Below, one piece after another: positions 1 through 64,000 of a stretch of 64,000 nucleotides of DNA. Under the pieces are notes generated by a model that was not told the DNA's origin, made no database searches, and saw only the letters and a program-made list of their open reading frames with translations. The position numbers and the translations under genes were made by a program. Every line of letters starts with the position of its first letter. Within the stretch, counting starts at the first letter, position 1. The stretch is from positions 3,777,501 to 3,841,500 of the forward strand of contig NZ_CP119075.1 in assembly GCF_029023725.1 (NCBI RefSeq), read 5' to 3'. This DNA comes from Synoicihabitans lomoniglobus (GTDB lineage Bacteria; Verrucomicrobiota; Verrucomicrobiia; Opitutales; Opitutaceae).

Positions 1-71
1 AAGAAGCGCGAGCCATCGTCACGGATCGTAGTGACCGTATCAATACTCGGACGTTGAGAAGGTTTGGGCAT
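1..71 (-). CDS. ccoG: CcoG-type cbb3 oxidase accessory protein, 5' end only
   Basis: Only the first 23 codons are present; the gene runs off the left edge of the window. The peptide starts MPKPSQRPSIDTVTTIRDDG. The 'S(I/L)D(S/T)VTTI..DGSR' opening is typical of CcoG (RdxA/FixG), the membrane ferredoxin-like protein that helps deliver copper to cbb3 oxidase. It lies directly downstream of ccoP on the same strand, as in many ccoNOQP-ccoG clusters. The call rests on this short N-terminus plus the context. Confidence 0.65.
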   Translation of the reverse strand, partial: MPKPSQRPSIDTVTTIRDDGSRF

Positions 72-80
72 GGAGGTGAT

Positions 81-108
81 GGGCAGGAGCGCGAGCGCAC
101 TCCTACCC
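81..108 (-). repeat. REP-like palindrome between ccoP and ccoG
   Basis: On the minus strand this reads GTAGGAGTGCGCTCG followed by CGCTCCTGCCC, an imperfect palindrome opening with the GTAG tetranucleotide. The same GTAGG-plus-palindrome layout recurs at 20323-20597 and 34020-34098, so I group it with those elements. It could also act as a transcript-stabilising hairpin between two operon genes. Confidence 0.5.
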
Positions 109-122
109 GGACTTGGACTGGA

Positions 123-677
123 TTACGGCGCCTGATGATGGCTGAGAATGAACGCGACGACCTGAGCCGTTTTTTCGGTGCCGAGCACCGGGCCCCAGGC
201 GGGCATGCCTTTTTCCAGCACGCCGGCGTCGACCACATGGTAGACATTGATCGGTTCCGCCCCGTGAATCCATTCGCCGTCGGTCAGATCGGGGCCAATC
301 GCAGCGGGGCTCTCACTCTTGCCCCGCAGGCTCGGCAGGTGGCACGCCGCACACAGCGATTGGTAGGTCTCCTCGCCGCCGGCGATGAAGACGGCGTTGC
401 GGCTCATCTCCCACAAGTGCGGATCATCGATGACCACGTTGGAGGACATCTTGATAGCCTGAATGCGAGCAATCTCGGCCTCGACCCGGGGGCCGTCCTC
501 CACCGGCACCCCCGACTGGGCGTAGTAAAACCAATAGCCGATCGAAAACACGATCGCCCCATAGAGCGTGAACAACCACCAGTTGGGCAGACGTTTATTG
601 AACTCTTCAATACCGTCGTAAACGTGGTGGCGCGTGCTACCCTCTTCCGGTGTTTCCGGTTTGTCTGAATCACTCAT
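123..677 (-). CDS. ccoP: cbb3-type cytochrome c oxidase subunit III, short single-haem form
   Basis: This is the membrane-anchored c-type cytochrome that feeds electrons into the cbb3 terminal oxidase. The 184-residue protein has one membrane helix (about residues 31-50, LFTLYGAIVFSIGYWFYY) and one haem-c motif CAACH. Typical CcoP is about 290-320 residues with two CxxCH motifs, so this form is half-size and carries only one haem. I chose the ATG at 677 (MSDSDKPETPEEG), which overlaps the ccoQ stop by 8 bases; an in-frame start at 722 would lie deep inside ccoQ. It sits in the ccoNO-ccoQ-ccoP-ccoG operon. The truncated architecture pairs with the fused CcoNO upstream, a layout seen in some non-proteobacterial cbb3 oxidases. 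Confidence 0.85.
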   Translation of the reverse strand: MSDSDKPETPEEGSTRHHVYDGIEEFNKRLPNWWLFTLYGAIVFSIGYWFYYAQSGVPVEDGPRVEAEIARIQAIKMSSNVVIDDPHLWEMSRNAVFIAGGEETYQSLCAACHLPSLRGKSESPAAIGPDLTDGEWIHGAEPINVYHVVDAGVLEKGMPAWGPVLGTEKTAQVVAFILSHHQAP

Positions 678-867
678 CGGTCGTGGCGGCGGATTGCTCG
701 GTGGCGGGCCCATCGCCCTCAAAGGGCAGGTGGGACAGGCGATCGATTTGGGGACGGCGCATCTTGAGGGCTCGGTAAAATACGGAGCCGTAAACCGAGA
801 GCGCGGTGATGAAGGCGATGATCGTGAAGATCACGGTCCAGTCTTCGATAAAGAGACGTCGAAACAT
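670..867 (-). CDS. ccoQ: small cbb3 oxidase subunit IV-like protein
   Basis: A 65-residue protein with a single membrane helix (about residues 11-32, TVIFTIIAFITALSVYGSVF) and a charged tail. It sits between ccoNO and ccoP, as CcoQ does. CcoQ is poorly conserved and stabilises the CcoP-CcoNO interaction. Assignment rests on size, topology and position rather than motif identity. Its 3' end overlaps the ccoP start, which suggests translational coupling. Confidence 0.7.
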   Translation of the reverse strand: MFRRLFIEDWTVIFTIIAFITALSVYGSVFYRALKMRRPQIDRLSHLPFEGDGPATEQSAATTDE

Positions 868-907
868 AGGAGATGGTGGAGTTGGGAAGGGAGTGGTGCG
901 GGCGGAA

Positions 908-3220
<2,313 letters not shown>

Positions 3221-3228
3221 GGAAGAAA

Positions 3229-3534
3229 TCAGTTGCGGGCGTTGCGGGACGAAGCGCGGCGATGAGCACAGCCGTCACAAGGCGGGCGCTCCCCGCGTTG
3301 ACATCCGCAGGACTCGCCGGGGGCGTGATGCCCATGGCGATGATCACCGCCCGCCCGCGGCCTCGACTGCGCGGATTTTGAGGTGACCGGACGCGGCGTT
3401 TCCTCGGCCAGCGGCAGCAACGCGTCACTCTCCGCCGAACTAAACTGTCGGCGGCCCTGCTCGCGCAGAAAAAACAAGACGAAGGTGAATACGAGACACA
3501 GGCTTATCGTGAGCGTGAGAGGAATAACGGACAT
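3229..3534 (-). CDS. CcoS-like small membrane protein with Cys/His-rich tail
   Basis: A 101-residue protein with an N-terminal membrane helix (MSVIPLTLTISLCLVFTFVLFFL) followed by the segment REQGRRQFSSAESDALLPLA. This resembles CcoS, the cbb3 oxidase maturation protein (helix, then '..Q..S.E....RIL.DD'). The C-terminus is unlike ordinary CcoS: it is rich in His and Cys (HRHGHHAPGESCGC, then CDGCAH) and could bind metal. It starts the operon and lies 8 bases before ccoNO, which fits an assembly role. The CcoS name is tentative. A second open frame overlaps the tail, so a sequencing frameshift cannot be excluded. Confidence 0.55.
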   Translation of the reverse strand: MSVIPLTLTISLCLVFTFVLFFLREQGRRQFSSAESDALLPLAEETPRPVTSKSAQSRPRAGGDHRHGHHAPGESCGCQRGERPPCDGCAHRRASSRNARN

Positions 3535-3762
3535 GGATGTGGGTGTTACGAAACGCCCCGAGCAGCGGGGTGAAATTCGTCGCCATGCTAGCCGATTCCC
3601 CCTCCCTCCGGCTCCGCGACGGTTGCGCAGCCATGCGCATATTTTGGTGAGCCGCGGGCGATGATAGGGGGGATTAGAAAATCGTATGCAGGCACCAATT
3701 TCTGCTTACCTCTGCGCAAGCAACGCGGAGCCAATTTCCGGCTTTTTCGCCATGATGCTGGC

Positions 3763-4230
3763 ATGCACGACGGGTTTAAGCACGCGCTGCTCAACAACCG
3801 CCCCACCCTACTCCGGCGGTGGGAAACGTTGCTCCGCGCCGAACGCGTGCAGACGCCCATGGCACACCCCGACACGCTGGTGCATTTGATGGATTGGACG
3901 CTCGACCAGTTGTTTGCCGAAATCCAACACCCCAAGCTCAGACGGCATCACCCGAAATCGGAAGGCCTCTCGGGGCCCGGCCAATTATGCGTGTGCGGTC
4001 AAAACCCGTTGCTCACCTATTTTTCCACCGCGGAACAGGCCATGATCGAAACGCTGCTGGTGGAACGGGCCAACACCAACCGCCTCTCGGCCGTCGAGCG
4101 CGATGTGAGTTTATCCGAATTAAAAAGTGCGCTGCACGCGATCGCCCGGCGGGAGATCGATTCGTTTTGCGCGGTGTGTCGGGGTCGCATCCAACAGGCC
4201 GCCAAAGACACCGCCTCACCCCGGCACTGA
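3763..4230 (+). CDS. hypothetical protein with CxC and CxxC motifs
   Basis: A 155-residue soluble protein that I do not recognise. I chose the ATG at 3763 (MHDGFKHALLNNRPTLLRR); the frame is open further upstream but that part is low-complexity and lies in the promoter-like gap. The protein is mostly helical, with CVCGQNPLLTYF in the middle and FCAVCRGR near the end. These four cysteines could form a zinc or metal site. It is divergent from the cbb3 operon and convergent with the AraC-type regulator, so neighbours give little clue. Confidence 0.6.
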   Translation: MHDGFKHALLNNRPTLLRRWETLLRAERVQTPMAHPDTLVHLMDWTLDQLFAEIQHPKLRRHHPKSEGLSGPGQLCVCGQNPLLTYFSTAEQAMIETLLVERANTNRLSAVERDVSLSELKSALHAIARREIDSFCAVCRGRIQQAAKDTASPRH

Positions 4231-4262
4231 GACACAATCCGCCCAAGCGACGGGAGATCGGC

Positions 4263-5171
4263 TCACGCCGCCCCCACTGCACCGCCCACGACGCGTTCCC
4301 GGTAGGTGGTAGGGGCCTCGCCGGCGATTTTTCGAAACACTCGGTTAAACTGGGACAGGGATTGGAAACCGGCTTCGAACGCCGCCTCACTGATGCGTTT
4401 GTGAGGGTTGAGCAGCAGGTTTTTCACCTTCTCCACTCTCACCCGGGCGAGGTAGTCGGTAAACGTCATCCCGGTCGCCTTCTTGAACATTTTGCAGAAG
4501 TAAAACGCACTCATGTTGACCGCTTTGGCGACCTCATCCAGCGACATCTCTTCGCCGTGGTGAGACTCGATGTAATCGCGGGCCCGTGTGATGGACGGAG
4601 ACTCGCGGTGGGCGGTGCGCGCACTCACCTGCCCGCTCAGCGCCGACAGATGCTGGGCAAAAATGGTGAGCAGTCGCAGAATCGAGTCATACTGTTTGCG
4701 GTCGACCACGCGGGACTGGAACCACGCTTCCTCCAATTTCTTCAGGTCCACATCGGTGCCGAACTTCAGGATCGATCGCGTCACCGTGCTGAACTGTTTG
4801 CGCGTGGGCTTGTGAGTCAGAATCTGCCCTGTTTGCAAAAACGCCACCAAGTCCTCGCCGACGCGCACCGGCACCGCGGAGTCACACAACCCGGCGAAGC
4901 ATTTGAGGGTTTTGGGCTCCATGCCGGCCTCCTGCTCCAGCTTGGCCTGCAGTTGCAGGCAAGCCGCGCAGGTGTGGTTGGATTTTGCCATCAACGCACA
5001 AAATTTGTTCTCCTTCGGATCGTGATGATGCGGCAAGTCAAACGCCTCAATGGGCCGCAGATTGAGCGGTAATCCCGTCGTTTCCCGAAACGCCGTCTGA
5101 TAATCTTGGAAGATCTGAGACTCTTTGAGCTGCGTCACCACTGCTCGACTGCGTTTGGCCGGAGAATCCAT
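4263..5171 (-). CDS. AraC-family regulator with PocR-type sensory domain
   Basis: A 302-residue transcription factor. Residues about 18-175 look like a PocR domain, with conserved cysteines CALMAKSNHTCAACLQLQ and later LKCFAGLCDSAVPV, then the GQIL segment. Residues about 195-295 are the two-helix-turn-helix AraC DNA-binding domain (SLDEVAKAVNMSAFYFCKMF; ISEAAFEAGFQSLSQFNRVF). PocR domains bind small hydrocarbon-type ligands in characterised members. It is monocistronic, with the tRNA-Leu gene upstream, so the target genes are not evident from the window. Its stop converges with the hypothetical gene ending at 4230. Confidence 0.88.
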   Translation of the reverse strand: MDSPAKRSRAVVTQLKESQIFQDYQTAFRETTGLPLNLRPIEAFDLPHHHDPKENKFCALMAKSNHTCAACLQLQAKLEQEAGMEPKTLKCFAGLCDSAVPVRVGEDLVAFLQTGQILTHKPTRKQFSTVTRSILKFGTDVDLKKLEEAWFQSRVVDRKQYDSILRLLTIFAQHLSALSGQVSARTAHRESPSITRARDYIESHHGEEMSLDEVAKAVNMSAFYFCKMFKKATGMTFTDYLARVRVEKVKNLLLNPHKRISEAAFEAGFQSLSQFNRVFRKIAGEAPTTYRERVVGGAVGAA

Positions 5172-5271
5172 GTGAATTCAGACGATAAGCGGGTATTTCC
5201 CCCGGAACAAGCAAACTACCTCAACGTTCTGATTCCCCGTCTTTTGGTATAGACCCCCGTGGAGGCGAAAA

Positions 5272-5356
5272 TGGTGCCCGGGGTGGGACTCGAACCCACA
5301 CGTATCTCTACGGCAGATTTTGAGTCTGCTGCGTCTACCAATTCCGCCACCCGGGC
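5272..5356 (-). tRNA. tRNA-Leu, anticodon CAA
   Basis: Read on the minus strand the gene begins GCCCGGGTGGCGGAATTGG and ends TCGAGTCCCACCCCGGGCACCA (split: TTCGAGTCC ... CCCGGGC-A-CCA). The acceptor stem GCCCGGG/CCCGGGC pairs fully, the discriminator is A, and CCA is encoded. The anticodon arm is GCAGA-CTCAAAA-TCTGC, giving anticodon CAA (codon UUG). A long variable arm (CGTAGAGATACG) marks it as a class II tRNA. No integrase or duplicated 3' end is seen nearby. Confidence 0.95.
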
Positions 5357-5494
5357 AAGGTGCGAAGAGGCCGGAACCTACCGCAGTGGATTCGCCTGTA
5401 AATCCTATTTTCGTTCAGAAATCACCCCCCCTCGCCTTCAACCATCACCAGAAAGGCAGGCAAGCGATTACCGGAGCGTCGGACCGCGCTAAAA

Positions 5495-7057
5495 TCAGTG
5501 GGCGTTCGCGTTGACCGGTTGGTCAACCACCATCGATTCGGGAAAGTCCGCCGCCGCTTCGCCTCCGCGACTGCGATAACGCAGGTTATTCGTCCGTCCC
5601 CGGGGGGCATTGAGCGGGATCTGCATGCCGCCGAGTTCGTCCATCATCGCGAACATCGTGTCGGCCATGGTGGCCACCCGAGTTTGTTGGTCCGGGTGTT
5701 GGATCAGGTTGTGCATTTCATCCGGATCATCCTGCAAGTCATAGAGTTCATCCTGATCCCACAGGCCGTAGTAGGTGATGTATTTATAACGATCGCCACG
5801 CAGGGCGAAAACGGTCGGCGACTGCGGAAAATTCCGCTCCCAGTAGTAGACGTAGAGGAAGTAATCGCGCCATTGCGGGTGCTCGCCCCGCAGTAACGGC
5901 GCGACACTCAACCCGTCGAAGTGAGCCGGTGCCTGCAGACCCATCATTTCCATGACGGTCGGAGCGATATCGATGTTGGCCACCACTTCATCAATGACTT
6001 GGCCGCCGGCAAACAACGCCGGACAACGCATCAACATCGGCACGCGGATCGACGCTTCATAAGCGACGCGTTTGTCGATCAAGCCGTGCTCACCAAACAT
6101 GAAACCATTGTCGCCCATGTAGACGACCAGCGTGTCGTCCGCCACGCCCATCGTCTCCAGCTGGGCCATGACTCGACCGATGCTATCGTCGACCGCGGAC
6201 AAGGTTTCCGCGTAGGCCCGATAATAGGCGTCGATATCGAGTTCACTGTGATAGGGAAAATCGACGCCGTGCCAGCTGTTGCGTTGATCGCGCAGCCATC
6301 GCGGTTGGTGGCGGGTCATTTCCGCGGTCACGGCCTCGCTCGGCGCGCGTTGCCACGCGCGATCAGCAAACTGTCCCGCGTGACGCTCGGCCGGCGTGAA
6401 GTTGGCGTGCACCGCCTTGTGGGAGAGATAGAGAAAAAACGGTTTCTCGGCCGCATGCTGCTGTTTTAGCCAGTCCACCGCGTAATCAGTGAGTTCATCG
6501 GTGATGTAGCCTTGCTGGGGAACGTCCGCGCCATCGACATTGAGCGTATTGCCCGTGGGCAGGTATTGGCCTTGGCCGCGAAAACTCACCCAGCGATCAA
6601 AACCGGGCTGGGGACGGTCACCGGAACTGCCCATGTGCCATTTGCCGATGAACGCCGTGGCGTAACCGGCTTTTTGCAGGTATTGCGGAAAGTAGACCGT
6701 GCCCTCCGGCACCGGCCGTTGATTGTCGATTACCCGGTGCCTAAACGTATACAGCCCAGTGAGAATCGACGCACGACTCGGCGAACAGAGCGATGTCGTG
6801 ACGAGCGCATTGCGCAGGTGCGCGCCCTCGGCGGCGAGCCGATCCATTTGCGGAGTCTCGGCCAGGGGATGATTCATGAAACTCATCGCATCCCAGCGAT
6901 GGTCGTCCGACAGAATAAAAACCACATTGCGCGGTTTGGCACCGGACAATCGCTCCGGCTGAATCGTGGACGGCACCGGCAGCGGTTTGCCCCACGAGGG
7001 CGTCACCGCCAAAAATGAAGTCACGACGAAGATTCTAAGAGGGGTAGGAAATTTCAT
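5495..7057 (-). CDS. secreted sulfatase, formylglycine type
   Basis: A 520-residue sulfatase-family hydrolase that probably releases sulfate from a polysaccharide or other sulfate ester in the periplasm. It has an N-terminal signal peptide (to about residue 23, cut near SWGKP). The metal-binding opening is VVFILSDDHRWD (Asp51, Asp52), and the formylglycine motif CSPSRASILTG has the modified Cys at residue 91. The downstream YMGDNGFMFGEHG segment carries further metal ligands. All catalytic landmarks are present, in contrast to the protein at 50866-52002. It stands alone between tRNA-Leu and a 400-base gap, and its substrate cannot be told from the sequence. Confidence 0.92.
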   Translation of the reverse strand: MKFPTPLRIFVVTSFLAVTPSWGKPLPVPSTIQPERLSGAKPRNVVFILSDDHRWDAMSFMNHPLAETPQMDRLAAEGAHLRNALVTTSLCSPSRASILTGLYTFRHRVIDNQRPVPEGTVYFPQYLQKAGYATAFIGKWHMGSSGDRPQPGFDRWVSFRGQGQYLPTGNTLNVDGADVPQQGYITDELTDYAVDWLKQQHAAEKPFFLYLSHKAVHANFTPAERHAGQFADRAWQRAPSEAVTAEMTRHQPRWLRDQRNSWHGVDFPYHSELDIDAYYRAYAETLSAVDDSIGRVMAQLETMGVADDTLVVYMGDNGFMFGEHGLIDKRVAYEASIRVPMLMRCPALFAGGQVIDEVVANIDIAPTVMEMMGLQAPAHFDGLSVAPLLRGEHPQWRDYFLYVYYWERNFPQSPTVFALRGDRYKYITYYGLWDQDELYDLQDDPDEMHNLIQHPDQQTRVATMADTMFAMMDELGGMQIPLNAPRGRTNNLRYRSRGGEAAADFPESMVVDQPVNANAH

Positions 7058-7458
7058 GGTGATGAGCTAAACAGCTAGCACTTATCCACCTAGCAAGGCG
7101 AGTCCGAGTTGATGCGCCCGCACGCCGACCGACCCGGCCGTTCGTCCGTGGTCGTCGCTCCACCATGCCGTCATGAAGACACCGATACACGTGGAGTGTC
7201 CGCGCCCGGGATGAATCTCAATCATCTCAAAAACTCTTTCGATTATTTGAGTTATTTTTGAACGAAACGAGCGCAGGCCGCGTCTTCCCCCCTGTAAGTC
7301 ATTTGTTCTTTTGCCTAGTTCATAGTTTGTAGTTTGATAAGTCGGCAAGGGCGCCACGGGTAACTCCGAGGCGCCCTTACTGTTTACGGATCAGATCTAC
7401 GCTCGACGGACCGCAGCGCTTGAACACCTTGGAAGCCGTAGTTCTTCCCGCTTCTGCG
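7058..7458. other. intergenic region between divergent sulfatase and rsmE
   Basis: About 400 bases without a convincing gene. The stretch near 7210-7265 is AT-rich for this genome and probably holds the sulfatase promoter. A weak candidate plus-strand promoter is TTGCCT, 17 bases, TTGATA around 7313-7341. The 9-base-pair hairpin at 7347-7378 lies between this and rsmE. A short minus-strand open frame here has no recognisable coding character. Confidence 0.4.
7347..7378 (+). terminator. perfect 9-bp hairpin in the rsmE leader
   Basis: AAGGGCGCC at 7347-7355 pairs exactly with GGCGCCCTT at 7370-7378 around a 14-base loop. Only a short TTACTGTTT follows, so it is a weak terminator or an attenuator/leader hairpin 80 bases before the rsmE start. 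No riboswitch class was recognised. Confidence 0.4.
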
Positions 7459-8208
7459 ATGCCCGACTTTCGCGTTTTCATCCCCCCCCTCGCTTCGGCC
7501 GCCGCCGATCTGACATTATCAGGAAGCGAATCCCATCATTTGGTCACGGTGAACCGTGCCCTGTCCGGGGATCCCGTCGTGGCTTTTGACGGAGCCGGGA
7601 ACGAATGGGACACCACGCTGACCGTCGCCCACCGTCGGGCCGCCGTATTGACCATCCAACGTCATCGCCAAGCCGCCGCGCGCAAATGTGAAATCATTCT
7701 GGTGCAAAGTATGCCGAAGGGCGGGGTCATGGAAAACATCGTGCGCCAAGCGACCGAAATTGGCGTGAGCCGAATCGTCCCACTCCAAACCGCCCGCACC
7801 CAAGTCCAACTCGACCCCGGTCGCCAGGCCAAGAAACGCGACAAATGGGAAGCCACCGCCTTGGAAGCCGCCAAACAGTGCGGCAATCCCTGGCTTCCGC
7901 ACATTGACCCTCCCCGGGAATTTAGCGACCTGCGGGAGATTTGCAGCGACGCTGACCTGATTCTGATCGCCAGTTTGGAGCCCGATTCGCCTCCCCTGGC
8001 GAGCGTGCTGCAGACGTCCTCGGCGCCGGAGAAAACGCCCCGGCGGGTGGTATGGTTGATCGGCCCGGAAGGTGATTTCACGCCAGAAGAAACCCGGGAA
8101 GCCATTGCCGTGGGCGCCACGCCGGTCTCGCTGGGCTCCCTCGTGCTCCGGTGTGACACCGCCGCCACTTACGCGCTCGCGGTGGTAAACGCCGCCTTCA
8201 ATCCGTGA
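7459..8208 (+). CDS. rsmE: 16S rRNA (uracil1498-N3)-methyltransferase
   Basis: A SPOUT-family RNA methyltransferase that methylates U1498 in 16S rRNA using SAM. The start ATG at 7459 (MPDFRVFIPP) fits the family N-terminus; an earlier in-frame start at 7420 adds an unlikely extension. Visible landmarks are the SESHHLVTVNR segment, the EIILVQSMPKGGVMENIVRQATEIG-type core (residues about 75-100), and the C-terminal knot motifs WLIGPEGDFTPEE and LGSLVLRCDTAATYAL. Its TGA overlaps the GTG start of the next kinase gene (GTGA), so the rRNA-modification gene leads a signalling operon. Confidence 0.95.
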   Translation: MPDFRVFIPPLASAAADLTLSGSESHHLVTVNRALSGDPVVAFDGAGNEWDTTLTVAHRRAAVLTIQRHRQAAARKCEIILVQSMPKGGVMENIVRQATEIGVSRIVPLQTARTQVQLDPGRQAKKRDKWEATALEAAKQCGNPWLPHIDPPREFSDLREICSDADLILIASLEPDSPPLASVLQTSSAPEKTPRRVVWLIGPEGDFTPEETREAIAVGATPVSLGSLVLRCDTAATYALAVVNAAFNP

Positions 8209-11200
8209 AGGTTCCGTCGGGACTCCTCAATCTGTCGTTCCGCTCATGGCTGATGCTGGCGGCAGGTTCGTGGAGCCTGCTGCTGGGATTGGGCACCGGC
8301 ACCTTGGTTTACTATCAGGGCGCCCGTTCCTTCAGCGACCTCGCCCGGTTGGATCTCAATGACCGGTTGGAGCGGGCCACGTTTCGGGCCAATCAACTCC
8401 TGCTGTCGGCCGAGCTCAGTCTCGATTCCACGTCCCACTTGATCGCCCCGACCGCGGGCGAGGGGTTCGATGCCTGGCGGCGGTTTATCCGCCTCGCCCT
8501 GCCGATTTTCGAGCAACGTCCCGAGCTTTCCCGCCTGGGCTTTGCGCGCGCGGACGGACAGGAATTCGGCTACCTCACCCGCACCGCAACCGAAGGCGTC
8601 ACGCTCGATATCCAAATCGTAGCCGCCGACACCGGCCCCGAGCGCCATCGCTATCACGGAGATGCAGCGGAGCCCGCTTCGATCCTCCCCGCAATCGACG
8701 CGATCGCGCTGGCCCGACCGTCCGCCCCAAACGCCTTCGGCGAAATCCATTGGACTTCGCTGCAACCTCTGCCGCTGGCGACGGACGAGCAGGGCATCTC
8801 CCTCCTGCGCTCCGCGGCTGCAGGAACGTGGTGGATCGATTACAACGAACAGGACTTGGCGACGTTCATGGCCGCGCTGTATCAGGAAACCAAATTGCGC
8901 ACCGTTCTGGTGGATCGCCGCTCGGAGGAAAGCACGCTGTTGGGCGTGCCGGTTTCACGGCGTGCGATCGCGGCGAATCATATTCATGAACTGGATACAC
9001 TGGTCGCACGGCACGCGCAGTTTCCCGCCGTCTCCTACCAGTCGACCTTGGCGGAGCCTCACGAATTCCCCCACGCCGACCACACGTGGATCGGGGCAAA
9101 AATGCAGCTGCCCGCGCCGCACCTCGATTGGTCCCTCGCGGCGGCGACGCCCGTTCGATCCTCGTTTGGCGCCGCGGACGGCAGCACCCGCACCTTTATC
9201 ATCGCCACGCTGGTGGGCACGGCACTGAGCCTGTTGATGGCGTCCTTGCTCGCGCGCCGCCTCGCGCGCCCGGTCGAGGAGCTGTCGGCTTCGGTTTTGA
9301 AATTTGGCGACACCAATCTCATCACCGCGGCCACATCATCCGCGCCGCGCGAAATCCTGCAACTGGGGCGGGTGCTGCGCGAGCAGGGCCAACGCCTGCT
9401 GGAGCGCCAGTCCCAACTGGAGGCCGCCCACCGTGAAACGTTGGCTCAAGCCGACCAACGGCTGAGCCACGAAGCCACGCTGACCGCGATTTTTGAAAAC
9501 ACTCCCTTCGATCTCTGGATCACCGATGCCGACGGCGTCTACACGTTTCAGAATCGCTTTTCCCGGGAAAACTACGGGGAGGTGCTCGGGCAGCGCGTGG
9601 AGGATATCAAGCTCCCCCCCGCGGTGATCACCGATCGAATCGCCCGGTTCCGGCGCGTGCTCGACGGTGAAATCGTTTACTCGGACACCGAAGACATGAC
9701 TCCGCTGGGCTTGCGCCATTTTCACGCCGTGGAATCCCCCATTCTTCGCGACGGAAAGGTGGTCGGAGCACTCGGGGTCAAAATCGACCTGACCAGTCAA
9801 CGCCGGGCCGAGACCGCGTTGCGCACGAGTCAACAGCGCCTCAGCCGTCACCTGGAAAACACTCCCCTTGGCGCGGTGGATTTTGATCGGGACTTTCGGA
9901 TCCGCAGTTGGAACGCCGCCGCTCAACTCATCTTCGGTTGGCGGGCCGAGGAAGCGATCGGGCGGGTCGGGCTGATGATTGTTCCGCCGCAGTATCGAGC
10001 CGATGTCACGCACGCGTGGGAAGCGTTGATGGCCGACACCGCCAGTTCTCGAAATTTCAATCAGAACATCACGAAGGATGGCCGCACCATCGACTGCGAG
10101 TGGTATAATACGCCGACGACCAACGCCGACGGCGAGATCGCCGGGGTGTCGTCACTCGTGCTTGATGTGACCGAGCGAATGACGGCGGAACGCCTGTTTC
10201 GCGAATCCGAGGAACGCTTTCAGCGGGTCTTCCATCTGTCGCCCACCCCGCAGGCCATTCTCTCGTTTCCCTCGGGTCGGTTCATCGATATCAACCAAAG
10301 CTGGATCGACGGTTTTGGCTACCAACGCTCCGAAGTGGCGGAGCGCACCGATGCGGATCTGCACTGGTGGGTGACCCCATCGGACCGCGAACATTTCGTC
10401 GCCACCGTGCGCCAATCCGGAGCGTTTCCCGCCACGGCAGTCCAGCTCTTCGACCACAAACGCCGCAAGCGCACCGTCCATTTGTGCGCCACCCTCGCCC
10501 GCCTCGGCCATCAAGACTGCGTGGTGATATCCACGCCCGACATCACGCAACGCATGGAGGCGGAAGCGGAGCTGCGACGTCAGCAGCGTTTTCTCGCCAC
10601 CTTGGTCGATCAACTTCCGGGTATGACCTTCGAGTGCCTCGTCGACGAGGACTGGACCATGCGTTGGGTCAATCAGGGAACCCTCGCGCTCTGTGGTTAC
10701 GAACCCGCGGAGTTTCTCGACCGTCAAATCTCTTTCAACGACTTGATCGTGCGGGAAGACCAAGAGCCGGTGCGGGAGTTGGTGGAACGCACGTTGCGCA
10801 AACCGCGGGAGAGTCGCACTTACTCGATGGAATACCGCATTCATCACCGCGACGGCCGTCTACGCTGGGTCTGGGAAGCCGGCGAAATCGTGCGTGATCC
10901 TCAGACTCAAATCGACCGGATCATCGGGTTCATCACGGATGTGACTGCTCAAAAACAAGCGGAGCAGGAACTGCGCGATCTCAATGAAACCCTGGAGGTG
11001 CGCGTCGCCGCCCGGACCGCCGACCTCGAAGCGGCCAATTCGAAACTTCATGATCTGGATCGGCTTAAGACGGAGTTTTTAGCCACCATGAGCCACGAGC
11101 TGCGCACCCCGCTCAACTCCATCATCGGCTTCAGTTCGATTCTCGAACGCGGCATGGTCGGCCCCATGCTGCCGGAGCAGCACCACCAAATCGGCCTCGT

Positions 11201-11774
11201 CAATCAGTCCGCCCGCCAATTGCTCGATCTCATCAACGACCTGCTCGATGTGTCGCGGATCGACTCCGGACGCATGGAATTCTCCTTTGCCGAAATTGAT
11301 ATCTGCACCGTGCTCGAGACCATCGCCACCACGCTCCAACCTCAGTTCGACGGCAAGAAACTACGCTACGAAACGGTCACCGAGGCCGACCTGAACACCA
11401 TCGTCAGTGATTCCCGCCGCGTGGAGCAGGTGATCTTCAACCTCGCCTTCAACGCCGTTAAATTCACCCCGGGACCGGACGGCCGCGTCACGGTGAAGGC
11501 TCGCTCTCTGCCCGACGGCGGGATCGAGGTCAGCGTGACCGACAACGGAATCGGCATTCGGGCGGAGCATCTGCCGCAATTGTTCGAAGCTTTTCGTCAG
11601 ATCGACGGCTCCGCCCGTCGCGTCTACGAAGGCGTTGGGCTCGGGCTCAACCTCGTGCGCAAACTCACGGCGAAATTGGGCGGCCACATCGAAGTCAACA
11701 GCACCTACGGCGCCGGATCATGCTTTACCCTCACCTTGCCAGCCGTCGCGCCGGGCTCTAGTCTTTCCGTTTAG
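8205..11774 (+). CDS. multi-PAS sensor histidine kinase
   Basis: A 1189-residue membrane sensor kinase. A membrane helix (about 12-35) and a second one (about 328-348) flank a periplasmic domain of about 290 residues. A HAMP-like segment and a coiled coil follow, then four PAS/PAC units (about 430-540, 550-660, 675-785, 800-920). A second coiled coil leads to the HisKA domain MSHELRTPLNSIIGF (phospho-His near residue 964) and the HATPase domain with N box NLAFNAVKFTP, TDNGIGI and GVGLGLNLV. It starts at GTG 8205, overlapping the rsmE stop. It has no receiver domain of its own; the two genes that follow supply receivers, so a phosphorelay is likely. Confidence 0.93.
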   Translation: MKVPSGLLNLSFRSWLMLAAGSWSLLLGLGTGTLVYYQGARSFSDLARLDLNDRLERATFRANQLLLSAELSLDSTSHLIAPTAGEGFDAWRRFIRLALPIFEQRPELSRLGFARADGQEFGYLTRTATEGVTLDIQIVAADTGPERHRYHGDAAEPASILPAIDAIALARPSAPNAFGEIHWTSLQPLPLATDEQGISLLRSAAAGTWWIDYNEQDLATFMAALYQETKLRTVLVDRRSEESTLLGVPVSRRAIAANHIHELDTLVARHAQFPAVSYQSTLAEPHEFPHADHTWIGAKMQLPAPHLDWSLAAATPVRSSFGAADGSTRTFIIATLVGTALSLLMASLLARRLARPVEELSASVLKFGDTNLITAATSSAPREILQLGRVLREQGQRLLERQSQLEAAHRETLAQADQRLSHEATLTAIFENTPFDLWITDADGVYTFQNRFSRENYGEVLGQRVEDIKLPPAVITDRIARFRRVLDGEIVYSDTEDMTPLGLRHFHAVESPILRDGKVVGALGVKIDLTSQRRAETALRTSQQRLSRHLENTPLGAVDFDRDFRIRSWNAAAQLIFGWRAEEAIGRVGLMIVPPQYRADVTHAWEALMADTASSRNFNQNITKDGRTIDCEWYNTPTTNADGEIAGVSSLVLDVTERMTAERLFRESEERFQRVFHLSPTPQAILSFPSGRFIDINQSWIDGFGYQRSEVAERTDADLHWWVTPSDREHFVATVRQSGAFPATAVQLFDHKRRKRTVHLCATLARLGHQDCVVISTPDITQRMEAEAELRRQQRFLATLVDQLPGMTFECLVDEDWTMRWVNQGTLALCGYEPAEFLDRQISFNDLIVREDQEPVRELVERTLRKPRESRTYSMEYRIHHRDGRLRWVWEAGEIVRDPQTQIDRIIGFITDVTAQKQAEQELRDLNETLEVRVAARTADLEAANSKLHDLDRLKTEFLATMSHELRTPLNSIIGFSSILERGMVGPMLPEQHHQIGLVNQSARQLLDLINDLLDVSRIDSGRMEFSFAEIDICTVLETIATTLQPQFDGKKLRYETVTEADLNTIVSDSRRVEQVIFNLAFNAVKFTPGPDGRVTVKARSLPDGGIEVSVTDNGIGIRAEHLPQLFEAFRQIDGSARRVYEGVGLGLNLVRKLTAKLGGHIEVNSTYGAGSCFTLTLPAVAPGSSLSV

Positions 11775-11792
11775 TCTCCCCGCTCGCCCATC

Positions 11793-12164
11793 ATGCCCCA
11801 CGCTTTGCTCATAGAGGACAACGCTGCCAACCAACACCTCGCCACCTTCCTGTTGAAGCGCGCCGGGTTCACCGTCACCGTCGCGGAAAATGGTTTGCTG
11901 GGATACAATTCCGCCTTGGAATTGCGACCCGACGTCATCGTGCTGGATATTGAGATGCCGGTGATGGACGGCTACGAGACCTTTAAAAAACTCCACGCCG
12001 ATCCCGTCACCCACGATATTCCCGTGCTGGTGGCGACCTCCTACGCCATGCCCGGGGAGCGCAATCAGGCCCTCGAACTCGGCGTGCACGACTACCTCGA
12101 AAAACCCTACGAACCCGAAGAATTCATCCGCCGCGTCAAGCTGCTCTTCGACCCTGCCTCATGA
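11793..12164 (+). CDS. single-domain response regulator
   Basis: A 123-residue CheY-like receiver with no output domain. The acidic pocket is LLIEDN, the phospho-acceptor is Asp52 in VIVLDIEMPVMDG, the switch Ser/Thr is in VATSY, and the conserved Lys is in LEKPYEP. Its stop overlaps the start of the next gene (ATGA), which indicates coupled translation. Such a stand-alone receiver may shuttle phosphate between the kinase upstream and the hybrid kinase downstream. Confidence 0.93.
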   Translation: MPHALLIEDNAANQHLATFLLKRAGFTVTVAENGLLGYNSALELRPDVIVLDIEMPVMDGYETFKKLHADPVTHDIPVLVATSYAMPGERNQALELGVHDYLEKPYEPEEFIRRVKLLFDPAS

Positions 12165-14308
12165 CCCACACCATCCTCGTCGTCGAAGACAACCGCAACA
12201 GCATCTACCTGATGGAGCAGATGCTGACGGAAGCGGGTCACCGGGTGCAAAAAGCCGGCAACGGCCAGGAAGCACTCGACCTCATCAAGGTCAAAGGGCT
12301 GCCCGATCTCATCGTCTCCGATGCTCTCATGCCGACGATGGACGGCTTCGAACTCTGTCACTCCATCCGCCGTGATCCCCAGCGTTGTCATGTTCCCTTC
12401 GTGCTCTACACGGCCACTTTCACCGATGCCAGTGACGAGCACTTTGCGAAGGAAATCGGTGCCGATCTCTACCTCATCAAACCATTCGAACCCGAGAAGC
12501 TCGTGCCGCGTTTCGAGCAAGTGATCACGGAGGTTCGGGCCGCTCCGCCCCGCCCGCCCACGCCCCCGCAAAAACAACACAACTTTCTCGAAGGCCACAG
12601 CCGCCGTATGTCGGTCAAATTGGAGGCCAAGGTCGACGAACTCTCCGCCTCCAATGCCGCTCTGGCTTCCAGCGAAGCCGAAATCCGGGAACTCAACAAC
12701 AAGCTCGTCGACAGCATCCGCCGCTTGGAAGTCGAAGTGGAGGAGCGCCGCCGCGTCGCCACGGAACTTCAGCTCGGCCTCAAAGTGGCCGCCATGGGCA
12801 GCTTTGGTTTCGACTTCGACCGCGGCACCAGTTGGTGGACCGCGGAAGCGCTGGCGCTGCTCGGGTTTTCCACTCATCAAAAGCACCTCGCCTGGTCATC
12901 GCTCGCCACCCGTATTCCGGAGGAAAAACGCGCCAGTGCCGCCGCCGTTTTTTCCCCCGAGCCCGACGACCCTCAATCCCGCGAGGTCGAGTTCACCTTG
13001 GTCCAACCCGACGGCTCCCATCGCTTTCTCTACGCCCACAGCGAGTTGGTCGAGGTGGACGAGTCGGGCGAAAGTCGCCGCATCGGCGTCATCCGCGACA
13101 TCTCGATTCGACGGCGGGGCGAACTCGACCGCCTCAAACTGGAGCGCCGTCTGCGCCAGTCTCAGAAGATGGAAGCCATCGGCAATCTCGCCGGCGGCAT
13201 CGCCCATGATTTCAACAACATCCTCGCGGTCATCGCCGCCACCAGCGAATTGCTCGAAATCGACGCCGCCACATCCGAGTTACCCCAACGTTGGCGCGAC
13301 GGCATCGGCGACATTCGAGAGGCCTCCCGACGCGCGCGGGATCTGGTCAACCAGATCTTGATGTTCAGCCGCAATGAGCGGGCCGAAATCACCGCACTCG
13401 ATTTGCGGCAGATCATCGAAGAAGCCGCCAATCAGGTCACTTCCACGATGCCCGCCCACGTTGTGATCCGACCGCACTTCAAGACGAAGCGCAGCGCTCT
13501 GGCCAACTCCAATCAGGTGCACCGCATCCTGCTCAACCTCTGCACCAATGCCAAACACGCCATCGGCCACCACCCCGGCGAGATCACGATCAACCTCCAC
13601 CATGTGGAGCTCAATAAATCCGGCGCCGCCCGGCGACCGCCTCTCACGCCCGGTCACTACTTGAAATTGGAAGTCATCGACACCGGTTGCGGGATGGATG
13701 AGGAAACCGTGCAGCGCGTCTTCGAACCCTTCTACTCCACCCGCCCCGCCGGCGAGGGCACCGGTCTCGGACTCGCCGTGGTCCACGGCATCATGGCCAA
13801 CCACAATGGCGCGATTTTCGTGGACAGCAATGTGGGTGAAGGCACCACGTTCACCCTCTTTTTCCCGGCCGCCGATGAGACCCCCAAACCTTCCTCCCGG
13901 ACGTTCGCCGGTCAGGAACTTCCGGTCGGAAAAGGTGAACACATCCTCGTCGTCGACGACGAGCCCGCGGTGGCCAAGGTCGCCACCACGCTGATTTCCC
14001 GACTCGGCTACCACGTGGAAACCATGACCGACTCCATCGCCGCCCGGGACCGCCTCCGCTCCGAGCCGCTCGAGTTCGATCTCGTGGTTACGGATTATTT
14101 CATGCCCAACCTCACCGGGGCCGATCTGGCCCGCGCCGTCTGGGAAAAACATCCGCACCTGCCCATGATCATGATCGTCGGTTTCGGCGGGCAGATGGAC
14201 GCCAACCGCGCCAAAGCCGAGGGGTTCAAAGCCTTTGTCAGCAAACCTTTCACGATGCAGACGATGGCCGAAGCCATCGCCCACGGTCTCGCCGCCACCC
14301 CTCGCTGA
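12161..14308 (+). CDS. receiver-PAS-kinase-receiver hybrid protein
   Basis: A 715-residue soluble signalling protein. Order: receiver 1 (VVEDN, Asp54 in LIVSDALMPTMDG, Lys in LIKPFEP); a coiled coil (about 150-200); a PAS-like domain (about 205-315); a HisKA domain of the AHDFNNILAVIA type (His near 349); a HATPase (NLCTNAKHAIG, DTGCGM, GTGLGLAVVHGI); and a C-terminal receiver (VVDDE, Asp near 645 in LVVTDYFMPNLTG, Lys in FVSKPF). There is no membrane segment. As the third gene of the coupled kinase set it probably takes phosphate from the preceding kinase or receiver. No DNA-binding output is present in the cluster. Confidence 0.93.
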   Translation: MTHTILVVEDNRNSIYLMEQMLTEAGHRVQKAGNGQEALDLIKVKGLPDLIVSDALMPTMDGFELCHSIRRDPQRCHVPFVLYTATFTDASDEHFAKEIGADLYLIKPFEPEKLVPRFEQVITEVRAAPPRPPTPPQKQHNFLEGHSRRMSVKLEAKVDELSASNAALASSEAEIRELNNKLVDSIRRLEVEVEERRRVATELQLGLKVAAMGSFGFDFDRGTSWWTAEALALLGFSTHQKHLAWSSLATRIPEEKRASAAAVFSPEPDDPQSREVEFTLVQPDGSHRFLYAHSELVEVDESGESRRIGVIRDISIRRRGELDRLKLERRLRQSQKMEAIGNLAGGIAHDFNNILAVIAATSELLEIDAATSELPQRWRDGIGDIREASRRARDLVNQILMFSRNERAEITALDLRQIIEEAANQVTSTMPAHVVIRPHFKTKRSALANSNQVHRILLNLCTNAKHAIGHHPGEITINLHHVELNKSGAARRPPLTPGHYLKLEVIDTGCGMDEETVQRVFEPFYSTRPAGEGTGLGLAVVHGIMANHNGAIFVDSNVGEGTTFTLFFPAADETPKPSSRTFAGQELPVGKGEHILVVDDEPAVAKVATTLISRLGYHVETMTDSIAARDRLRSEPLEFDLVVTDYFMPNLTGADLARAVWEKHPHLPMIMIVGFGGQMDANRAKAEGFKAFVSKPFTMQTMAEAIAHGLAATPR

Positions 14309-14339
14309 CGCGGGCCCTACCGGGACGATTACCGCCCCG

Positions 14340-15911
14340 TCACCACACCAGCAGCCCGCCGGCAAAGGTGAACCCTGCGCCCACGCTGCAGAAGATGATC
14401 TTGTCGCCGCTTTGGAAAATTTCTTCCTCGGCCGCCCAGCCCAGCGCCATCGAAACGCTCGCGCCTGAAGTGTTGCCGTATTTGTCGATCGTGACGACGA
14501 AGCGATCAAACGGAATACCCACGCGCTTGGACACCGCGCGCAGGATGCGTTCATTGGCTTGGTGCGGCACGATCCAACCGATGTCCTCCGGCTTCAAGTT
14601 GTGCCGCCGCAGCGTGTCTTCGATCTCGTTGGCGAAAGCGATCACGGCTCCCTTGAACACCACCGGTCCGTCGACCTGCAGGTAGAAGTCATCGACGTCG
14701 ATGGCCTCCGGCTTGGGCCAGGGTTTGTTGGCTCCGCCGCCGCGGCGTTGAATCGCGGAAAATTTATTGGCGTCACCGGAAAGCGCCATTCGATGCAACC
14801 GATGACCGTCCGCCGCATTCGTGAGAATCGCCGCCCCGGCGCCATCGCCGAAGAGAAACGCGGTCTCATGATCACGCGGATTCGTGATGCGCGACAACAA
14901 TTCCGCTGTCACCACAATCAGGTTACGCGCCGTGCCTCCGAGTATGAGGGACCGTCCGATTTCGAGCGCGTAGAGCCAGCCGGAACAAGCCGCATTGAGA
15001 TCAAACGCCAACGCTCCGGGCACGCCGAGTTTTTGCGCCAACGCACTGGCCATGGCCGGCACCGGTTGGTCCGGAATGATCGTCGCCATGATCACGCCAT
15101 CGATGGACGCGATGTCCACGCCCGACTGCTCCAGGGCATGCCCGACGGCAATCACGGCCAGGTCCGTCGCGGTCTCGCCTTCGCCGGCAAAACGGCGCTC
15201 GCGGATGCCGGTGAGCTTGACCATCTCCTCTTCCGTGCGACCGGGAAATTCTTTGAGCACATCCTTGGTCGAACGCACGTTCGTCGGCACCGCGTAACCG
15301 ACGCCGGCGATGCAGACCGTCGCCGCCGAGCCATCAGTCTCGGGCAACGCTGCCGGCGCGCTCGCGGCCACGGGGGCGGTCGCCCGGCTCGCCAGGTAGG
15401 CCGCCACATCATCACCCGAAACCCGGCCTCCCGGACCAGTCGCCTTGATATCGGTAATCGCGACGGGATCCAGGCCGGCTTCCTTGGCCAGCTTGGCGGC
15501 GCGCGGTGTCCATTGTGGTCCCGTCGGAACCGGAGCGGCGGAGGGAACTGGCGTCGCGGCCGGGGAGGCAGCCTTGGGCGCGGCGGACGGAGTCTGCGGA
15601 GCGACCACCGCCGCGTCGCCTTTGACCGCCAGATGCAACAAGGAGTCGTCGACGGTCGCGATCCGCATGAAGGGTGATCCCGAGGGCACGATGTCTCCCG
15701 CCCGCACTTCCAGTGCCTGCAGGGTGCCGTCGCAAGGCGCTTCGAACTCGAATACGGACTTGTCGCTCTCCAGTTCGGCGATCTTGTCACCCTTGGCGAA
15801 AGTATCGCCCGTATTTACCATCACATCGATGATGGTGAGTTCGTTTACGGTCGCGCCCATCGAAGGGATCGGCACGTCGATCAGAAACGGTTCCGGTTTG
15901 GTATCAGCCAT
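14340..15911 (-). CDS. lipoyl domain + E3-binding domain + beta-ketoacyl-ACP synthase III fusion
   Basis: A 523-residue protein with an unusual architecture. Residues 1-95 form a lipoyl/biotinyl domain of the 2-oxoacid dehydrogenase E2 type: the hairpin ELESDKSVFEFEAPCDG puts Lys51 in the lipoylation position after Asp50. A Pro/Ala-rich linker (about 100-132) leads to a peripheral subunit-binding (E3-binding) domain at about 134-173, WTPRAAKLAKEAGLDP to GPGGRVSGDDVAAYL. A second Ala/Pro linker is followed by a complete KAS III (FabH-like) enzyme from about residue 198. Its triad appears intact: Cys309 in NAACSGWLYALE, His450 in VPHQANERIL and Asn480 in KYGNTSGAS. KAS III normally starts fatty-acid synthesis from acyl-CoA and malonyl-ACP. 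Here the E2-like half suggests acyl supply on a lipoyl arm (inference). There is no E1 or E3 gene nearby; kdsA and pyrG are upstream on the same strand. Confidence 0.9.
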   Translation of the reverse strand: MADTKPEPFLIDVPIPSMGATVNELTIIDVMVNTGDTFAKGDKIAELESDKSVFEFEAPCDGTLQALEVRAGDIVPSGSPFMRIATVDDSLLHLAVKGDAAVVAPQTPSAAPKAASPAATPVPSAAPVPTGPQWTPRAAKLAKEAGLDPVAITDIKATGPGGRVSGDDVAAYLASRATAPVAASAPAALPETDGSAATVCIAGVGYAVPTNVRSTKDVLKEFPGRTEEEMVKLTGIRERRFAGEGETATDLAVIAVGHALEQSGVDIASIDGVIMATIIPDQPVPAMASALAQKLGVPGALAFDLNAACSGWLYALEIGRSLILGGTARNLIVVTAELLSRITNPRDHETAFLFGDGAGAAILTNAADGHRLHRMALSGDANKFSAIQRRGGGANKPWPKPEAIDVDDFYLQVDGPVVFKGAVIAFANEIEDTLRRHNLKPEDIGWIVPHQANERILRAVSKRVGIPFDRFVVTIDKYGNTSGASVSMALGWAAEEEIFQSGDKIIFCSVGAGFTFAGGLLVW

Positions 15912-15982
15912 GGGAAGAGATGCCGAACGTGGTCTGAGCTACGGAGTTGGTCAACGCCAGTGGCGGGATTAATCGAACGCCG

Positions 15983-16780
15983 CTACGCCGCCCGCACCGT
16001 GCGCCAAATCGCCAAACAACGGCGAATCACGCCCGCCAACTCATTCAACGGCACCATGTTCGGACCGTCGCTGATGGCGTGGGCCGGATCCGGGTGCGTT
16101 TCCAGAAACAAACCGTTTGCACCCGCCGCCAGCGCGGCCTTGGCCAGCGGCTCGACGAATTCGCGCTGACCACTGCTCTTCCCGCCGCCCGCTCCGGGAA
16201 GTTGCACGCTGTGCGTCGCGTCGAGAATCGTGGGATAACCGTTGGCCGCCATGATGGGAAATCCGCGCATGTCGACGACGAGGTTTTGGTAACCAAAGGT
16301 CGTGCCCCGCTCGGTCTGCCAGATCTCGGCCGCCCCACCGTCCTTCAGTTTACCGACGACGTGCACCATGTCGGTCGGCGAGAGAAACTGGCCCTTCTTC
16401 ACGTTGACCGTGCGGCCGGTCGCTGCCGCCGCCAGGAGCAGGTCGGTTTGCCGACACAGAAACGCGGGGATTTGCAACACGTCCGCCACGGCGGCGACGG
16501 GCGCACACTGTTCGGCGTTGTGAATGTCGGTGACAACGGGGAATCCAAACTCGCGTTTCACCATGGCGAGCAACTCGAGTCCGGCCGCCATGCCCGTGCC
16601 GCGATCGCCGGCGATCGACGTGCGGTTGGCTTTGTCGAACGAGCCCTTGAATACGATCGTCAGGTCCGCGTGGGCGTCGCGCAGCGCCGCGAGCTCGGTC
16701 GCCACGGTGCGGCAAACGGACTCGTTTTCGAGCGAACAGGGGCCCGCCAGAAGCAGCAGTTTATCGGCGTCGAAAATCAT
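15983..16780 (-). CDS. kdsA: 3-deoxy-8-phosphooctulonate (KDO-8-P) synthase
   Basis: Condenses arabinose-5-phosphate with phosphoenolpyruvate to KDO-8-phosphate for the lipopolysaccharide core, in the cytoplasm. The 265-residue length is normal. Landmarks are [12 protein letters not shown] at the start, [12 protein letters not shown], the GxG loop region, [33 protein letters not shown] and [10 protein letters not shown]. The start at 16780 is 8 bases from the pyrG stop, so the two genes are probably cotranscribed. It confirms a Gram-negative envelope with KDO-containing LPS. Confidence 0.96.
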
Positions 16781-16788
16781 GGTCGCGT

Positions 16789-18504
16789 TCAGGAATCGGT
16801 CTTCGGTTCAGCCGCTTTCTTAACCACGGGTTTGGTCGCCTTCTTGGTGGTTTTCTTCGCCGTCTTTTTCTTCTTCGCCTTCGGGGCTTTTTTCGCCACC
16901 GGTGCTTTCGCGGCGTTATGATGCTTCATCGCAGCTTTCACAAAGGCGGCGAAGAGCGGATGCGCCTCGTTGGGCTTGGACTGAAATTCCGGGTGGAACT
17001 GCACCGCGACAAACCAAGGATGGGCCTTGATCTCGACGATTTCCACGAGGTTGCGACGCGGGTTGAGCCCGCTCACCACCATACCGGCGCGTTGCATGGC
17101 GCCGACGTAGGCGTTGTTGACTTCGAAGCGGTGGCGATGGCGCTCCCGCACGTATTCCTCGCCGTAGGCCTTGCGCGCCTTGGTGCCGGGTTGGAGCTGA
17201 CATTCGTAGCTGCCGAGCCGCATGGTCGCGCCTTTGTCCACGATCTTCTTCTGATCCTCCATCATGGTGATGACGGGTTCGATCGCCTCCTGATCAAATT
17301 CGAGTGAATTGGCGCCCTTGAGTTTGAGCACGTTGCGGCAGAACTCGATCACCGCGATCTGCAGACCGAGGCAGAGACCGTAATACGGCACGTTGTTTTC
17401 GCGGGCATACCGCGCGGCGGCGATTTTACCTTCCGTGCCGCGGTCACCAAATCCACCCGGCACGAGAATGCCGTCGAGGCCCTTGAGCAGGCTCAAACCG
17501 TTGCGGGCTTCCAAATCCTCGGCGTCAATCCGACGGACGTTGACCCGGCAATAGTTGGCAATGCCGGCGTGCGTGACCGATTCGTAGACCGATTTGTAGG
17601 CGTCCTGCAGCTCGATGTATTTGCCGACGACGCCGATCGTGACTTCGTGCCGCGGGTTGTTGATGCGGTTAACGATGTCGGTCCACAGATTATTGTCCGG
17701 CATCGGGCGCTTCATGCCGAAAAGGTCGACCACGAGTTCATCGAGACCTTCCTTTTCCAGCGCGATGGGCAGTTCGTAAATCGACGCCACATCCTGACAC
17801 TCGATGACCGCTTTGACGGGCACGTTGCAGAACATTGAAATCTTGTCCCGCATCTCATTGTCCATGTCGTGCTCGCACCGGCACACCACGATGTGCGGCT
17901 GGATACCGATCTCGCGCAACTTCGCCACGGATTGCTGCGTGGGCTTGGTCTTCAACTCGCCCGCCGCGCCGAGGTAAGGCACGAGGGTCACGTGCATGAA
18001 GAGGCAATCGCGCGGACCGACCTCGAGGGCAAACTGACGCATCGCTTCGAGAAACGGCAGTCCCTCGATGTCGCCCGTCGTGCCGCCGATTTCCGTAATC
18101 AGCACGTCGACGTCCTTCGCCCCTTGGTAAATGCGGTCCTTGATCTCGTTCGTCACGTGCGGGATCACCTGCACGGTTTTGCCGAGGTAGAGGCCCCGAC
18201 GCTCATTTTGGATAACGTTTTCGTAGATCTGGCCGGACGAAAGACTGTTGAGCTTGGAGAGCTTGCCGCTGGTGAAGCGCTCGTAATGGCCCAGATCGAG
18301 GTCGGTTTCGGCCCCGTCTTCGAGCACGTAGACCTCACCGTGTTGGTAGGGGCTCATCGTGCCGGGATCGACATTGAGATACGGGTCAAACTTCTGAATG
18401 CGGACCTTCAGTCCCCGCACTTCCAGCAACGCACCCAGCGCCGCCGCCGTCAACCCCTTGCCCAAGGACGAAACCACCCCTCCGGTCACGAAAACATATT
18501 TCAT
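16789..18504 (-). CDS. pyrG: CTP synthase with lysine-rich C-terminal tail
   Basis: Makes CTP from UTP, ATP and glutamine. The N-terminal synthetase domain begins [17 protein letters not shown]. The C-terminal class I glutamine amidotransferase domain carries the nucleophile Cys in YYGLCLGLQ and the His/Glu pair in VQFHPEFQS. The enzyme normally ends near 545 residues. This one has 571, with a final 40-residue tail of Lys/Ala/Pro repeats ([19 protein letters not shown] and similar) that looks like a histone H1 tail. The tail is in frame and has normal codon use. It lies in a pyrG-kdsA pair. Confidence 0.97.
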
Positions 18505-18574
18505 CGGAACGGGTTAACGGCGGGCACCGAACCCTCGCAAGTAAAAGCTCCGCTTCCCTCGCAACGAAACCTAC

Positions 18575-18787
18575 TCAAATCCGCCCCATCCACCAGTAAA
18601 CCCCTCCCAACACCACCGCGATCGCCGCCCCCGCCACCATCAGGTAAATCGTCCACTTCAACACCTTGCCCAAAATATACAGCACCGCGAGCGCCACGAT
18701 CACCCCACACGTCGCCACCAACCAGCGCGGATACGCGCTCAGGTTTTCCAAGGCGGATTGAATTTGCTCGATCACACCCTCCAACAA
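18575..18787 (-). CDS. small two-helix membrane protein
   Basis: About 70 residues with two membrane helices (YPRWLVATCGVIVALAVLYI and WTIYLMVAGAAIAVVLGGVY) and a short tail. I do not recognise a family. No ATG start is available. I chose the TTG at 18787 because GGAG lies about 8 bases before it; a GTG at 18775 is an alternative, and the frame is open to 18850. It lies upstream of pyrG on the same strand and divergent from the DUF6941-like gene. Confidence 0.5.
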   Translation of the reverse strand: MLEGVIEQIQSALENLSAYPRWLVATCGVIVALAVLYILGKVLKWTIYLMVAGAAIAVVLGGVYWWMGRI

Positions 18788-18861
18788 ACCCCGATCTCCG
18801 CCGCCGCCAAGCAATTCCCCGCTTGCCACCAACCCCGCCCCCACGCCCAACTTAGCCTACC

Positions 18862-19245
18862 GTGCATTCAAAACCACAAGTTCTCGTCTGGCTTACCTGC
18901 GACGGCGTCCACATCGACCCCGCCACCGGCAAGCATACCATTCTCGGTATTTTCTCCAATATCCGCGCCCGCGAGTTTCCCTTCACCCACCCCTACATGG
19001 TGTGGTTCCTGACCCTCAGCGACGTTCCCACCGGCAATCATAAAATCAAGGTGTCCATGGGCGTCGATCCCACCAACATGCAGCCGCTCATCGAGCGCCC
19101 CTTTGAATCCAAGGGCCCCCTGCAGCGCATCAACCTCATCAACGAGGTGCGCAACCTCAGTTTCCCCGGCCCGGGCAATTTCGACATCATGATCGAAATC
19201 GACGATTACCCCCTGCTCGCCACCAACATCAACGTGTCGAAATAA
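18862..19245 (+). CDS. DUF6941-like conserved protein
   Basis: A 127-residue soluble protein, predicted to be mostly beta strands. The opening VLVWLTCDGVHIDPATGKHTILGIFSNI resembles the small DUF6941 family (a 'CD...D..TGK....G.F..I' start); the match is from memory and tentative. The function is unknown. It precedes the sugar/adenosine kinase gene by about 50 bases on the same strand. No signal peptide or membrane helix is visible. Confidence 0.7.
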   Translation: MHSKPQVLVWLTCDGVHIDPATGKHTILGIFSNIRAREFPFTHPYMVWFLTLSDVPTGNHKIKVSMGVDPTNMQPLIERPFESKGPLQRINLINEVRNLSFPGPGNFDIMIEIDDYPLLATNINVSK

Positions 19246-19296
19246 CCTCGTCGCCACCTCCTCGTCGCGCCCGCCGTTCCCCTCCTCCCATCTTCT

Positions 19297-20313
19297 ATGT
19301 CCGCATCCGCTTCATCTCCCGCTTCCTTTGACCTCATCGGCGTCGGCTCGCCCATCATGGACTTGCTCGCCCCGGTGCCCCTCGAGTTCCTCGCCCAACA
19401 CGTCGCCGGCGACAAGGGCGGCATGGTGCTCGTCAACGACGCCGAGATGAGCGCGATTCTCGCCCATCTCCCCGCCGCCCCCGAAACGTCCAGCGGCGGC
19501 TCCGCCGCCAACGCGACCGTCAACGCCGCCCGCCTCGGCCTGCGCGCGACCTACCTCGGCAAGCTCGGCAACTGCGCGGTCGCCGCCGCCTACCGCGCCC
19601 GCTTCGCCGAACTCGGCATCGATACGTCCCGCTTTAAAACCGGCGACGTCCCCAACGCCCGTTCGCTCATCCTCACCACGCCCGACGCCGACCGCACCAT
19701 GCGCACCGACCTCGGCGCCGCCATGACCCTCTCGCCCGACGAGATCACCGCCGCCGATTTCGCCAGTTGCCGTCACTTGCACATGGAGGGCTACCTCGTG
19801 TTCAACGAGGCCCTCGCCGACGCCGTCCTGGCCGCCGCCCGCGCCGCCGGCTGCACCGTCTCCGTCGATCTCGCTTCCTTTGAGGTGATCAACGCCACGC
19901 GCCCCTGGATCTTCAAACAACTCGCCACCGGCATCGACATCGTCTTCGCCAACGAGGACGAGATCCGCGCCCTCTTCGAGGACAAGACGTCCGGCTTCGA
20001 CGAACTCGCCCGCCGCCTCGCCTCCCACGGCGTGACCGCCGCCGTCAAGGTCGGCAAGGACGGCGCCTGGATCGCCCAGGGCGACGAGCTCCACCGCATC
20101 GAACCCGTCGCGGTCGCCAACGTCATCGACACCAACGGGGCCGGTGATAGCTGGGCCGCCGGATTCCTCTCCGCCCACCTGCGCGGCAAATCCCTCGCCG
20201 AGTCCGGCCGCATCGCCAGCCACGTCGGCGCCGCCACCGTGCAACACCTCGGTCCCATCATCCCCGACGACCAGTTCAAGGCCCTCACCGAGCGCCTCGC
20301 CACCCTCGCCTAG
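19297..20313 (+). CDS. PfkB-family kinase, adenosine-kinase-like
   Basis: A 338-residue ribokinase-superfamily enzyme. It starts with FDLIGVGSPIMDLLAPV, has the GGSAANATVNAARLGL substrate-binding segment, and carries the C-terminal PfkB signature DTNGAGDSWAAGFLSAHL, whose Asp is the catalytic base. The spacing and the 'GSP(I/M)(M/V)D' start fit bacterial adenosine-kinase-like members, which phosphorylate adenosine or related nucleosides. Ribose or fructose substrates cannot be excluded. Codon use is extremely C-rich at third positions, as in the following SOS genes. Confidence 0.88.
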   Translation: MSASASSPASFDLIGVGSPIMDLLAPVPLEFLAQHVAGDKGGMVLVNDAEMSAILAHLPAAPETSSGGSAANATVNAARLGLRATYLGKLGNCAVAAAYRARFAELGIDTSRFKTGDVPNARSLILTTPDADRTMRTDLGAAMTLSPDEITAADFASCRHLHMEGYLVFNEALADAVLAAARAAGCTVSVDLASFEVINATRPWIFKQLATGIDIVFANEDEIRALFEDKTSGFDELARRLASHGVTAAVKVGKDGAWIAQGDELHRIEPVAVANVIDTNGAGDSWAAGFLSAHLRGKSLAESGRIASHVGAATVQHLGPIIPDDQFKALTERLATLA

Positions 20314-20386
20314 CTCCACTTGGTAGGGGCTCCGCTCGCGGAGACCGGACCGCAGAAGCGTGGTGACGAGAGCGAGGGGCAGAGTG

Positions 20387-20450
20387 TGCTGGGTAGGCCG
20401 CGAGCTTGCTCGCGCATTGCGGCGAGAGACGGTTGATCAAGTTGGGGAGC
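20387..20450 (+). repeat. 64-base direct repeat, copy 1
   Basis: Runs from TGCTGGGTAGG through the palindrome GCGAGCTTGCTCGC to GACGGTTGATCAAGTTGGGG and AGC. It matches 20571-20634 at about 59 of 64 positions. The copies lie 184 bases apart. Confidence 0.85.
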
Positions 20451-20570
20451 GGCGTAGCCCAACAGGATGGACCGCGGACAAGGTAGGGCGCTTTCGCCGA
20501 AAGCGCCGCCACAGAGGCGTGGTGGAGAGAGCGCGAGCGAGCTCGCGGCCTACAACCTGGAGGGGGTGCC

Positions 20571-20634
20571 TGCTGGGTAGGCTGCGAGCTTGCTCGCGCT
20601 TTGCGGTAGGAGACGGTTGATCAAGTTGGGGAGC
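20571..20634 (+). repeat. 64-base direct repeat, copy 2
   Basis: Second copy of the repeat at 20387-20450, with five substitutions. Three are clustered just after the palindrome (CGA versus TAG). Confidence 0.85.
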
Positions 20635-20827
20635 AGGCGTGGCGTGGAGGATGGAACACGGTCGTCGCAGGCAACGCCCCTGCACTGGGATGGCGCGTCC
20701 TGCTGGCTGTGTCTCCGCTCGCGGAGACCGCGTCGTCGTCCAACGCCCCGTCCGCCCGCACTGCGCTTTTCCCGTCCAACGACTTACATCGCAATTGCGT
20801 TCCGCAGTTGCGCAGCGCCTCGACTAG

Positions 20828-20841
20828 TGTTCATTTGAACA
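20828..20841 (+). promoter_or_regulatory. LexA operator (SOS box) of lexA
   Basis: A perfect palindrome TGTTC-ATTT-GAACA ending one base before the lexA ATG. It matches the TGTTC-N4-GAACA LexA motif reported for Verrucomicrobia. Bound LexA here would block initiation of the lexA-imuA-imuB-dnaE2 cassette, giving autorepression and DNA-damage induction. Confidence 0.85.
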
Positions 20842-20842
20842 C

Positions 20843-21463
20843 ATGTTAACGCCCAAGCAGCAAGCCGTGCTCGACTACGTGGAATCCTCCCACGCCCGCC
20901 ACGGTTTGTTTCCCACCCTCCGGGAAATTCAGGCTCACTTCGGCTTCGCCAGCCCCTTCGCCGCCACCCGCCACCTCCAGGCGTTGGAGAAAAAAGGCGC
21001 CCTCACGCGCCACCCCGGCAAGGCCCGTGCCTTCACCCTCGCGTCCCCTCGCGAGCCAAAGCCGTCGCTCCTCCGCATTCCGGTCTTCGGCGTCATCCCG
21101 GCCGGTCTGCCTGCCGCCAACAGTCAGGAGCTCGAGCCCGACGAAACCGTCGCCGTCTCCGCCGCCGATCTCGGCCTGCCCACCCGCTCCCGCCTCTTCG
21201 GCCTGCGCGTGCACGGCGACTCGATGACCGGCGCCAACATCATCGAGGACGACATCGTCTTCCTCACGCCCGGCGAACCTCGTGCCGGCCAAATCGTCGC
21301 CGCCCTGCTCGACGGTGAATCCACCCTCAAACGTTTCCTGCACCACGCCGGCCGTCCTTTTCTGCGCGCCGAAAACCCCCGCTACCCCGACCTGCTGCCC
21401 GCCGAGGAACTCCTCATTCAAGGCATCATGGTCGGCCTGCTGCGCCGAGGCCACGGCTCGTAA
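20843..21463 (+). CDS. lexA: LexA SOS repressor
   Basis: A 206-residue repressor and self-cleaving protease. The N-terminal winged helix-turn-helix is TLREIQAHFGFASPFAATRHLQALEKKGAL. The cleavage site is the Ala-Gly in FGVIPAGLP, and the catalytic dyad is Ser in GDSMTGANI with Lys in ESTLKRFL. RecA filaments on damaged DNA stimulate cleavage. An SOS box abuts the start codon. It heads the imuA-imuB-dnaE2 mutagenesis cassette, so the repressor and the error-prone polymerase system are induced together. Confidence 0.97.
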   Translation: MLTPKQQAVLDYVESSHARHGLFPTLREIQAHFGFASPFAATRHLQALEKKGALTRHPGKARAFTLASPREPKPSLLRIPVFGVIPAGLPAANSQELEPDETVAVSAADLGLPTRSRLFGLRVHGDSMTGANIIEDDIVFLTPGEPRAGQIVAALLDGESTLKRFLHHAGRPFLRAENPRYPDLLPAEELLIQGIMVGLLRRGHGS

Positions 21464-21558
21464 CGAACGTCCTCCGTTCCGCCCCTCCGCTTCGCGTCCC
21501 CTTCTCTTTATTCAACCTTCACTCGTCAGTCTCCGTCATTCCTCCTCCCGCTCCATCT

Positions 21559-22188
21559 CTGGCGGCGCTTCGGCACCTCATCGCCGCGCGCTTTCCGTCC
21601 GCTCCCCGGACGGCCGGAGCCCGCCTGCGCACGAACCTGCCGGCGATCGATGACCTCACCGGCGGTGGCCTTCCTCTCGCCGCTCTGACCGAATGCGTGT
21701 GCGCCACGCCCAGCTGCGGCAGCCACCTCCTGCTCGGCCATTTGCTCGCCGTCACGCGCCAATCCCGGCAACGCGTCGCGCTGGTTGACCCCACCGACAG
21801 CTTCGACCCCGAGTCCCATCCGCCCGCCCACTTGGAGCACCTCGTCTGGGCGCGCGGCGGCACCACCGCCACCGCCCTCACCGTCGCCGACCTCTTTGCC
21901 CGCGATGCCAACCTCGGCCTCGTCGTGCTCGATCTGCGTTCCGCTCCCGCGCACGAACTGCGCCGCGTGCCCGCTCCGCTCTGGTATCGCCTGCAACGCG
22001 CCGTCGAAGGCACCGATCTCGCCCTGCTCGTGCTCTCCCCTCGCGCCCTCGTGCCGAGCGCCGCCCTGCGCTTCGCCCTCAAACAAAGTCACCCGCTGCC
22101 CGCTCTCCACCAAGACCGCCCCGCCAACCTCGCGACTCTCTCGCTCACCCTCCAACGCCACCGCCAAGCGCACGCCCTCTCCGCCTAA
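21559..22188 (+). CDS. imuA: ImuA-like mutagenesis cassette protein
   Basis: A RecA-like protein without clear ATPase motifs. In known lexA-imuA-imuB-dnaE2 cassettes ImuA bridges RecA or ImuB to the DnaE2 polymerase. The frame is coding from at least LAALRHLIAARFPSA, through LRTNLPAIDDLTGGGLPLAA, to the end at 22188. No ATG exists in the conserved N-terminal part. I set the start at CTG 21559; ATT 21538 is an alternative, and GTG 21697 would remove the conserved LPAIDDLTGGGLP segment. The gap to lexA is about 95 bases. The start is uncertain; the identity is supported by position and by the GGGLPLAALTE motif. Confidence 0.75.
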   Translation: MAALRHLIAARFPSAPRTAGARLRTNLPAIDDLTGGGLPLAALTECVCATPSCGSHLLLGHLLAVTRQSRQRVALVDPTDSFDPESHPPAHLEHLVWARGGTTATALTVADLFARDANLGLVVLDLRSAPAHELRRVPAPLWYRLQRAVEGTDLALLVLSPRALVPSAALRFALKQSHPLPALHQDRPANLATLSLTLQRHRQAHALSA

Positions 22189-22236
22189 CCAGTCACCACC
22201 ACTTCAACTTCAAACTTCCTACTGCCACCGTTCCCT

Positions 22237-23712
22237 TTGTTTGCCGTCCTCCACCTTCCCGACTTCGCGCTGCAAGCCCTGCTGCGCACCTCCCCCGACC
22301 TCGCCGCCCGCCCCGTCGCGTTGCTCGACGGTGAACGCAAACGCGCCCTCGTCACCGCCCTCACACCCGCCGCCCGCGCCGCTGGCGTCGAATCCGGGCT
22401 GACCGCTCCGGCCGCGCTCGCCCGCTGCGCCGATCTCCTCCTGCGCCAACGCCAACCCACCGCCGAAGCCGAGGCCCGCGCCGCCTTGCTCGGCACCGCC
22501 GCCAGCCTGTCACCCCTCGTCGAAGACACCGCGCTCGGCGTCGCCACCGCCGACGTCACCGCCCTGCCCGCCGGCCAACGCCAACCGCGTCTGCACGCCG
22601 CGCTCGCCCGCCTTGGTGGCCTCGGTTTCACCGCCACCGCCGGACTCGCCCCCACGCCCCTGCTGGCGTTTTACGCCGCGTCCCTCGACCAGACCGAGCC
22701 CGTGCGCGTGGTCACCAACCCCACCGCCTTTTTGGCCCCGCTCCCCCTCGCCGTCGCCGAGCCCACCGCCGAACAAAACGACATCCTGCAACTCTGGGGT
22801 GTGCGCACCCTCGGCGCCCTCACCCAACTCTCCAAGGCCGACGTCGCCCAACGCCTCGGCCCCACCGGACTCGCCCTCTGGGAACGCGCCGCCGGCCAGG
22901 CCACCCGCCCCATCCAGCCGCTCCCGCCGCCGCAAACCTTTGCCGCCGAGCTCGAGTTGGAAGACCCCATCGAAACCCTCGAACCCCTGCTCTTCCTGCT
23001 GCGCCGTTTCGTCGATCGCCTCGCCCACGATCTGCAGGCCGTGGCGCTCGTCGCCGCCGAACTCGATCTCACGCTCACCCTCGACAACGAGCAGACCCAC
23101 CAACGCACCATCCGGCTGCCCGAGCCCACCGCCGATCCCGACCTGCTCCTGCGCACCCTGCAGTCCCACCTCGACACCGTGCAGACCGACTCCGCCGTCG
23201 TCGCCGCCCGTCTGTTTCTCCATCCCACCCGCGCCCTTCATCGCCAGCACGGCCTCTTCGATTCCAGCCTGCGCGACCCCAACGGTTTCGCCGAGACTCT
23301 CGCCCGCACCGCCGCCCTGCTCGGCAGCGACCGCGTCGGCACGCCGCAGCCCCAGGACACCCACCGCCCCGATGTCACCACCCTCGTCGCTCCCGCCGCC
23401 CTCGTGGAACCCACCACCGCCGCGCCCGCCCTGCCCGCCCACGGCCTGCCGCTGCGCCGCTTCCGTCCGCCACTCCCCGCTCGCGTGGAACTCCAGAGCC
23501 GCCACCGCGTCCCCGCCTACCTTTGGACAGAAAATATCACCGGCCCCATCACCGCCCATCACGGTCCGTGGCGGGCCAGCGGCGATTGGTGGCAGGCCGA
23601 CCACGCCTGGGCGCGTCAGGAATGGGACATCGCCCTCGGCGAACCCCACCCCGGCCTCTACCGCCTAACCGAAACCCCCACCGGCTGGTATCTGGACGGC
23701 GAATACGATTAA
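22237..23712 (+). CDS. imuB: ImuB, Y-family polymerase-like protein
   Basis: A 491-residue DinB/UmuC-fold protein. In characterised cassettes ImuB is catalytically inactive and links DnaE2 to the beta clamp. It starts at TTG 22237 (FAVLHLPDFALQALL). The palm region PVALLDGERKRALVTALTPA lacks the usual paired acidic residues (an 'S.DEA' equivalent is not seen: TALGVATADVTAL). This agrees with a non-catalytic Y-family role. Third-position C/G content is very high. It lies 48 bases downstream of imuA and is followed by a long inverted repeat before dnaE2. Confidence 0.88.
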   Translation: MFAVLHLPDFALQALLRTSPDLAARPVALLDGERKRALVTALTPAARAAGVESGLTAPAALARCADLLLRQRQPTAEAEARAALLGTAASLSPLVEDTALGVATADVTALPAGQRQPRLHAALARLGGLGFTATAGLAPTPLLAFYAASLDQTEPVRVVTNPTAFLAPLPLAVAEPTAEQNDILQLWGVRTLGALTQLSKADVAQRLGPTGLALWERAAGQATRPIQPLPPPQTFAAELELEDPIETLEPLLFLLRRFVDRLAHDLQAVALVAAELDLTLTLDNEQTHQRTIRLPEPTADPDLLLRTLQSHLDTVQTDSAVVAARLFLHPTRALHRQHGLFDSSLRDPNGFAETLARTAALLGSDRVGTPQPQDTHRPDVTTLVAPAALVEPTTAAPALPAHGLPLRRFRPPLPARVELQSRHRVPAYLWTENITGPITAHHGPWRASGDWWQADHAWARQEWDIALGEPHPGLYRLTETPTGWYLDGEYD

Positions 23713-23718
23713 TTTTTC

Positions 23719-23846
23719 GGAGTTTAACCACAGATGGACACAGATAAACACAGATTTTTCAGACCAAGCACTGGAGCAGCACTCACCGTCCCGGTAGCGA
23801 CTCTGGATCTGTGTCTATCCGTGTTCATCTGTGGTTAAAAAACTCC
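23719..23846. repeat. long inverted repeat between imuB and dnaE2
   Basis: The left arm 23719-23755 (GGAGTTTAACCACAGATGG onward) is complementary to the right arm 23807-23846 (ATCTGTGTCTATCCGTG to AAAAAACTCC). Over the 30 core bases there are about three mismatches, around a loop of about 50 bases. The AACCACAGATG(G/A)ACAC(A/G)GAT core resembles a repeat common in planctomycete and verrucomicrobial genomes. The right arm ends 6 bases before the dnaE2 start, so an RNA hairpin here could affect dnaE2 expression. Confidence 0.85.
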
Positions 23847-23851
23847 GTTGC

Positions 23852-26800
23852 ATGCCTGCTTCCGCTTACATCGAGCTTCACGCCAACAGCGCGTTCAGTT
23901 TTCTGCGCGGAGCATCCATGCCGGACGCGCTCGCCGCGGAGGCCGCGCGACTGGAATTGCCCGCCGTCGCACTGTGTGACCGTGACGGCGTTTACGGCAC
24001 GCCCCGGTTCCACAGCGCCACCCGCGCCCAAGGCGTGCGGCCACTCATCGGGTGTGAACTCACCCTCCACGACGGGGCGGTGCTGCCGTTGCTGGTGGAG
24101 AACCGCACCGGCTACGAAAACCTCTGCCAACTCATCTCGCTCACCAAACAGACTCCCCGCGACCTGTCCGCCAAAGCCGCGGCGAAGGCGGAGCGCAAGC
24201 GTCCCTGCTTCGCGACATGGGACGAACTCTCCACGCATTCCGAGGGGTTAATCGCGCTCACCGGCGACGCCGAGGGGCCTCTGCTCACCGCATGGCAGCG
24301 TGGCGGAACCTCTGCCGCCGCAACCGCGTTGGACCAATTGCAACGGGTCTTCGGCCCCGACCGACTTTACGTCGAGGTGCAACGTCACCGCGTGCGCGGC
24401 GAGGAACGCGCCGTCAGCTTTCTGGGCGATCTTGCCGCCGCGCGCCACCTCCCGCTCCTCGCCACCGGCGGCGCCACCCAGGCCACCCGCGACGCCCGCA
24501 GCGTGGCCGATGTATTCACTTGTTTGCGACACCACACCACCCTGGACGAAGTCGGCCGGCTGCTCGCGCCCAACGCCGAACGTCACCTGCACTCCGCCCG
24601 GGTCATGCAGCAACGTTTCGCCGACCTGCCGACCGCGCTCACCAACACGCAACGTCTCGCCGACCGCCTCACCTTTTCGCTCGAAAATCTCGGTTACCAA
24701 TTCCCCGACTTCCCGGTGCCGGCCGGGCACGACATGACGTCATGGCTGCGTGAACAAACCTACGCCGGCATCCGTGAGCTCGTGCCGGCAGTCACCGCCG
24801 CTTACCGCCGCCAAATCGACACCGAACTCGCGCTCATCGCCAAGCTCGGTTTCGACGGCTACTTCCTCATCGTCGCCGACATCTGCCGCTGGGCTCGCGA
24901 CCACCACATCCTCGTGCAGGGCCGGGGCTCCGCCGCCAACAGCGTGGTGTGTTTCGCGCTGCGCATCACGGCGGTCGATCCGGTGAAACATCGGCTGCTG
25001 TTTTCCCGCTTTCTCAGCGAAGGCCGCGTGGGCCACGACGGTCGGCCTTCCTGGCCCGACATCGATCTCGATTTCCCCAGCGGTGATCTGCGCGAGTCCG
25101 TCATCCAGGAGGTCTACGCCCGCTACGCCCCGCACGGCGCGGCCATGACCGCCAACGTCATCACCTACCGCGGTCGCGGCACCACGCGCGAATTGGGCAA
25201 AGTCCTCGGCCTGCCCGACGACGTCATGGACCGCTTTTCAAGTCTCTACCACGGCGGCGACTTTCCCCACACCATCGACCTCGAAGCACAGCTCGCCCAG
25301 TCCGGCCTCGCCAGCGATCACCCGCGCGCCGCCACCATGGTCCGGGTTTACCAACAGATGCACGGACTGCCCCGCCACCTCGGCCAACACTCGGGCGGCA
25401 TGGTCATTTGCGGCGGACGACTCAATCGCGTCGTGCCGCTCGAACCGGCGTCCATGCCCCATCGCGTCGTCGTGCAATGGGACAAGGACGACTGCGAGGA
25501 TCTCGGCATCGTCAAAGTCGACCTGCTCGGGCTCGGCATGATGGCCACCCTCCAGGACACGTTTGAACTGTGCACCGCTCGCGGCGACCCGCTCTCGCTC
25601 GCCACCATTCCGGCCGACGATCCGGAGACTTTCCGCCTGATGCAGGAGGCCGATACCATCGGCGTTTTCCAGATCGAAAGCCGCGCCCAGATGTCGACCC
25701 TGCGTCGATTCAAGCCCGCCTGTTTCTACGACGTCGCCATGCAGGTCGCGATCGTGCGCCCCGGTCCCATCGTAGGCAAACTGGTGCATCCCATCATCCG
25801 GCGGCGCGAAGGTGCTGAACCCATCGTGTGCCTCGACCCCGAAGTCCACGAGCGCCTCAAACCCATTCTCGAACGCTCCTACGGCGTCGTGCTTTTCCAG
25901 GAACAGATGCTCGCCTGCGCCATGGAATTGGCCGCCTACGACGGAGCCCAGGCCGAGGAACTGCGCCGCTCCATGGGGTTCTCCCGCGGCACCGAGCGAC
26001 TCGAACGTGCCCTCAACAACCTGCGCACCGCCATGCGCGCCCACGGTTGGTCGGATCGCATCACCGAGATGCTGATCGAATCCGCCAGCAACTTCGCCCT
26101 CTACGGGTTCCCCGAGTCGCACTCCATGAGCTTCGCCCTGCTTGCCTATGCCAGCACGTGGCTGAAGGCGCATCGCCCGGCCGAGTTTGTCTGCGGCCTG
26201 CTCAACAACCAACCCATGGGCTTTTACGGCCCAGCCACGCTGGTGCAGGACTCCCGCCGCCACGGCGTCACCTTCCTCCCCGTGTGTGTGCAACAGTCCG
26301 CTTGGCGCTGCACGGTGGAGGATCGCTCCGGTCACGCCATTCCGGGAGTTAGACTCGGGTTGTGTTACGTCAAAGGCCTCTCGGCCGCGCGCACCGCCGC
26401 CATGCTCGATGCCCGCGCCATCCTGCCATTCACCAGCATCGAGGACTGGTTGGCGCGCACCAGCTTTGCCCCCGCCGAACGCCGGGCTCTCGCCGCGCTC
26501 GGCGCCCTCAACGCCTTGGCGACCCATCGCCGCGCCGCCCTGTGGCAAGTCGAAGCCGCATGGTCGTCCGACGAACCGCTGTTCCAACGCACGTATCAAC
26601 AATCTGAATTCGGTGAACTCACCGCCACCGAGCCGCCGCCGGATGTCGGGCCTAAAGCACGACCCACCACCCGCACCGCTTCTCCCCGTGGGTCGGGCTT
26701 TACGCCCGACACCTCCCCGCTCTCCGTCTCCGAATCTTCCCCTCCTTCCCCATTCCTGAAACCCATGACCCGCGCCGAACGCGTAACGGCCGACTTCACC

Positions 26801-27178
26801 GGCATGGGCCTGACCGCCGGCATCCACCCCATGGCTCACGTGCGCGCCGCGCTGCCCAATGTCTGGCGCGCGGGGGATTTGCCGCTCGGTCGCGACGGTC
26901 AGGAAGTCACGGTCGCGGGCAGCGTTATTTGCCGTCAGCGTCCCGGCACCGCCAAAGGGTTTGTCTTCATTTCCCTCGAAGACGAAACCGGCGTGGCCAA
27001 CTGCGTGGTGACGCCCGACAACTTCGAACGCCACCGCCTCGTCATTAATCTCGAACCAGCCCTGCGCATCTCCGGCCACCTCCAGATCCAATACGGCATC
27101 ATCCACATCAAAGCCGCCAAGATCACCGCCCTGCGGCTCGAATCCGTGCCCGCCCAAGCCTCCCACGACTTCCACTGA
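23852..27178 (+). CDS. dnaE2: error-prone DNA polymerase III alpha subunit DnaE2
   Basis: A 1108-residue C-family polymerase that performs damage-induced mutagenesis with ImuA/ImuB. I chose the ATG at 23852 (MPASAYIELHANSAFSFLRG). The N-terminal PHP domain reads YIELHANSAFSFLRGAS and LPAVALCDRDGVYG. The polymerase palm includes GRGSAANSVVCF and the acidic pair in WPDIDLDFPSGD. Later landmarks are GQHSGGMVICGG and KVDLLGLGMM, and a C-terminal OB domain (VTVAGSVICRQRPGTAKGFVFISLEDETG). Between about residues 929 and 970 there is a Pro/Ser/Thr-rich insert encoded partly by a pair of REP-like palindromes (26645-26710) that keeps the frame open. It is the last gene of the SOS cassette. Confidence 0.96.
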   Translation: MPASAYIELHANSAFSFLRGASMPDALAAEAARLELPAVALCDRDGVYGTPRFHSATRAQGVRPLIGCELTLHDGAVLPLLVENRTGYENLCQLISLTKQTPRDLSAKAAAKAERKRPCFATWDELSTHSEGLIALTGDAEGPLLTAWQRGGTSAAATALDQLQRVFGPDRLYVEVQRHRVRGEERAVSFLGDLAAARHLPLLATGGATQATRDARSVADVFTCLRHHTTLDEVGRLLAPNAERHLHSARVMQQRFADLPTALTNTQRLADRLTFSLENLGYQFPDFPVPAGHDMTSWLREQTYAGIRELVPAVTAAYRRQIDTELALIAKLGFDGYFLIVADICRWARDHHILVQGRGSAANSVVCFALRITAVDPVKHRLLFSRFLSEGRVGHDGRPSWPDIDLDFPSGDLRESVIQEVYARYAPHGAAMTANVITYRGRGTTRELGKVLGLPDDVMDRFSSLYHGGDFPHTIDLEAQLAQSGLASDHPRAATMVRVYQQMHGLPRHLGQHSGGMVICGGRLNRVVPLEPASMPHRVVVQWDKDDCEDLGIVKVDLLGLGMMATLQDTFELCTARGDPLSLATIPADDPETFRLMQEADTIGVFQIESRAQMSTLRRFKPACFYDVAMQVAIVRPGPIVGKLVHPIIRRREGAEPIVCLDPEVHERLKPILERSYGVVLFQEQMLACAMELAAYDGAQAEELRRSMGFSRGTERLERALNNLRTAMRAHGWSDRITEMLIESASNFALYGFPESHSMSFALLAYASTWLKAHRPAEFVCGLLNNQPMGFYGPATLVQDSRRHGVTFLPVCVQQSAWRCTVEDRSGHAIPGVRLGLCYVKGLSAARTAAMLDARAILPFTSIEDWLARTSFAPAERRALAALGALNALATHRRAALWQVEAAWSSDEPLFQRTYQQSEFGELTATEPPPDVGPKARPTTRTASPRGSGFTPDTSPLSVSESSPPSPFLKPMTRAERVTADFTGMGLTAGIHPMAHVRAALPNVWRAGDLPLGRDGQEVTVAGSVICRQRPGTAKGFVFISLEDETGVANCVVTPDNFERHRLVINLEPALRISGHLQIQYGIIHIKAAKITALRLESVPAQASHDFH
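26645..26710. repeat. inverted pair of REP-like palindromes inside dnaE2
   Basis: The left 23 bases (26645-26667, GTCGGGC-CTAAA-GCACGAC-CCAC) are the reverse complement, with two mismatches, of the right 23 bases (26688-26710, GTGG-GTCGGGC-TTTAC-GCCCGAC). Each is itself a palindrome flanked by the GTGG/CCAC tetranucleotide, as in REP elements. The 20-base spacer and both units keep the dnaE2 reading frame. Confidence 0.8.
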
Positions 27179-27280
27179 TGCCGGTCGACCATGACCAAGG
27201 TCACGGTGCCACTGCGGCATTGGTCACGACTGACACGATTCGTTTCGCGGTCCGTGATCCCGCTCGCCTAGCTGGGACGC

Positions 27281-28198
27281 ATGCTCGCGATTACCTCGGT
27301 CACCAAGCGTTACGACAAACTCACCGCCCTCGACGATATTTCCCTGTCGATCGCGCCCGGTGAATTCTTCGGTCTGCTCGGCCCTAATGGCGCCGGCAAG
27401 ACGACGTTGATGTCCCTCATCGCCGGGCTCAAACGGCCCGACTCCGGCACCATCGCGGTAAGTGGATCGACCGCAACGGCCGGAGCCGTCGCCGCGCGGC
27501 AAAATCTCGGCCTCGTGCCGCAGTCTCTCGCGCTCTACGACGATCTGTCCGCCGAGGAAAACCTGCACGTCTTCGGCCAACTCTTCGGCCTCGACCGCGC
27601 CACCCTCAAAGCCCGTATCGATGAAGGTCTCACCGCCGTCGGGCTGGCGGATCGTCGCAAGGACCGCGTCAAAACCTTTTCCGGCGGCATGAAGCGTCGC
27701 CTCAACATCATCGCCGCATTGCTCCATCGCCCCAAACTCCTGCTGTGCGACGAACCCACCGTCGGCGTCGACCCGCAATCGCGCAATGCGATCTTTGAGT
27801 TCCTCGAAGCCCGCAATGCCGAAGGGCTCACCATCATTTACTCCACCCACTACATGGAGGAAGCGACGCGCCTGTGCTCCCGTATCGCCATCATCGACCA
27901 CGGGAAAATCCTCGCCGACGGCACGCTCAACCATCTGCTCGGCCATCTGCCTTCGCAGGAACAACTCACCCTGCCGGCGACCTCCGCCACCACCGCCGCG
28001 CTGCCGGCCCTCGCCGCCTTTGGCAGTGTCACCACGACCGAAGACGTTCACCAACTCGCCCTCCAACCCGACGCCAAACTCTCCGCCGTGTTTACCGTCA
28101 TCGAAAAATACGGCGTGCCCACCTCCGCCTGCACCCTCAGTCGCCCCGGTCTCGAAGACGTCTTCCTGCACCTCACCGGCAAAGCCTTCCGCGAGTAA
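27281..28198 (+). CDS. ABC transporter ATP-binding protein
   Basis: A 305-residue ATPase of the ABC-2 exporter type. The Walker A motif is GPNGAGKTT, the signature is FSGGMKRRLN, Walker B is LLLCDEPTVGVD, and the H-loop is YSTHYMEEA. A C-terminal extension of about 90 residues after the ATPase core is usual for this NatA/CcmA-like group. The next gene encodes the matching permease. The substrate cannot be inferred; an adjacent CPBP protease suggests export of a peptide, drug or ion. Confidence 0.93.
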   Translation: MLAITSVTKRYDKLTALDDISLSIAPGEFFGLLGPNGAGKTTLMSLIAGLKRPDSGTIAVSGSTATAGAVAARQNLGLVPQSLALYDDLSAEENLHVFGQLFGLDRATLKARIDEGLTAVGLADRRKDRVKTFSGGMKRRLNIIAALLHRPKLLLCDEPTVGVDPQSRNAIFEFLEARNAEGLTIIYSTHYMEEATRLCSRIAIIDHGKILADGTLNHLLGHLPSQEQLTLPATSATTAALPALAAFGSVTTTEDVHQLALQPDAKLSAVFTVIEKYGVPTSACTLSRPGLEDVFLHLTGKAFRE

Positions 28199-28230
28199 CA
28201 TCTCCCCGTCCATCAATCGCTTCCGATCGT

Positions 28231-28251
28231 TTGTCACCTATTAGGTGACAA
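28231..28251. promoter_or_regulatory. perfect 9-bp palindrome, possible operator
   Basis: Arms TTGTCACCT and AGGTGACAA flank a central ATT, 33 bases after the ATPase gene and 38 bases before the permease gene. The perfect symmetry, length of about 20 bases and AT-rich centre look like a repressor-binding site, although a short hairpin is also possible. No regulator gene is adjacent. Confidence 0.4.
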
Positions 28252-28288
28252 GCTAGCCGGCCCTCATTTCGCTCAACTTTCTTTCGCC

Positions 28289-29647
28289 ATGTCCGTCGTC
28301 CTCACGCTTCTCCGCAAAGACATCCGTCTGTTTCTACGCAACAAGACCGCCTTCGCGCTCACATTCATCGTGCCGCTCGTATTGGTCTATATTTTTGGTC
28401 AAGTCTTCGGGGTCAGTCGCAGCGGCAGCGGGCCGAGTGGCGTGCCCATCGCCGTGGTCAAACAAACGGACGCCCCCGTGGCCGATGCCATCATCGCGGG
28501 CTTGCAAGCCGAGTCGGCGTTCAAAGTGCTGACCCAATCCGTCGCCGCGGATGGTTCGAAATCGCCCCTCACCGAAGCACGCGTCCGCAAACTCATCGAC
28601 GACAACCAACTGCGCTTCGCCCTCGTTTTCCCGCCCGACACCATCAGCGACGAAACCTTCGGTTTGAAGCTCAAGTTCCTCAACAACCCGCGCAACGACA
28701 TCGAGACCCAGACGGTCAACGGCCTGCTGCAAAAGGTGATCTTCACCTCCGCACCTCAGGCCCTCATGGACGGTATGCGCAAACGCGCCGTGAGTTATAT
28801 CGGCACGGCCGAAACCGATAAATTCTACGACGGTATGGCTTCGACCATTGCCGAATCGTTCGGCCTCGACGTCGCCGAGGTTCGGGCCGACATGGAGGCC
28901 GGTGTGATGGATTTTGGTCCCACGACTGACACAAACGCGGACGGCGAAAGCGAGTCCGATGCCCCCACCACTGCTGCGGCCGACTTCATCAGTGAGATCA
29001 TCAAAATCGAAAACGAACAACTCGCTGGCGCCGACGTGAAGAGCCCCGGTGCGACGCGCGTGGTCGGCGGCTGGGCGATCATGTTTCTCCTCTTCTCGGT
29101 CAGTGGCGCGTCGACCTCTTTGTTCGAAGAAAAACAAGCCGGCATCTTCCAACGGCTGCTCGCCTCCCCGGTGCGCCGTTCGCATGTATTGTGGAGCAAA
29201 TACCTGTTCAATGTGCTGATGGGTATCGTGCAATTGTCGGTCCTGTTTCTCGCCGGCCAGATCCTGTTCGGCATCGAAACCACCTCGCACATTCCCGGCC
29301 TGCTCACCGTTGCCCTCGTCGCTTCGATCGCCTGCACGGCGTTTGGCATGTTGCTGGCCGCGATCTCATCGAGTCCGGCGGCGGCGAGCGGGTTGGCTAC
29401 TTTTCTCATCCTCACGATGAGCGCGATCGGCGGCGCCTGGTTCCCCACCAGTCTGATGCCCGACTTCATCCAATCGATCAGCAAGCTGACCCTCGTCTAC
29501 TGGTCGATGGAAGGTTTCCTCGCCGTGCTCTGGGCGCAGAAATCGATCATCGAGATCCTACCCATCCTCGGCATCCTGCTCGGCATCGCCGCCGTCGTGA
29601 ATGTCTTCAGTGTCTGGCGCTTCAATAAGGGCGATCTGTTCGACTGA
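28289..29647 (+). CDS. ABC-2 type transporter permease
   Basis: A 452-residue permease. One N-terminal membrane helix (FALTFIVPLVLVYIFGQVFG) is followed by a large extracytoplasmic domain of about 220 residues. This holds an acidic stretch (TDTNADGESESDA). The C-terminal half has five or six helices, with the ABC-2 motif region FEEKQAGIFQRLLASPVRRS and the IGGAWFPTSLMPDF loop. This NatB/YhgE-like layout pairs with the ATPase gene upstream. Substrate unknown. Confidence 0.9.
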   Translation: MSVVLTLLRKDIRLFLRNKTAFALTFIVPLVLVYIFGQVFGVSRSGSGPSGVPIAVVKQTDAPVADAIIAGLQAESAFKVLTQSVAADGSKSPLTEARVRKLIDDNQLRFALVFPPDTISDETFGLKLKFLNNPRNDIETQTVNGLLQKVIFTSAPQALMDGMRKRAVSYIGTAETDKFYDGMASTIAESFGLDVAEVRADMEAGVMDFGPTTDTNADGESESDAPTTAAADFISEIIKIENEQLAGADVKSPGATRVVGGWAIMFLLFSVSGASTSLFEEKQAGIFQRLLASPVRRSHVLWSKYLFNVLMGIVQLSVLFLAGQILFGIETTSHIPGLLTVALVASIACTAFGMLLAAISSSPAAASGLATFLILTMSAIGGAWFPTSLMPDFIQSISKLTLVYWSMEGFLAVLWAQKSIIEILPILGILLGIAAVVNVFSVWRFNKGDLFD

Positions 29648-29724
29648 TCAACCATCGGCGACGGCGAATCGCGGTCGTCAAATTGAACTGACTTTCGCGA
29701 CGACGCTCGCCAGTCGTTGCCGTC

Positions 29725-30591
29725 GTGTCCGCCGCCACTCCATCGATCTCCCCCGGCCGTGCCGCTGGTATCACGGCCATATTCATCGGATTCCAACTGG
29801 GCGGGGTGATTATTTTACTCGGAGCCGGAGCCATCATCGGGCTCTGGCGGGACACGTCTCCGGTCTTTTGGTCTCTGGCGGCGGTGCTGTTGATCACCAA
29901 CTCCGTCGCCACCGCTTGCGTGCTCCAAGTCGAGCGTCGTCGGCAACAGCTTCCCTGGCGTTTCTGGCCGTCGACCGCAAATCCGGTCGCGAAGTCACTG
30001 CTGCCGGTGCTGGCGATCATAGGAGGGAATCTCGTGATACTCGATTTGCTTCATCGTCTGGTCGTCAGCGTGATTCCATCCCTCGGCGTCATCGAAGGTT
30101 CAGCGCTGCAGCTTTACGACATCACCCTTCATCCGATCACGGTGCCACTCGCTTTGATCGGCATGGCGCCGATCACCGAGGAACTGGTCTTTCGCGGTCT
30201 CATTCTGGCGGGACTTTTGCGCACCGTGCGACCACACCGCGCCATTTTGATCAGTGCGGCGTGTTTCGCATTGATGCACCTCAACTTCAGTCAACTCATG
30301 CCCACGTTTTGCATGGGCCTCGTTTTGGGCTGGGTTTACTACCGCACCCAATCGCTGTTGCTCTGCATGATCGGACACGCCGTGCACAACACCGTCGTGC
30401 TTTATTTCACGGCTCACGTCATCAGTCTCGGCCTGAACCATACCGCCGTGATCAGCCACCCGGCGACATGGCCGCCCTGGTGGTTTTTTGCGGGCGGACT
30501 GGTTTTAATCGGCGGTGGAGCGAGTGCGGTCTACCGCTTCACCACCCCGCCTGCGTCGCCCGTGCCGCCGCCGCTGCCCCGGGCGAATTGA
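29725..30591 (+). CDS. CPBP-family intramembrane metalloprotease
   Basis: A 288-residue polytopic membrane protein. The CPBP (Rce1/CAAX-like) signature is present: [11 protein letters not shown] (EExxxR), [10 protein letters not shown] (FxxxH) and [10 protein letters not shown] (HxxxN). Eight or so membrane helices are apparent. The C-terminus is Pro-rich. Start at GTG 29725. Its position after an ABC exporter suggests a role in processing an exported substrate or in immunity (inference). It may be cotranscribed with proA, 46 bases downstream. Confidence 0.88.
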
Positions 30592-30637
30592 AAATCCCTT
30601 TGCGCTTTTCGGCGGTATTTGCGACGTTCTGGCCCTT

Positions 30638-31912
30638 ATGTCCGTCGATCTAGCCAACCTCGTCACCTCGATTGCTCAACGCGCCCGCGCCGCGTCCCAC
30701 GTCCTGGCGACGGCACCGTCCGAGCAAAAAAACGCCGCCTTGGCGAAACTCGCGGACTTGTTGCCCGCCTCTGCGGACACGATTTTTGCGGCCAACCAAC
30801 GCGACCTCGACGCCGCCGCCGCCAACGGTCTCACCCCGGCGCAAATCGATCGCCTCACCCTCACGCCCGCCCGTCTCGAACAATTGGCCGAGTCCGTCCG
30901 GCAGGTCGCCGCGTTGCCCGATCCCGTCGGCGCCGCGCTCGAAACCCGCACGCGCCCCAACGGCCTGCAGATCGAAAAACGCCGCGTGCCCATCGGCGTC
31001 ATTGGTATCATCTACGAAGCGCGCCCCAACGTCACCATCGACTGCGCCATCCTCTGCCTCAAATCCGGCAACGCCTCGATCCTGCGCGGCGGCAAGGAGA
31101 TCTTTCACACCAATACCGCGCTCGCGGCCTTGGTCGCCGAGGCGCTCGCCGCCGCCGACCTGCCCGCCGATGCCGTGCAACTCATTCCGACCACGGATCG
31201 CGCCGCGCTCAACACCCTGCTCAAACTCGACGAGCTCATCCATTGCATCATCCCGCGCGGTGGCGAGAGCCTCATCCGTTTCGTCGCCCAAAACAGCACG
31301 ATCCCGGTCATCAAACACTACACCGGCGTCTGTTTCGTTTATCTCGACGAGCAGGCGGATGCCACCATTGCGGAAAGTGTCACGGTCAACGCCAAGACCC
31401 AGCGACCCGGCGTCTGCAACGCCGCCGAGCAATTGCTGGTGCATGCCGCCGCCGCCCCCAAACTGCTGCCTCGTGTCGCCACCGCGCTCATCGCCGCCGG
31501 AGTCGAACTCCGTTGCGACGCAGCCAGCGCGGCGATCCTGACCGAAGCCGGCATCGCCCACACCCCGGCCACCGCCGACGATTTGAAAGCGGAGTTTCTC
31601 GGCCTCATCATGGGCGTGCAATTGGTCGACTCGCTGGAAAGCGCCATTGCGACGATCAACCGCGACAGCAGCGGCCACAGCGAATCCATCGTTACCACCG
31701 ATGCCGCCGCCGCCGCCCGTTTTCAGGCCGCCATCGACAGCGCAGCCGTATTTTGGAACGCCAGCACGCGCTTTAACGACGGCTTCGAATTCGGATTCGG
31801 GGCTGAGATCGGTATCAGCACCGACCGCCTCCACGCCCGCGGTCCCATGGGGCTGCCCGAGCTCTGTTCCTACAAATACGTCGTCACCGGCACTGGCCAG
31901 ATTCGCGAATAG
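30638..31912 (+). CDS. proA: glutamate-5-semialdehyde dehydrogenase (gamma-glutamyl phosphate reductase)
   Basis: Second step of proline synthesis: reduces gamma-glutamyl phosphate to glutamate-5-semialdehyde with NADPH. The protein is 424 residues, a normal length. Landmarks are [31 protein letters not shown], the catalytic Cys in [17 protein letters not shown], and [21 protein letters not shown] chose the ATG at 30638 (MSVDLANLV). The ProB partner is not in the window. Confidence 0.97.
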
Positions 31913-31930
31913 CGTCTGAACCGATCCTCC

Positions 31931-32731
31931 ATGAGCACGGCGTTTGCTGACCAAGTCGTTTGGATCACGGGAGCGTCGTCAGGGATCGGTGAAGCCCTCG
32001 CCCGGGCATTCGCCGTCGCCGGTGCCCGCGTCGTGTTGTCGGCGCGACGCGAGACGGAGTTGCAGCGCGTCGCGGCGACATTGGCAGGCGGTGCCGAGCA
32101 CCACATCGTGCTGCCCCTCGATCTCACCGCCACCGACACATTCCCGGCCGCCGTCGCCACGGTGACAGCACGCTGTGGTCACATTGATTTGCTCATCAAC
32201 AACGGCGGTCTCGGCCAACGCGGCTTCGCGGTCGATACGCCGCTCGAAATCGACCGTCGCATCATGGAGGTAAACTACTTCGGACAAGTCGGTCTGACGA
32301 AAGCGGTGTTGCCCGGCATGATCGCACGCGGCGCCGGACGCGTCGTCGTCATCAGCAGCGTGGTGGGCTATGTGGCCACCCCCCGTCGATCGGCCTACGC
32401 CGCGTCGAAGCATGCCCTGCATGGGTTTTTCAACGCCTTGCGGGCGGAGGTTCATGCCACCGGGGTCCGCGTGACGCTCGTCTGCCCGGGTTATGTCCGC
32501 ACGGAAATCTCCGTTCATGCCCTCGATTCCACGGGTGGCCGACACGCCAAGATGGACACGACACAGGCCAACGCCATGAGCGCCGACGTGTTCGCCGCCC
32601 GGCTGTTGTCGCAAATTGCCGCGGGCCGGGATGAAATCCATATCGGCGGTCGCGAGGTTTGGGCGGTGCGGCTGCAGCGGTGGCTCCCGCGCCTCACGGC
32701 CCGGATCTTGCGTCGCGCCAAGTTTTCATGA
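31931..32731 (+). CDS. short-chain dehydrogenase/reductase
   Basis: A 266-residue classical SDR. The cofactor motif is WITGASSGIGEALARAF, the structural NNGG motif is LINNGGLGQRG, the catalytic Ser is in VVVISSVVG, and the YAASKHAL motif carries Tyr and Lys. The arrangement resembles DHRS7-like short-chain dehydrogenases, which act on carbonyl or hydroxyl groups of lipids or steroids; the actual substrate is unknown. It follows proA by 18 bases and may be cotranscribed. Confidence 0.92.
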   Translation: MSTAFADQVVWITGASSGIGEALARAFAVAGARVVLSARRETELQRVAATLAGGAEHHIVLPLDLTATDTFPAAVATVTARCGHIDLLINNGGLGQRGFAVDTPLEIDRRIMEVNYFGQVGLTKAVLPGMIARGAGRVVVISSVVGYVATPRRSAYAASKHALHGFFNALRAEVHATGVRVTLVCPGYVRTEISVHALDSTGGRHAKMDTTQANAMSADVFAARLLSQIAAGRDEIHIGGREVWAVRLQRWLPRLTARILRRAKFS

Positions 32732-32799
32732 TGGTGGGGTCCCATTCGGTGTTCCCGCCAGAATTTGAACCAAATCGACCTGCCACGGTCTTACCCGTC

Positions 32800-33408
32800 A
32801 TGACTGCCACTCGCTCCTCCCGCTTCATTGTGCTGCTGGCCGCTTCCGCCCTTTTTGCCTCGGCGCAGGACGACACGTCCGACCGCAAACGCGCGATTTC
32901 CAACAATCTCGCGTCCGCGCTGTCCGACACCATGCCGAAATACAACCCGCCGCCCCCGGAACCGGAGGAGAAGGACGACGGGGTCGACGAGGATATGATG
33001 CTCAAACCCAAAAACGGCATCGTGCGCCTCCCACGCGTGGTGGTCGAAGGCACCCGCCCTCCGATTTTTACCGAACGCCAAGTCTACACCGACAAGGGGC
33101 TCAACGAAATCGCCACCAAGCGCTACTTCGCCGATGCGAGTCAGGCGCTCAACAAGTTCAACGTGCCGTTCCTCTCCATGTCGCAGGCCGATCTCGCCAT
33201 GATGATGTGGGAGGAGGACGAGCGCCTCCGCATGCTTGACGATCTCAATGGCCGCTCCGACCAAGCCGCGCTCTTCGGCGACGAGGCGACTTCCAAGGAA
33301 ATCCGCGAAATGACGCGCGACGCCCTCACCCGCAGCGATTATCTGCCGGACGCTTCCGCGCTGCACCGGGAAACCGCGACGGCCCTGCCGCGCAAATCCA
33401 ACCCGTAA
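32800..33408 (+). CDS. secreted protein of unknown function, tandem paralogue 1
   Basis: About 202 residues with a signal peptide (cleavage near LFASAQDD). The mature part starts with a charged, Pro/Glu-rich region (PPPPEPEEKDDGVDEDMM). A conserved block, IVRLPRVVVEGTRPPIFTER, then TDKGL and a KRYF motif follow, and then an acidic helical tail. I chose the ATG at 32800. The following gene is a clear paralogue through the same block. No known family is recognised. The mature protein would be periplasmic or outer-membrane associated. Confidence 0.75.
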   Translation: MTATRSSRFIVLLAASALFASAQDDTSDRKRAISNNLASALSDTMPKYNPPPPEPEEKDDGVDEDMMLKPKNGIVRLPRVVVEGTRPPIFTERQVYTDKGLNEIATKRYFADASQALNKFNVPFLSMSQADLAMMMWEEDERLRMLDDLNGRSDQAALFGDEATSKEIREMTRDALTRSDYLPDASALHRETATALPRKSNP

Positions 33409-33416
33409 CCCAACCC

Positions 33417-34001
33417 ATGGGCTTCCACCGCTTATGCTTCGCGGGATTGATCAGCCTCACCTCGGGGTTGATGGCACAGGAGTCGGTTTCCGCGGAAAGC
33501 ACACCGCCACGCGTGCGGGCGCTGTCACCCACCGTGGCCGATGCCGTCACCGCCGCGCTGCCCAAGTTTCAGCCCAATCGGCCGGACTCCGAAGCCGATG
33601 ACTGGGATTTGCCGGAACCAAAGAACCAAATCATCCGCCTGCCGCGCGTCGTCGTCGAAGGCACGCGTCCGCCCGTGTTCACGGAGCGCGAGGTTCACAC
33701 CGACAAGGGACTGGCCGAGCTGGCCGTGAAACGCTACTTCACCGAAACGGGCCTCGCCCTGAATTCCTTCACCCTGCCTCTCGTCGGCATGAGCAAGGAA
33801 GCCTACGCCATGATGCTGTGGAAACAGGATGAGCGGCTGCGCCTTATCGGAGAACTTTCAGAGGAAGCCGACCTCACGGAGGCGTTTGGCGATCCCGACC
33901 GCGCCGATCAATTGCGCGACTATCTCAACGATACGCTCGCTCACCCGACGCTGTTTCTAAATCCAGGCAGCGTCGCCCTGCGCGATCTACGCGGACAGTA
34001 A
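33417..34001 (+). CDS. secreted protein of unknown function, tandem paralogue 2
   Basis: A 194-residue protein with a signal peptide (LISLTSGLMAQ). It shares with its neighbour the block IIRLPRVVVEGTRPPVFTER, the TDKGLAEL segment, KRYFTE, and the aligned MMLWKQDERLRLIGEL region (MMMWEEDERLRMLDDL in paralogue 1). The pair lies 8 bases apart and arose by tandem duplication. The mature proteins diverge in their N-terminal Pro-rich portion. Function unknown. Confidence 0.75.
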   Translation: MGFHRLCFAGLISLTSGLMAQESVSAESTPPRVRALSPTVADAVTAALPKFQPNRPDSEADDWDLPEPKNQIIRLPRVVVEGTRPPVFTEREVHTDKGLAELAVKRYFTETGLALNSFTLPLVGMSKEAYAMMLWKQDERLRLIGELSEEADLTEAFGDPDRADQLRDYLNDTLAHPTLFLNPGSVALRDLRGQ

Positions 34002-34019
34002 GTTGTCGCAGGGATCGCC

Positions 34020-34098
34020 GTAGGAGCGAGCTTGCTCGCGATCGCTCCTGCATGCGCCGCCAACGCACCGCGTTGATCGCGAGCAAGCTCGCGCCTAC
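34020..34098. repeat. inverted pair of REP-like elements
   Basis: The left element, GTAGGAGCGAGCTTGCTCGC with GATCG after it, starts at 34020; the right one is its inverse (GATCGCGAGCAAGCTCGC, then GCCTAC) and ends at 34098. The hairpin core GCGAGC-TT-GCTCGC is identical to that upstream of lexA. The pair lies between the 3' ends of two convergent genes, the usual place for REP/BIME elements. Confidence 0.85.
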
Positions 34099-34130
34099 GC
34101 CATCGACATGAAACCGGGGCGGCGAACGAT

Positions 34131-34412
34131 CTATGCCAGCAACGCCGTTGCAATGGCGGCCCATTCGTCGTCGAGAGAAACCGAGGCCCCGACGGCGGGT
34201 TGTCCGGCGCGGGTATACCAGTAACCCGCGTTGCCGATGTCGCCTTCCTTGCGGTGCAGGTAGGCGTGGACCCAGTCTCCGGCGGCGCTGTCGGCCTGCT
34301 GCGCAAGTGTGTGCGCCCGGTTCCAATCGCCCCGTGCGTCATGCCACAACGCCTGCAAGGCGAGGTTCAGTGCCTGCGGATCCGCCACGGTTTTGAATTC
34401 AGCCAAGTCCAT
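34131..34412 (-). CDS. small conserved protein of unknown function
   Basis: A 93-residue soluble, helical protein with TPR-like spacing of small and aromatic residues: WHDARGDWNRAHTLAQQADS, DWVHAYLHRKEGDIGNAGYW. The WVHAYLHRKEGD...A.YWY.RAG pattern is recurrent in short proteins of unknown function and suggests one or two helical hairpins. No catalytic motif is visible. It is divergent from nadC, 88 bases apart, with the REP pair downstream. Confidence 0.7.
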   Translation of the reverse strand: MDLAEFKTVADPQALNLALQALWHDARGDWNRAHTLAQQADSAAGDWVHAYLHRKEGDIGNAGYWYTRAGQPAVGASVSLDDEWAAIATALLA

Positions 34413-34500
34413 GCCGGAAAAATGCGCTCAGAACCCGGTAACGCAACCCTTGCCCCTCGACGTCTTTCCCTCTTCACCATTCAACTTTCTCCCGTTTTTC

Positions 34501-35421
34501 ATGTCCGCCGCCCTCTCCGATTCTCTACTTCATCGCCTCACGTGGGATGATCTCGATCTCGCCTATCTGCGACGCTTGGTCGAGATGGCCCGGGACGAGG
34601 ATCTCGCCGGTCTGGGACTGCGGCGGAAACCCGCCCGTCCCGGTGACCAGTCCACGGGGAGTCTGGCCACGGCCCCGCGCTTGGCGCGCGCCGATCTCGC
34701 TGCCCGCTCGGACCTCACCGTATGTGGCCTGCCGCTGTTGTCCTTGATTCTCTCCGTCTACGCGGGCGGGGCCGAGGTGCAGTTGCGCACCCGCGACGGG
34801 GCCACGCTGGCGCGCGGCGATATCCTCGCCACCCTGACCGGCGACCCGCGCACCTTGCTCGCCGCCGAACGCGTGGCGCTCAACTTCATCCAACGGTTAT
34901 CCGGCATCGCCACGCTCACACGCCGCTACGTGCAGGCGCTCGGCGACGGACGCACGCGTCTCCTCGACACCCGCAAGACCACACCCGGCTACCGGATGCT
35001 GGAAAAATACGCGGTCGCCTGCGGCGGCGGCTGGAACCATCGCCTCGGCCTGTTCGACCGCGTGATGTTAAAGGACAACCATCTCGCTCTACTGGGCTCA
35101 ACCGACGACCTCGCCGCCGCCGTCGCCAAAGCCCGCCAGCACGCGCCGACGCTGCCGGTCGAGGTGGAAGTCGATCGGCTCGACCAAATCCCGCCGGTGC
35201 TCAAGGCGGGAGCCGACGTGATCTTGCTCGATAACTTCCCCCCCGCCCGCATCACCGAAGCCCTCGCCCTCATCAATGGACGGGCTCTGACCGAGGCCAG
35301 CGGCGGCATTACGCTCGAGACGCTGCCTGGCTTCGCCGGTTTGGGCTTGGACTTTGTCTCCACCGGGGCGTTGGTGCACCAAAGCGTCTGGGTCGATGTC
35401 GGCCTCGATTGGCTATCATGA
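34501..35421 (+). CDS. nadC: nicotinate-nucleotide pyrophosphorylase (carboxylating)
   Basis: Quinolinate phosphoribosyltransferase: makes nicotinate mononucleotide from quinolinate and PRPP in NAD synthesis. The protein is 306 residues. I chose the ATG at 34501. Landmarks are ALNFIQRLSGIATLT, LDTRKTTPGYRMLEKYAVACGG (split across the binding site), LFDRVMLKDNHL, VEVEVDRLDQI and ADVILLDNF. It starts a three-gene cofactor operon; its TGA overlaps the birA ATG. Confidence 0.96.
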   Translation: MSAALSDSLLHRLTWDDLDLAYLRRLVEMARDEDLAGLGLRRKPARPGDQSTGSLATAPRLARADLAARSDLTVCGLPLLSLILSVYAGGAEVQLRTRDGATLARGDILATLTGDPRTLLAAERVALNFIQRLSGIATLTRRYVQALGDGRTRLLDTRKTTPGYRMLEKYAVACGGGWNHRLGLFDRVMLKDNHLALLGSTDDLAAAVAKARQHAPTLPVEVEVDRLDQIPPVLKAGADVILLDNFPPARITEALALINGRALTEASGGITLETLPGFAGLGLDFVSTGALVHQSVWVDVGLDWLS

Positions 35422-36407
35422 AAATCGCGCGTCCGGATGTGGTGATTATGCGGGCGATGCTGGAAGCCGGTGACGGTTTCGTGTCGGGCACCGACCTCGC
35501 CCGCGAGCTCGGCATGAGTCGGGTGGCGGTCTGGCAACACATGGAGAAACTGCGCGACCACGGCTTTGCTTTCGAAGCCGTCCGGTCCCGGGGTTACCGC
35601 CTCACCGCCAAACCGAGCGAGCTCAACGCGTTGTTGATCGAAGCCCGCCTCCCCGCCTCCAGCGCCTGCACCATCATCACGCTCGATACCGTCGACAGCA
35701 CCAACGACGAAGCCATGCGGCACGTCAGTCAGGGGGCAAAAACGCCGCTCGTGGTAATCTCCCGTGAGCAGACCAAAGGTCGCGGCCGTCTGGGCCGCGA
35801 TTGGTTGAGCGAACCCAACGGCAATCTCTATATCACCTTCGCGTTGCGCCCCAACGTGCCTCCCGACCGGCTCGCCACCATCACGCCGTGGATTGGGGTG
35901 AACTTGTGTGACTTGTTCGCGTCCTACTACCGCATCACGCCGCAAATCAAATGGCCAAATGACCTGCTGATCAACGGCCGCAAAGCGGGCGGTATTCTGA
36001 CCGAGGCCCGCATCGACGCCGACCGCATCCGCGATCTCGTCATCGGTTGCGGCCTGAACCTCGCCCGCCCCGCCCGCGGCTGGACCGGAGAACTCGCCGG
36101 CCGCGCGATCGCGCTCGGTGAAGTCACGCCCACGCCCATCGACATCAATCACTTCGCCGCCGCCGTCATCGGTCGCGTGCTCTCCGCCGCCCAGACTTTC
36201 CAAGCCGACGAGCACGGCAAGAAACTGGCGCAGTTGTGGGAGCGCTACGACGCCTTGCACCACCGCGAAGTGACGCTTCTGCACGGCCGCACCGAGATCA
36301 CCGGGCACGGCGCCGGCATCGACAGCGGCGGCGCGTTGTTGCTCAAACGGGGCAACGGCCAGCACCAGCGCTTTCACGCCGGCGAGGTCACGATTGCCAA
36401 ACGCTGA
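35418..36407 (+). CDS. birA: biotin--[acetyl-CoA-carboxylase] ligase / biotin repressor
   Basis: Attaches biotin to biotin-accepting carrier proteins. Because the N-terminal winged helix-turn-helix (DLARELGMSRVAVWQHMEKL) is present, it may also repress biotin genes. The catalytic domain shows REQTKGRGRLGRDWLSEPNG and IKWPNDLLINGRKAGG, and the C-terminal domain is about 50 residues. Start at ATG 35418, overlapping nadC by 4 bases (ATGA). It lies between nadC and coaX. Confidence 0.95.
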   Translation: MKIARPDVVIMRAMLEAGDGFVSGTDLARELGMSRVAVWQHMEKLRDHGFAFEAVRSRGYRLTAKPSELNALLIEARLPASSACTIITLDTVDSTNDEAMRHVSQGAKTPLVVISREQTKGRGRLGRDWLSEPNGNLYITFALRPNVPPDRLATITPWIGVNLCDLFASYYRITPQIKWPNDLLINGRKAGGILTEARIDADRIRDLVIGCGLNLARPARGWTGELAGRAIALGEVTPTPIDINHFAAAVIGRVLSAAQTFQADEHGKKLAQLWERYDALHHREVTLLHGRTEITGHGAGIDSGGALLLKRGNGQHQRFHAGEVTIAKR

Positions 36408-36424
36408 ACCACCCAAACCACGTC

Positions 36425-37198
36425 ATGCTCGCTTGTATCGATATCGGAAATACGCACGTGCATTTCGGGTTGATGCCCGCCGGGGGTCAAACCGCGGCGA
36501 TCGGACTCGGCGAACTGCGCACCGATCACATCGAACAGCTGGGGGAACGAATCCGCGCCACCGCCGACCAGAATCACGTGACTCTCACGGGCGTCGCCCT
36601 GTGCAGCGTGGTGCCGGCGGCCACGCTCCTCGCCGCCGAGGCGCTGTTCCCCCTCCACGTGCCCGTGTGGCAACTCACTCACGAATCCGACCTGGGCGTG
36701 CCCATCACTTATCCGGTCCCCGCCGAGATCGGTCATGACCGTTTGGCCAACGCCGCCGGGGCGGCCGCATTGGGACAGACTCCGGCCATCATCATCGACC
36801 TCGGCACCGCCGCCACCTTTGACATCGTCACCCGGCGCGGTGGCTACGAAGGCGGTATCATCGCCCCCGGTCCTGCGTTGATGACCCGCTATTTGCACGA
36901 ACATACCGCGCAACTGCCGCTGGTGGAGGACGTGGTCACGCCGGTGCCGACCGCCATTGGCAAATCCACCGTCGAAGCCATGCGCATCGGGGCGGTTTTG
37001 GGCTTCACCGGTCTCATCCAAGCCTGCCTCGACGGCGTCGAAGCCGATTTGGCGGCCGCGGGCGAATCGCCGGCGCATATCTTCACCTGCGGAGGCGCGG
37101 CCCCCGTCGTCAGTGGCCGCCTGCGCCAGCCCACGATCGACGTGCCCGACTTGACGCTGCGGGGTCTTGCCGCCGCCTGGACCCTCAACCGCCAATAG
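36425..37198 (+). CDS. coaX: type III pantothenate kinase
   Basis: Phosphorylates pantothenate in the first step of coenzyme A synthesis. The 257-residue length is typical. The phosphate-binding motif is CIDIGNTHVHFGL; other landmarks are VPITYPVPAEIGHDRLANA, IIIDLGTAATFDIV and GGIIAPGPALM. I chose the ATG at 36425; earlier in-frame codons overlap birA. The gene completes the NAD/biotin/CoA operon. Confidence 0.96.
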   Translation: MLACIDIGNTHVHFGLMPAGGQTAAIGLGELRTDHIEQLGERIRATADQNHVTLTGVALCSVVPAATLLAAEALFPLHVPVWQLTHESDLGVPITYPVPAEIGHDRLANAAGAAALGQTPAIIIDLGTAATFDIVTRRGGYEGGIIAPGPALMTRYLHEHTAQLPLVEDVVTPVPTAIGKSTVEAMRIGAVLGFTGLIQACLDGVEADLAAAGESPAHIFTCGGAAPVVSGRLRQPTIDVPDLTLRGLAAAWTLNRQ

Positions 37199-37270
37199 GG
37201 GTCTCATTCTCTTGGAGCTACGACCTTGTGCTCCGCCCTTGTTTGCCGACATATAAGTCGACTCGTCTCC

Positions 37271-38296
37271 ATGTCCGATCCCGAAGCCGCTTCCGCCATT
37301 GTTGTTGAAAACCTGGTCAAATCCTATGCCGGGGTAACCGCGGTCAACAATATCAGCTTCAATGTGGCGAAAGGGGAAATTCTCGGGTTTCTCGGTCCCA
37401 ACGGCGCGGGGAAATCGACCACCATGCGGGTGCTGACCGGGTTTCTCCCCGCGACATCCGGCAACGTCGAGATTTGCGGCACGTCCGTCGCGGCTGAAAC
37501 CGGGGCGGTGAAGCGGTTGATCGGCTACATGCCGGAGAACAATCCGCTGCCGGAGGACATGCGAGTCGTCGAGTATCTCTACTACCGGGGCCGCCTCAAA
37601 GAGATGGGCCGCAAGCAACTCGGGCCGCGCATCGACGAACTGCTCGAGCTGTGCGATCTCAAACGCGTGCGCCATCGCATCATCGGCAAACTCTCCAAGG
37701 GCTTCCGCCAACGCATCGGCATCGCCGAAGCCATTCTCGCCGAGCCGCCCGTCATCATCATGGACGAGCCCACCATCGGCCTGGACCCGCACCAGATTCT
37801 CATCGTGCGCGATCTCATCGCGCGGCTGCGCGGTCGCATGACCGTCATCATCTCCTCCCACATCCTGCCCGAGATCGAGATGACCTGTGACCGTGTGCTC
37901 ATCATCAATCAAGGCCGCGTCGTCGCCGCCGGGGAACCGGCCGCGCTCAAACGCGAGTTGCTCGGCCGCGCCCGCTACCAACTGGAACTCGCCGGCGAGA
38001 GCGCCGATCTCGCCGCCGTGCTGGCCGCCGTCGATCCGACGCTGGAGATCACCACCGAGTCCACGCCCGACGCCGACGGCTTCCGCACGTTTGACCTGAG
38101 TGTTGATCACGAATCCGATTGCAGCGAACAGCTCCTGATCGCGATCACCCGGCAAGGGAATCTGCGTCTGCGCGCCTTGAGTCGCGCCCAACCCACTCTG
38201 GAGGACGTCTTTCTCGCCGCCACCCGCCGCAGCTGGGATGTCGTGGACCGCAAACCGAATGAGCGGAACTCCGCCGCCAAATATCCGTCTGCCTAG
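37271..38296 (+). CDS. ABC transporter ATPase, GldA-type
   Basis: A 341-residue ATPase. Walker A is GPNGAGKSTT, the signature is LSKGFRQRIGIA, Walker B is VIIMDEPTIGLD, and the H-loop is ISSHILPE. The C-terminal extension of about 100 residues is typical. The following genes (membrane permease, GldG-like protein, DUF4340 protein) match the conserved GldA-GldF-GldG-like operon, first known from gliding Bacteroidetes but widespread without gliding. The call is ABC-2 export ATPase; the substrate is not known. Confidence 0.92.
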   Translation: MSDPEAASAIVVENLVKSYAGVTAVNNISFNVAKGEILGFLGPNGAGKSTTMRVLTGFLPATSGNVEICGTSVAAETGAVKRLIGYMPENNPLPEDMRVVEYLYYRGRLKEMGRKQLGPRIDELLELCDLKRVRHRIIGKLSKGFRQRIGIAEAILAEPPVIIMDEPTIGLDPHQILIVRDLIARLRGRMTVIISSHILPEIEMTCDRVLIINQGRVVAAGEPAALKRELLGRARYQLELAGESADLAAVLAAVDPTLEITTESTPDADGFRTFDLSVDHESDCSEQLLIAITRQGNLRLRALSRAQPTLEDVFLAATRRSWDVVDRKPNERNSAAKYPSA

Positions 38297-38302
38297 ATCG
38301 TC

Positions 38303-39064
38303 ATGCGCCACTTTCTTACCATTCTCGGCCACGAGATTCGCATGCTGCTGGTGAGCCCCAGCACCTACATCGCCGCCGTGATATTCCTCGCGTTCATGGG
38401 CTTCATCTTCTCGGGCATCCTCGCGGAATATGCCACCCTCCCGCAGGACAACTCCCCGGCGGTGTCGTTTTTCGAGCTCTTCTGGGTGCCGGTGATCTTC
38501 ATCGTTCCTTTGCTCACGATGAAAAGCATTTCGGAGGAGCGTCGCCTCGGCACCTTGGAAACCTTGCTCACCACGCCCATCTCGACCGCCGAGGTCGTGC
38601 TCGGCAAATATGGCGCGGCTTACTTCCTTTATCTCAGTTTGTGGAGCGCCACCGCCGGGTTCTTCTACATCCTGCACCGTTTCACCAACGACGCGTTTCT
38701 GCTCGATCTGGGGCCGTTGATCGGAGGCTATTTGTTCATCGCGGTGTCGGGGTTGTTTTTCGTCGCGATCGGCATCTTCGCCAGCTCGCTTTCGCGCAAC
38801 CAGGCCGTCGCCGGCATCTTTGGCGTGACCATGTTGTTTGGGTTGATCATCGGCACGCAACTGCTGGCCGGCGTGGCGGCGCTCAATCTCGATTTGTTCA
38901 CCCCCGTCAAGTCCGCCGTCGAATACGCCCGCGTCTTCACCCATCTGGACGACTTCAGTCGCGGGATCGTGGATACCCGCCAACTGCTGTTCTACATCAG
39001 CGGCACGACGCTCACCCTCATTTTCAGCATCCTCGGCCTCGAGGCCAAACTCCTGCACAGCTGA
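38303..39064 (+). CDS. ABC-2 permease, GldF-type
   Basis: A 253-residue membrane protein with about six helices. It starts with FLTILGHEIRMLLVSPSTYI and has MKSISEERRLGTLETLLTTPIS, the intracellular motif of ABC-2 permeases. Helix-rich segments cover FIVPLLTM, AVSGLFFVAIGIF, GIFGVTMLFGLIIG and FYISGTTLTLIFSILGL. It lies 6 bases after the ATPase gene and 2 bases before the GldG-like gene, clearly one operon. Confidence 0.92.
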   Translation: MRHFLTILGHEIRMLLVSPSTYIAAVIFLAFMGFIFSGILAEYATLPQDNSPAVSFFELFWVPVIFIVPLLTMKSISEERRLGTLETLLTTPISTAEVVLGKYGAAYFLYLSLWSATAGFFYILHRFTNDAFLLDLGPLIGGYLFIAVSGLFFVAIGIFASSLSRNQAVAGIFGVTMLFGLIIGTQLLAGVAALNLDLFTPVKSAVEYARVFTHLDDFSRGIVDTRQLLFYISGTTLTLIFSILGLEAKLLHS

Positions 39065-39066
39065 CC

Positions 39067-40575
39067 ATGGCCGCTCGCAACAGTTTCGCCATCGCTCGCT
39101 GGAGACGCACCATCAACCTGGTGCTGCAAGCCGCCCTTTTCCTCACGCTGTTCGGCGGGCTCAACTATCTGGCCCTCCATCACGGCTGGCGCTGGGACCT
39201 GACCAACCATCGCCGCCACACGCTCTCCGAAGAGACCAAGGCCAACCTGCGCTCACTCGAGCAGCCGGTGCGGATCATCGTCACCATCGATCCCCACTCC
39301 ACCGATCCGGATCTCTTCCAAGCCAACCGCGACATCCGCGGCATGTTGCGCGAATACGTCAACTACACCCAACAAAAGTCCTCCGCCATCGGCCCCGCCG
39401 GCCGCGTGACCGTCGAGGAACTCGACGTCTACAAAAACCAACGCGAAGCGGAGCAGCTCCAGATCGACCAGCCCAATGTCGTCCTCGCGCTGTGTGGCGA
39501 CCGCCGGAAAATGATTCCGTTGTCGGAGTTTTACGAAATCCGCGAAGGTGCAGCCGTCGCCTTCCGCGGCGAACAGGTTATCACGTCGGCCATTCTCAGT
39601 GTTTCCAACCCCAACCGCCCGCACATCTATTTTCTCGCCGGACACGGGGAAATGCAGCCCGGCGACGTCGACCCCAGCCGGGGGTTGTCGGTCTGGGCGG
39701 AGGAACTCCGGCTGCGCAACCTCACCGTCTCGGTCATCGATCTGAGCCAGACCAAAGCCGTGCCCGACGACGCCGCCCTCGTGGTGATCGCCGCGCCGCA
39801 AGGCCGCTACAGTCCGGTCGAAGTGGAACTGCTGCGGCGCTATCTCGCCGACCGGGCCGGCCGCGTTTTCATCCTGCTCGCACCGGTGTTTCGCCATGGT
39901 TTGGACGACCTGCTCTACGATTGGGGATTGGTGGCCGACGACGTCATCATCGCCGAGCCCAACCCAGCCAACGTCACCGAGCTGAACGAACTGCGCATCA
40001 ACGCGTTTGCGCCCCATCCGGTGACCCAGCCGCTAATCGACAACCAGTTCTCCGTTTTCCTTGGTCCGCTCACCCGCGTGGTGCGACCCGACCCCGGCCG
40101 ACCGCTGGACAATTCCCTGCGGGCAGAGGTGCTCGCCGCGACCTCGGAATCAGCCTGGGGCGAGCGCGATTATCGTCAGCAAAACGTCACCTATAATCCC
40201 GGCATCGATCTCAAAGGCCTGCCTGGCTTTGAACCGCGCAACCGCCTCGGCGTCGCCGTCTCGTCCGAGCGCGTCACCCCACCCAAGGACCTGCCCTTCA
40301 GCGTGCGCGGCGGCCGCATGGTGCTCTTTGGCAATGCCGACTTTTTGTCCAACTCCCGCATCGCCGCTCCCGGTAATCTCGCCATCGCGCTCAATACCGT
40401 CGAATGGTGCATCGATCGGGACGTCGACCTCAACACCCTGCCGCGTCCGATCGAACGCTATCAGATCAATCTCAGCCAAGCCGATCTCGGCCGCCTGCGC
40501 ATCAGCCTCCTGTTCATCCTGCCCGGGTTGGCCGCCTTGTTCGGATTCGTGATCTACTGGACCCGTCGCAGCTGA
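39067..40575 (+). CDS. GldG-like membrane protein
   Basis: A 502-residue protein with an N-terminal membrane helix (about 16-38) and a C-terminal one (SLLFILPGLAALFGFVIYW). Between them is an extracytoplasmic ABC_transp_aux/GldG-type domain: TNHRRHTLSEETKANLRSL, then VRIIVTIDP, a YFLAGHGE motif and VVIAAPQGRYSP. This family is the third component of GldAFG-type ABC systems. I chose the ATG at 39067. It is cotranscribed with the ATPase and permease. Confidence 0.9.
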   Translation: MAARNSFAIARWRRTINLVLQAALFLTLFGGLNYLALHHGWRWDLTNHRRHTLSEETKANLRSLEQPVRIIVTIDPHSTDPDLFQANRDIRGMLREYVNYTQQKSSAIGPAGRVTVEELDVYKNQREAEQLQIDQPNVVLALCGDRRKMIPLSEFYEIREGAAVAFRGEQVITSAILSVSNPNRPHIYFLAGHGEMQPGDVDPSRGLSVWAEELRLRNLTVSVIDLSQTKAVPDDAALVVIAAPQGRYSPVEVELLRRYLADRAGRVFILLAPVFRHGLDDLLYDWGLVADDVIIAEPNPANVTELNELRINAFAPHPVTQPLIDNQFSVFLGPLTRVVRPDPGRPLDNSLRAEVLAATSESAWGERDYRQQNVTYNPGIDLKGLPGFEPRNRLGVAVSSERVTPPKDLPFSVRGGRMVLFGNADFLSNSRIAAPGNLAIALNTVEWCIDRDVDLNTLPRPIERYQINLSQADLGRLRISLLFILPGLAALFGFVIYWTRRS

Positions 40576-40614
40576 CCGCCCTCGCTCCCGCTTCTATTTT
40601 CGACTCCCCCCGCC

Positions 40615-42651
40615 ATGCGCACGAAAGTCACTCTCGTTCTCGTCTTCCTCAACGTCGCGCTGTTCTTCTTCATCTTCGGCTTCGAGCGCAAATGGCGCAC
40701 CGACCAGATCGCCCAGGAGTCCCGCCGCCGCGTCCTCGGGGCCGAAGCCGCCAACATTCAGTTTCTCGAAATCGCCGGTCCTTCACTGGAGAGCCCAATC
40801 CGACTGCAACGCACGGGCGACACCTGGCAGGTCACTTCTCCCTACGAATGGCCCGCCAATCCCTTCGCCGTCTCGCGCATCGTCAGTGAACTGCAGTTTC
40901 TCGAACACGAGACCACCTACGAGGTCGCCAATCTCGGCATCACGGGGCTCTCCCTGACCGACTACGGTCTGGCCGAACCCGCGCTGCGCGTGAGCTTCAG
41001 CTCCGCCGCCGATCCCAACGCCGACGACGCCCCTGCCGTCACCACGCTGGCGATCGGCAACAAGACCGACATCGGCAACCGCCTCTATGTTTTGTCCCCG
41101 GAAGGCGATCGCGTGCATGTCGTCTCCGATTCTCTGGCCAAGAGTCTGGCGCTCGATCTCGATGAGTTGCGCTCCGAAACCTGCTTCACAATTCCCGTGT
41201 TCGAGGTGCGATCGTTGAACCTGCAAAGCGCCGGTCCGGCCAATGTGCGCGTGCGCCTGCGACTGGAGGGCAATCGCTGGTCCTTTGAATCGCCCATCGT
41301 GGCCCGCGCTTCCAAGAGCGCGACCGTCGAGGCCCTCAACAGCCTCAACGGTCTCACCACGCACACCTTCTTCGGTGCCCCTTCCCGCGATCCCGAGCTG
41401 CTCACCACCGCAGGCACCGCCACACCGAGTCTGCGCATCACTTTGGAAGGCAACAACCGCCGCGAGACTTTGCTCCTCGGCAATCAAGTCGGACCGACCG
41501 CCATTCCCGCCGGCACGGCCACCCAGCCCGACATCGAATTCTTCGCGCGCATGGAAAATCGCGACGCCGTCTTTACGGTCGTCGTCCCGCAAAAGCTGGC
41601 CAATGCCCTCAGCAGCGCCCAGCGCGAATTGCGCGATGACCACGTGCTCGACCTCGAAGGACGACGCATCAACGCCGTGACCCTGACCGCGGCCAACGGC
41701 GCGGAAGTGATCCTGCAAAAACTCGAACCCACCACCGAAACCCGACCCGCCAACACCACCGGCTGGCAGGTCGTGGAACGCGATGCCTCCGGTGCCCTGC
41801 GCACCCAACCCGCCGACACCGAAGTCGTCGAAGGCCAGTTGCTGCGCGACTTGAAGGAGCTCCGGGCGCGGACGTTTGAACGCGACGTCCCCACCGACAA
41901 CGATCTGGAAACCTGGGGACTCAGCAGCCCGAGCCGGACCATCTCACTGGCCTTTGAACCGGAACCGGGCACCACCATTGCCCCACTCAATTCCACCCTG
42001 CTCATCGGCACCGATCAACAAGGCAACAACGCCTATGCCAAGCTGCAGCGTCAGACCTTCGTCTACGCGGTCGATCGCAACATTCTGACCAAAACCCCCG
42101 TCGATCCCCTACACTACCGACAACGGCTGCTGCGCGAGCTCCCCGCCGGCGGACGCCTGGTCGGCATCGTGCTGCGCGACCTCAGCACGTCGACCACGCT
42201 CTTCGACCACGAACTCCGGGCCGGCGAATCCTGGGACGATGTCTTCCGCAATCTCCCGGCCGCCCGCCAAGCCGCCCTGCGCCTGCTCCCCCACGAACTG
42301 ACCGTGCTGCGCGCGCAGCGCTTCTTCGCGGGCGAATTCACCGACACCGTGCCGGTCAATGGGGAGACCCGCGGCTGGCGTTTTCGCCTCGATGCCAAGC
42401 TGGCTCTCACCAGCGATCCCGGCGGGCAGATCGTCGATTCTCCGCTCTTTCTCGCCGATCGCGACGGGGGAGACTACCAACTCGTGGGGGCCCCCGAATT
42501 CAACGTGATCTTCGAGGCCACCCAGCCCTTGATCGACGCGGTGTGGGCCCTCAGCTACGGCGAACGTGACCCCGGTGTGATCGAGTTCACGGACCCTCCC
42601 CTGGGCACGGGCGACCCGGAAACGCCCGCCGCCGTTCCCGCCACCCCCTGA
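40615..42651 (+). CDS. DUF4340 domain-containing protein
   Basis: A 678-residue protein with an N-terminal membrane anchor (VTLVLVFLNVALFFFIFGF) and a long periplasmic beta-rich part with repeated DUF4340-type units: TGDTWQVTSPYEWPANPFAV and YGLAEPALRVSF, with similar 'W.....PS..I.L.F' segments further on. DUF4340 proteins are found with GldG-like ABC components in many Gram-negatives, and here it follows that gene by 39 bases. The biochemical role is not known; envelope assembly or transport is suggested by context. Confidence 0.88.
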   Translation: MRTKVTLVLVFLNVALFFFIFGFERKWRTDQIAQESRRRVLGAEAANIQFLEIAGPSLESPIRLQRTGDTWQVTSPYEWPANPFAVSRIVSELQFLEHETTYEVANLGITGLSLTDYGLAEPALRVSFSSAADPNADDAPAVTTLAIGNKTDIGNRLYVLSPEGDRVHVVSDSLAKSLALDLDELRSETCFTIPVFEVRSLNLQSAGPANVRVRLRLEGNRWSFESPIVARASKSATVEALNSLNGLTTHTFFGAPSRDPELLTTAGTATPSLRITLEGNNRRETLLLGNQVGPTAIPAGTATQPDIEFFARMENRDAVFTVVVPQKLANALSSAQRELRDDHVLDLEGRRINAVTLTAANGAEVILQKLEPTTETRPANTTGWQVVERDASGALRTQPADTEVVEGQLLRDLKELRARTFERDVPTDNDLETWGLSSPSRTISLAFEPEPGTTIAPLNSTLLIGTDQQGNNAYAKLQRQTFVYAVDRNILTKTPVDPLHYRQRLLRELPAGGRLVGIVLRDLSTSTTLFDHELRAGESWDDVFRNLPAARQAALRLLPHELTVLRAQRFFAGEFTDTVPVNGETRGWRFRLDAKLALTSDPGGQIVDSPLFLADRDGGDYQLVGAPEFNVIFEATQPLIDAVWALSYGERDPGVIEFTDPPLGTGDPETPAAVPATP

Positions 42652-42676
42652 CCCGAACCGCGGACCCCTGCCCGCC

Positions 42677-45547
42677 ATGACCCTCCCGCGCTGGTTGCAG
42701 GTTTGCTGGAAAGGCACCCACTTTGGCGGGCGCTGCGTGTTCACTTTCCTGCGCTGGACGCTCTGGCTCGTGCTGGGGCTCCTGCTTTGTATCCAACTTT
42801 TCATTGCCAGCGCGCATGAGCTCACGATTCCGAATTTCGTGCTGCGACAACTGGAGCAAAAAGCCGCCACCGCCGGGCTCCGGGTGGCCTTTGGCGGGGC
42901 CGCGTTCGATCCCGGTGGCCATGTGCTGCTGCGCGATGTGCGCCTCACCTTGCTCGGTTTTCCGGATCCGATGCTGCGGGCCGACGTCATCCACATGGAA
43001 GTCGATCCCATCGCCCTGTGGCTGCGACGGTTCGAACCCCGCTCGCTGCGCATCAGCGGGGCGCGGCTGATGATGCCGGCCATGCTGTCCCCCAGTGGCA
43101 CCAGTGAACCGATTATCCGTAATCTGGATACGACAATCCGCCCCGGCACGGAAACCCGTTCCATTTTCATTGATCATCTCACCGCCCGCCTCGGTCCGCT
43201 GCCCCTTGATGTTCACGGAGAACTGCTGCTGCCGGCATCACCGCGAAAAGAGTCCCCGCCGCTCGACCAGATGTTCGCCGACATCACGCGGAACTATGTC
43301 GCGGCCTGTCGTTTCATCAGCCAGGTGCTGCCGCGCATACCGGCCCACGAGGCTCCTCACCTCAGCGTGCAACTTACGCCTCACGCCACGCACGTGGCCG
43401 ACGCCGATCTCACGCTGACCGCCGAAAAACTGGTGATTCCACTCCCGGGAGCGGCTGAATCCTCCCCGCCGGTCGAAATTGAACAAGGCAGTCTCAGCGC
43501 CGTCTTGCCCCTGGGAGGGCCGCCAAAACTAATCGAGGTGCATCTGTGCGGCAGTGCGGTGTCGCTGCCGGAGCAGGCCACACTTGCGCACATGGACGCC
43601 AAAATCGGCATGCTGGTGGCGGTCGCGGCCCGTCGGTTCGAACCGCGATTGGTAGACCTGAGTGCCCGGTCCCTGAGCGCCGGCGGCGTGACCCTCGAAC
43701 ACGTATCCACCCGGGCCACCGTCGCCGGCCTGCCGCAGGTGCAGGCGGAACTGCACGCCCAGCTGTTCCACGAACCCCTGCAAGTGCGGGTGGATCTCGA
43801 CGCGCTGACCCGGGCCGGGCGCGTGCGGCTCGACACTCACGTGGCCAATGAAGCGGTTGCCTTCGCCGGACAAAAGATCGGCTTCGATCTGCCCTCGATT
43901 CTCAGTTGGGACGAGTCGCCCCCGCTGCACGTGGATGTGAATCTCGGCCCCGGCGGCAAACCGCTGCACGCCGAAGCCAGCTTCGAAACCGGCGCCGTGG
44001 TCGCCCGCTACGTGCCCCTCGACGCCACTGCGGCGCGGGTGCGATGGGAGGGAACCTCCCTGCTCGCCGATGAGGTGTTGCTCGTGCGGGGCGACAGTCG
44101 TGCGACCGGTCGTTATCTGATGGATACAAAGTCGCTGGATTTTCGCTTTCTGCTGCGCGGTCATCTGCAACCCGCCGACATCGACGGCTGGTTTCGCGAT
44201 TGGTGGTCCAATTTTTGGAGATCGTTTCAGTTTCCGTCCGCCCCTCCCGAAGCCAGAGTCGAAGTAAGTGGCCGGTGGAAGGCCCCGCTCGACACTCAGG
44301 TGTGGATTCAAGCCCGGGGCGAAAGCGCGGTAATCAAGGACATCGCGCTCAATGAAATGAGCACGCGGCTCTTCATTCGTCCGGGCTGGGCCGACGTGTT
44401 GGAATTTCACGCCGTGAGACCGGTCGGCGAAGTGCAAGGCTCGTTTACCCGCCAATGGAAACTGCCCGAAGGACGCCGTTGGACGCTCTTTGAAGTGCAC
44501 GCGCAAGGGGTCTCCGACACGTCGCCCCTGCCGAAACTCCTGGGCCCGTTGGGTGAAAAAATCATCGCGCCGCTGGAGTTTGACGCACCCCTGCATGTCA
44601 CGCTCGACGGCCGCGTCGAGCGCGAGGACGAAGGCGCGCCGATGACGAGCGACTTTGCCATCGATGGGCGCACCAGCGGGGCCTGGCGCTTCAAGGACTT
44701 CCCCCTGCAGGGAGCCGATTTCAAGGCGCACTATGAGGGCGATCGGGTGCTGATCGATCCGTTCAGCTCCAGTATGGCCCAGGGTGTTCTCAACGGCCGG
44801 ATTGAGCTGAGCCAGCTCGAAGCAGACCAACAGATCGCCTTTGACCTCAATCTGGAGAACGCGCACCTCGGCGAGACGATCACCACGGTGGAAGCCTGGA
44901 CAGACAGTGACGCCAAACGTAATCCGACGGAGGCAAATGAGTTCCGCCAACGCATCGCCAATGGCGCGCTCAGCGTATCACTTACCGCCCAAGGTCCCGC
45001 GGCGGATCCCTTTGGCTTTCAGGGTCAGGGCAACATGCTCGTCGAGAACGCCAATCTCGGCGAATTGAAGCTGTTGGGCATCCTGTCGACCATGCTCGGG
45101 GGCAGCATTCTCAACTTCTCCAAGCTCCAACTCGAAAACGCCTACGGCGACTTCCAACTCAAGGGGCCCATGATCGATTTTTCCGCGCTCAAGGTCACGG
45201 GCCCACGCGGGGCACTCGACGCCACGGGTCACTATTCCTTGGAAACCAACTCCCTCGCGTTTCTCACCCGGGTGCGCCCCTTCGAGGGCTCGCGAGGTCT
45301 GCTCGACACGGTTTTTACGCCGCTGACCAACGTTCTCGAGGTCAAGCTGGCCGGAAAGCTCAACAATCCTGAATGGACCTTTGTCTACGGTCCCACCAAT
45401 ATTTTGAGGAGCCTGAGCGGCGGAAATCGAAATACTCCCCCGCCTGAATCGGAAAATGCTGCGCCGAGCTCAAATTTTACCCCCGTTCCTCCGAGTGAAA
45501 CTAGCCAAGACCCACAACCCACGATAAAAGAAAGAGTAACGCCATAG
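42677..45547 (+). CDS. AsmA-like envelope protein
   Basis: A 956-residue protein with an N-terminal membrane helix (LRWTLWLVLGLLLCIQLFIAS) and a long periplasmic beta-rich body. The C-terminal block, LLGILSTMLGGSILNFSKLQ, DFSALKVTGPRGALDATGHY and LAGKLNNPEWTF, is typical of AsmA-like C-terminal domains, which belong to the AsmA/TamB/YhdP bridge-like lipid-transfer group. A role in phospholipid or outer-membrane homeostasis is possible by family. It follows the DUF4340 gene by 25 bases, so it may belong to the same envelope operon. Confidence 0.8.
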   Translation: MTLPRWLQVCWKGTHFGGRCVFTFLRWTLWLVLGLLLCIQLFIASAHELTIPNFVLRQLEQKAATAGLRVAFGGAAFDPGGHVLLRDVRLTLLGFPDPMLRADVIHMEVDPIALWLRRFEPRSLRISGARLMMPAMLSPSGTSEPIIRNLDTTIRPGTETRSIFIDHLTARLGPLPLDVHGELLLPASPRKESPPLDQMFADITRNYVAACRFISQVLPRIPAHEAPHLSVQLTPHATHVADADLTLTAEKLVIPLPGAAESSPPVEIEQGSLSAVLPLGGPPKLIEVHLCGSAVSLPEQATLAHMDAKIGMLVAVAARRFEPRLVDLSARSLSAGGVTLEHVSTRATVAGLPQVQAELHAQLFHEPLQVRVDLDALTRAGRVRLDTHVANEAVAFAGQKIGFDLPSILSWDESPPLHVDVNLGPGGKPLHAEASFETGAVVARYVPLDATAARVRWEGTSLLADEVLLVRGDSRATGRYLMDTKSLDFRFLLRGHLQPADIDGWFRDWWSNFWRSFQFPSAPPEARVEVSGRWKAPLDTQVWIQARGESAVIKDIALNEMSTRLFIRPGWADVLEFHAVRPVGEVQGSFTRQWKLPEGRRWTLFEVHAQGVSDTSPLPKLLGPLGEKIIAPLEFDAPLHVTLDGRVEREDEGAPMTSDFAIDGRTSGAWRFKDFPLQGADFKAHYEGDRVLIDPFSSSMAQGVLNGRIELSQLEADQQIAFDLNLENAHLGETITTVEAWTDSDAKRNPTEANEFRQRIANGALSVSLTAQGPAADPFGFQGQGNMLVENANLGELKLLGILSTMLGGSILNFSKLQLENAYGDFQLKGPMIDFSALKVTGPRGALDATGHYSLETNSLAFLTRVRPFEGSRGLLDTVFTPLTNVLEVKLAGKLNNPEWTFVYGPTNILRSLSGGNRNTPPPESENAAPSSNFTPVPPSETSQDPQPTIKERVTP

Positions 45548-45642
45548 TCGCGGGGAAATCACGGTAAGCGAATTCGTGATACTTGCCCGTGAAAGAGCAT
45601 TGCGCCTTACTGCGGACTGATAAATATGGGGTCTATTCCCTA

Positions 45643-48600
45643 ATGCCAACCTCGCCAAAACCGTCCATAGACATTTGGCCAAAGCGTGCTTGTCTCGCTT
45701 TGTCGGGCTTGGTGGTGCTCGCGATGATCGTGCCGTTGCTCGGCTGGATCTTCGAAATCCCCAGCTTCATCGAGCTGCGGGCCTTCTCCGAGCCGATCAA
45801 GGCCAACACGGTGATCGCCACGCTGTTGATCGGCATCGCGCTCGTCGGCGTGGAGATGGGCAACCGGCGCATGGCCTGGTTCGGACTGGTCCCGACCATC
45901 ATCGGAGCTCTCACGTTTCTGCAGGACGCCACCGGCCAGAGCTTCAGCATCGACGAACTGCTGTTCACTTACTTCATCAGCGACGCCAGCCCCGCCCCCG
46001 GTCGGATGACCGAGCCGATCTCCATCAGCTTGATGCTATCGGGCCTGGTGGTGACATCTCTGGTCGTCCCCCGCATCCGTCAGCGTCACACGTTGGTGAT
46101 CGCGTTGGTGGCATCGGCGGTCATCTCGCTGGGAGCGGCGACCTTGATGGGCTACGCCCTCGATCTCAATGCGGTGTATTTGTGGGGTTTCGATACCGCG
46201 ACCTCCCCGCTCGCGGCCATCGCGTTGTCATTGACCGGTATCGCCATTCTCGCCCGGGCCTGGCGCGAACATACGCTGACCGATTCGGGGGCGCCCACGT
46301 GGCTGCCACTGCCGGTTGTGGTGGGTTCGGCCACCTTGACGCTGATACTTTACCTCGGTTTGCAGGAGCAGGAAATCGTCCGCTTGCACGAGGCCACCCG
46401 TCGCAGTGCGTCCAATTTGATCTCCGCGCTGCAGACCAAGATCCGGTCACAAAGTGATGAACTGTGGCGGTTCGACCGGGATTGGTCCGACCCCAACAAA
46501 ACGGCTGTCGTGCGCGGGATCGAAGCCGAGACCTCTCTCAACGTAAATCCGAGCGGACAGGTTTACTCCCTGGTGAGCCCGGGCGAAAACCGGGTGACAT
46601 TGGAGGTTTACCCGAGTGTCGGCAACGAGTTCATGACCGGCTTCGATCATGGCAAAGATCCGGTCCGCATGGCTGCCATGCAGCGCGCCCTGCTCCCGCC
46701 CCGGGGGCCGGCCGTCAGCGGTTCGATCGACATTCCTCAAGCCGGTCTCGGCTACGCCATTTACGTGCCGCTGGAGCGCAACAACGAGCTGTGGGGGTTT
46801 CTGGCCGGCGAGTTTTTATATGATCGATTGATCGGCCAGATCATCAACGAGGACGAAAGTCTGCGTTCCGATTATCTCACCCGGGTGAGCATCACCGAGG
46901 TGCCCATTTTCGACAACACCGGCATCCTCGGTCCACTCGACGACATCGTGCAGGAACGCGGCGGCATCGATTTCACGCAGGATATCTACGATCGGCGCAT
47001 CCGCTTCAGCCTTGTGCGCACCGCCGAGGCTTTTCAACGCGATCGGCGCAATCTCCCCGAACTGGCGTTTGCTTCCGGTCTGATCGTTACCCTCCTGCTC
47101 GGCGTCAGCGTCCACCTTGCCCGCACCGCCAACACGTTGCTGCGATCTGCCGAAATTTCGAATACCCGACTCGTCGCGGAGAACGAGGAACGACGCCGGG
47201 TCGAGGCCATGTTGAAAGTGTCGGACGAACGCCTGCGTCTCGCCCTCGATTCGACCCAGATCGGCATCTTCGAATGGAGCCTGCCGTCCAATCAGATGTA
47301 TTACAGCCCGGGCCTCTGGAACATGCTCGACTACGCTCCCGGCGAAATCGCCAACACCCCGGAAGCTTGGACGGCCCTGATCCACGAAGACGATCTCCCG
47401 GGCTATCGCAGCGCCGTCGAACGTCAGCTTTCCGGCGACGAAACCTTCATCTCTCCTGAATACCGTCTGCGCACCGGCAAAGGAGAATGGCGCTGGATCT
47501 ACGCCCGCGCCAAGACCGTCGCCCGCGCTCCCAGTGGCGCTCCGCAGCGGATCATCGGCACCCTGCAGGACATCAACGAACGCAAAGCGGCCGAAGCCGC
47601 CCTGCGCGAATCCCAGGCCGCCGCGCGCAAGCTGTCGCTCGTGGCCGCGCGGACGGACAATTTGGTGATGATCAGCGCCCCCAACGGCACGATTGAGTGG
47701 GTCAACGAGAGCTTCACTCGCGTCATGGAATACGATCTCGCGGAGATTCGCGGTCGCACGCCCGACACGTTCCTTTCCGGTCCCGACACCCACCCGCGCA
47801 CCTTGCGTCGCATCCGGGCGGCTCTCGCCAAGGGCGTCGGCGTGACCACCGACCTCGTCAACTACTCCAAATCCGGACGCAAGTTCCATGTGCATCTCGA
47901 GGTCCAACCGGTCCGCAACGAACATGGCCAGTTGGAGACGTTCATTGCGATTCTCGCCGATATCACCACCCGCGTGGAAACCGAGACCGCCCTGCGGCGC
48001 GCCAAGGCCGACGCCGACAACGCCTCCCGCGCCAAGAGTGAATTTCTCGCCTCCATGTCGCATGAAATCCGCACGCCCATGAACGGCGTCATCGGCATGA
48101 CGAGTCTGTTGATGGACACCCGTCTCGACCCCGAACAACGCGACTTCGTGAACACGATTCGCACGTCGGGTGAGGCACTCCTCACCATCATCAACGACAT
48201 TCTGGACTTCTCCAAAATCGAGTCGGGCAAGATGGAGCTGGAGCATCTGCCGTTTGATCTTCCGACCACCATTGAGGAAGCGCTCGACCTGTTCGCCATG
48301 CAGGCATCCGGCAAACACCTCGATCTCGCCTACCACGTCGCCGACGACGTGCCCGCGTGGGTCATGGGCGACATCACGCGCCTGCGTCAGATTCTGGTCA
48401 ATCTCGTCAACAACGCGGTCAAATTCACGGCCTCCGGCAGCATCACCATCCTCGTGCGCCGGAAACTCATGCCCCTGCAAACCACCGACGATAACCAGGT
48501 TCTGCTCGAGTTTACCGTGCGCGATTCCGGCATCGGCATTCCGCAGGAACGCATCGACCGCCTCTTCAAGCCGTTCAGTCAAGTCGACTCCTCAACCACC

Positions 48601-49602
48601 CGCAAATTCGGCGGCACCGGGCTCGGACTCGCGATCTGTCATCGCCTCACCCAGCTCATGGGCGGCGGTATCCACGTGGAAAGCACGCTGGGCGAGGGCT
48701 CGCGTTTTATTTTCACCATGCGGACGGCCGCGGCCCATCCGCTCAATGCCGAGCCGCTGCCCCCCGTGCCAAAATCACTCGTGGCGGGCACCGTGCTCGG
48801 CGTGGAAGACAACGACGTCGGGCAGCGCCGTCTCCAATCGTTCTTCAAACAGTGGAAACTCGACTACGCGGGAGCCGACAACATCGCGTCCGCCCTCTCC
48901 CAGCTCCAGGCGGAGAAGCGTCCGTCGCTGGTGTTGCTCGACGACGACCTGCTGTCCCAACCCGGCGGCACCGAGTTGCTGACGCTTGTCGCGACTCACC
49001 AAATCCCTACCCTCCTCCTCCTGACTCCCGGGCGGGACAACACGTTCAAGACCCAAACCGACACGCGCCTGCTCACGCTCAAAAAGCCGCTCAAAACGAG
49101 CACCCTGCTGCGAGGCGTTCACTCCCTGTTCCGCAAACGCGGCGAAGCCGAAGAACCGGAAACCGAAGTGCCGAAGCGCAAGATTCTCGCCGAGGAGTTG
49201 CCGCTCGATGTGCTGCTCGTCGAGGACAACACCGTCAACCAGAAGGTCGCCCTCCGCTTCCTCGACCGCCTCGGCTATCGGGCCGATGCCGTCGGCAACG
49301 GTCTCGAAGCGGTGGCCGCCGTTGAATCGCGCCGCTTTGATCTCGTGCTGATGGATTTGCAGATGCCCGAAATGGACGGCTTCGAAGCTTCCCGCGAAAT
49401 TCGGCGTAAATTTCCCGCCGAGCATCAACCCAAGATCATTGCCCTCACCGCCAACGCCCTGCAGGGCGATCGCGAGGACTGCCTCGCGGCGGGTATGGAC
49501 GACTACATCACCAAGCCCGTCAAACTGCACGAGCTCAGCGAAGTAATCCGCCGCCAATTCGTGGCCAAAACCGAAGACCCCGTGCCGTTCTCCGGCACCT
49601 GA
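45643..49602 (+). CDS. membrane hybrid histidine kinase with two receivers
   Basis: A 1319-residue sensor kinase. Eight or so N-terminal membrane helices (about 12-235) form a MASE-like module, followed by an extracytoplasmic domain (about 250-470, possibly CHASE-like) and another helix. Two PAS/PAC units follow (about 525-650 and 665-785). HisKA is MSHEIRTPMNGVIGM (His near 807), and the HATPase has NLVNNAVKFT, RDSGIGIP and GTGLGLAI. Receiver 1 (VEDND, Asp near 1098 in LLDDD) and receiver 2 (VEDNTVNQK, Asp near 1238 in LVLMDLQMPEMDG, Lys in YITKPV) both keep acceptor residues. I chose the ATG at 45643. No response regulator is adjacent. Confidence 0.92.
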   Translation: MPTSPKPSIDIWPKRACLALSGLVVLAMIVPLLGWIFEIPSFIELRAFSEPIKANTVIATLLIGIALVGVEMGNRRMAWFGLVPTIIGALTFLQDATGQSFSIDELLFTYFISDASPAPGRMTEPISISLMLSGLVVTSLVVPRIRQRHTLVIALVASAVISLGAATLMGYALDLNAVYLWGFDTATSPLAAIALSLTGIAILARAWREHTLTDSGAPTWLPLPVVVGSATLTLILYLGLQEQEIVRLHEATRRSASNLISALQTKIRSQSDELWRFDRDWSDPNKTAVVRGIEAETSLNVNPSGQVYSLVSPGENRVTLEVYPSVGNEFMTGFDHGKDPVRMAAMQRALLPPRGPAVSGSIDIPQAGLGYAIYVPLERNNELWGFLAGEFLYDRLIGQIINEDESLRSDYLTRVSITEVPIFDNTGILGPLDDIVQERGGIDFTQDIYDRRIRFSLVRTAEAFQRDRRNLPELAFASGLIVTLLLGVSVHLARTANTLLRSAEISNTRLVAENEERRRVEAMLKVSDERLRLALDSTQIGIFEWSLPSNQMYYSPGLWNMLDYAPGEIANTPEAWTALIHEDDLPGYRSAVERQLSGDETFISPEYRLRTGKGEWRWIYARAKTVARAPSGAPQRIIGTLQDINERKAAEAALRESQAAARKLSLVAARTDNLVMISAPNGTIEWVNESFTRVMEYDLAEIRGRTPDTFLSGPDTHPRTLRRIRAALAKGVGVTTDLVNYSKSGRKFHVHLEVQPVRNEHGQLETFIAILADITTRVETETALRRAKADADNASRAKSEFLASMSHEIRTPMNGVIGMTSLLMDTRLDPEQRDFVNTIRTSGEALLTIINDILDFSKIESGKMELEHLPFDLPTTIEEALDLFAMQASGKHLDLAYHVADDVPAWVMGDITRLRQILVNLVNNAVKFTASGSITILVRRKLMPLQTTDDNQVLLEFTVRDSGIGIPQERIDRLFKPFSQVDSSTTRKFGGTGLGLAICHRLTQLMGGGIHVESTLGEGSRFIFTMRTAAAHPLNAEPLPPVPKSLVAGTVLGVEDNDVGQRRLQSFFKQWKLDYAGADNIASALSQLQAEKRPSLVLLDDDLLSQPGGTELLTLVATHQIPTLLLLTPGRDNTFKTQTDTRLLTLKKPLKTSTLLRGVHSLFRKRGEAEEPETEVPKRKILAEELPLDVLLVEDNTVNQKVALRFLDRLGYRADAVGNGLEAVAAVESRRFDLVLMDLQMPEMDGFEASREIRRKFPAEHQPKIIALTANALQGDREDCLAAGMDDYITKPVKLHELSEVIRRQFVAKTEDPVPFSGT

Positions 49603-49759
49603 TCCCGACGCCCCGTCGAGGTGCGTCCGAGGAGCGTTTGTCCGACACCTGATGGGAAAAACCACTGCGGTCCGGAGTCACTTTGGTTAACATTTATCTT
49701 TCCCCGCTGTCTGTTAAGCATAGCGTTTGACTCCCTGTTACCCCTTGGTCCCTTCCGAC

Positions 49760-50875
49760 ATGCGCCGACACGCCCAAAGCCCCTCCCTTGGAATGATCGC
49801 CGACGAAGCCGGCGTCTCTCGCGCCGCCGTTTCCATGGCTCTGCGCAACCACCCGCGCATCCCCGAATCCACCCGTCTGCGGATTCAAAAGATTGCCCGC
49901 AAGCTCGGCTGGAAACCCAATCCCCTGCTCGCCGAGGCCATGAGTGCGATCCGGGCCGGGCAACCCAGTGCGGATCGTGTGACGTTGGCCTGGATCTCCA
50001 CCGATGACACCCGCGATGGTTGGCGCCACAGTCATTTCAATCTGCGCTGTTTTGCCGGTGCCCAGCAGCGCGCCGAAAACGCCGGCTACCGCCTCGACCA
50101 ATTCTGGCTGGGCGACGCCGATGGCAATGCCACCCGCCTCAGCGAGATTCTCTACACCCGCGGCATCGCCGGCATCATCGTGGGACCATTCCACGACCGG
50201 GGTCGCATCGCCATGCAATGGGACCGCTTCGCCGCCGCGACCTTCGCGCATACCTTGTTGTCGCCGCAACTGCACCGCGCCACCGACAACCAATTTGCCA
50301 GCGCCCGCGTATCCGTCGCTCGACTACACGCGGTGGGTTGCCGCCGGATCGGTCTCGCCCTGGCCGCTCGTCTCGACCACCGCGTCGCCGATCAATGGAC
50401 CGCCGGTTACCTGTTGGAAACCTTCGAGGAGGGACTCGCCCACCCCAAGCTCCTCCATCGGCCGCCCGATCTGGACGAAGCCGAGTTTATCCGCTGGTTC
50501 AAACGGGCCAAGCCCGACGCCATTGTGGGCACCGACAAAAGGATCATCGAATGGCTCGCCACCGCGGGAATCCGGGTGCCCGACGACGTCGCCTTCGCCG
50601 GGCTTGATCTCGCCGACGACAGCGGCGAGGTCGCGGGAATCTTTCAGGATGCCAGTGCCATCGGCGCATCCGTCATCGATCTCGTCGCGGGTCAATTGCT
50701 GCGACATGAACGCGGCCTGCCCGAGGTGCCCCGCACGGTGGTGATCGACGGTCGCTGGGTCGATGGCGCCACCCTGCCCGCGACAAAACCGGATCCCGAA
50801 TGGGTCGAGAAATCCGCCATGTTGCTGGCGACCGGCGGCACCGCTGCGGCGAACCTCCCCGCGCTCTACGATTGA
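49760..50875 (+). CDS. LacI-family transcriptional regulator
   Basis: A 371-residue regulator. The N-terminal helix-turn-helix is LGMIADEAGVSRAAVSMALRNHP, followed by the hinge helix LRIQKIARKLGW. The C-terminal periplasmic-binding-protein-like domain (LAWISTDDTRDG to VVIDGRWVDGAT) probably binds a sugar or related effector. I chose the ATG at 49760. Its stop overlaps the stop of the opposing sulfatase-like gene by 10 bases. TTAACA and TGTTAA half sites in the leader (49687-49717) could be an operator, but this is weak. Confidence 0.92.
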   Translation: MRRHAQSPSLGMIADEAGVSRAAVSMALRNHPRIPESTRLRIQKIARKLGWKPNPLLAEAMSAIRAGQPSADRVTLAWISTDDTRDGWRHSHFNLRCFAGAQQRAENAGYRLDQFWLGDADGNATRLSEILYTRGIAGIIVGPFHDRGRIAMQWDRFAAATFAHTLLSPQLHRATDNQFASARVSVARLHAVGCRRIGLALAARLDHRVADQWTAGYLLETFEEGLAHPKLLHRPPDLDEAEFIRWFKRAKPDAIVGTDKRIIEWLATAGIRVPDDVAFAGLDLADDSGEVAGIFQDASAIGASVIDLVAGQLLRHERGLPEVPRTVVIDGRWVDGATLPATKPDPEWVEKSAMLLATGGTAAANLPALYD

Positions 50876-52002
50876 GCGACCAGATTGGTCGTTTCTCCGG
50901 GATCCGCCGCCAGGTCAAACTCCAGCCACGCCCGGCCGTCGCCCGTGGTGACGACTTTGCGATCGGCGGAGCGCCATCCTGACCATATCCGATCGCATTG
51001 ATCCGGCAGGTTTACGACCGAAGGCATGGAAATGGGAGCCCGGTTCCGATCGCACCGCCAGACCTGACCATTGCTCCAAGCTCGCGTCATGGCCGGAAGA
51101 TCGAGGAGCGAAATCGGTTCGTTACTTGGTCCCCGCTCGACCCCGCGCACGATCAACGGCACCCGCACACTTTCTTCATGGGGCCAACCTTTGCGAAATC
51201 GTCCGTGCGCCCCATGCATGTCCCCGTGCACGGACGTCACCACAATTACGGTGTCATTTGCCAACCCCGCCACCAGTCGGCCGATCGCACGATCAGTTGC
51301 CTCAATGTGCGCATAGTATCCCGCCAACTCACTCCTCGCGCGCGCTGAGGCCGGCGCCGGCACATTGTCCGCCAACGTCACCTGTTCATACGGCGCGATG
51401 TCGTCCGCTGGCGCCGCGTAAGGCGGATGAGGCGCCTCCATGCTGACCACGGCAAACCACGGCGACGAAGCTCCCGCCAACCAATCGGCGGCTCTCTCGG
51501 CCAGCACATTACTTTGGTAGCCCGAGACCCGAATCGGGTCCGGCAATCTCGTGCCGTGCAACCAGGGGTCATTGAGCAAAAATCCACTTTCGAATCCCTC
51601 CCAAAAGGCGAACCCGCCACGGGACGCGTCCGGCACCCTGATCTTGGCGTGCGCCTCGCCCACCAACGGCGCATTCGGATCACGCGCCCCGAGATGCCAT
51701 TTGCCAAACCACGCCGTGTGGTAGCCACGCTCATTCAGATCGTGCGCGATCGTGCGCGTGCCGTCGGGCAACGGATCGAAGTAGTCGCGCACGCCATTTT
51801 CCGGCGAAGGCACTCCGGTCAACAAAGCTGCCCGGGCGAAGGGACCGAACGGATGCGGCGTGGTGGCTTGCCGATAATCACAGCCTGTCGCCGCCAGTCG
51901 ATCGAGCGTCGGCGTGCGGGCGTTGACATCACCCCCGCCGCCCCACGCCTGCCCGCGCCATTGGGTGGTGACGACCCACAAAATGTTGGGCGGTTTTGCC
52001 AT
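50866..52002 (-). CDS. sulfatase-fold protein lacking the catalytic residues
   Basis: A 378-residue cytoplasmic (no signal peptide) member of the alkaline-phosphatase/sulfatase fold. The overall path is clear: PPNILWVVTTQWRGQAWG, ARAALLTGVPSPENGVRDY, TAWFGKWHLG, FAVVSMEAPHPPY and GWPHEESVRVPLIVRG. However, the formylglycine motif C-x-P-S-R is replaced by GPFAR at residues 53-57 (no Cys or Ser nucleophile). The metal-ligand D(D/Q) position near 13 is Thr-Gln, and the usual SDHGD is SVHGD. It may be an inactive pseudoenzyme, or may use a different chemistry. It converges with the LacI-type regulator, which is a possible partner. Confidence 0.85.
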   Translation of the reverse strand: MAKPPNILWVVTTQWRGQAWGGGGDVNARTPTLDRLAATGCDYRQATTPHPFGPFARAALLTGVPSPENGVRDYFDPLPDGTRTIAHDLNERGYHTAWFGKWHLGARDPNAPLVGEAHAKIRVPDASRGGFAFWEGFESGFLLNDPWLHGTRLPDPIRVSGYQSNVLAERAADWLAGASSPWFAVVSMEAPHPPYAAPADDIAPYEQVTLADNVPAPASARARSELAGYYAHIEATDRAIGRLVAGLANDTVIVVTSVHGDMHGAHGRFRKGWPHEESVRVPLIVRGVERGPSNEPISLLDLPAMTRAWSNGQVWRCDRNRAPISMPSVVNLPDQCDRIWSGWRSADRKVVTTGDGRAWLEFDLAADPGETTNLVAQS

Positions 52003-52034
52003 GGTCCCGGAACGATCGCCCTGCGTTCTTCGCC

Positions 52035-53459
52035 CTAGCGCGGCCCCCGCATACCCTGACGCGGATTGGCCGCGCGCTCGCGCACGGCATTGAGCATGCC
52101 CTCGACGTTTTGACCGGTGACATTACCGGTCTGAATCGTGGCGGAAGGGGTGAACGTATCGATCATCACACACAGTTCCGAGTTCACCATGATACCCAAC
52201 AGCTCTCCGGTTTTGGACAGCACGAGATCACCGCGACTGGCCGTAAAGTCACCGACCAGACGCCGCACCAATCGCGAGTCCATGCTCACATAACCGGGTA
52301 GATCCGCGGCCAGCTTGAACGGCACTTCGCCGTAGCCTTCGCCGCCGTGGTTGATCAAAACCGCCTCGGGAAAGCGAAACGGATCCGAGGCGAGTTTGTA
52401 AACTTTCACCCCGAGGGCTTTGGCTTGGGAAGCCTCAATCGGAATGGCCACCACCCGGGGATCGCGACCGAGAAAAATGAGCTTCGTGGCCGCCGCCCGC
52501 ACGCTGTCCTTGCGCAACATCGCACGTAATTCGCGCCACTCCGAAGAAGGTTCCGCCAACTTGAACACGGTGTCTTCGATGTGCATGACCGCGTAAGTCT
52601 GCTGACCGTCGGTCACCAGAATCGTGCGCGCCTCGGCCTGGCGGGTCAGATCCGCCCCGAACAAACCGGCTTTGATCGCGGTGAAACTGGCCGGCACGCG
52701 ATTGATCAGAAACTCGCTGAACAACGTATTCGCATTGATGGGACGGTTCTCGCGAATTTCCGCCGTGATTTCGGCCGACTTTTCCGCCAACTGCCCCACG
52801 CCCTCGGCGAGCTGCACCGTGGTCTCCTGCACCTTGATCCGCTCTTCCCGTTCAACCTCCGCCTGGGCCCGGTAGGTCGCGGCGGTTTCGCGCAACAGCG
52901 TTTTCTCCTGCTCCGCCACGCGCACCGCGACGTTCAGGTTCTGGATCTCGGCTTGAGCGGTGGCTTTTTCCGCGGCCAGGCGCGCGACTTCCTCCGCTTG
53001 TTTCGCGGCGGCGGCTTCCCGCGCTTCGAGGTCGCGCTGGAGTTGCTCCACGCGGGCCCGCGACGCGGCGGCGTCATTGCTGGCACTCGTCACTTGGTCG
53101 CGTAATTGGGACGCGGCCTGCTGGGTTTGCACAAGCGTGGACGAGAGGTTCCGTTTCTCGGCGTCGAGTTGTGCGACCGAAGTCTGCAACTGATCGATCG
53201 AAGATTCGCGTTCCGCCAGCGCGGCGGCCTTGGCCTCGAGTTCGGCGGCGAGCGCCGCCTGTTCGGCCTGCTGATCTTCGAACGAAAGTTTCATCAATTC
53301 GACGATATCGTCGGCCGCCGTCGTCGCGCTTTCGTCGGTCTCGGACGGCGCGGCCGTGGCCTCGTTCGGACGTTCCGGCTCCGCCGTCTCCCACCGCGTG
53401 AGCGCGAGGAGGGTAAGCAACAAGAAGTCGCAGAGAATTAAAAGCAGCGTGCGATTCAT
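52035..53459 (-). CDS. membrane-anchored coiled-coil protein, putative B subunit of an ion-driven motor
   Basis: A 474-residue protein. One N-terminal membrane helix (about 4-22, RTLLLILCDFLLLTLLALT) contains Asp11 in its hydrophobic core, a feature of ExbD/TolR/MotB-type energising subunits. An acidic linker (about 23-55) follows, then a long Ala/Glu/Gln-rich coiled coil (about 60-235) and a C-terminal beta-rich domain (about 240-450). The DLVLSKTGELLGIMV segment in that domain resembles the last strands of trypsin-like folds without a catalytic Ser motif. It directly follows the polytopic protein gene. No known family was recognised; the motor-subunit idea is an inference from topology, the buried Asp and the neighbour. 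Confidence 0.55.
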   Translation of the reverse strand: MNRTLLLILCDFLLLTLLALTRWETAEPERPNEATAAPSETDESATTAADDIVELMKLSFEDQQAEQAALAAELEAKAAALAERESSIDQLQTSVAQLDAEKRNLSSTLVQTQQAASQLRDQVTSASNDAAASRARVEQLQRDLEAREAAAAKQAEEVARLAAEKATAQAEIQNLNVAVRVAEQEKTLLRETAATYRAQAEVEREERIKVQETTVQLAEGVGQLAEKSAEITAEIRENRPINANTLFSEFLINRVPASFTAIKAGLFGADLTRQAEARTILVTDGQQTYAVMHIEDTVFKLAEPSSEWRELRAMLRKDSVRAAATKLIFLGRDPRVVAIPIEASQAKALGVKVYKLASDPFRFPEAVLINHGGEGYGEVPFKLAADLPGYVSMDSRLVRRLVGDFTASRGDLVLSKTGELLGIMVNSELCVMIDTFTPSATIQTGNVTGQNVEGMLNAVRERAANPRQGMRGPR

Positions 53460-53472
53460 ACGCGCGGGTCGA

Positions 53473-55137
53473 TCAACGAGTCGACGGTTGCATGGCCGCC
53501 AGGGCTTCCTGCCCTTCGAGGATCAGTTTGCATTTGTAGGGCCGCACGTGGCGGATCTTCACCAGCGCCACACAGGTGATGCCAAACAAGTTGGAGGAGT
53601 AAGCGGCGAGCAGATTGGGATCGATCAGGCCGAGCACTTGAAACACGAGGGCCGTCGCCGTGCCGCCGATACCGACGTAGAGGCCGCCGTCGAAGAGGTT
53701 CTCCTCATTTTCCATCAGCTTGAGTTTTACCAGCGGCGACACGTCCCGACGGTTCACTTCGCCGATTTTCATCAAACAAATAAGATACATCGCGATTTGG
53801 AGCGCGGCGAAGAATCCAATGGTGAGCAGGGTGGAGGAATCCATGGCGGAGGTGGGTTTGGTAAGTTCTACGGAAGCGCCGTCGGTGATGTTGGCCAGCA
53901 CCGGTATGGCTAGGGAAAATTGAAACTCGGACGGCGGCGCCGCTTTGAGCAGAAACGGCTCGGTCGCGACGACGATGAGCGCCGCACTGAGAATCGCGAG
54001 CGCGCCGCTCGAGAGGTGAGGCAATGCGCCCCCGGCGGTGCGCGCCGCAAACAAACGATCAACGCCGCGAAAGACCAAAAACGCCCCGAGCAACATACCC
54101 AGATATTTGGCGCCGAGCAGCACGTGGGGATGGAGCAACCCAAACGCGGCCACCGCACCAAGGGTCGGGCCGGCCTCGCGACTTACCGGCACGTTGCGTG
54201 TGAGCAGTTGCTGCACCGCACCCCGTCCGTAGCCGAGCGCCAGTTGCAGATCCTCGAGTCCCTGTCGGCCGTATCGAATCAGGTAGGTCGCCACGGCATC
54301 GGCCGAATCCGAGGCGACGGCCGCGGCATAGATGATGGCAAGATCGTCCGGGGCGAGGCGGCTGAGATGGGCGTATTCTCCGACCGTCTTGGTGCTTTCC
54401 ACCAAGCGGGAAAACTCCGTGAACTGAATCCAATCGAGCCGTTTGCCGAGCGAGAGCAAATCGAGCAAGAACGGCTCGATCACCGTAAGGTCATTGGCGG
54501 CGACCGCCGTTTCCGCCAACTCACGCATCTCGCGCTGCAACGGGTCCGACAGGTGTTCCCCCTGGTAAAGCAATGCCGCCAGCAAAATCGTGGCGTCGAG
54601 GGCTTGTCCGCCCGGTCGCATGGCCGGAACGAACTGCTGCGTGCGATCGATTTGACGCAGGGCCAACAGCGCGCGCACCCCGGCCGAGCGGGTGTTGCCC
54701 AAAAACGACGCGAGCGAGGTGCGGGCTTCCCGGGTGACGAAAAAAGCCAGCACCGGCGTTGATTCCGTCCGACCGGTGTTTTCTGCGCGGTCAAAGAGCG
54801 GTTCGAGAAACGGATCCCACCCGCCCCACGGCACCAATGCGGGCTGACGTTCGGTTTCGCGCTGCAACGCCGCCGCGAGTTCCGGGGCACGCTGATCGCC
54901 CACCGCTTCGGCGGCTCGCCACAACAGCGAAGCGGGACCCAGTTTTTCGCGCGCCAATAAATCTTCGCCAATCGCGGCGACCGTGGGTGTGCGCCGACCC
55001 GCTTCCGCCAGCAAGGCCGTGGGCAACGCCAACAAATTGACCGGCAACATCCACGCCCCAAACGCCAGACCCACGCCTCCCAACACCATGGCAGCCGCCA
55101 TGATCAAACTGGAACGGTGGGATGGAACCTTGGTCAT
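53473..55137 (-). CDS. polytopic membrane protein, putative MotA/TolQ/ExbB-like A subunit
   Basis: About 554 residues from the ATG at 55137; an in-frame ATG at 55203 shares its CATG with the def start and would add a hydrophilic stretch. Layout: membrane helix 1 (about 11-35); a helical repeat-like extracytoplasmic domain (about 45-325); helices 2 and 3 (about 335-395); helix 4 (LTIGFFAALQIAMYLICLM); a short charged loop; then helices 5 (GLYVGIGGTATALVFQVLGL) and 6 (AAYSSNLFGITCVALV). The last pair resembles the pore helices of MotA/TolQ/ExbB proteins, and the downstream gene has an aspartate-bearing anchor. Family not otherwise recognised. Confidence 0.55.
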   Translation of the reverse strand: MTKVPSHRSSLIMAAAMVLGGVGLAFGAWMLPVNLLALPTALLAEAGRRTPTVAAIGEDLLAREKLGPASLLWRAAEAVGDQRAPELAAALQRETERQPALVPWGGWDPFLEPLFDRAENTGRTESTPVLAFFVTREARTSLASFLGNTRSAGVRALLALRQIDRTQQFVPAMRPGGQALDATILLAALLYQGEHLSDPLQREMRELAETAVAANDLTVIEPFLLDLLSLGKRLDWIQFTEFSRLVESTKTVGEYAHLSRLAPDDLAIIYAAAVASDSADAVATYLIRYGRQGLEDLQLALGYGRGAVQQLLTRNVPVSREAGPTLGAVAAFGLLHPHVLLGAKYLGMLLGAFLVFRGVDRLFAARTAGGALPHLSSGALAILSAALIVVATEPFLLKAAPPSEFQFSLAIPVLANITDGASVELTKPTSAMDSSTLLTIGFFAALQIAMYLICLMKIGEVNRRDVSPLVKLKLMENEENLFDGGLYVGIGGTATALVFQVLGLIDPNLLAAYSSNLFGITCVALVKIRHVRPYKCKLILEGQEALAAMQPSTR

Positions 55138-55201
55138 GTGGAGCGGACTATCGAGTTGCGGGAGCCGGGACGCAAACTCACCTTTGCCGACAAACAGACC
55201 C

Positions 55202-55780
55202 ATGGTTCTTAAGATAGTTCACTACAACGATTCCGTCCTCCGCACCAAAGGCGCCCCCGTCACCACGTTTGACAGCGCCCTGGCCACCCTGGCCCGTGAC
55301 ATGGTAGATACCATGCATGATGCCGCCGGCATCGGTCTCGCCGCCCAGCAAATCGGCATCGCCTCCCAATTCTGCGTCGTCGACCTCTCGGCCGCCCAAC
55401 GCGATTTCCAATGGGAGCTCGACGGCGCGGCCCCGCCGCTGGAACTGATCATGCCCATGGTCATTGCCAACCCGAAGATCGAGGAACTCGAAGGCGATGA
55501 CACCATCTACGAGGAGGGCTGCTTGTCCTTTCCCGGCATCAACGGCGACGTGGTGCGCCCCGATGCCGTGCGCGTCGAGTATCAGGACGAACACGGCACC
55601 CCCCACGTGCTGCTGTGCGACGGATTGCTCTCGCGGTGCATCCAACACGAAGCCGATCACCTCAACGGCACGCTGTTCATCGACCGCATGTCCAAAAAAG
55701 TGCGCGCTTCCATCGACAAGGACATCAAGGAACTTGCCAAACAGACGCGCGATTCCGCCACACCCCAGTCAGGTTCCTGA
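55202..55780 (+). CDS. def: peptide deformylase
   Basis: Removes the formyl group from N-terminal methionine of new proteins; a metal enzyme. All three motifs are present: GIGLAAQQIG (motif 1), EEGCLSFPG (motif 2, metal Cys) and HEADHLNG (motif 3, HExxH-type with metal His and catalytic Glu). Length is 192 residues. I chose the ATG at 55202 (MVLKIVHYND), which starts the family N-terminus; longer frames overlap the opposing gene. It is divergent from the putative motor pair. Confidence 0.97.
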   Translation: MVLKIVHYNDSVLRTKGAPVTTFDSALATLARDMVDTMHDAAGIGLAAQQIGIASQFCVVDLSAAQRDFQWELDGAAPPLELIMPMVIANPKIEELEGDDTIYEEGCLSFPGINGDVVRPDAVRVEYQDEHGTPHVLLCDGLLSRCIQHEADHLNGTLFIDRMSKKVRASIDKDIKELAKQTRDSATPQSGS

Positions 55781-55858
55781 TCCCGGCCTCTTGCCCTTCC
55801 CCATTTTGTAACGCAAAACGTTACGCCCCCACCCCCACTTCTCCTACCCCTTGCATTT

Positions 55859-56938
55859 ATGAGCTCCGCCGACGGCATGAATTACGCCCCGAAAGGCAAA
55901 CCCTCCCCCGTCGTCAAGCCGGGTGAGTTTGTCTTCGCCACCGCCCATCTCGACCACGGTCACATTTATGGACAGACCAACGGTCTGCTCGAGGCGGGAG
56001 CCGAACTCAAATGGGTTTATGATCCCGACCCGGCCAAGGTCGACGCCTACCGCGAACAGTATCCGCAGGCTCAAGTCGCCCGCTCCATCGATGAGATTCT
56101 CGACGACCCGGGCGTTCATCTGGTGTCCGCCGCCGCGATCCCCAACCGGCGCGGTCCGCTCGGATGTCGCGTCATGGAGGCAGGCAAGGACTACTTCACC
56201 GACAAGACGCCGTTCACCACCTTCGAACACCTGGCCCAGGCCAAAACCGTCGTGGCCGAAACCGGGCGCAAATACACTGTCTATTTCAGCGAACGTCTCC
56301 ACGTCGAAAGCGCCATGTATGCGACCGACCTCATTGCCGGCGGGGCCATCGGACGCGTGTTGCAGGTGCTCGGCCTGGGGCCGCATCGGCTGAGCAAACC
56401 GTCCCGTCCCGACTGGTTCTTCGATCACGAGCAATACGGCGGGATTCTGTGCGATATCGGCAGCCACCAGTTCGAGCAATTCCTCACGTTTTCCGGCGCG
56501 ACCGACGCCGAGGTCGTGCACGCGGCCGTGGCCAACTACAACAACCCCGACACCCCGGAACTTGAGGACTTCGGCGAGGCCAACCTCGTCGGCAACAACG
56601 GCGCGACCAACTACGTGCGCCTCGATTGGTTCACGCCCGACGGTCTGCGCACGTGGGGCGACGGCCGCATGATCATCATGGGCACCGACGGCTACATCGA
56701 GTTGCGCAAATACCTCGACGTCGGCCGACCCGACAGCGGCTCCGACCACGTTTTTCTCGTCGACCAAAAGGGCGAACACCACATTCCCGTCGCCGGCAAA
56801 GTCGGTTTCCGCTTCTTCGGCGAGCTCATTCTCGATTGTCTCAACCGCACCGAAAAGGCGATGTCCCAGCAACACATCTTCAAAGCGGCCGAACTCGCGC
56901 TCACCGCCCAGGCCAAAGCCATGCGTATCGCCGGCTGA
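55859..56938 (+). CDS. Gfo/Idh/MocA-family oxidoreductase
   Basis: A 359-residue NAD(P)-dependent oxidoreductase of the glucose-fructose oxidoreductase family, with an N-terminal Rossmann fold and a C-terminal alpha/beta domain. The usual GxGxxG after the first strand is replaced by VFATAHLDHGHIYGQ. The later EAGKDYFTDKTPFTTFEH segment (an EKP-type catalytic Lys) and GGILCDIGSHQFEQFL are typical. The substrate is probably a sugar or inositol-type polyol. It stands between def and the phosphoribosyltransferase. Confidence 0.88.
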   Translation: MSSADGMNYAPKGKPSPVVKPGEFVFATAHLDHGHIYGQTNGLLEAGAELKWVYDPDPAKVDAYREQYPQAQVARSIDEILDDPGVHLVSAAAIPNRRGPLGCRVMEAGKDYFTDKTPFTTFEHLAQAKTVVAETGRKYTVYFSERLHVESAMYATDLIAGGAIGRVLQVLGLGPHRLSKPSRPDWFFDHEQYGGILCDIGSHQFEQFLTFSGATDAEVVHAAVANYNNPDTPELEDFGEANLVGNNGATNYVRLDWFTPDGLRTWGDGRMIIMGTDGYIELRKYLDVGRPDSGSDHVFLVDQKGEHHIPVAGKVGFRFFGELILDCLNRTEKAMSQQHIFKAAELALTAQAKAMRIAG

Positions 56939-56999
56939 CGCGCCGCCGAAATGCTCAGGGTTTTTGCGGCGGTGGCATCGTCGCTGCTTCGACCTTGGC

Positions 57000-57563
57000 A
57001 TGAATTTGCCTGATCATTTGGAGTTGGTCCATGACAGCGCGGCCATCGACGAAGCGCTGGACCGGCTCGCGGCGGAAATGGATCAATGGGCCGCCGGGGC
57101 CGAGGCTCGCACCGGTAAAATGCTGCTCGCCCTCTGCGTGTTGCGCGGCGGCGTGTTCTTTTTCTCCGAACTCCTGTTGCGCATGAAGATCTCGGTGGAG
57201 CCGGCGTTCTGCCGCGCCTTCGCCTATGCAAAAACTGAAAACGGGGCCCCGCTCGACAAGATGTTTGTAGACTGGCAGGGCCTCGATCCCGTCGGCCGCG
57301 AGGTCATGTTGGTGGACAACATCTGCGACAGCGGCCGCACGTTGCTGCACGTGGATGGCTGGCTGCGCATGCAAGGGGTGCGCCGCGTGCGCTCCGTCAC
57401 CATGATGCATCGTCTGCGCGACGACGCCGTGACCGAGCCCGAAATCACCGGCTTCACCTACCCGGGCGACGAATGGCTGGTGGGCTACGGCATGCGCGAC
57501 GCCGCCGCCAAAAGCATGAACACCCGCTGGATCGCGAAGATGAAGCCGGAGGCATCCGCCTGA
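57000..57563 (+). CDS. hypoxanthine phosphoribosyltransferase-like protein
   Basis: A 187-residue phosphoribosyltransferase of the purine-salvage type, making IMP or GMP from a base and PRPP. The PRPP loop is VMLVDNICDSGRTL (usual EDIIDTGxTL has a Glu-Asp pair; here Val-Asp-Asn). Other landmarks are LCVLRGGVFFFSEL and the C-terminal WLVGYGMRD. Length and motif order fit HPRT. The altered acidic pair is a small divergence, so the base specificity is uncertain. I chose the ATG at 57000. Confidence 0.85.
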   Translation: MNLPDHLELVHDSAAIDEALDRLAAEMDQWAAGAEARTGKMLLALCVLRGGVFFFSELLLRMKISVEPAFCRAFAYAKTENGAPLDKMFVDWQGLDPVGREVMLVDNICDSGRTLLHVDGWLRMQGVRRVRSVTMMHRLRDDAVTEPEITGFTYPGDEWLVGYGMRDAAAKSMNTRWIAKMKPEASA

Positions 57564-57619
57564 CCGAAACGAATGTAGTTTTGTGATAGATTTGAAATTA
57601 AACCGACGTTTTTCAAATC

Positions 57620-58933
57620 ATGCCTATCTCTCGTCGGACCTCCCGTTTCCCGACCAGTCGGATCGTAAAGGGTCTGCTATATACCACCTTCGTGGTGCAG
57701 GTCGGTTGTTCCATACAGGCGCCAGTCACCACCGAACTTCCTCCAGAATCGTCCACCGGATCAGATCTCATTGCCGATGCCAGCACGCCCGCCCAACTTA
57801 TGGGGCCGGAAACGTTGCCGCCGATCCAACTCGTTCCGCCCTCAGAACCACTTCAAGCGCAACTCAAGGTAACCGGAAAAATTGAAGCAGAGCTGAGTCC
57901 GCCCGCCGAGGCCCTCCAAGCCGAACTGTCCCTGCCCACGGAACCGATGGAGTTCCGATGGTCACCGCCGACGGAGCCCATGTTTTTGGAGATAGATTTC
58001 CCGGATCAAATGCCCGGGCTACCGCTGAAGCTGCCGGACGGGCCGCTGAGCCTGAAACTCGATGCCGACTCCCTTCGCGTCGCCTTCGAAGACCCTCCTA
58101 CTTTGGCAATCGATTGGGGCGACGCGCCAAACTTGAGCCGTTTCGACATCAGCGTGGACCTCTCATGGCTCTTCACGATTGTCCCACAGTTCCTCGTGCT
58201 GATCGCAGTAGGCTGGCTGGCCGGTGGACTCCGCGCCGGCACGATGCTGGACCCCTATCTTCCCTCCGAGTGGAAACGGCAGAAATTGAAGGATCCGCAG
58301 TTGCGCCGGGACATCTACGAAAGCATTGGAGCGGCTTTGCTTACCCCGGCGGCGCTCCAATTGAGGCATGGATTTTCCATTTTAGAAACGGATTTTCCAC
58401 CCCTTTCGCTGCAAACCGTGGGCCTGAGTTTTCTGGCTGCGGTCTTTGCGCCACTGACGCTGCGCATCCTGTTCAAAATATTTTACGAGCCGATCAAGAG
58501 ATTTCGATTCAAAGGCAACGAAGCCAAATCTAAGCGCCCGTCCAGAGCCCCGAAACCGGGCTATCATTGGACGTTGAACAGACATTTTTCCCGCCGTCCT
58601 CGCCGAGCCCCTGACGAACGGCTGATTGCCCATATCTACGGCAGCTCCAAAATGTCCAGGGTCACGCGGCAGATCACCTCGCATGGTGATCCAGACGTGG
58701 AAATTGGTTTGCCGTTCCGGCGTGGCGATGACGACAGCCCGACCATTCTCTTTCCCTATCACTACGCCTGGACGATCGCCATCAGAACCAATTCCGATCG
58801 CACTCAGCTCTCACCGACTGAGACTGAATACTTCATCGCGACGATGGATTGCTTCAAAAAATGGCACCTTCGGCCCATGCCCGAATCCATGTCCGGAAAC
58901 GGGCTGGAGAGTGATTCGAAAAGCAGCAGATGA
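57620..58933 (+). CDS. putative lipoprotein with PPxEPLQAEL-type repeats
   Basis: A 437-residue protein of unknown family. A signal peptide with a lipobox-like VVQVGC-SIQ (Cys about residue 34) suggests lipid anchoring. Residues about 70-150 contain repeated PP(S/A/T)E(P/A)(L/M) segments (VPPSEPLQAQL, SPPAEALQAEL, LPTEPMEF, SPPTEPMFLEI) and a Leu/Asp-rich beta-like stretch. A membrane helix (about 185-205, LFTIVPQFLVLIAVGWLAGG) and another (about 272-290) divide it from a basic C-terminal domain. Base composition looks less GC-rich than its neighbours. It is not clear how a lipid anchor and later membrane helices are arranged; a transport or signalling role is only a guess. Confidence 0.6.
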   Translation: MPISRRTSRFPTSRIVKGLLYTTFVVQVGCSIQAPVTTELPPESSTGSDLIADASTPAQLMGPETLPPIQLVPPSEPLQAQLKVTGKIEAELSPPAEALQAELSLPTEPMEFRWSPPTEPMFLEIDFPDQMPGLPLKLPDGPLSLKLDADSLRVAFEDPPTLAIDWGDAPNLSRFDISVDLSWLFTIVPQFLVLIAVGWLAGGLRAGTMLDPYLPSEWKRQKLKDPQLRRDIYESIGAALLTPAALQLRHGFSILETDFPPLSLQTVGLSFLAAVFAPLTLRILFKIFYEPIKRFRFKGNEAKSKRPSRAPKPGYHWTLNRHFSRRPRRAPDERLIAHIYGSSKMSRVTRQITSHGDPDVEIGLPFRRGDDDSPTILFPYHYAWTIAIRTNSDRTQLSPTETEYFIATMDCFKKWHLRPMPESMSGNGLESDSKSSR

Positions 58934-58952
58934 GCGACGAATACAGCCACCC

Positions 58953-60470
58953 TCAAAGCAAGTCGGCGGCGAGTTCGGCGAGTTTGGAACGCTCGCCTTT
59001 GGAGAGTTTGACGTGCGCCGAGACGGCGTGGCCCTTCATGCGATTGTGGCAGTAGACGAGGCCGTTGCTGCGCGAATCGACGTAGGGATTGTCGATCTGC
59101 GCCGGGTCGCCGATCAGCACGATCTTGGAGCCTTCGGAAATGCGGGTGATCACCGTCTTCACTTCGTGCGGGGTGAGTTGCTGCGCTTCGTCGAGAATGA
59201 AGAACCGGCGGGCGATCGATCGGCCGCGAATGAAACACAGAGCCTCGATTTCAACGACGCCGTTCGTGATGAGACGCTCGTAGGGCTTCACCGGCGTGGC
59301 GATGCCGGAGGAGGATTCACTGGGCGAATCGTCGCCAAATTTGCGCACCTTTTTCTTGGCCACTTTCTTGGCGGCAAATTGCGGATCCTTCGGTGGCTTG
59401 GACGGCATCAACACCTCCAACGCATCGTAGTAGGGCTGCAACCACGGCTTCATCTTCTCCTCCAGCGAACCGGGCAAAAATCCGATGTCCTTGCCGAGGG
59501 CGATGACGGGGCGGGAAATGGATACACCGTCGAAACGCCCCATTTCATCCAACACCTGGGAAATGGCGCACACCGTGGAAATCAACGTCTTGCCCGTGCC
59601 GGCTTTGCCGAAACATGTGACGAGCGAAATCGAGTCGTCGAGCAACGCATCCATGAAGAACTGCTGCTCCAGATTGCGCGCGCGAATCGGGATGCCACCC
59701 GGTGCCTTCACAAACTCGGGGATGCGCAGACGTCGCACGTTGCCTTTGCTGATATGGCGCGCTGGCATCGTCTTGTCTTCGTCGGAACGCAGCAGGACGT
59801 ATTCATTAATCTCCAATGGCGGTTGGCCGTCCATGGTCTCACCGACATCGAGGTGCCCTTCCGAGCAAAAGCGCTGCAATTCGTAAATCGTGACCGGCAC
59901 TTCGCGGTAACCATCCTCGTCGTCGACCTCGGGAACCTTGTCGTTGAGATAATCCTCCGACTCCAGACCGACGGCGCGCGCCTTCAGCTGCACATTGACA
60001 TCCTTGGTCACCAAAATCGTCGGAGGCGCATACTGCTCCTGCACGTAGAGCGCACAGGCGATGATCCGGTTGTCCTTCTTCTTCGGATCATGGAGCACGG
60101 CGCGAAACCGCTGCATCGCCGGCGACGAAAAATCGTTGGATTCGAAGTAGCGGTTGATGATGACCGACAGCGTGCCGCCATTGTTCAGCTTCACGCCCTC
60201 GAGCAGCGAATGGGAGTCCGGTAACAACTCCTGGAGAATGCGATGAACGCGTCGGGCATTGCGACCTCGCTCGGTCGACTGCTCCGATTTGATGGCATCA
60301 AGTTCTTCGAGCACCTCGACCGGAATGGCCAAGTTGTTGTTCTCAAACTTGAAGATCGATTGGGGGTCGTGGAGGAGGACGTTGGTGTCCAACACGAAAG
60401 TTTTTGTAACAACTTTCGCCTTCTCCGTGCGTTGAGTTTGTCGGGCCTTCGCCCTGCTCGGGTTCGCCAT
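58953..60470 (-). CDS. phoH: PhoH-family ATPase with N-terminal PIN domain
   Basis: A 505-residue protein of the PhoH2 type: N-terminal PIN ribonuclease-like domain (KTFVLDTNVLLHDPQSIFKF, IPVEVLEELDAIK) and C-terminal P-loop ATPase/helicase domain (LVTCFGKAGTGKTLIS; IRGRSIARRFFILDEAQQLT). PhoH2 proteins act as RNA helicase/RNase pairs in known examples. I chose the ATG at 60470 (MANPSRAKARQTQR). It converges with the lipoprotein gene. Confidence 0.93.
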   Translation of the reverse strand: MANPSRAKARQTQRTEKAKVVTKTFVLDTNVLLHDPQSIFKFENNNLAIPVEVLEELDAIKSEQSTERGRNARRVHRILQELLPDSHSLLEGVKLNNGGTLSVIINRYFESNDFSSPAMQRFRAVLHDPKKKDNRIIACALYVQEQYAPPTILVTKDVNVQLKARAVGLESEDYLNDKVPEVDDEDGYREVPVTIYELQRFCSEGHLDVGETMDGQPPLEINEYVLLRSDEDKTMPARHISKGNVRRLRIPEFVKAPGGIPIRARNLEQQFFMDALLDDSISLVTCFGKAGTGKTLISTVCAISQVLDEMGRFDGVSISRPVIALGKDIGFLPGSLEEKMKPWLQPYYDALEVLMPSKPPKDPQFAAKKVAKKKVRKFGDDSPSESSSGIATPVKPYERLITNGVVEIEALCFIRGRSIARRFFILDEAQQLTPHEVKTVITRISEGSKIVLIGDPAQIDNPYVDSRSNGLVYCHNRMKGHAVSAHVKLSKGERSKLAELAADLL

Positions 60471-60770
60471 TGAGTGGGAATAACCTGTGAACAACTCGCC
60501 GAAGATTGTAAACGAACGAATCGAGCCATCTCGCATTTTTTACGAACGCTCGGTGCCGTATCTCCGTAACCCCATTGCGCATCGCCAGAAAGGGAAATGG
60601 GACGGACCACCTACCCCAGATGATCCGTCCCTGGTTTTCCTATTAACCCAATCCCCGCACCGAAGTGCTAAGATTGGTGAAACCTTACCCCCTACTACGA
60701 CGCATCCGATTGGGACTTTAGGAGAATATGCACCTTTTTTTCTCCCGGGGGAAATCCATCGCCGGGCGAA
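60471..60770. other. intergenic region between phoH and a small minus-strand gene
   Basis: A 300-base gap. It should hold the phoH promoter. A minus-strand TACAAT lies about 50 bases before the phoH start, but no good -35 partner is seen. A T7 run near 60733 is not preceded by a hairpin. No other feature is recognised. Confidence 0.35.
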
Positions 60771-61082
60771 CTACCACGCGCCCGCGTCGGGTCGTTTCTT
60801 TTTGGGCCGGGGCTCCACCCACAAACGCAACCAATACTCCGCCAAATTGCGCATGCTGATCCGCCGCAAACCTTCCCGGCCGGCCAGCTCCCGAAACGGA
60901 GATGCCACCGCCGAGCGCTCTTCGTAATAACGCCACAACTCCTCCGTCAGATCCGCCGCTGCCTGGTGTTCATCGGGTTCGGAGGCAGCGGTGGCCCGCA
61001 CTTTCTCCACCCAAAATCGCTGCTCCTCCGGGTGGGAACTCACATAGTCACAAAGCATCTGTTCACCACGATTGAGGCTCAT
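60771..61082 (-). CDS. small conserved protein of unknown function
   Basis: A 103-residue soluble helical protein (MSLNRGEQMLCDYVSSHPEE, then RFWVEKVRATA, DLTEELWRYYEERS, ISMRNLAEYWLRLWVEPR) ending in a basic tail. I chose the ATG at 61082; an upstream in-frame start would add 31 residues that overlap the divergent promoter region. No family or catalytic motif is recognised. It is divergent from the coiled-coil gene at 61188, 105 bases away. Confidence 0.65.
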   Translation of the reverse strand: MSLNRGEQMLCDYVSSHPEEQRFWVEKVRATAASEPDEHQAAADLTEELWRYYEERSAVASPFRELAGREGLRRISMRNLAEYWLRLWVEPRPKKKRPDAGAW

Positions 61083-61187
61083 AGTCCGACGACCCTTGCC
61101 CGCGGTGATCAGCCTGATCAAACGCAAATTCCCCTTCGGCGCGAAGATTGCATTTAGTCCGACCAGCGCTAGCATCCGATTTCAACC

Positions 61188-62009
61188 ATGTGGCAAAAAT
61201 TCAAGGATCAGCTCCCCGCCGTTATCGTCACCCTCCTCGTCATCGGCGTGCTCGTCTATTGGCTGCACACCCGAACCGTCAGCCAGATGGCGGCCCAACA
61301 ACAGCGCGACCTCGCCACCATGCGCGCCCAGACCAGCGCGGAGATTTCCTCCGTCACCGCCGGCACCCGCAGCCAGATCGACGCGCTCAACACTTTGCTC
61401 AAAGACGCCATCAATCAGCGGTCCAGCGACATGTTCATGACCGATGAGGAGCTCGCCACCGTCAACTCGGAGCGTATCGAGGAACTCGCTACCGTCATTG
61501 CCACCAAGATGCAACCGGTCGTCGCCCCGCCCAAATCTCCCGAGGAAGCCGAACAACAGGAATCCGCCCAAATCGATCGCGTTTCCTCCCGCCTGTCGCA
61601 GCGCCTCCAACCTCTGCTGGCGCAGCTTTCCGACAACCAGGAGGAAAACCGCGAGGTCCTCGAGGGCATCTCCGCCGAAATCAGCGATCAAATCGCCATC
61701 ATCCTCACGTCGGAACTCTCGAAGAACCAGATTCTCAACAACAACCTGGCCGAGTCCCAGGCGCTGGCCGCGGAATCCCTCGCCCTCTCCCACGAGTTGG
61801 CCGCGCTTTACCTCACGTCGTTTGACAACGACGGGGTGCTCACCCGGCTGCTCACCCTCCCGGCCGGCGTGCTGAAAGACGTTTCCAAGCTCAGCATCGT
61901 CAACAGCACCGAACGCCAGGAACTCGAACAGGAACTGATGGCCAAACTCGCCACCATGCAGGAACGGATCGATGCCATCCGCGCCAACATGCCCGTCGCC
62001 GACCAATAG
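61188..62009 (+). CDS. membrane-anchored coiled-coil protein of unknown function
   Basis: A 273-residue protein with an N-terminal membrane helix (LPAVIVTLLVIGVLVYWL) followed by a long, mostly helical, Gln/Glu/Ala/Ser-rich region with heptad-like spacing, suggesting a rod. No catalytic motif. It is followed by a good intrinsic terminator, so it is a single-gene transcript. It could be a structural or tethering protein of the envelope; this is only a description. Confidence 0.7.
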   Translation: MWQKFKDQLPAVIVTLLVIGVLVYWLHTRTVSQMAAQQQRDLATMRAQTSAEISSVTAGTRSQIDALNTLLKDAINQRSSDMFMTDEELATVNSERIEELATVIATKMQPVVAPPKSPEEAEQQESAQIDRVSSRLSQRLQPLLAQLSDNQEENREVLEGISAEISDQIAIILTSELSKNQILNNNLAESQALAAESLALSHELAALYLTSFDNDGVLTRLLTLPAGVLKDVSKLSIVNSTERQELEQELMAKLATMQERIDAIRANMPVADQ

Positions 62010-62048
62010 TCCCGCCGTCCTGACCCAACCCGCGCCGCGCCTCGCACG

Positions 62049-62080
62049 ACCGCTCCCCGTTTGACGGGGGCGGTTTTTTT
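62049..62080 (+). terminator. intrinsic terminator after the coiled-coil gene
   Basis: ACCGC-T-CCCCG pairs with CGGGG-GCGGT around a TTTGA loop (one bulged T), followed by seven T residues. It is the best intrinsic terminator in the window and lies 40 bases past the stop at 62009. Confidence 0.9.
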
Positions 62081-62117
62081 GTTTCGCGCCTTTCTCCCGC
62101 TCGTTTTCCCTCTTCCC

Positions 62118-63749
62118 ATGCGAAAGACCTCCCTTCTGTCCCTCGGCCTCATCGCGGGACTCGTCGCCCTGACTTCCGGCTGCGGCAATCGTGAAACATC
62201 CGTCGAATCCGGTAACCGCGATCAAATCCTCCACGTCGGCAATCTCTCCGAGCCGACCGACCTCGATCCGCACATCATCAACAGTCTGCAGGACTTTAAC
62301 ATCGTCCTCGCCCTGTTCGAGGGACTCACCCAATACGATCCCAAGGACAGCCACGCCACCCCCGGCGTCGCCACCCACTGGGAAGCCTCGGATGACGTTA
62401 AAACCTGGGTCTTTCATCTGCGTCCCGATGCGAAATGGTCCAACGGCGATCCCGTCACCGCGTTTGATTTTGTCTACGCCTACCGGCGCATGCTCTCGCC
62501 CGGACTCGCTTCCGAATATGCCTACATGCTCTTCTGCCTCGAGGGCTCCGAAGCCTTCGTGTCCGGCAAATCAACCGACTTTTCCACGGTCGGCGCCAAG
62601 GCGCTCGACGCCCACACCCTGGAGCTGAAACTCAGTTACCCGGTGCCCTATCTCGCGGATCTTGTCGCCCATGCTTCCTGGTATCCCGTGCACCAGGCGA
62701 CCATCGAAACCTACGGCGCCATGGACCAGCGCGGCTCACGTTGGACCCGCCCCGGCAATCTCGTCGGTAACGGCCCGTTCACCCTCACCGAGTGGAAGCC
62801 CAACCAAGTCATCCGCGTCACCAAGTCCGCTACCTACTGGGATGCCGCCGTCGTGCGCCTCAACGAGATTCGGTTCTACCCCATCGAAAGCACGGCCAGC
62901 GAGGAAGCCGCCTTCCGTTCCGGTCAGCTGCACGTCACCACCGGCATTCCCATCGACAAGATCGCCGTCTACAAAAACGATCCCGAGCTGAGCAAATTCC
63001 TCTCCCAGGAGACCCAGCTCGCCACCTACTTCTACCGGTTCAATACCCAGAAACCACCCCTCGACGACGTGCGTGTGCGCCGCGCCCTTTCCCTCGCCAT
63101 CGACCGCGAACAGATCGTCAACAAGGTGACCCTCGGCGGTCAACTTCCCGCCCGCAACCTTACCCCGCCCCAGACCGCCGGCTACACGGCCGGTGACCTG
63201 CTCACCGGTGATGTCGCCGAGGCCCAACGCTTGCTGGCCGAAGCCGGCTTCCCCGGCGGCGAAGGCTTCCCGCGACTCGAAATTCTGTTCAATACCAACG
63301 ATGGCCACCGCCGCATCGCCGAGGCCATTCAGCAAATGTGGCGCGTGAACTTGGGCGTCGATATCGGCCTCTACAATCAGGAGTCCAAGGTCCAGTCCGA
63401 CTCCATGCGCAACGGCGACTACGAGATCGCCCGCTACGCCTGGATTGGCGACTACCTCGACGCCTCGACCTTCCTTGAGCTCATGCTCTCCGACAGCGGC
63501 AACAACCAAACCGGTTGGGCCAACGCCGACTACGATCGACTCGTCAACGAAGCCCGCTACGTGCTCGACCCGGCGCAACGTTTCACGCTCTACCGCGAAG
63601 CCGAACGCATCCTCATGGCCGAGTCCCCGATCGCGCCGATTTACTTTTACGTAAACTCCTCACTGCAAGTGCCCGAGCTCAAGGGTTGGTATGGCAATTT
63701 GATCGACATCCACCCCTACAAGCACGTCCACCTCGAAGCGGCGCCGTAG
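62118..63749 (+). CDS. oppA: oligopeptide ABC transporter substrate-binding protein
   Basis: A 543-residue periplasmic binding protein of the SBP_bac_5 type (OppA/DppA). It has a lipoprotein signal peptide (LIAGLVALTSGC, Cys about residue 22). The family signature region reads ILHVGNLSEPTDLDPHIINS, WEASDDVKTWVFHLRPDAKWSNGDPVTAFD. Later AVRRALSLAIDRE-like and QTGWANADYDRL segments are present. I chose the ATG at 62118. The gene after it is cut by the window edge; a permease would be expected if this is an opp operon, but the next 43 residues do not look like one. Confidence 0.94.
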   Translation: MRKTSLLSLGLIAGLVALTSGCGNRETSVESGNRDQILHVGNLSEPTDLDPHIINSLQDFNIVLALFEGLTQYDPKDSHATPGVATHWEASDDVKTWVFHLRPDAKWSNGDPVTAFDFVYAYRRMLSPGLASEYAYMLFCLEGSEAFVSGKSTDFSTVGAKALDAHTLELKLSYPVPYLADLVAHASWYPVHQATIETYGAMDQRGSRWTRPGNLVGNGPFTLTEWKPNQVIRVTKSATYWDAAVVRLNEIRFYPIESTASEEAAFRSGQLHVTTGIPIDKIAVYKNDPELSKFLSQETQLATYFYRFNTQKPPLDDVRVRRALSLAIDREQIVNKVTLGGQLPARNLTPPQTAGYTAGDLLTGDVAEAQRLLAEAGFPGGEGFPRLEILFNTNDGHRRIAEAIQQMWRVNLGVDIGLYNQESKVQSDSMRNGDYEIARYAWIGDYLDASTFLELMLSDSGNNQTGWANADYDRLVNEARYVLDPAQRFTLYREAERILMAESPIAPIYFYVNSSLQVPELKGWYGNLIDIHPYKHVHLEAAP

Positions 63750-63870
63750 GCTGAACTCCGGCGCGCCACGCCGCGAAGGGCCTTAACCGGTCGGTGAGAT
63801 TTGGTAATAATCGAGCGACCGAGAAGATCGGGCGCAACTTTTGCTCCGAACTGGTGTAGTTACTTACATC

Positions 63871-64000
63871 ATGACTCTCCCGCCCGCTTCCACTTACCGC
63901 ACCCGCGCCGTCCTTTGGCTGCGCACGCACGTGCTCTTTGCGTGGCTCGACGATCTCAATGCGGACTACCGCGATTGGAAACCCGAGCCCCCCGTCTACG
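63871..64000 (+). CDS. 5' end of an unidentified gene
   Basis: The frame starts at ATG 63871 and remains open for 43 codons to the window edge (TYRTRAVLWLRTHVLFAWLD and after). It has an Arg/Trp/Leu-rich start and then DLNADYRDW. No family can be assigned. It lies 121 bases after oppA on the same strand; the first residues contain no clear membrane helix of the OppB type. Confidence 0.4.
   Translation, partial: MTLPPASTYRTRAVLWLRTHVLFAWLDDLNADYRDWKPEPPVY

Follow-up and report, generated by a model that had tools for sequence, protein, structure and literature searches.

In the window, by which we mean the whole 64,000-nucleotide stretch of Synoicihabitans lomoniglobus DNA analysed here, one gene encodes a lipoyl domain and a peripheral-subunit (E3/E1) binding domain (PSBD) fused to a KAS III enzyme. 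This is a real and conserved enzyme architecture with a well-supported candidate E1 partner, and by the titles listed in searches of the open part of PMC no description of a lipoyl domain-KAS III fusion was found. E2 lipoyl domains carry an acyl group made by E1, and KAS III condenses an acyl group with malonyl-ACP. The KAS III of the fusion has lost the residues that hold CoA, and the fusion occurs together with a fused E1, so the lipoyl arm is probably the direct source of the starter acyl group.

Domain organisation and active site of the fusion

A single uninterrupted frame with lipoyl, E3-binding and complete FabH-like domains had been described in a sequence-only reading of this DNA. The Pfam scan confirmed the domains, and the ORF listing placed the frame on the minus strand, from an ATG at 15911 to its end at 14340 (523 aa); the plus strand over 14340-15911 is interrupted by stops. 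Lys51, Cys309, His450 and Asn480 were all found in the translation at the positions given in that reading. The features are as follows.

14340..15911, minus strand: lipoyl-PSBD-KAS III fusion gene, 523 aa (ORF listing and Pfam)
15660..15878, minus strand: lipoyl domain, residues 12-84, with Lys51 at 15759-15761 in ESDKS (PF00364)
15405..15509, minus strand: PSBD, residues 135-169 (PF02817)
14343..15320, minus strand: KAS III catalytic domain, residues 198-523 (Pfam, alignment, Foldseek)
14985-14987, 14562-14564 and 14472-14474, minus strand: codons of the KAS III triad Cys309, His450 and Asn480
15983..16780, minus strand: kdsA (Kdo-8-phosphate synthase), directly upstream of the fusion, gap 71 bp
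16789..18504, minus strand: pyrG (CTP synthase), upstream of kdsA, gap 8 bp

No E1 gene was found among the neighbours of the fusion gene in the window. On the opposite strand, the adjoining region 8205-14308 encodes a multi-PAS histidine kinase of 1189 aa and a hybrid kinase of 715 aa that includes receiver domains, together with a 123-aa ORF resembling a receiver protein.

All Pfam matches of the protein exceeded the gathering cut-offs: Biotin_lipoyl at residues 12-84 (5.7e-15), E3_binding at 135-169 (2.6e-7; PF02817, 31.2 bits for a cut-off of 23.7), ACP_syn_III at 303-377 (1.1e-23) and ACP_syn_III_C at 434-523 (8.4e-29). The score was above the cut-off for NF006829 (299.4 bits, cut-off 249) and below it for TIGR00747 (267.8, cut-off 292.1). 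The E2 acyltransferase core PF00198 was absent both from the Pfam matches of the protein and from the locus in the genome, and no PP-binding (phosphopantetheine carrier) domain was detected in the Pfam scan. An AlphaFold2 model (mean pLDDT 78.3, pTM 0.73) had pLDDT values below 50 at 103-128 and 178-193, between domains, and at 389-392; as predicted, the protein shows folded domains connected by low-confidence linkers. The 50 PDB matches of the model listed by Foldseek, of 1529, all belong to the KAS III family and are for the most part FabH structures.

Lipoyl domain, linker and PSBD thus occur in the order shared with the E2 components of 2-oxoacid dehydrogenases (PDH, OGDH, BCKDH), but the fusion is without the PF00198 core and carries a KAS III domain at that place, as the earlier claim that KAS III replaces the catalytic E2 domain had it. 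With E. coli FabH (PDB 1hn9), to which it is about 34% identical across 316 aligned columns, it shares the fold, the Cys-His-Asn triad and the basic ACP-docking residues; it differs by the loss of Trp32, Arg36 and Arg151, the change of Phe87 to Val and the lipoyl-PSBD extension of about 190 residues. Judged by domains and residues, the fusion is therefore neither an E2, since the core is missing, nor a standard FabH, since the CoA cradle is missing.

Residues were numbered and compared against E. coli FabH. According to PMC4606726, in which structures of E. coli FabH with CoA are superposed, Trp32 and Arg151 stack on either side of the adenine, Thr28 bonds with it, and Arg36 helps to hold the phosphopantetheine. 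Canonical FabH, sampled from 31 of 39 genomes (21 of them carriers of the lipoyl-linked KAS III), kept Thr28, Trp32, Arg36 and Arg151 in 31/31. Among the 23 rows of lipoyl-linked KAS III, Trp32 was replaced by Glu (20) or Ala (1), two rows being unreadable at this site, Arg36 by Leu, Val or Thr, one row being unreadable, and Arg151 by His or Tyr. The same was seen in the best 80 of at least 548 GTDB loci, with Trp32 in 0/79, Arg36 in 0/80 and Arg151 in 0/80; in this set the triad Cys was present in 80/80, and the triad His and Asn, Arg249 and an Arg at position 257 each in 78/78 readable rows. The ACP-docking residues, which we take to be Lys214, Arg249 and Lys256/Lys257 (as Lys or Arg), were conserved, 256/257 even better than in canonical FabH. 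Position 87, presumably the primer gate, was Val in 23/23 lipoyl-linked KAS III and Phe, Met or Leu in canonical FabH. As read from these alignments, the CoA-adenine cradle is lost in the lipoyl-linked KAS III while the triad and the docking residues are retained. This loss would be stronger as an argument against ordinary CoA binding than as proof of a lipoyl donor.

Fused, split and stand-alone forms

In a class sample of 384 genomes, orthologues of the fusion or its KAS III at 54% identity or more were found in 23 (range 54-77%), the other matches listed reaching at most 43%. Of these, 17 have a complete fusion, G381 has one truncated at the end of its contig, and in five genomes (G015, G093, G164, G231, G290) the two modules are split into adjacent ORFs. 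We also used a GTDB set, the best 80 of at least 548 relatives, which overlaps the class genomes in part, so that the two sets are not independent. Here 50 loci were fused, 27 had split neighbours and three had KAS III only; two of the latter lie at a contig edge and the third, L281, lies inside its contig with neither kdsA nor a lipoyl gene adjoining. Several of the 27 split loci may be frameshifts, and L252 resembles one. The lipoyl lysine was present in 77/77 loci with a lipoyl part (best 80 of at least 548). The sequencing join of two genes that the earlier reading had named as a refutation was not borne out: an assembly or sequencing join, or a chance frame, is ruled out by the 50 fused loci among these best 80 of at least 548 and by the 54-77% identical orthologues in many genera.

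GTDB loci whose titles name a narrow group were mostly Opitutales (best 80 of at least 548). Opitutales-like fusions also occur on three contigs (L231, L241, L256), one with Sumerlaeota and two with Akkermansia muciniphila in the title, which are probably mislabelled bins. One genome, G236, has two fusion copies, 54% (L164, G236:C66) and 60% (L037, G236:C34) identical to the window protein. A mobile origin on plasmids was rejected, as 412 plasmid records match but none spans 80% of the query at a single place, and so was a viral origin, the two viral-contig matches covering the KAS III part only, at 33-37%.

The lipoyl-PSBD module (query residues 1-177, E at most 1e-20) was found in 37/384 class genomes. 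The next matches listed were at 5.9e-18 and weaker, nearly all in ORFs of at least 390 aa, the shorter exceptions listed outside the 37 being G103 (183 aa) and G331 (321 aa). Among the 37 genomes the module is fused in 18, split in five and stand-alone in 14. The stand-alone gene follows pyrG-kdsA in 14/14, and no KAS III of the lipoyl-linked kind was present beside it in the stretches read (14/14). Domain scans of four of these 14 proteins showed a lipoyl domain and a PSBD, and in two of them a GCV_H match overlaps. Since 5/37 genomes are split and 14/37 have the stand-alone form, fusion is not required there for the role of the E1/lipoyl pair described below. The E3-binding protein, or component X, of PDH is a lipoyl-PSBD protein without acyltransferase activity, which the stand-alone form in the 14 genomes would resemble; component X has no KAS III.

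Among the best 80 of at least 548 GTDB loci, kdsA lies beside the module in 50 within the flank examined and pyrG lies near it in 54 (both in 45, kdsA only in 5, pyrG only in 9, neither in 21). The idea that the fusion always adjoins kdsA was therefore rejected, as 30 of these 80 loci show no kdsA beside the module. Contig ends explain few of these cases, since only three kdsA-less loci have less than 1 kb upstream.

A fused E1 in the same genomes

The earlier statement that there is no E1/E3 context holds for the adjacent genes but not genome-wide, as a candidate E1 partner was located elsewhere. The genome of the window contains a further E1 with fused alpha and beta parts (680 aa, G000:C1:899632-901671), with no E2 directly adjoining, about 9 kb from a sucB-type E2 and an E3. 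Two E3s are encoded in this genome, at G000:C1:909117-910499 and 1422230-1423606. Matches of the fused E1 to the NCBIfam PDH models were below cut-off. The same genome has two E2 catalytic domains (PF00198), one in a cluster that we read as SucA-SucB-Lpd, the SucA-like E1 being named by size and by eye, and one beside PDH E1 alpha and beta.

Orthologues of the fused E1 at 55% identity or more were found in 37/384 class genomes (in two of them in two pieces), the next long matches reaching at most 39%. When the lists were compared, these proved to be exactly the 37/384 genomes that carry the lipoyl-PSBD module; a search for E1 genes co-occurring in related genomes, as suggested in the sequence-only reading, thus pointed to this fused E1. 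The co-occurrence is significant (Fisher 2e-52), but the telling cases are few because 36 of the 37 genomes belong to one family; it is clustered there and reflects few independent events. Genome G377, of another family, has both E1 and module, and two genomes of the family of the 36, G024 and G226, have neither; the other four sampled genomes of the genus of G226 have both.

No PF00198 match was found in G377. This genome carries the fusion, with one lipoyl-PSBD match and one E1 match (3 of 5 candidates scored). Its lipoamide dehydrogenase (E3) was above cut-off, and so was its LipA, with one stop inside the match, so that the lipA gene may be broken or mis-sequenced. Conventional E2s were found in 38/39 genomes: 37/39 have at least two strong PF00198 matches, G256 has one and G377 none. 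In 13/37 genomes, 10 of them with the stand-alone form, the listed coordinates place the fused E1 no more than 20 kb from an E2, so an ordinary E2 might serve the fused E1.

A weak PF00198 match inside an ORF of more than 1000 aa was also observed in 13/39 genomes. Three such ORFs, when domain-scanned, proved to be all-in-one 2-oxoacid dehydrogenase proteins, E1alpha-E1beta-lipoyl-E2, with lengths of 1026-1076 aa and no match to a PSBD:

L316:4775-7927, all-in-one protein (domain scan)
L318:4329-7409, all-in-one protein (domain scan)
L319:3806-7036, all-in-one protein (domain scan)

ORFs of this size occur in 2/23 genomes with lipoyl-linked KAS III and in 11/16 without it (Fisher 1.4e-4, kinship ignored), as if the all-in-one protein and the lipoyl-linked KAS III could replace one another. 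Two further arrangements were noted. L317 (G058:C14, about 11262-13580, minus strand) is an arm-bearing E1, alpha-beta with a C-terminal lipoyl domain and no E2 core by eye, and at L320:7637-8608 (G042) a diverged KAS III directly follows genes read as PDH E1alpha, E1beta and E2.

The genes around the fused E1 were also compared:

L051:9013-11672 and equivalents: fused E1 locus with kdsC and lptB neighbours

Of the 37 E1 loci, 34 could be counted for kdsC, which lies within 1.5 kb of the E1 gene in 31/34 (exceptions G221, G174 and G188); lptB lies near it in 14/16 longer stretches. KdsC and LptB were named by family cut-off in G256, and LptB in the genome of the window as well. In that genome the E1 gene precedes kdsC and lptB, and the fusion follows kdsA.

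An E1 tree was built by a quick method from 33/37 orthologues and rooted on G377; 11/30 inner branches are weak and two branches are long. As rooted, the fused state is basal, the split and stand-alone states are nested within it, and three changes suffice. The fusion thus seems, on this tree, to be old, with fission and loss of KAS III coming later. In KAS III trees the lipoyl-linked proteins form a single clade, whose place among other KAS III is unsafe because of long branches.

Possible route of the acyl group and its alternatives

The reading that we favour, with somewhat better than even confidence, is that the fusion would be a self-contained acyl-starter enzyme, taking the part of the 'E2' in a small 2-oxoacid dehydrogenase system that makes a beta-ketoacyl-ACP rather than an acyl-CoA. 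Lys51 would be lipoylated by LipA, which is present, and its partners. The fused alpha-beta E1 (G000:C1:899632-901671), as its co-occurrence suggests, would decarboxylate a 2-oxo acid, probably a branched-chain one, and reductively acylate the arm. Swinging on this linker, the arm would then reach a KAS III tunnel, in its own chain or within the dimer, and acylate Cys309; CoA would not be used at this step because the adenine cradle is gone. By the chemistry of the family, KAS III would condense the acyl group with malonyl-ACP held on the conserved basic residues, giving a beta-ketoacyl-ACP and starting a chain, and an E3 docked on the PSBD would reoxidise the dihydrolipoyl arm. The branched-chain 2-oxoacid dehydrogenase BkdABC of Photorhabdus appears to be the nearest functional precedent. 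Two papers describe the carrier protein BkdB and the Bkd enzymes as yielding a beta-ketoacyl thioester (PMC4578411, PMC4901931), and another names the product isovalerate-CoA (PMC3838401). The two systems are set apart by description, as the carrier there is a phosphopantetheine ACP and here a lipoyl domain fused to KAS III.

An E1-charged arm feeding KAS III without CoA had already been proposed in the sequence-only reading. That proposal gains from the identical 37/384 genomes with fused E1 and module, from G377 with E1, fusion, E3 and LipA but no PF00198, and from the loss of the CoA cradle with triad and docking residues intact. It is weakened by the 14/37 genomes that keep E1 and a stand-alone lipoyl-PSBD protein with no such KAS III beside it, where the E1/lipoyl-PSBD pair must have another outlet. 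The clustering of the co-occurrence in one family also tells against it, the E1 is not wholly an orphan (within 20 kb of an E2 in 13/37), and cradle loss may fit a KAS III fed by acyl-ACP too. A further point concerns fatty acids. According to PMC5303756, Lacunisphaera species contain iso-C15:0 and iso-C13:0 3-OH, and L. limnophila IG16b has 48.6% iso-C15:0. G226, presumed to be this strain, has neither E1 nor module, so that bulk iso-fatty acids would be independent of the system there, and a supply of branched fatty acids as its essential role is weakened accordingly. Speculatively, one candidate for the end product would be the branched 3-hydroxyacyl chains found in lipid A, because in the genome of the window kdsA comes before the fusion and kdsC and lptB come after the E1; some members of the family, however, do not have the kdsA link.

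The N-terminal half might instead only dock KAS III on a dehydrogenase complex, where an ordinary E2 would make acyl-CoA for local use. The PSBD itself, the E2 catalytic domains in 38/39 genomes, the proximity of E1 to E2 in 13/37 and the 14 genomes that use a stand-alone lipoyl-PSBD protein without this KAS III are all consistent with such tethering. We nevertheless consider it unlikely: the CoA-adenine cradle is gone in every readable row, G377 has no E2 catalytic domain to produce acyl-CoA, and a pure tether needs no invariant lipoyl lysine, yet this lysine is found in 77/77 loci (best 80 of at least 548 GTDB). A low probability is likewise given to a KAS III fed by ACP or another carrier while the arm has a separate job, for instance passing the acyl group of the same E1 to CoA via a PDH or OGDH E2 in trans. 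Cradle loss would fit any protein-bound donor, conservation is strong at the docking residues (Arg at position 257 in 78/78 readable rows of the best 80 of at least 548 GTDB loci) and the lipoyl-PSBD protein does exist alone; but this leaves unexplained why the arm is fused to or neighbours KAS III in 77/80 loci (again the best 80 of at least 548), as well as G377, which is without any E2.

Gene order could point elsewhere, to a Kdo- or LPS-specific reaction of E1 and fusion other than fatty-acid priming. Kdo itself is a 2-oxo acid, kdsC is near E1 in 31/34 loci and lptB in 14/16 longer stretches, kdsA is beside the module in 50/80 GTDB loci (best 80 of at least 548) and in 14/14 stand-alone loci, and iso-fatty acids are made without the system in G226, if this is L. 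limnophila. We hold this to be very improbable, as KAS III retains its triad and its docking residues, kdsA is missing in 30/80 GTDB loci (best 80 of at least 548), only three of them with less than 1 kb upstream, and the common neighbourhood may be mere old gene order. That two adjacent genes fused by accident, with no functional link, is strongly disfavoured and hardly credible: although the modules are also found separately, many genera keep the fused state, which is basal in the E1 tree when rooted on G377, both active centres are conserved, and E1 and module co-occur.

To our knowledge, the cargo of other lipoyl complexes ends up on CoA or, in the case of glycine cleavage, on tetrahydrofolate. 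We lean, if only slightly, towards a further class of lipoyl-swinging-arm machine, in which an E1-loaded arm feeds a C-C-forming ketosynthase and a 2-oxo acid is turned into a beta-ketoacyl-ACP without acyl-CoA. If this is true, lipoic acid would gain a new acyl acceptor, and a single protein would link oxidative decarboxylation to fatty-acid initiation, both of them central pathways. In G377, where a single E1 match was found and no catalytic domain of an E2, transfer from arm to KAS III would be the only outlet of the fused E1. The fusion would also be ready-made for engineering branched fatty acids, and the fused, split and stand-alone forms would offer a natural series for how such fusions arise and dissolve. 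Finally, it would predict genomes that prime their lipids independently of the acyl-CoA pool.
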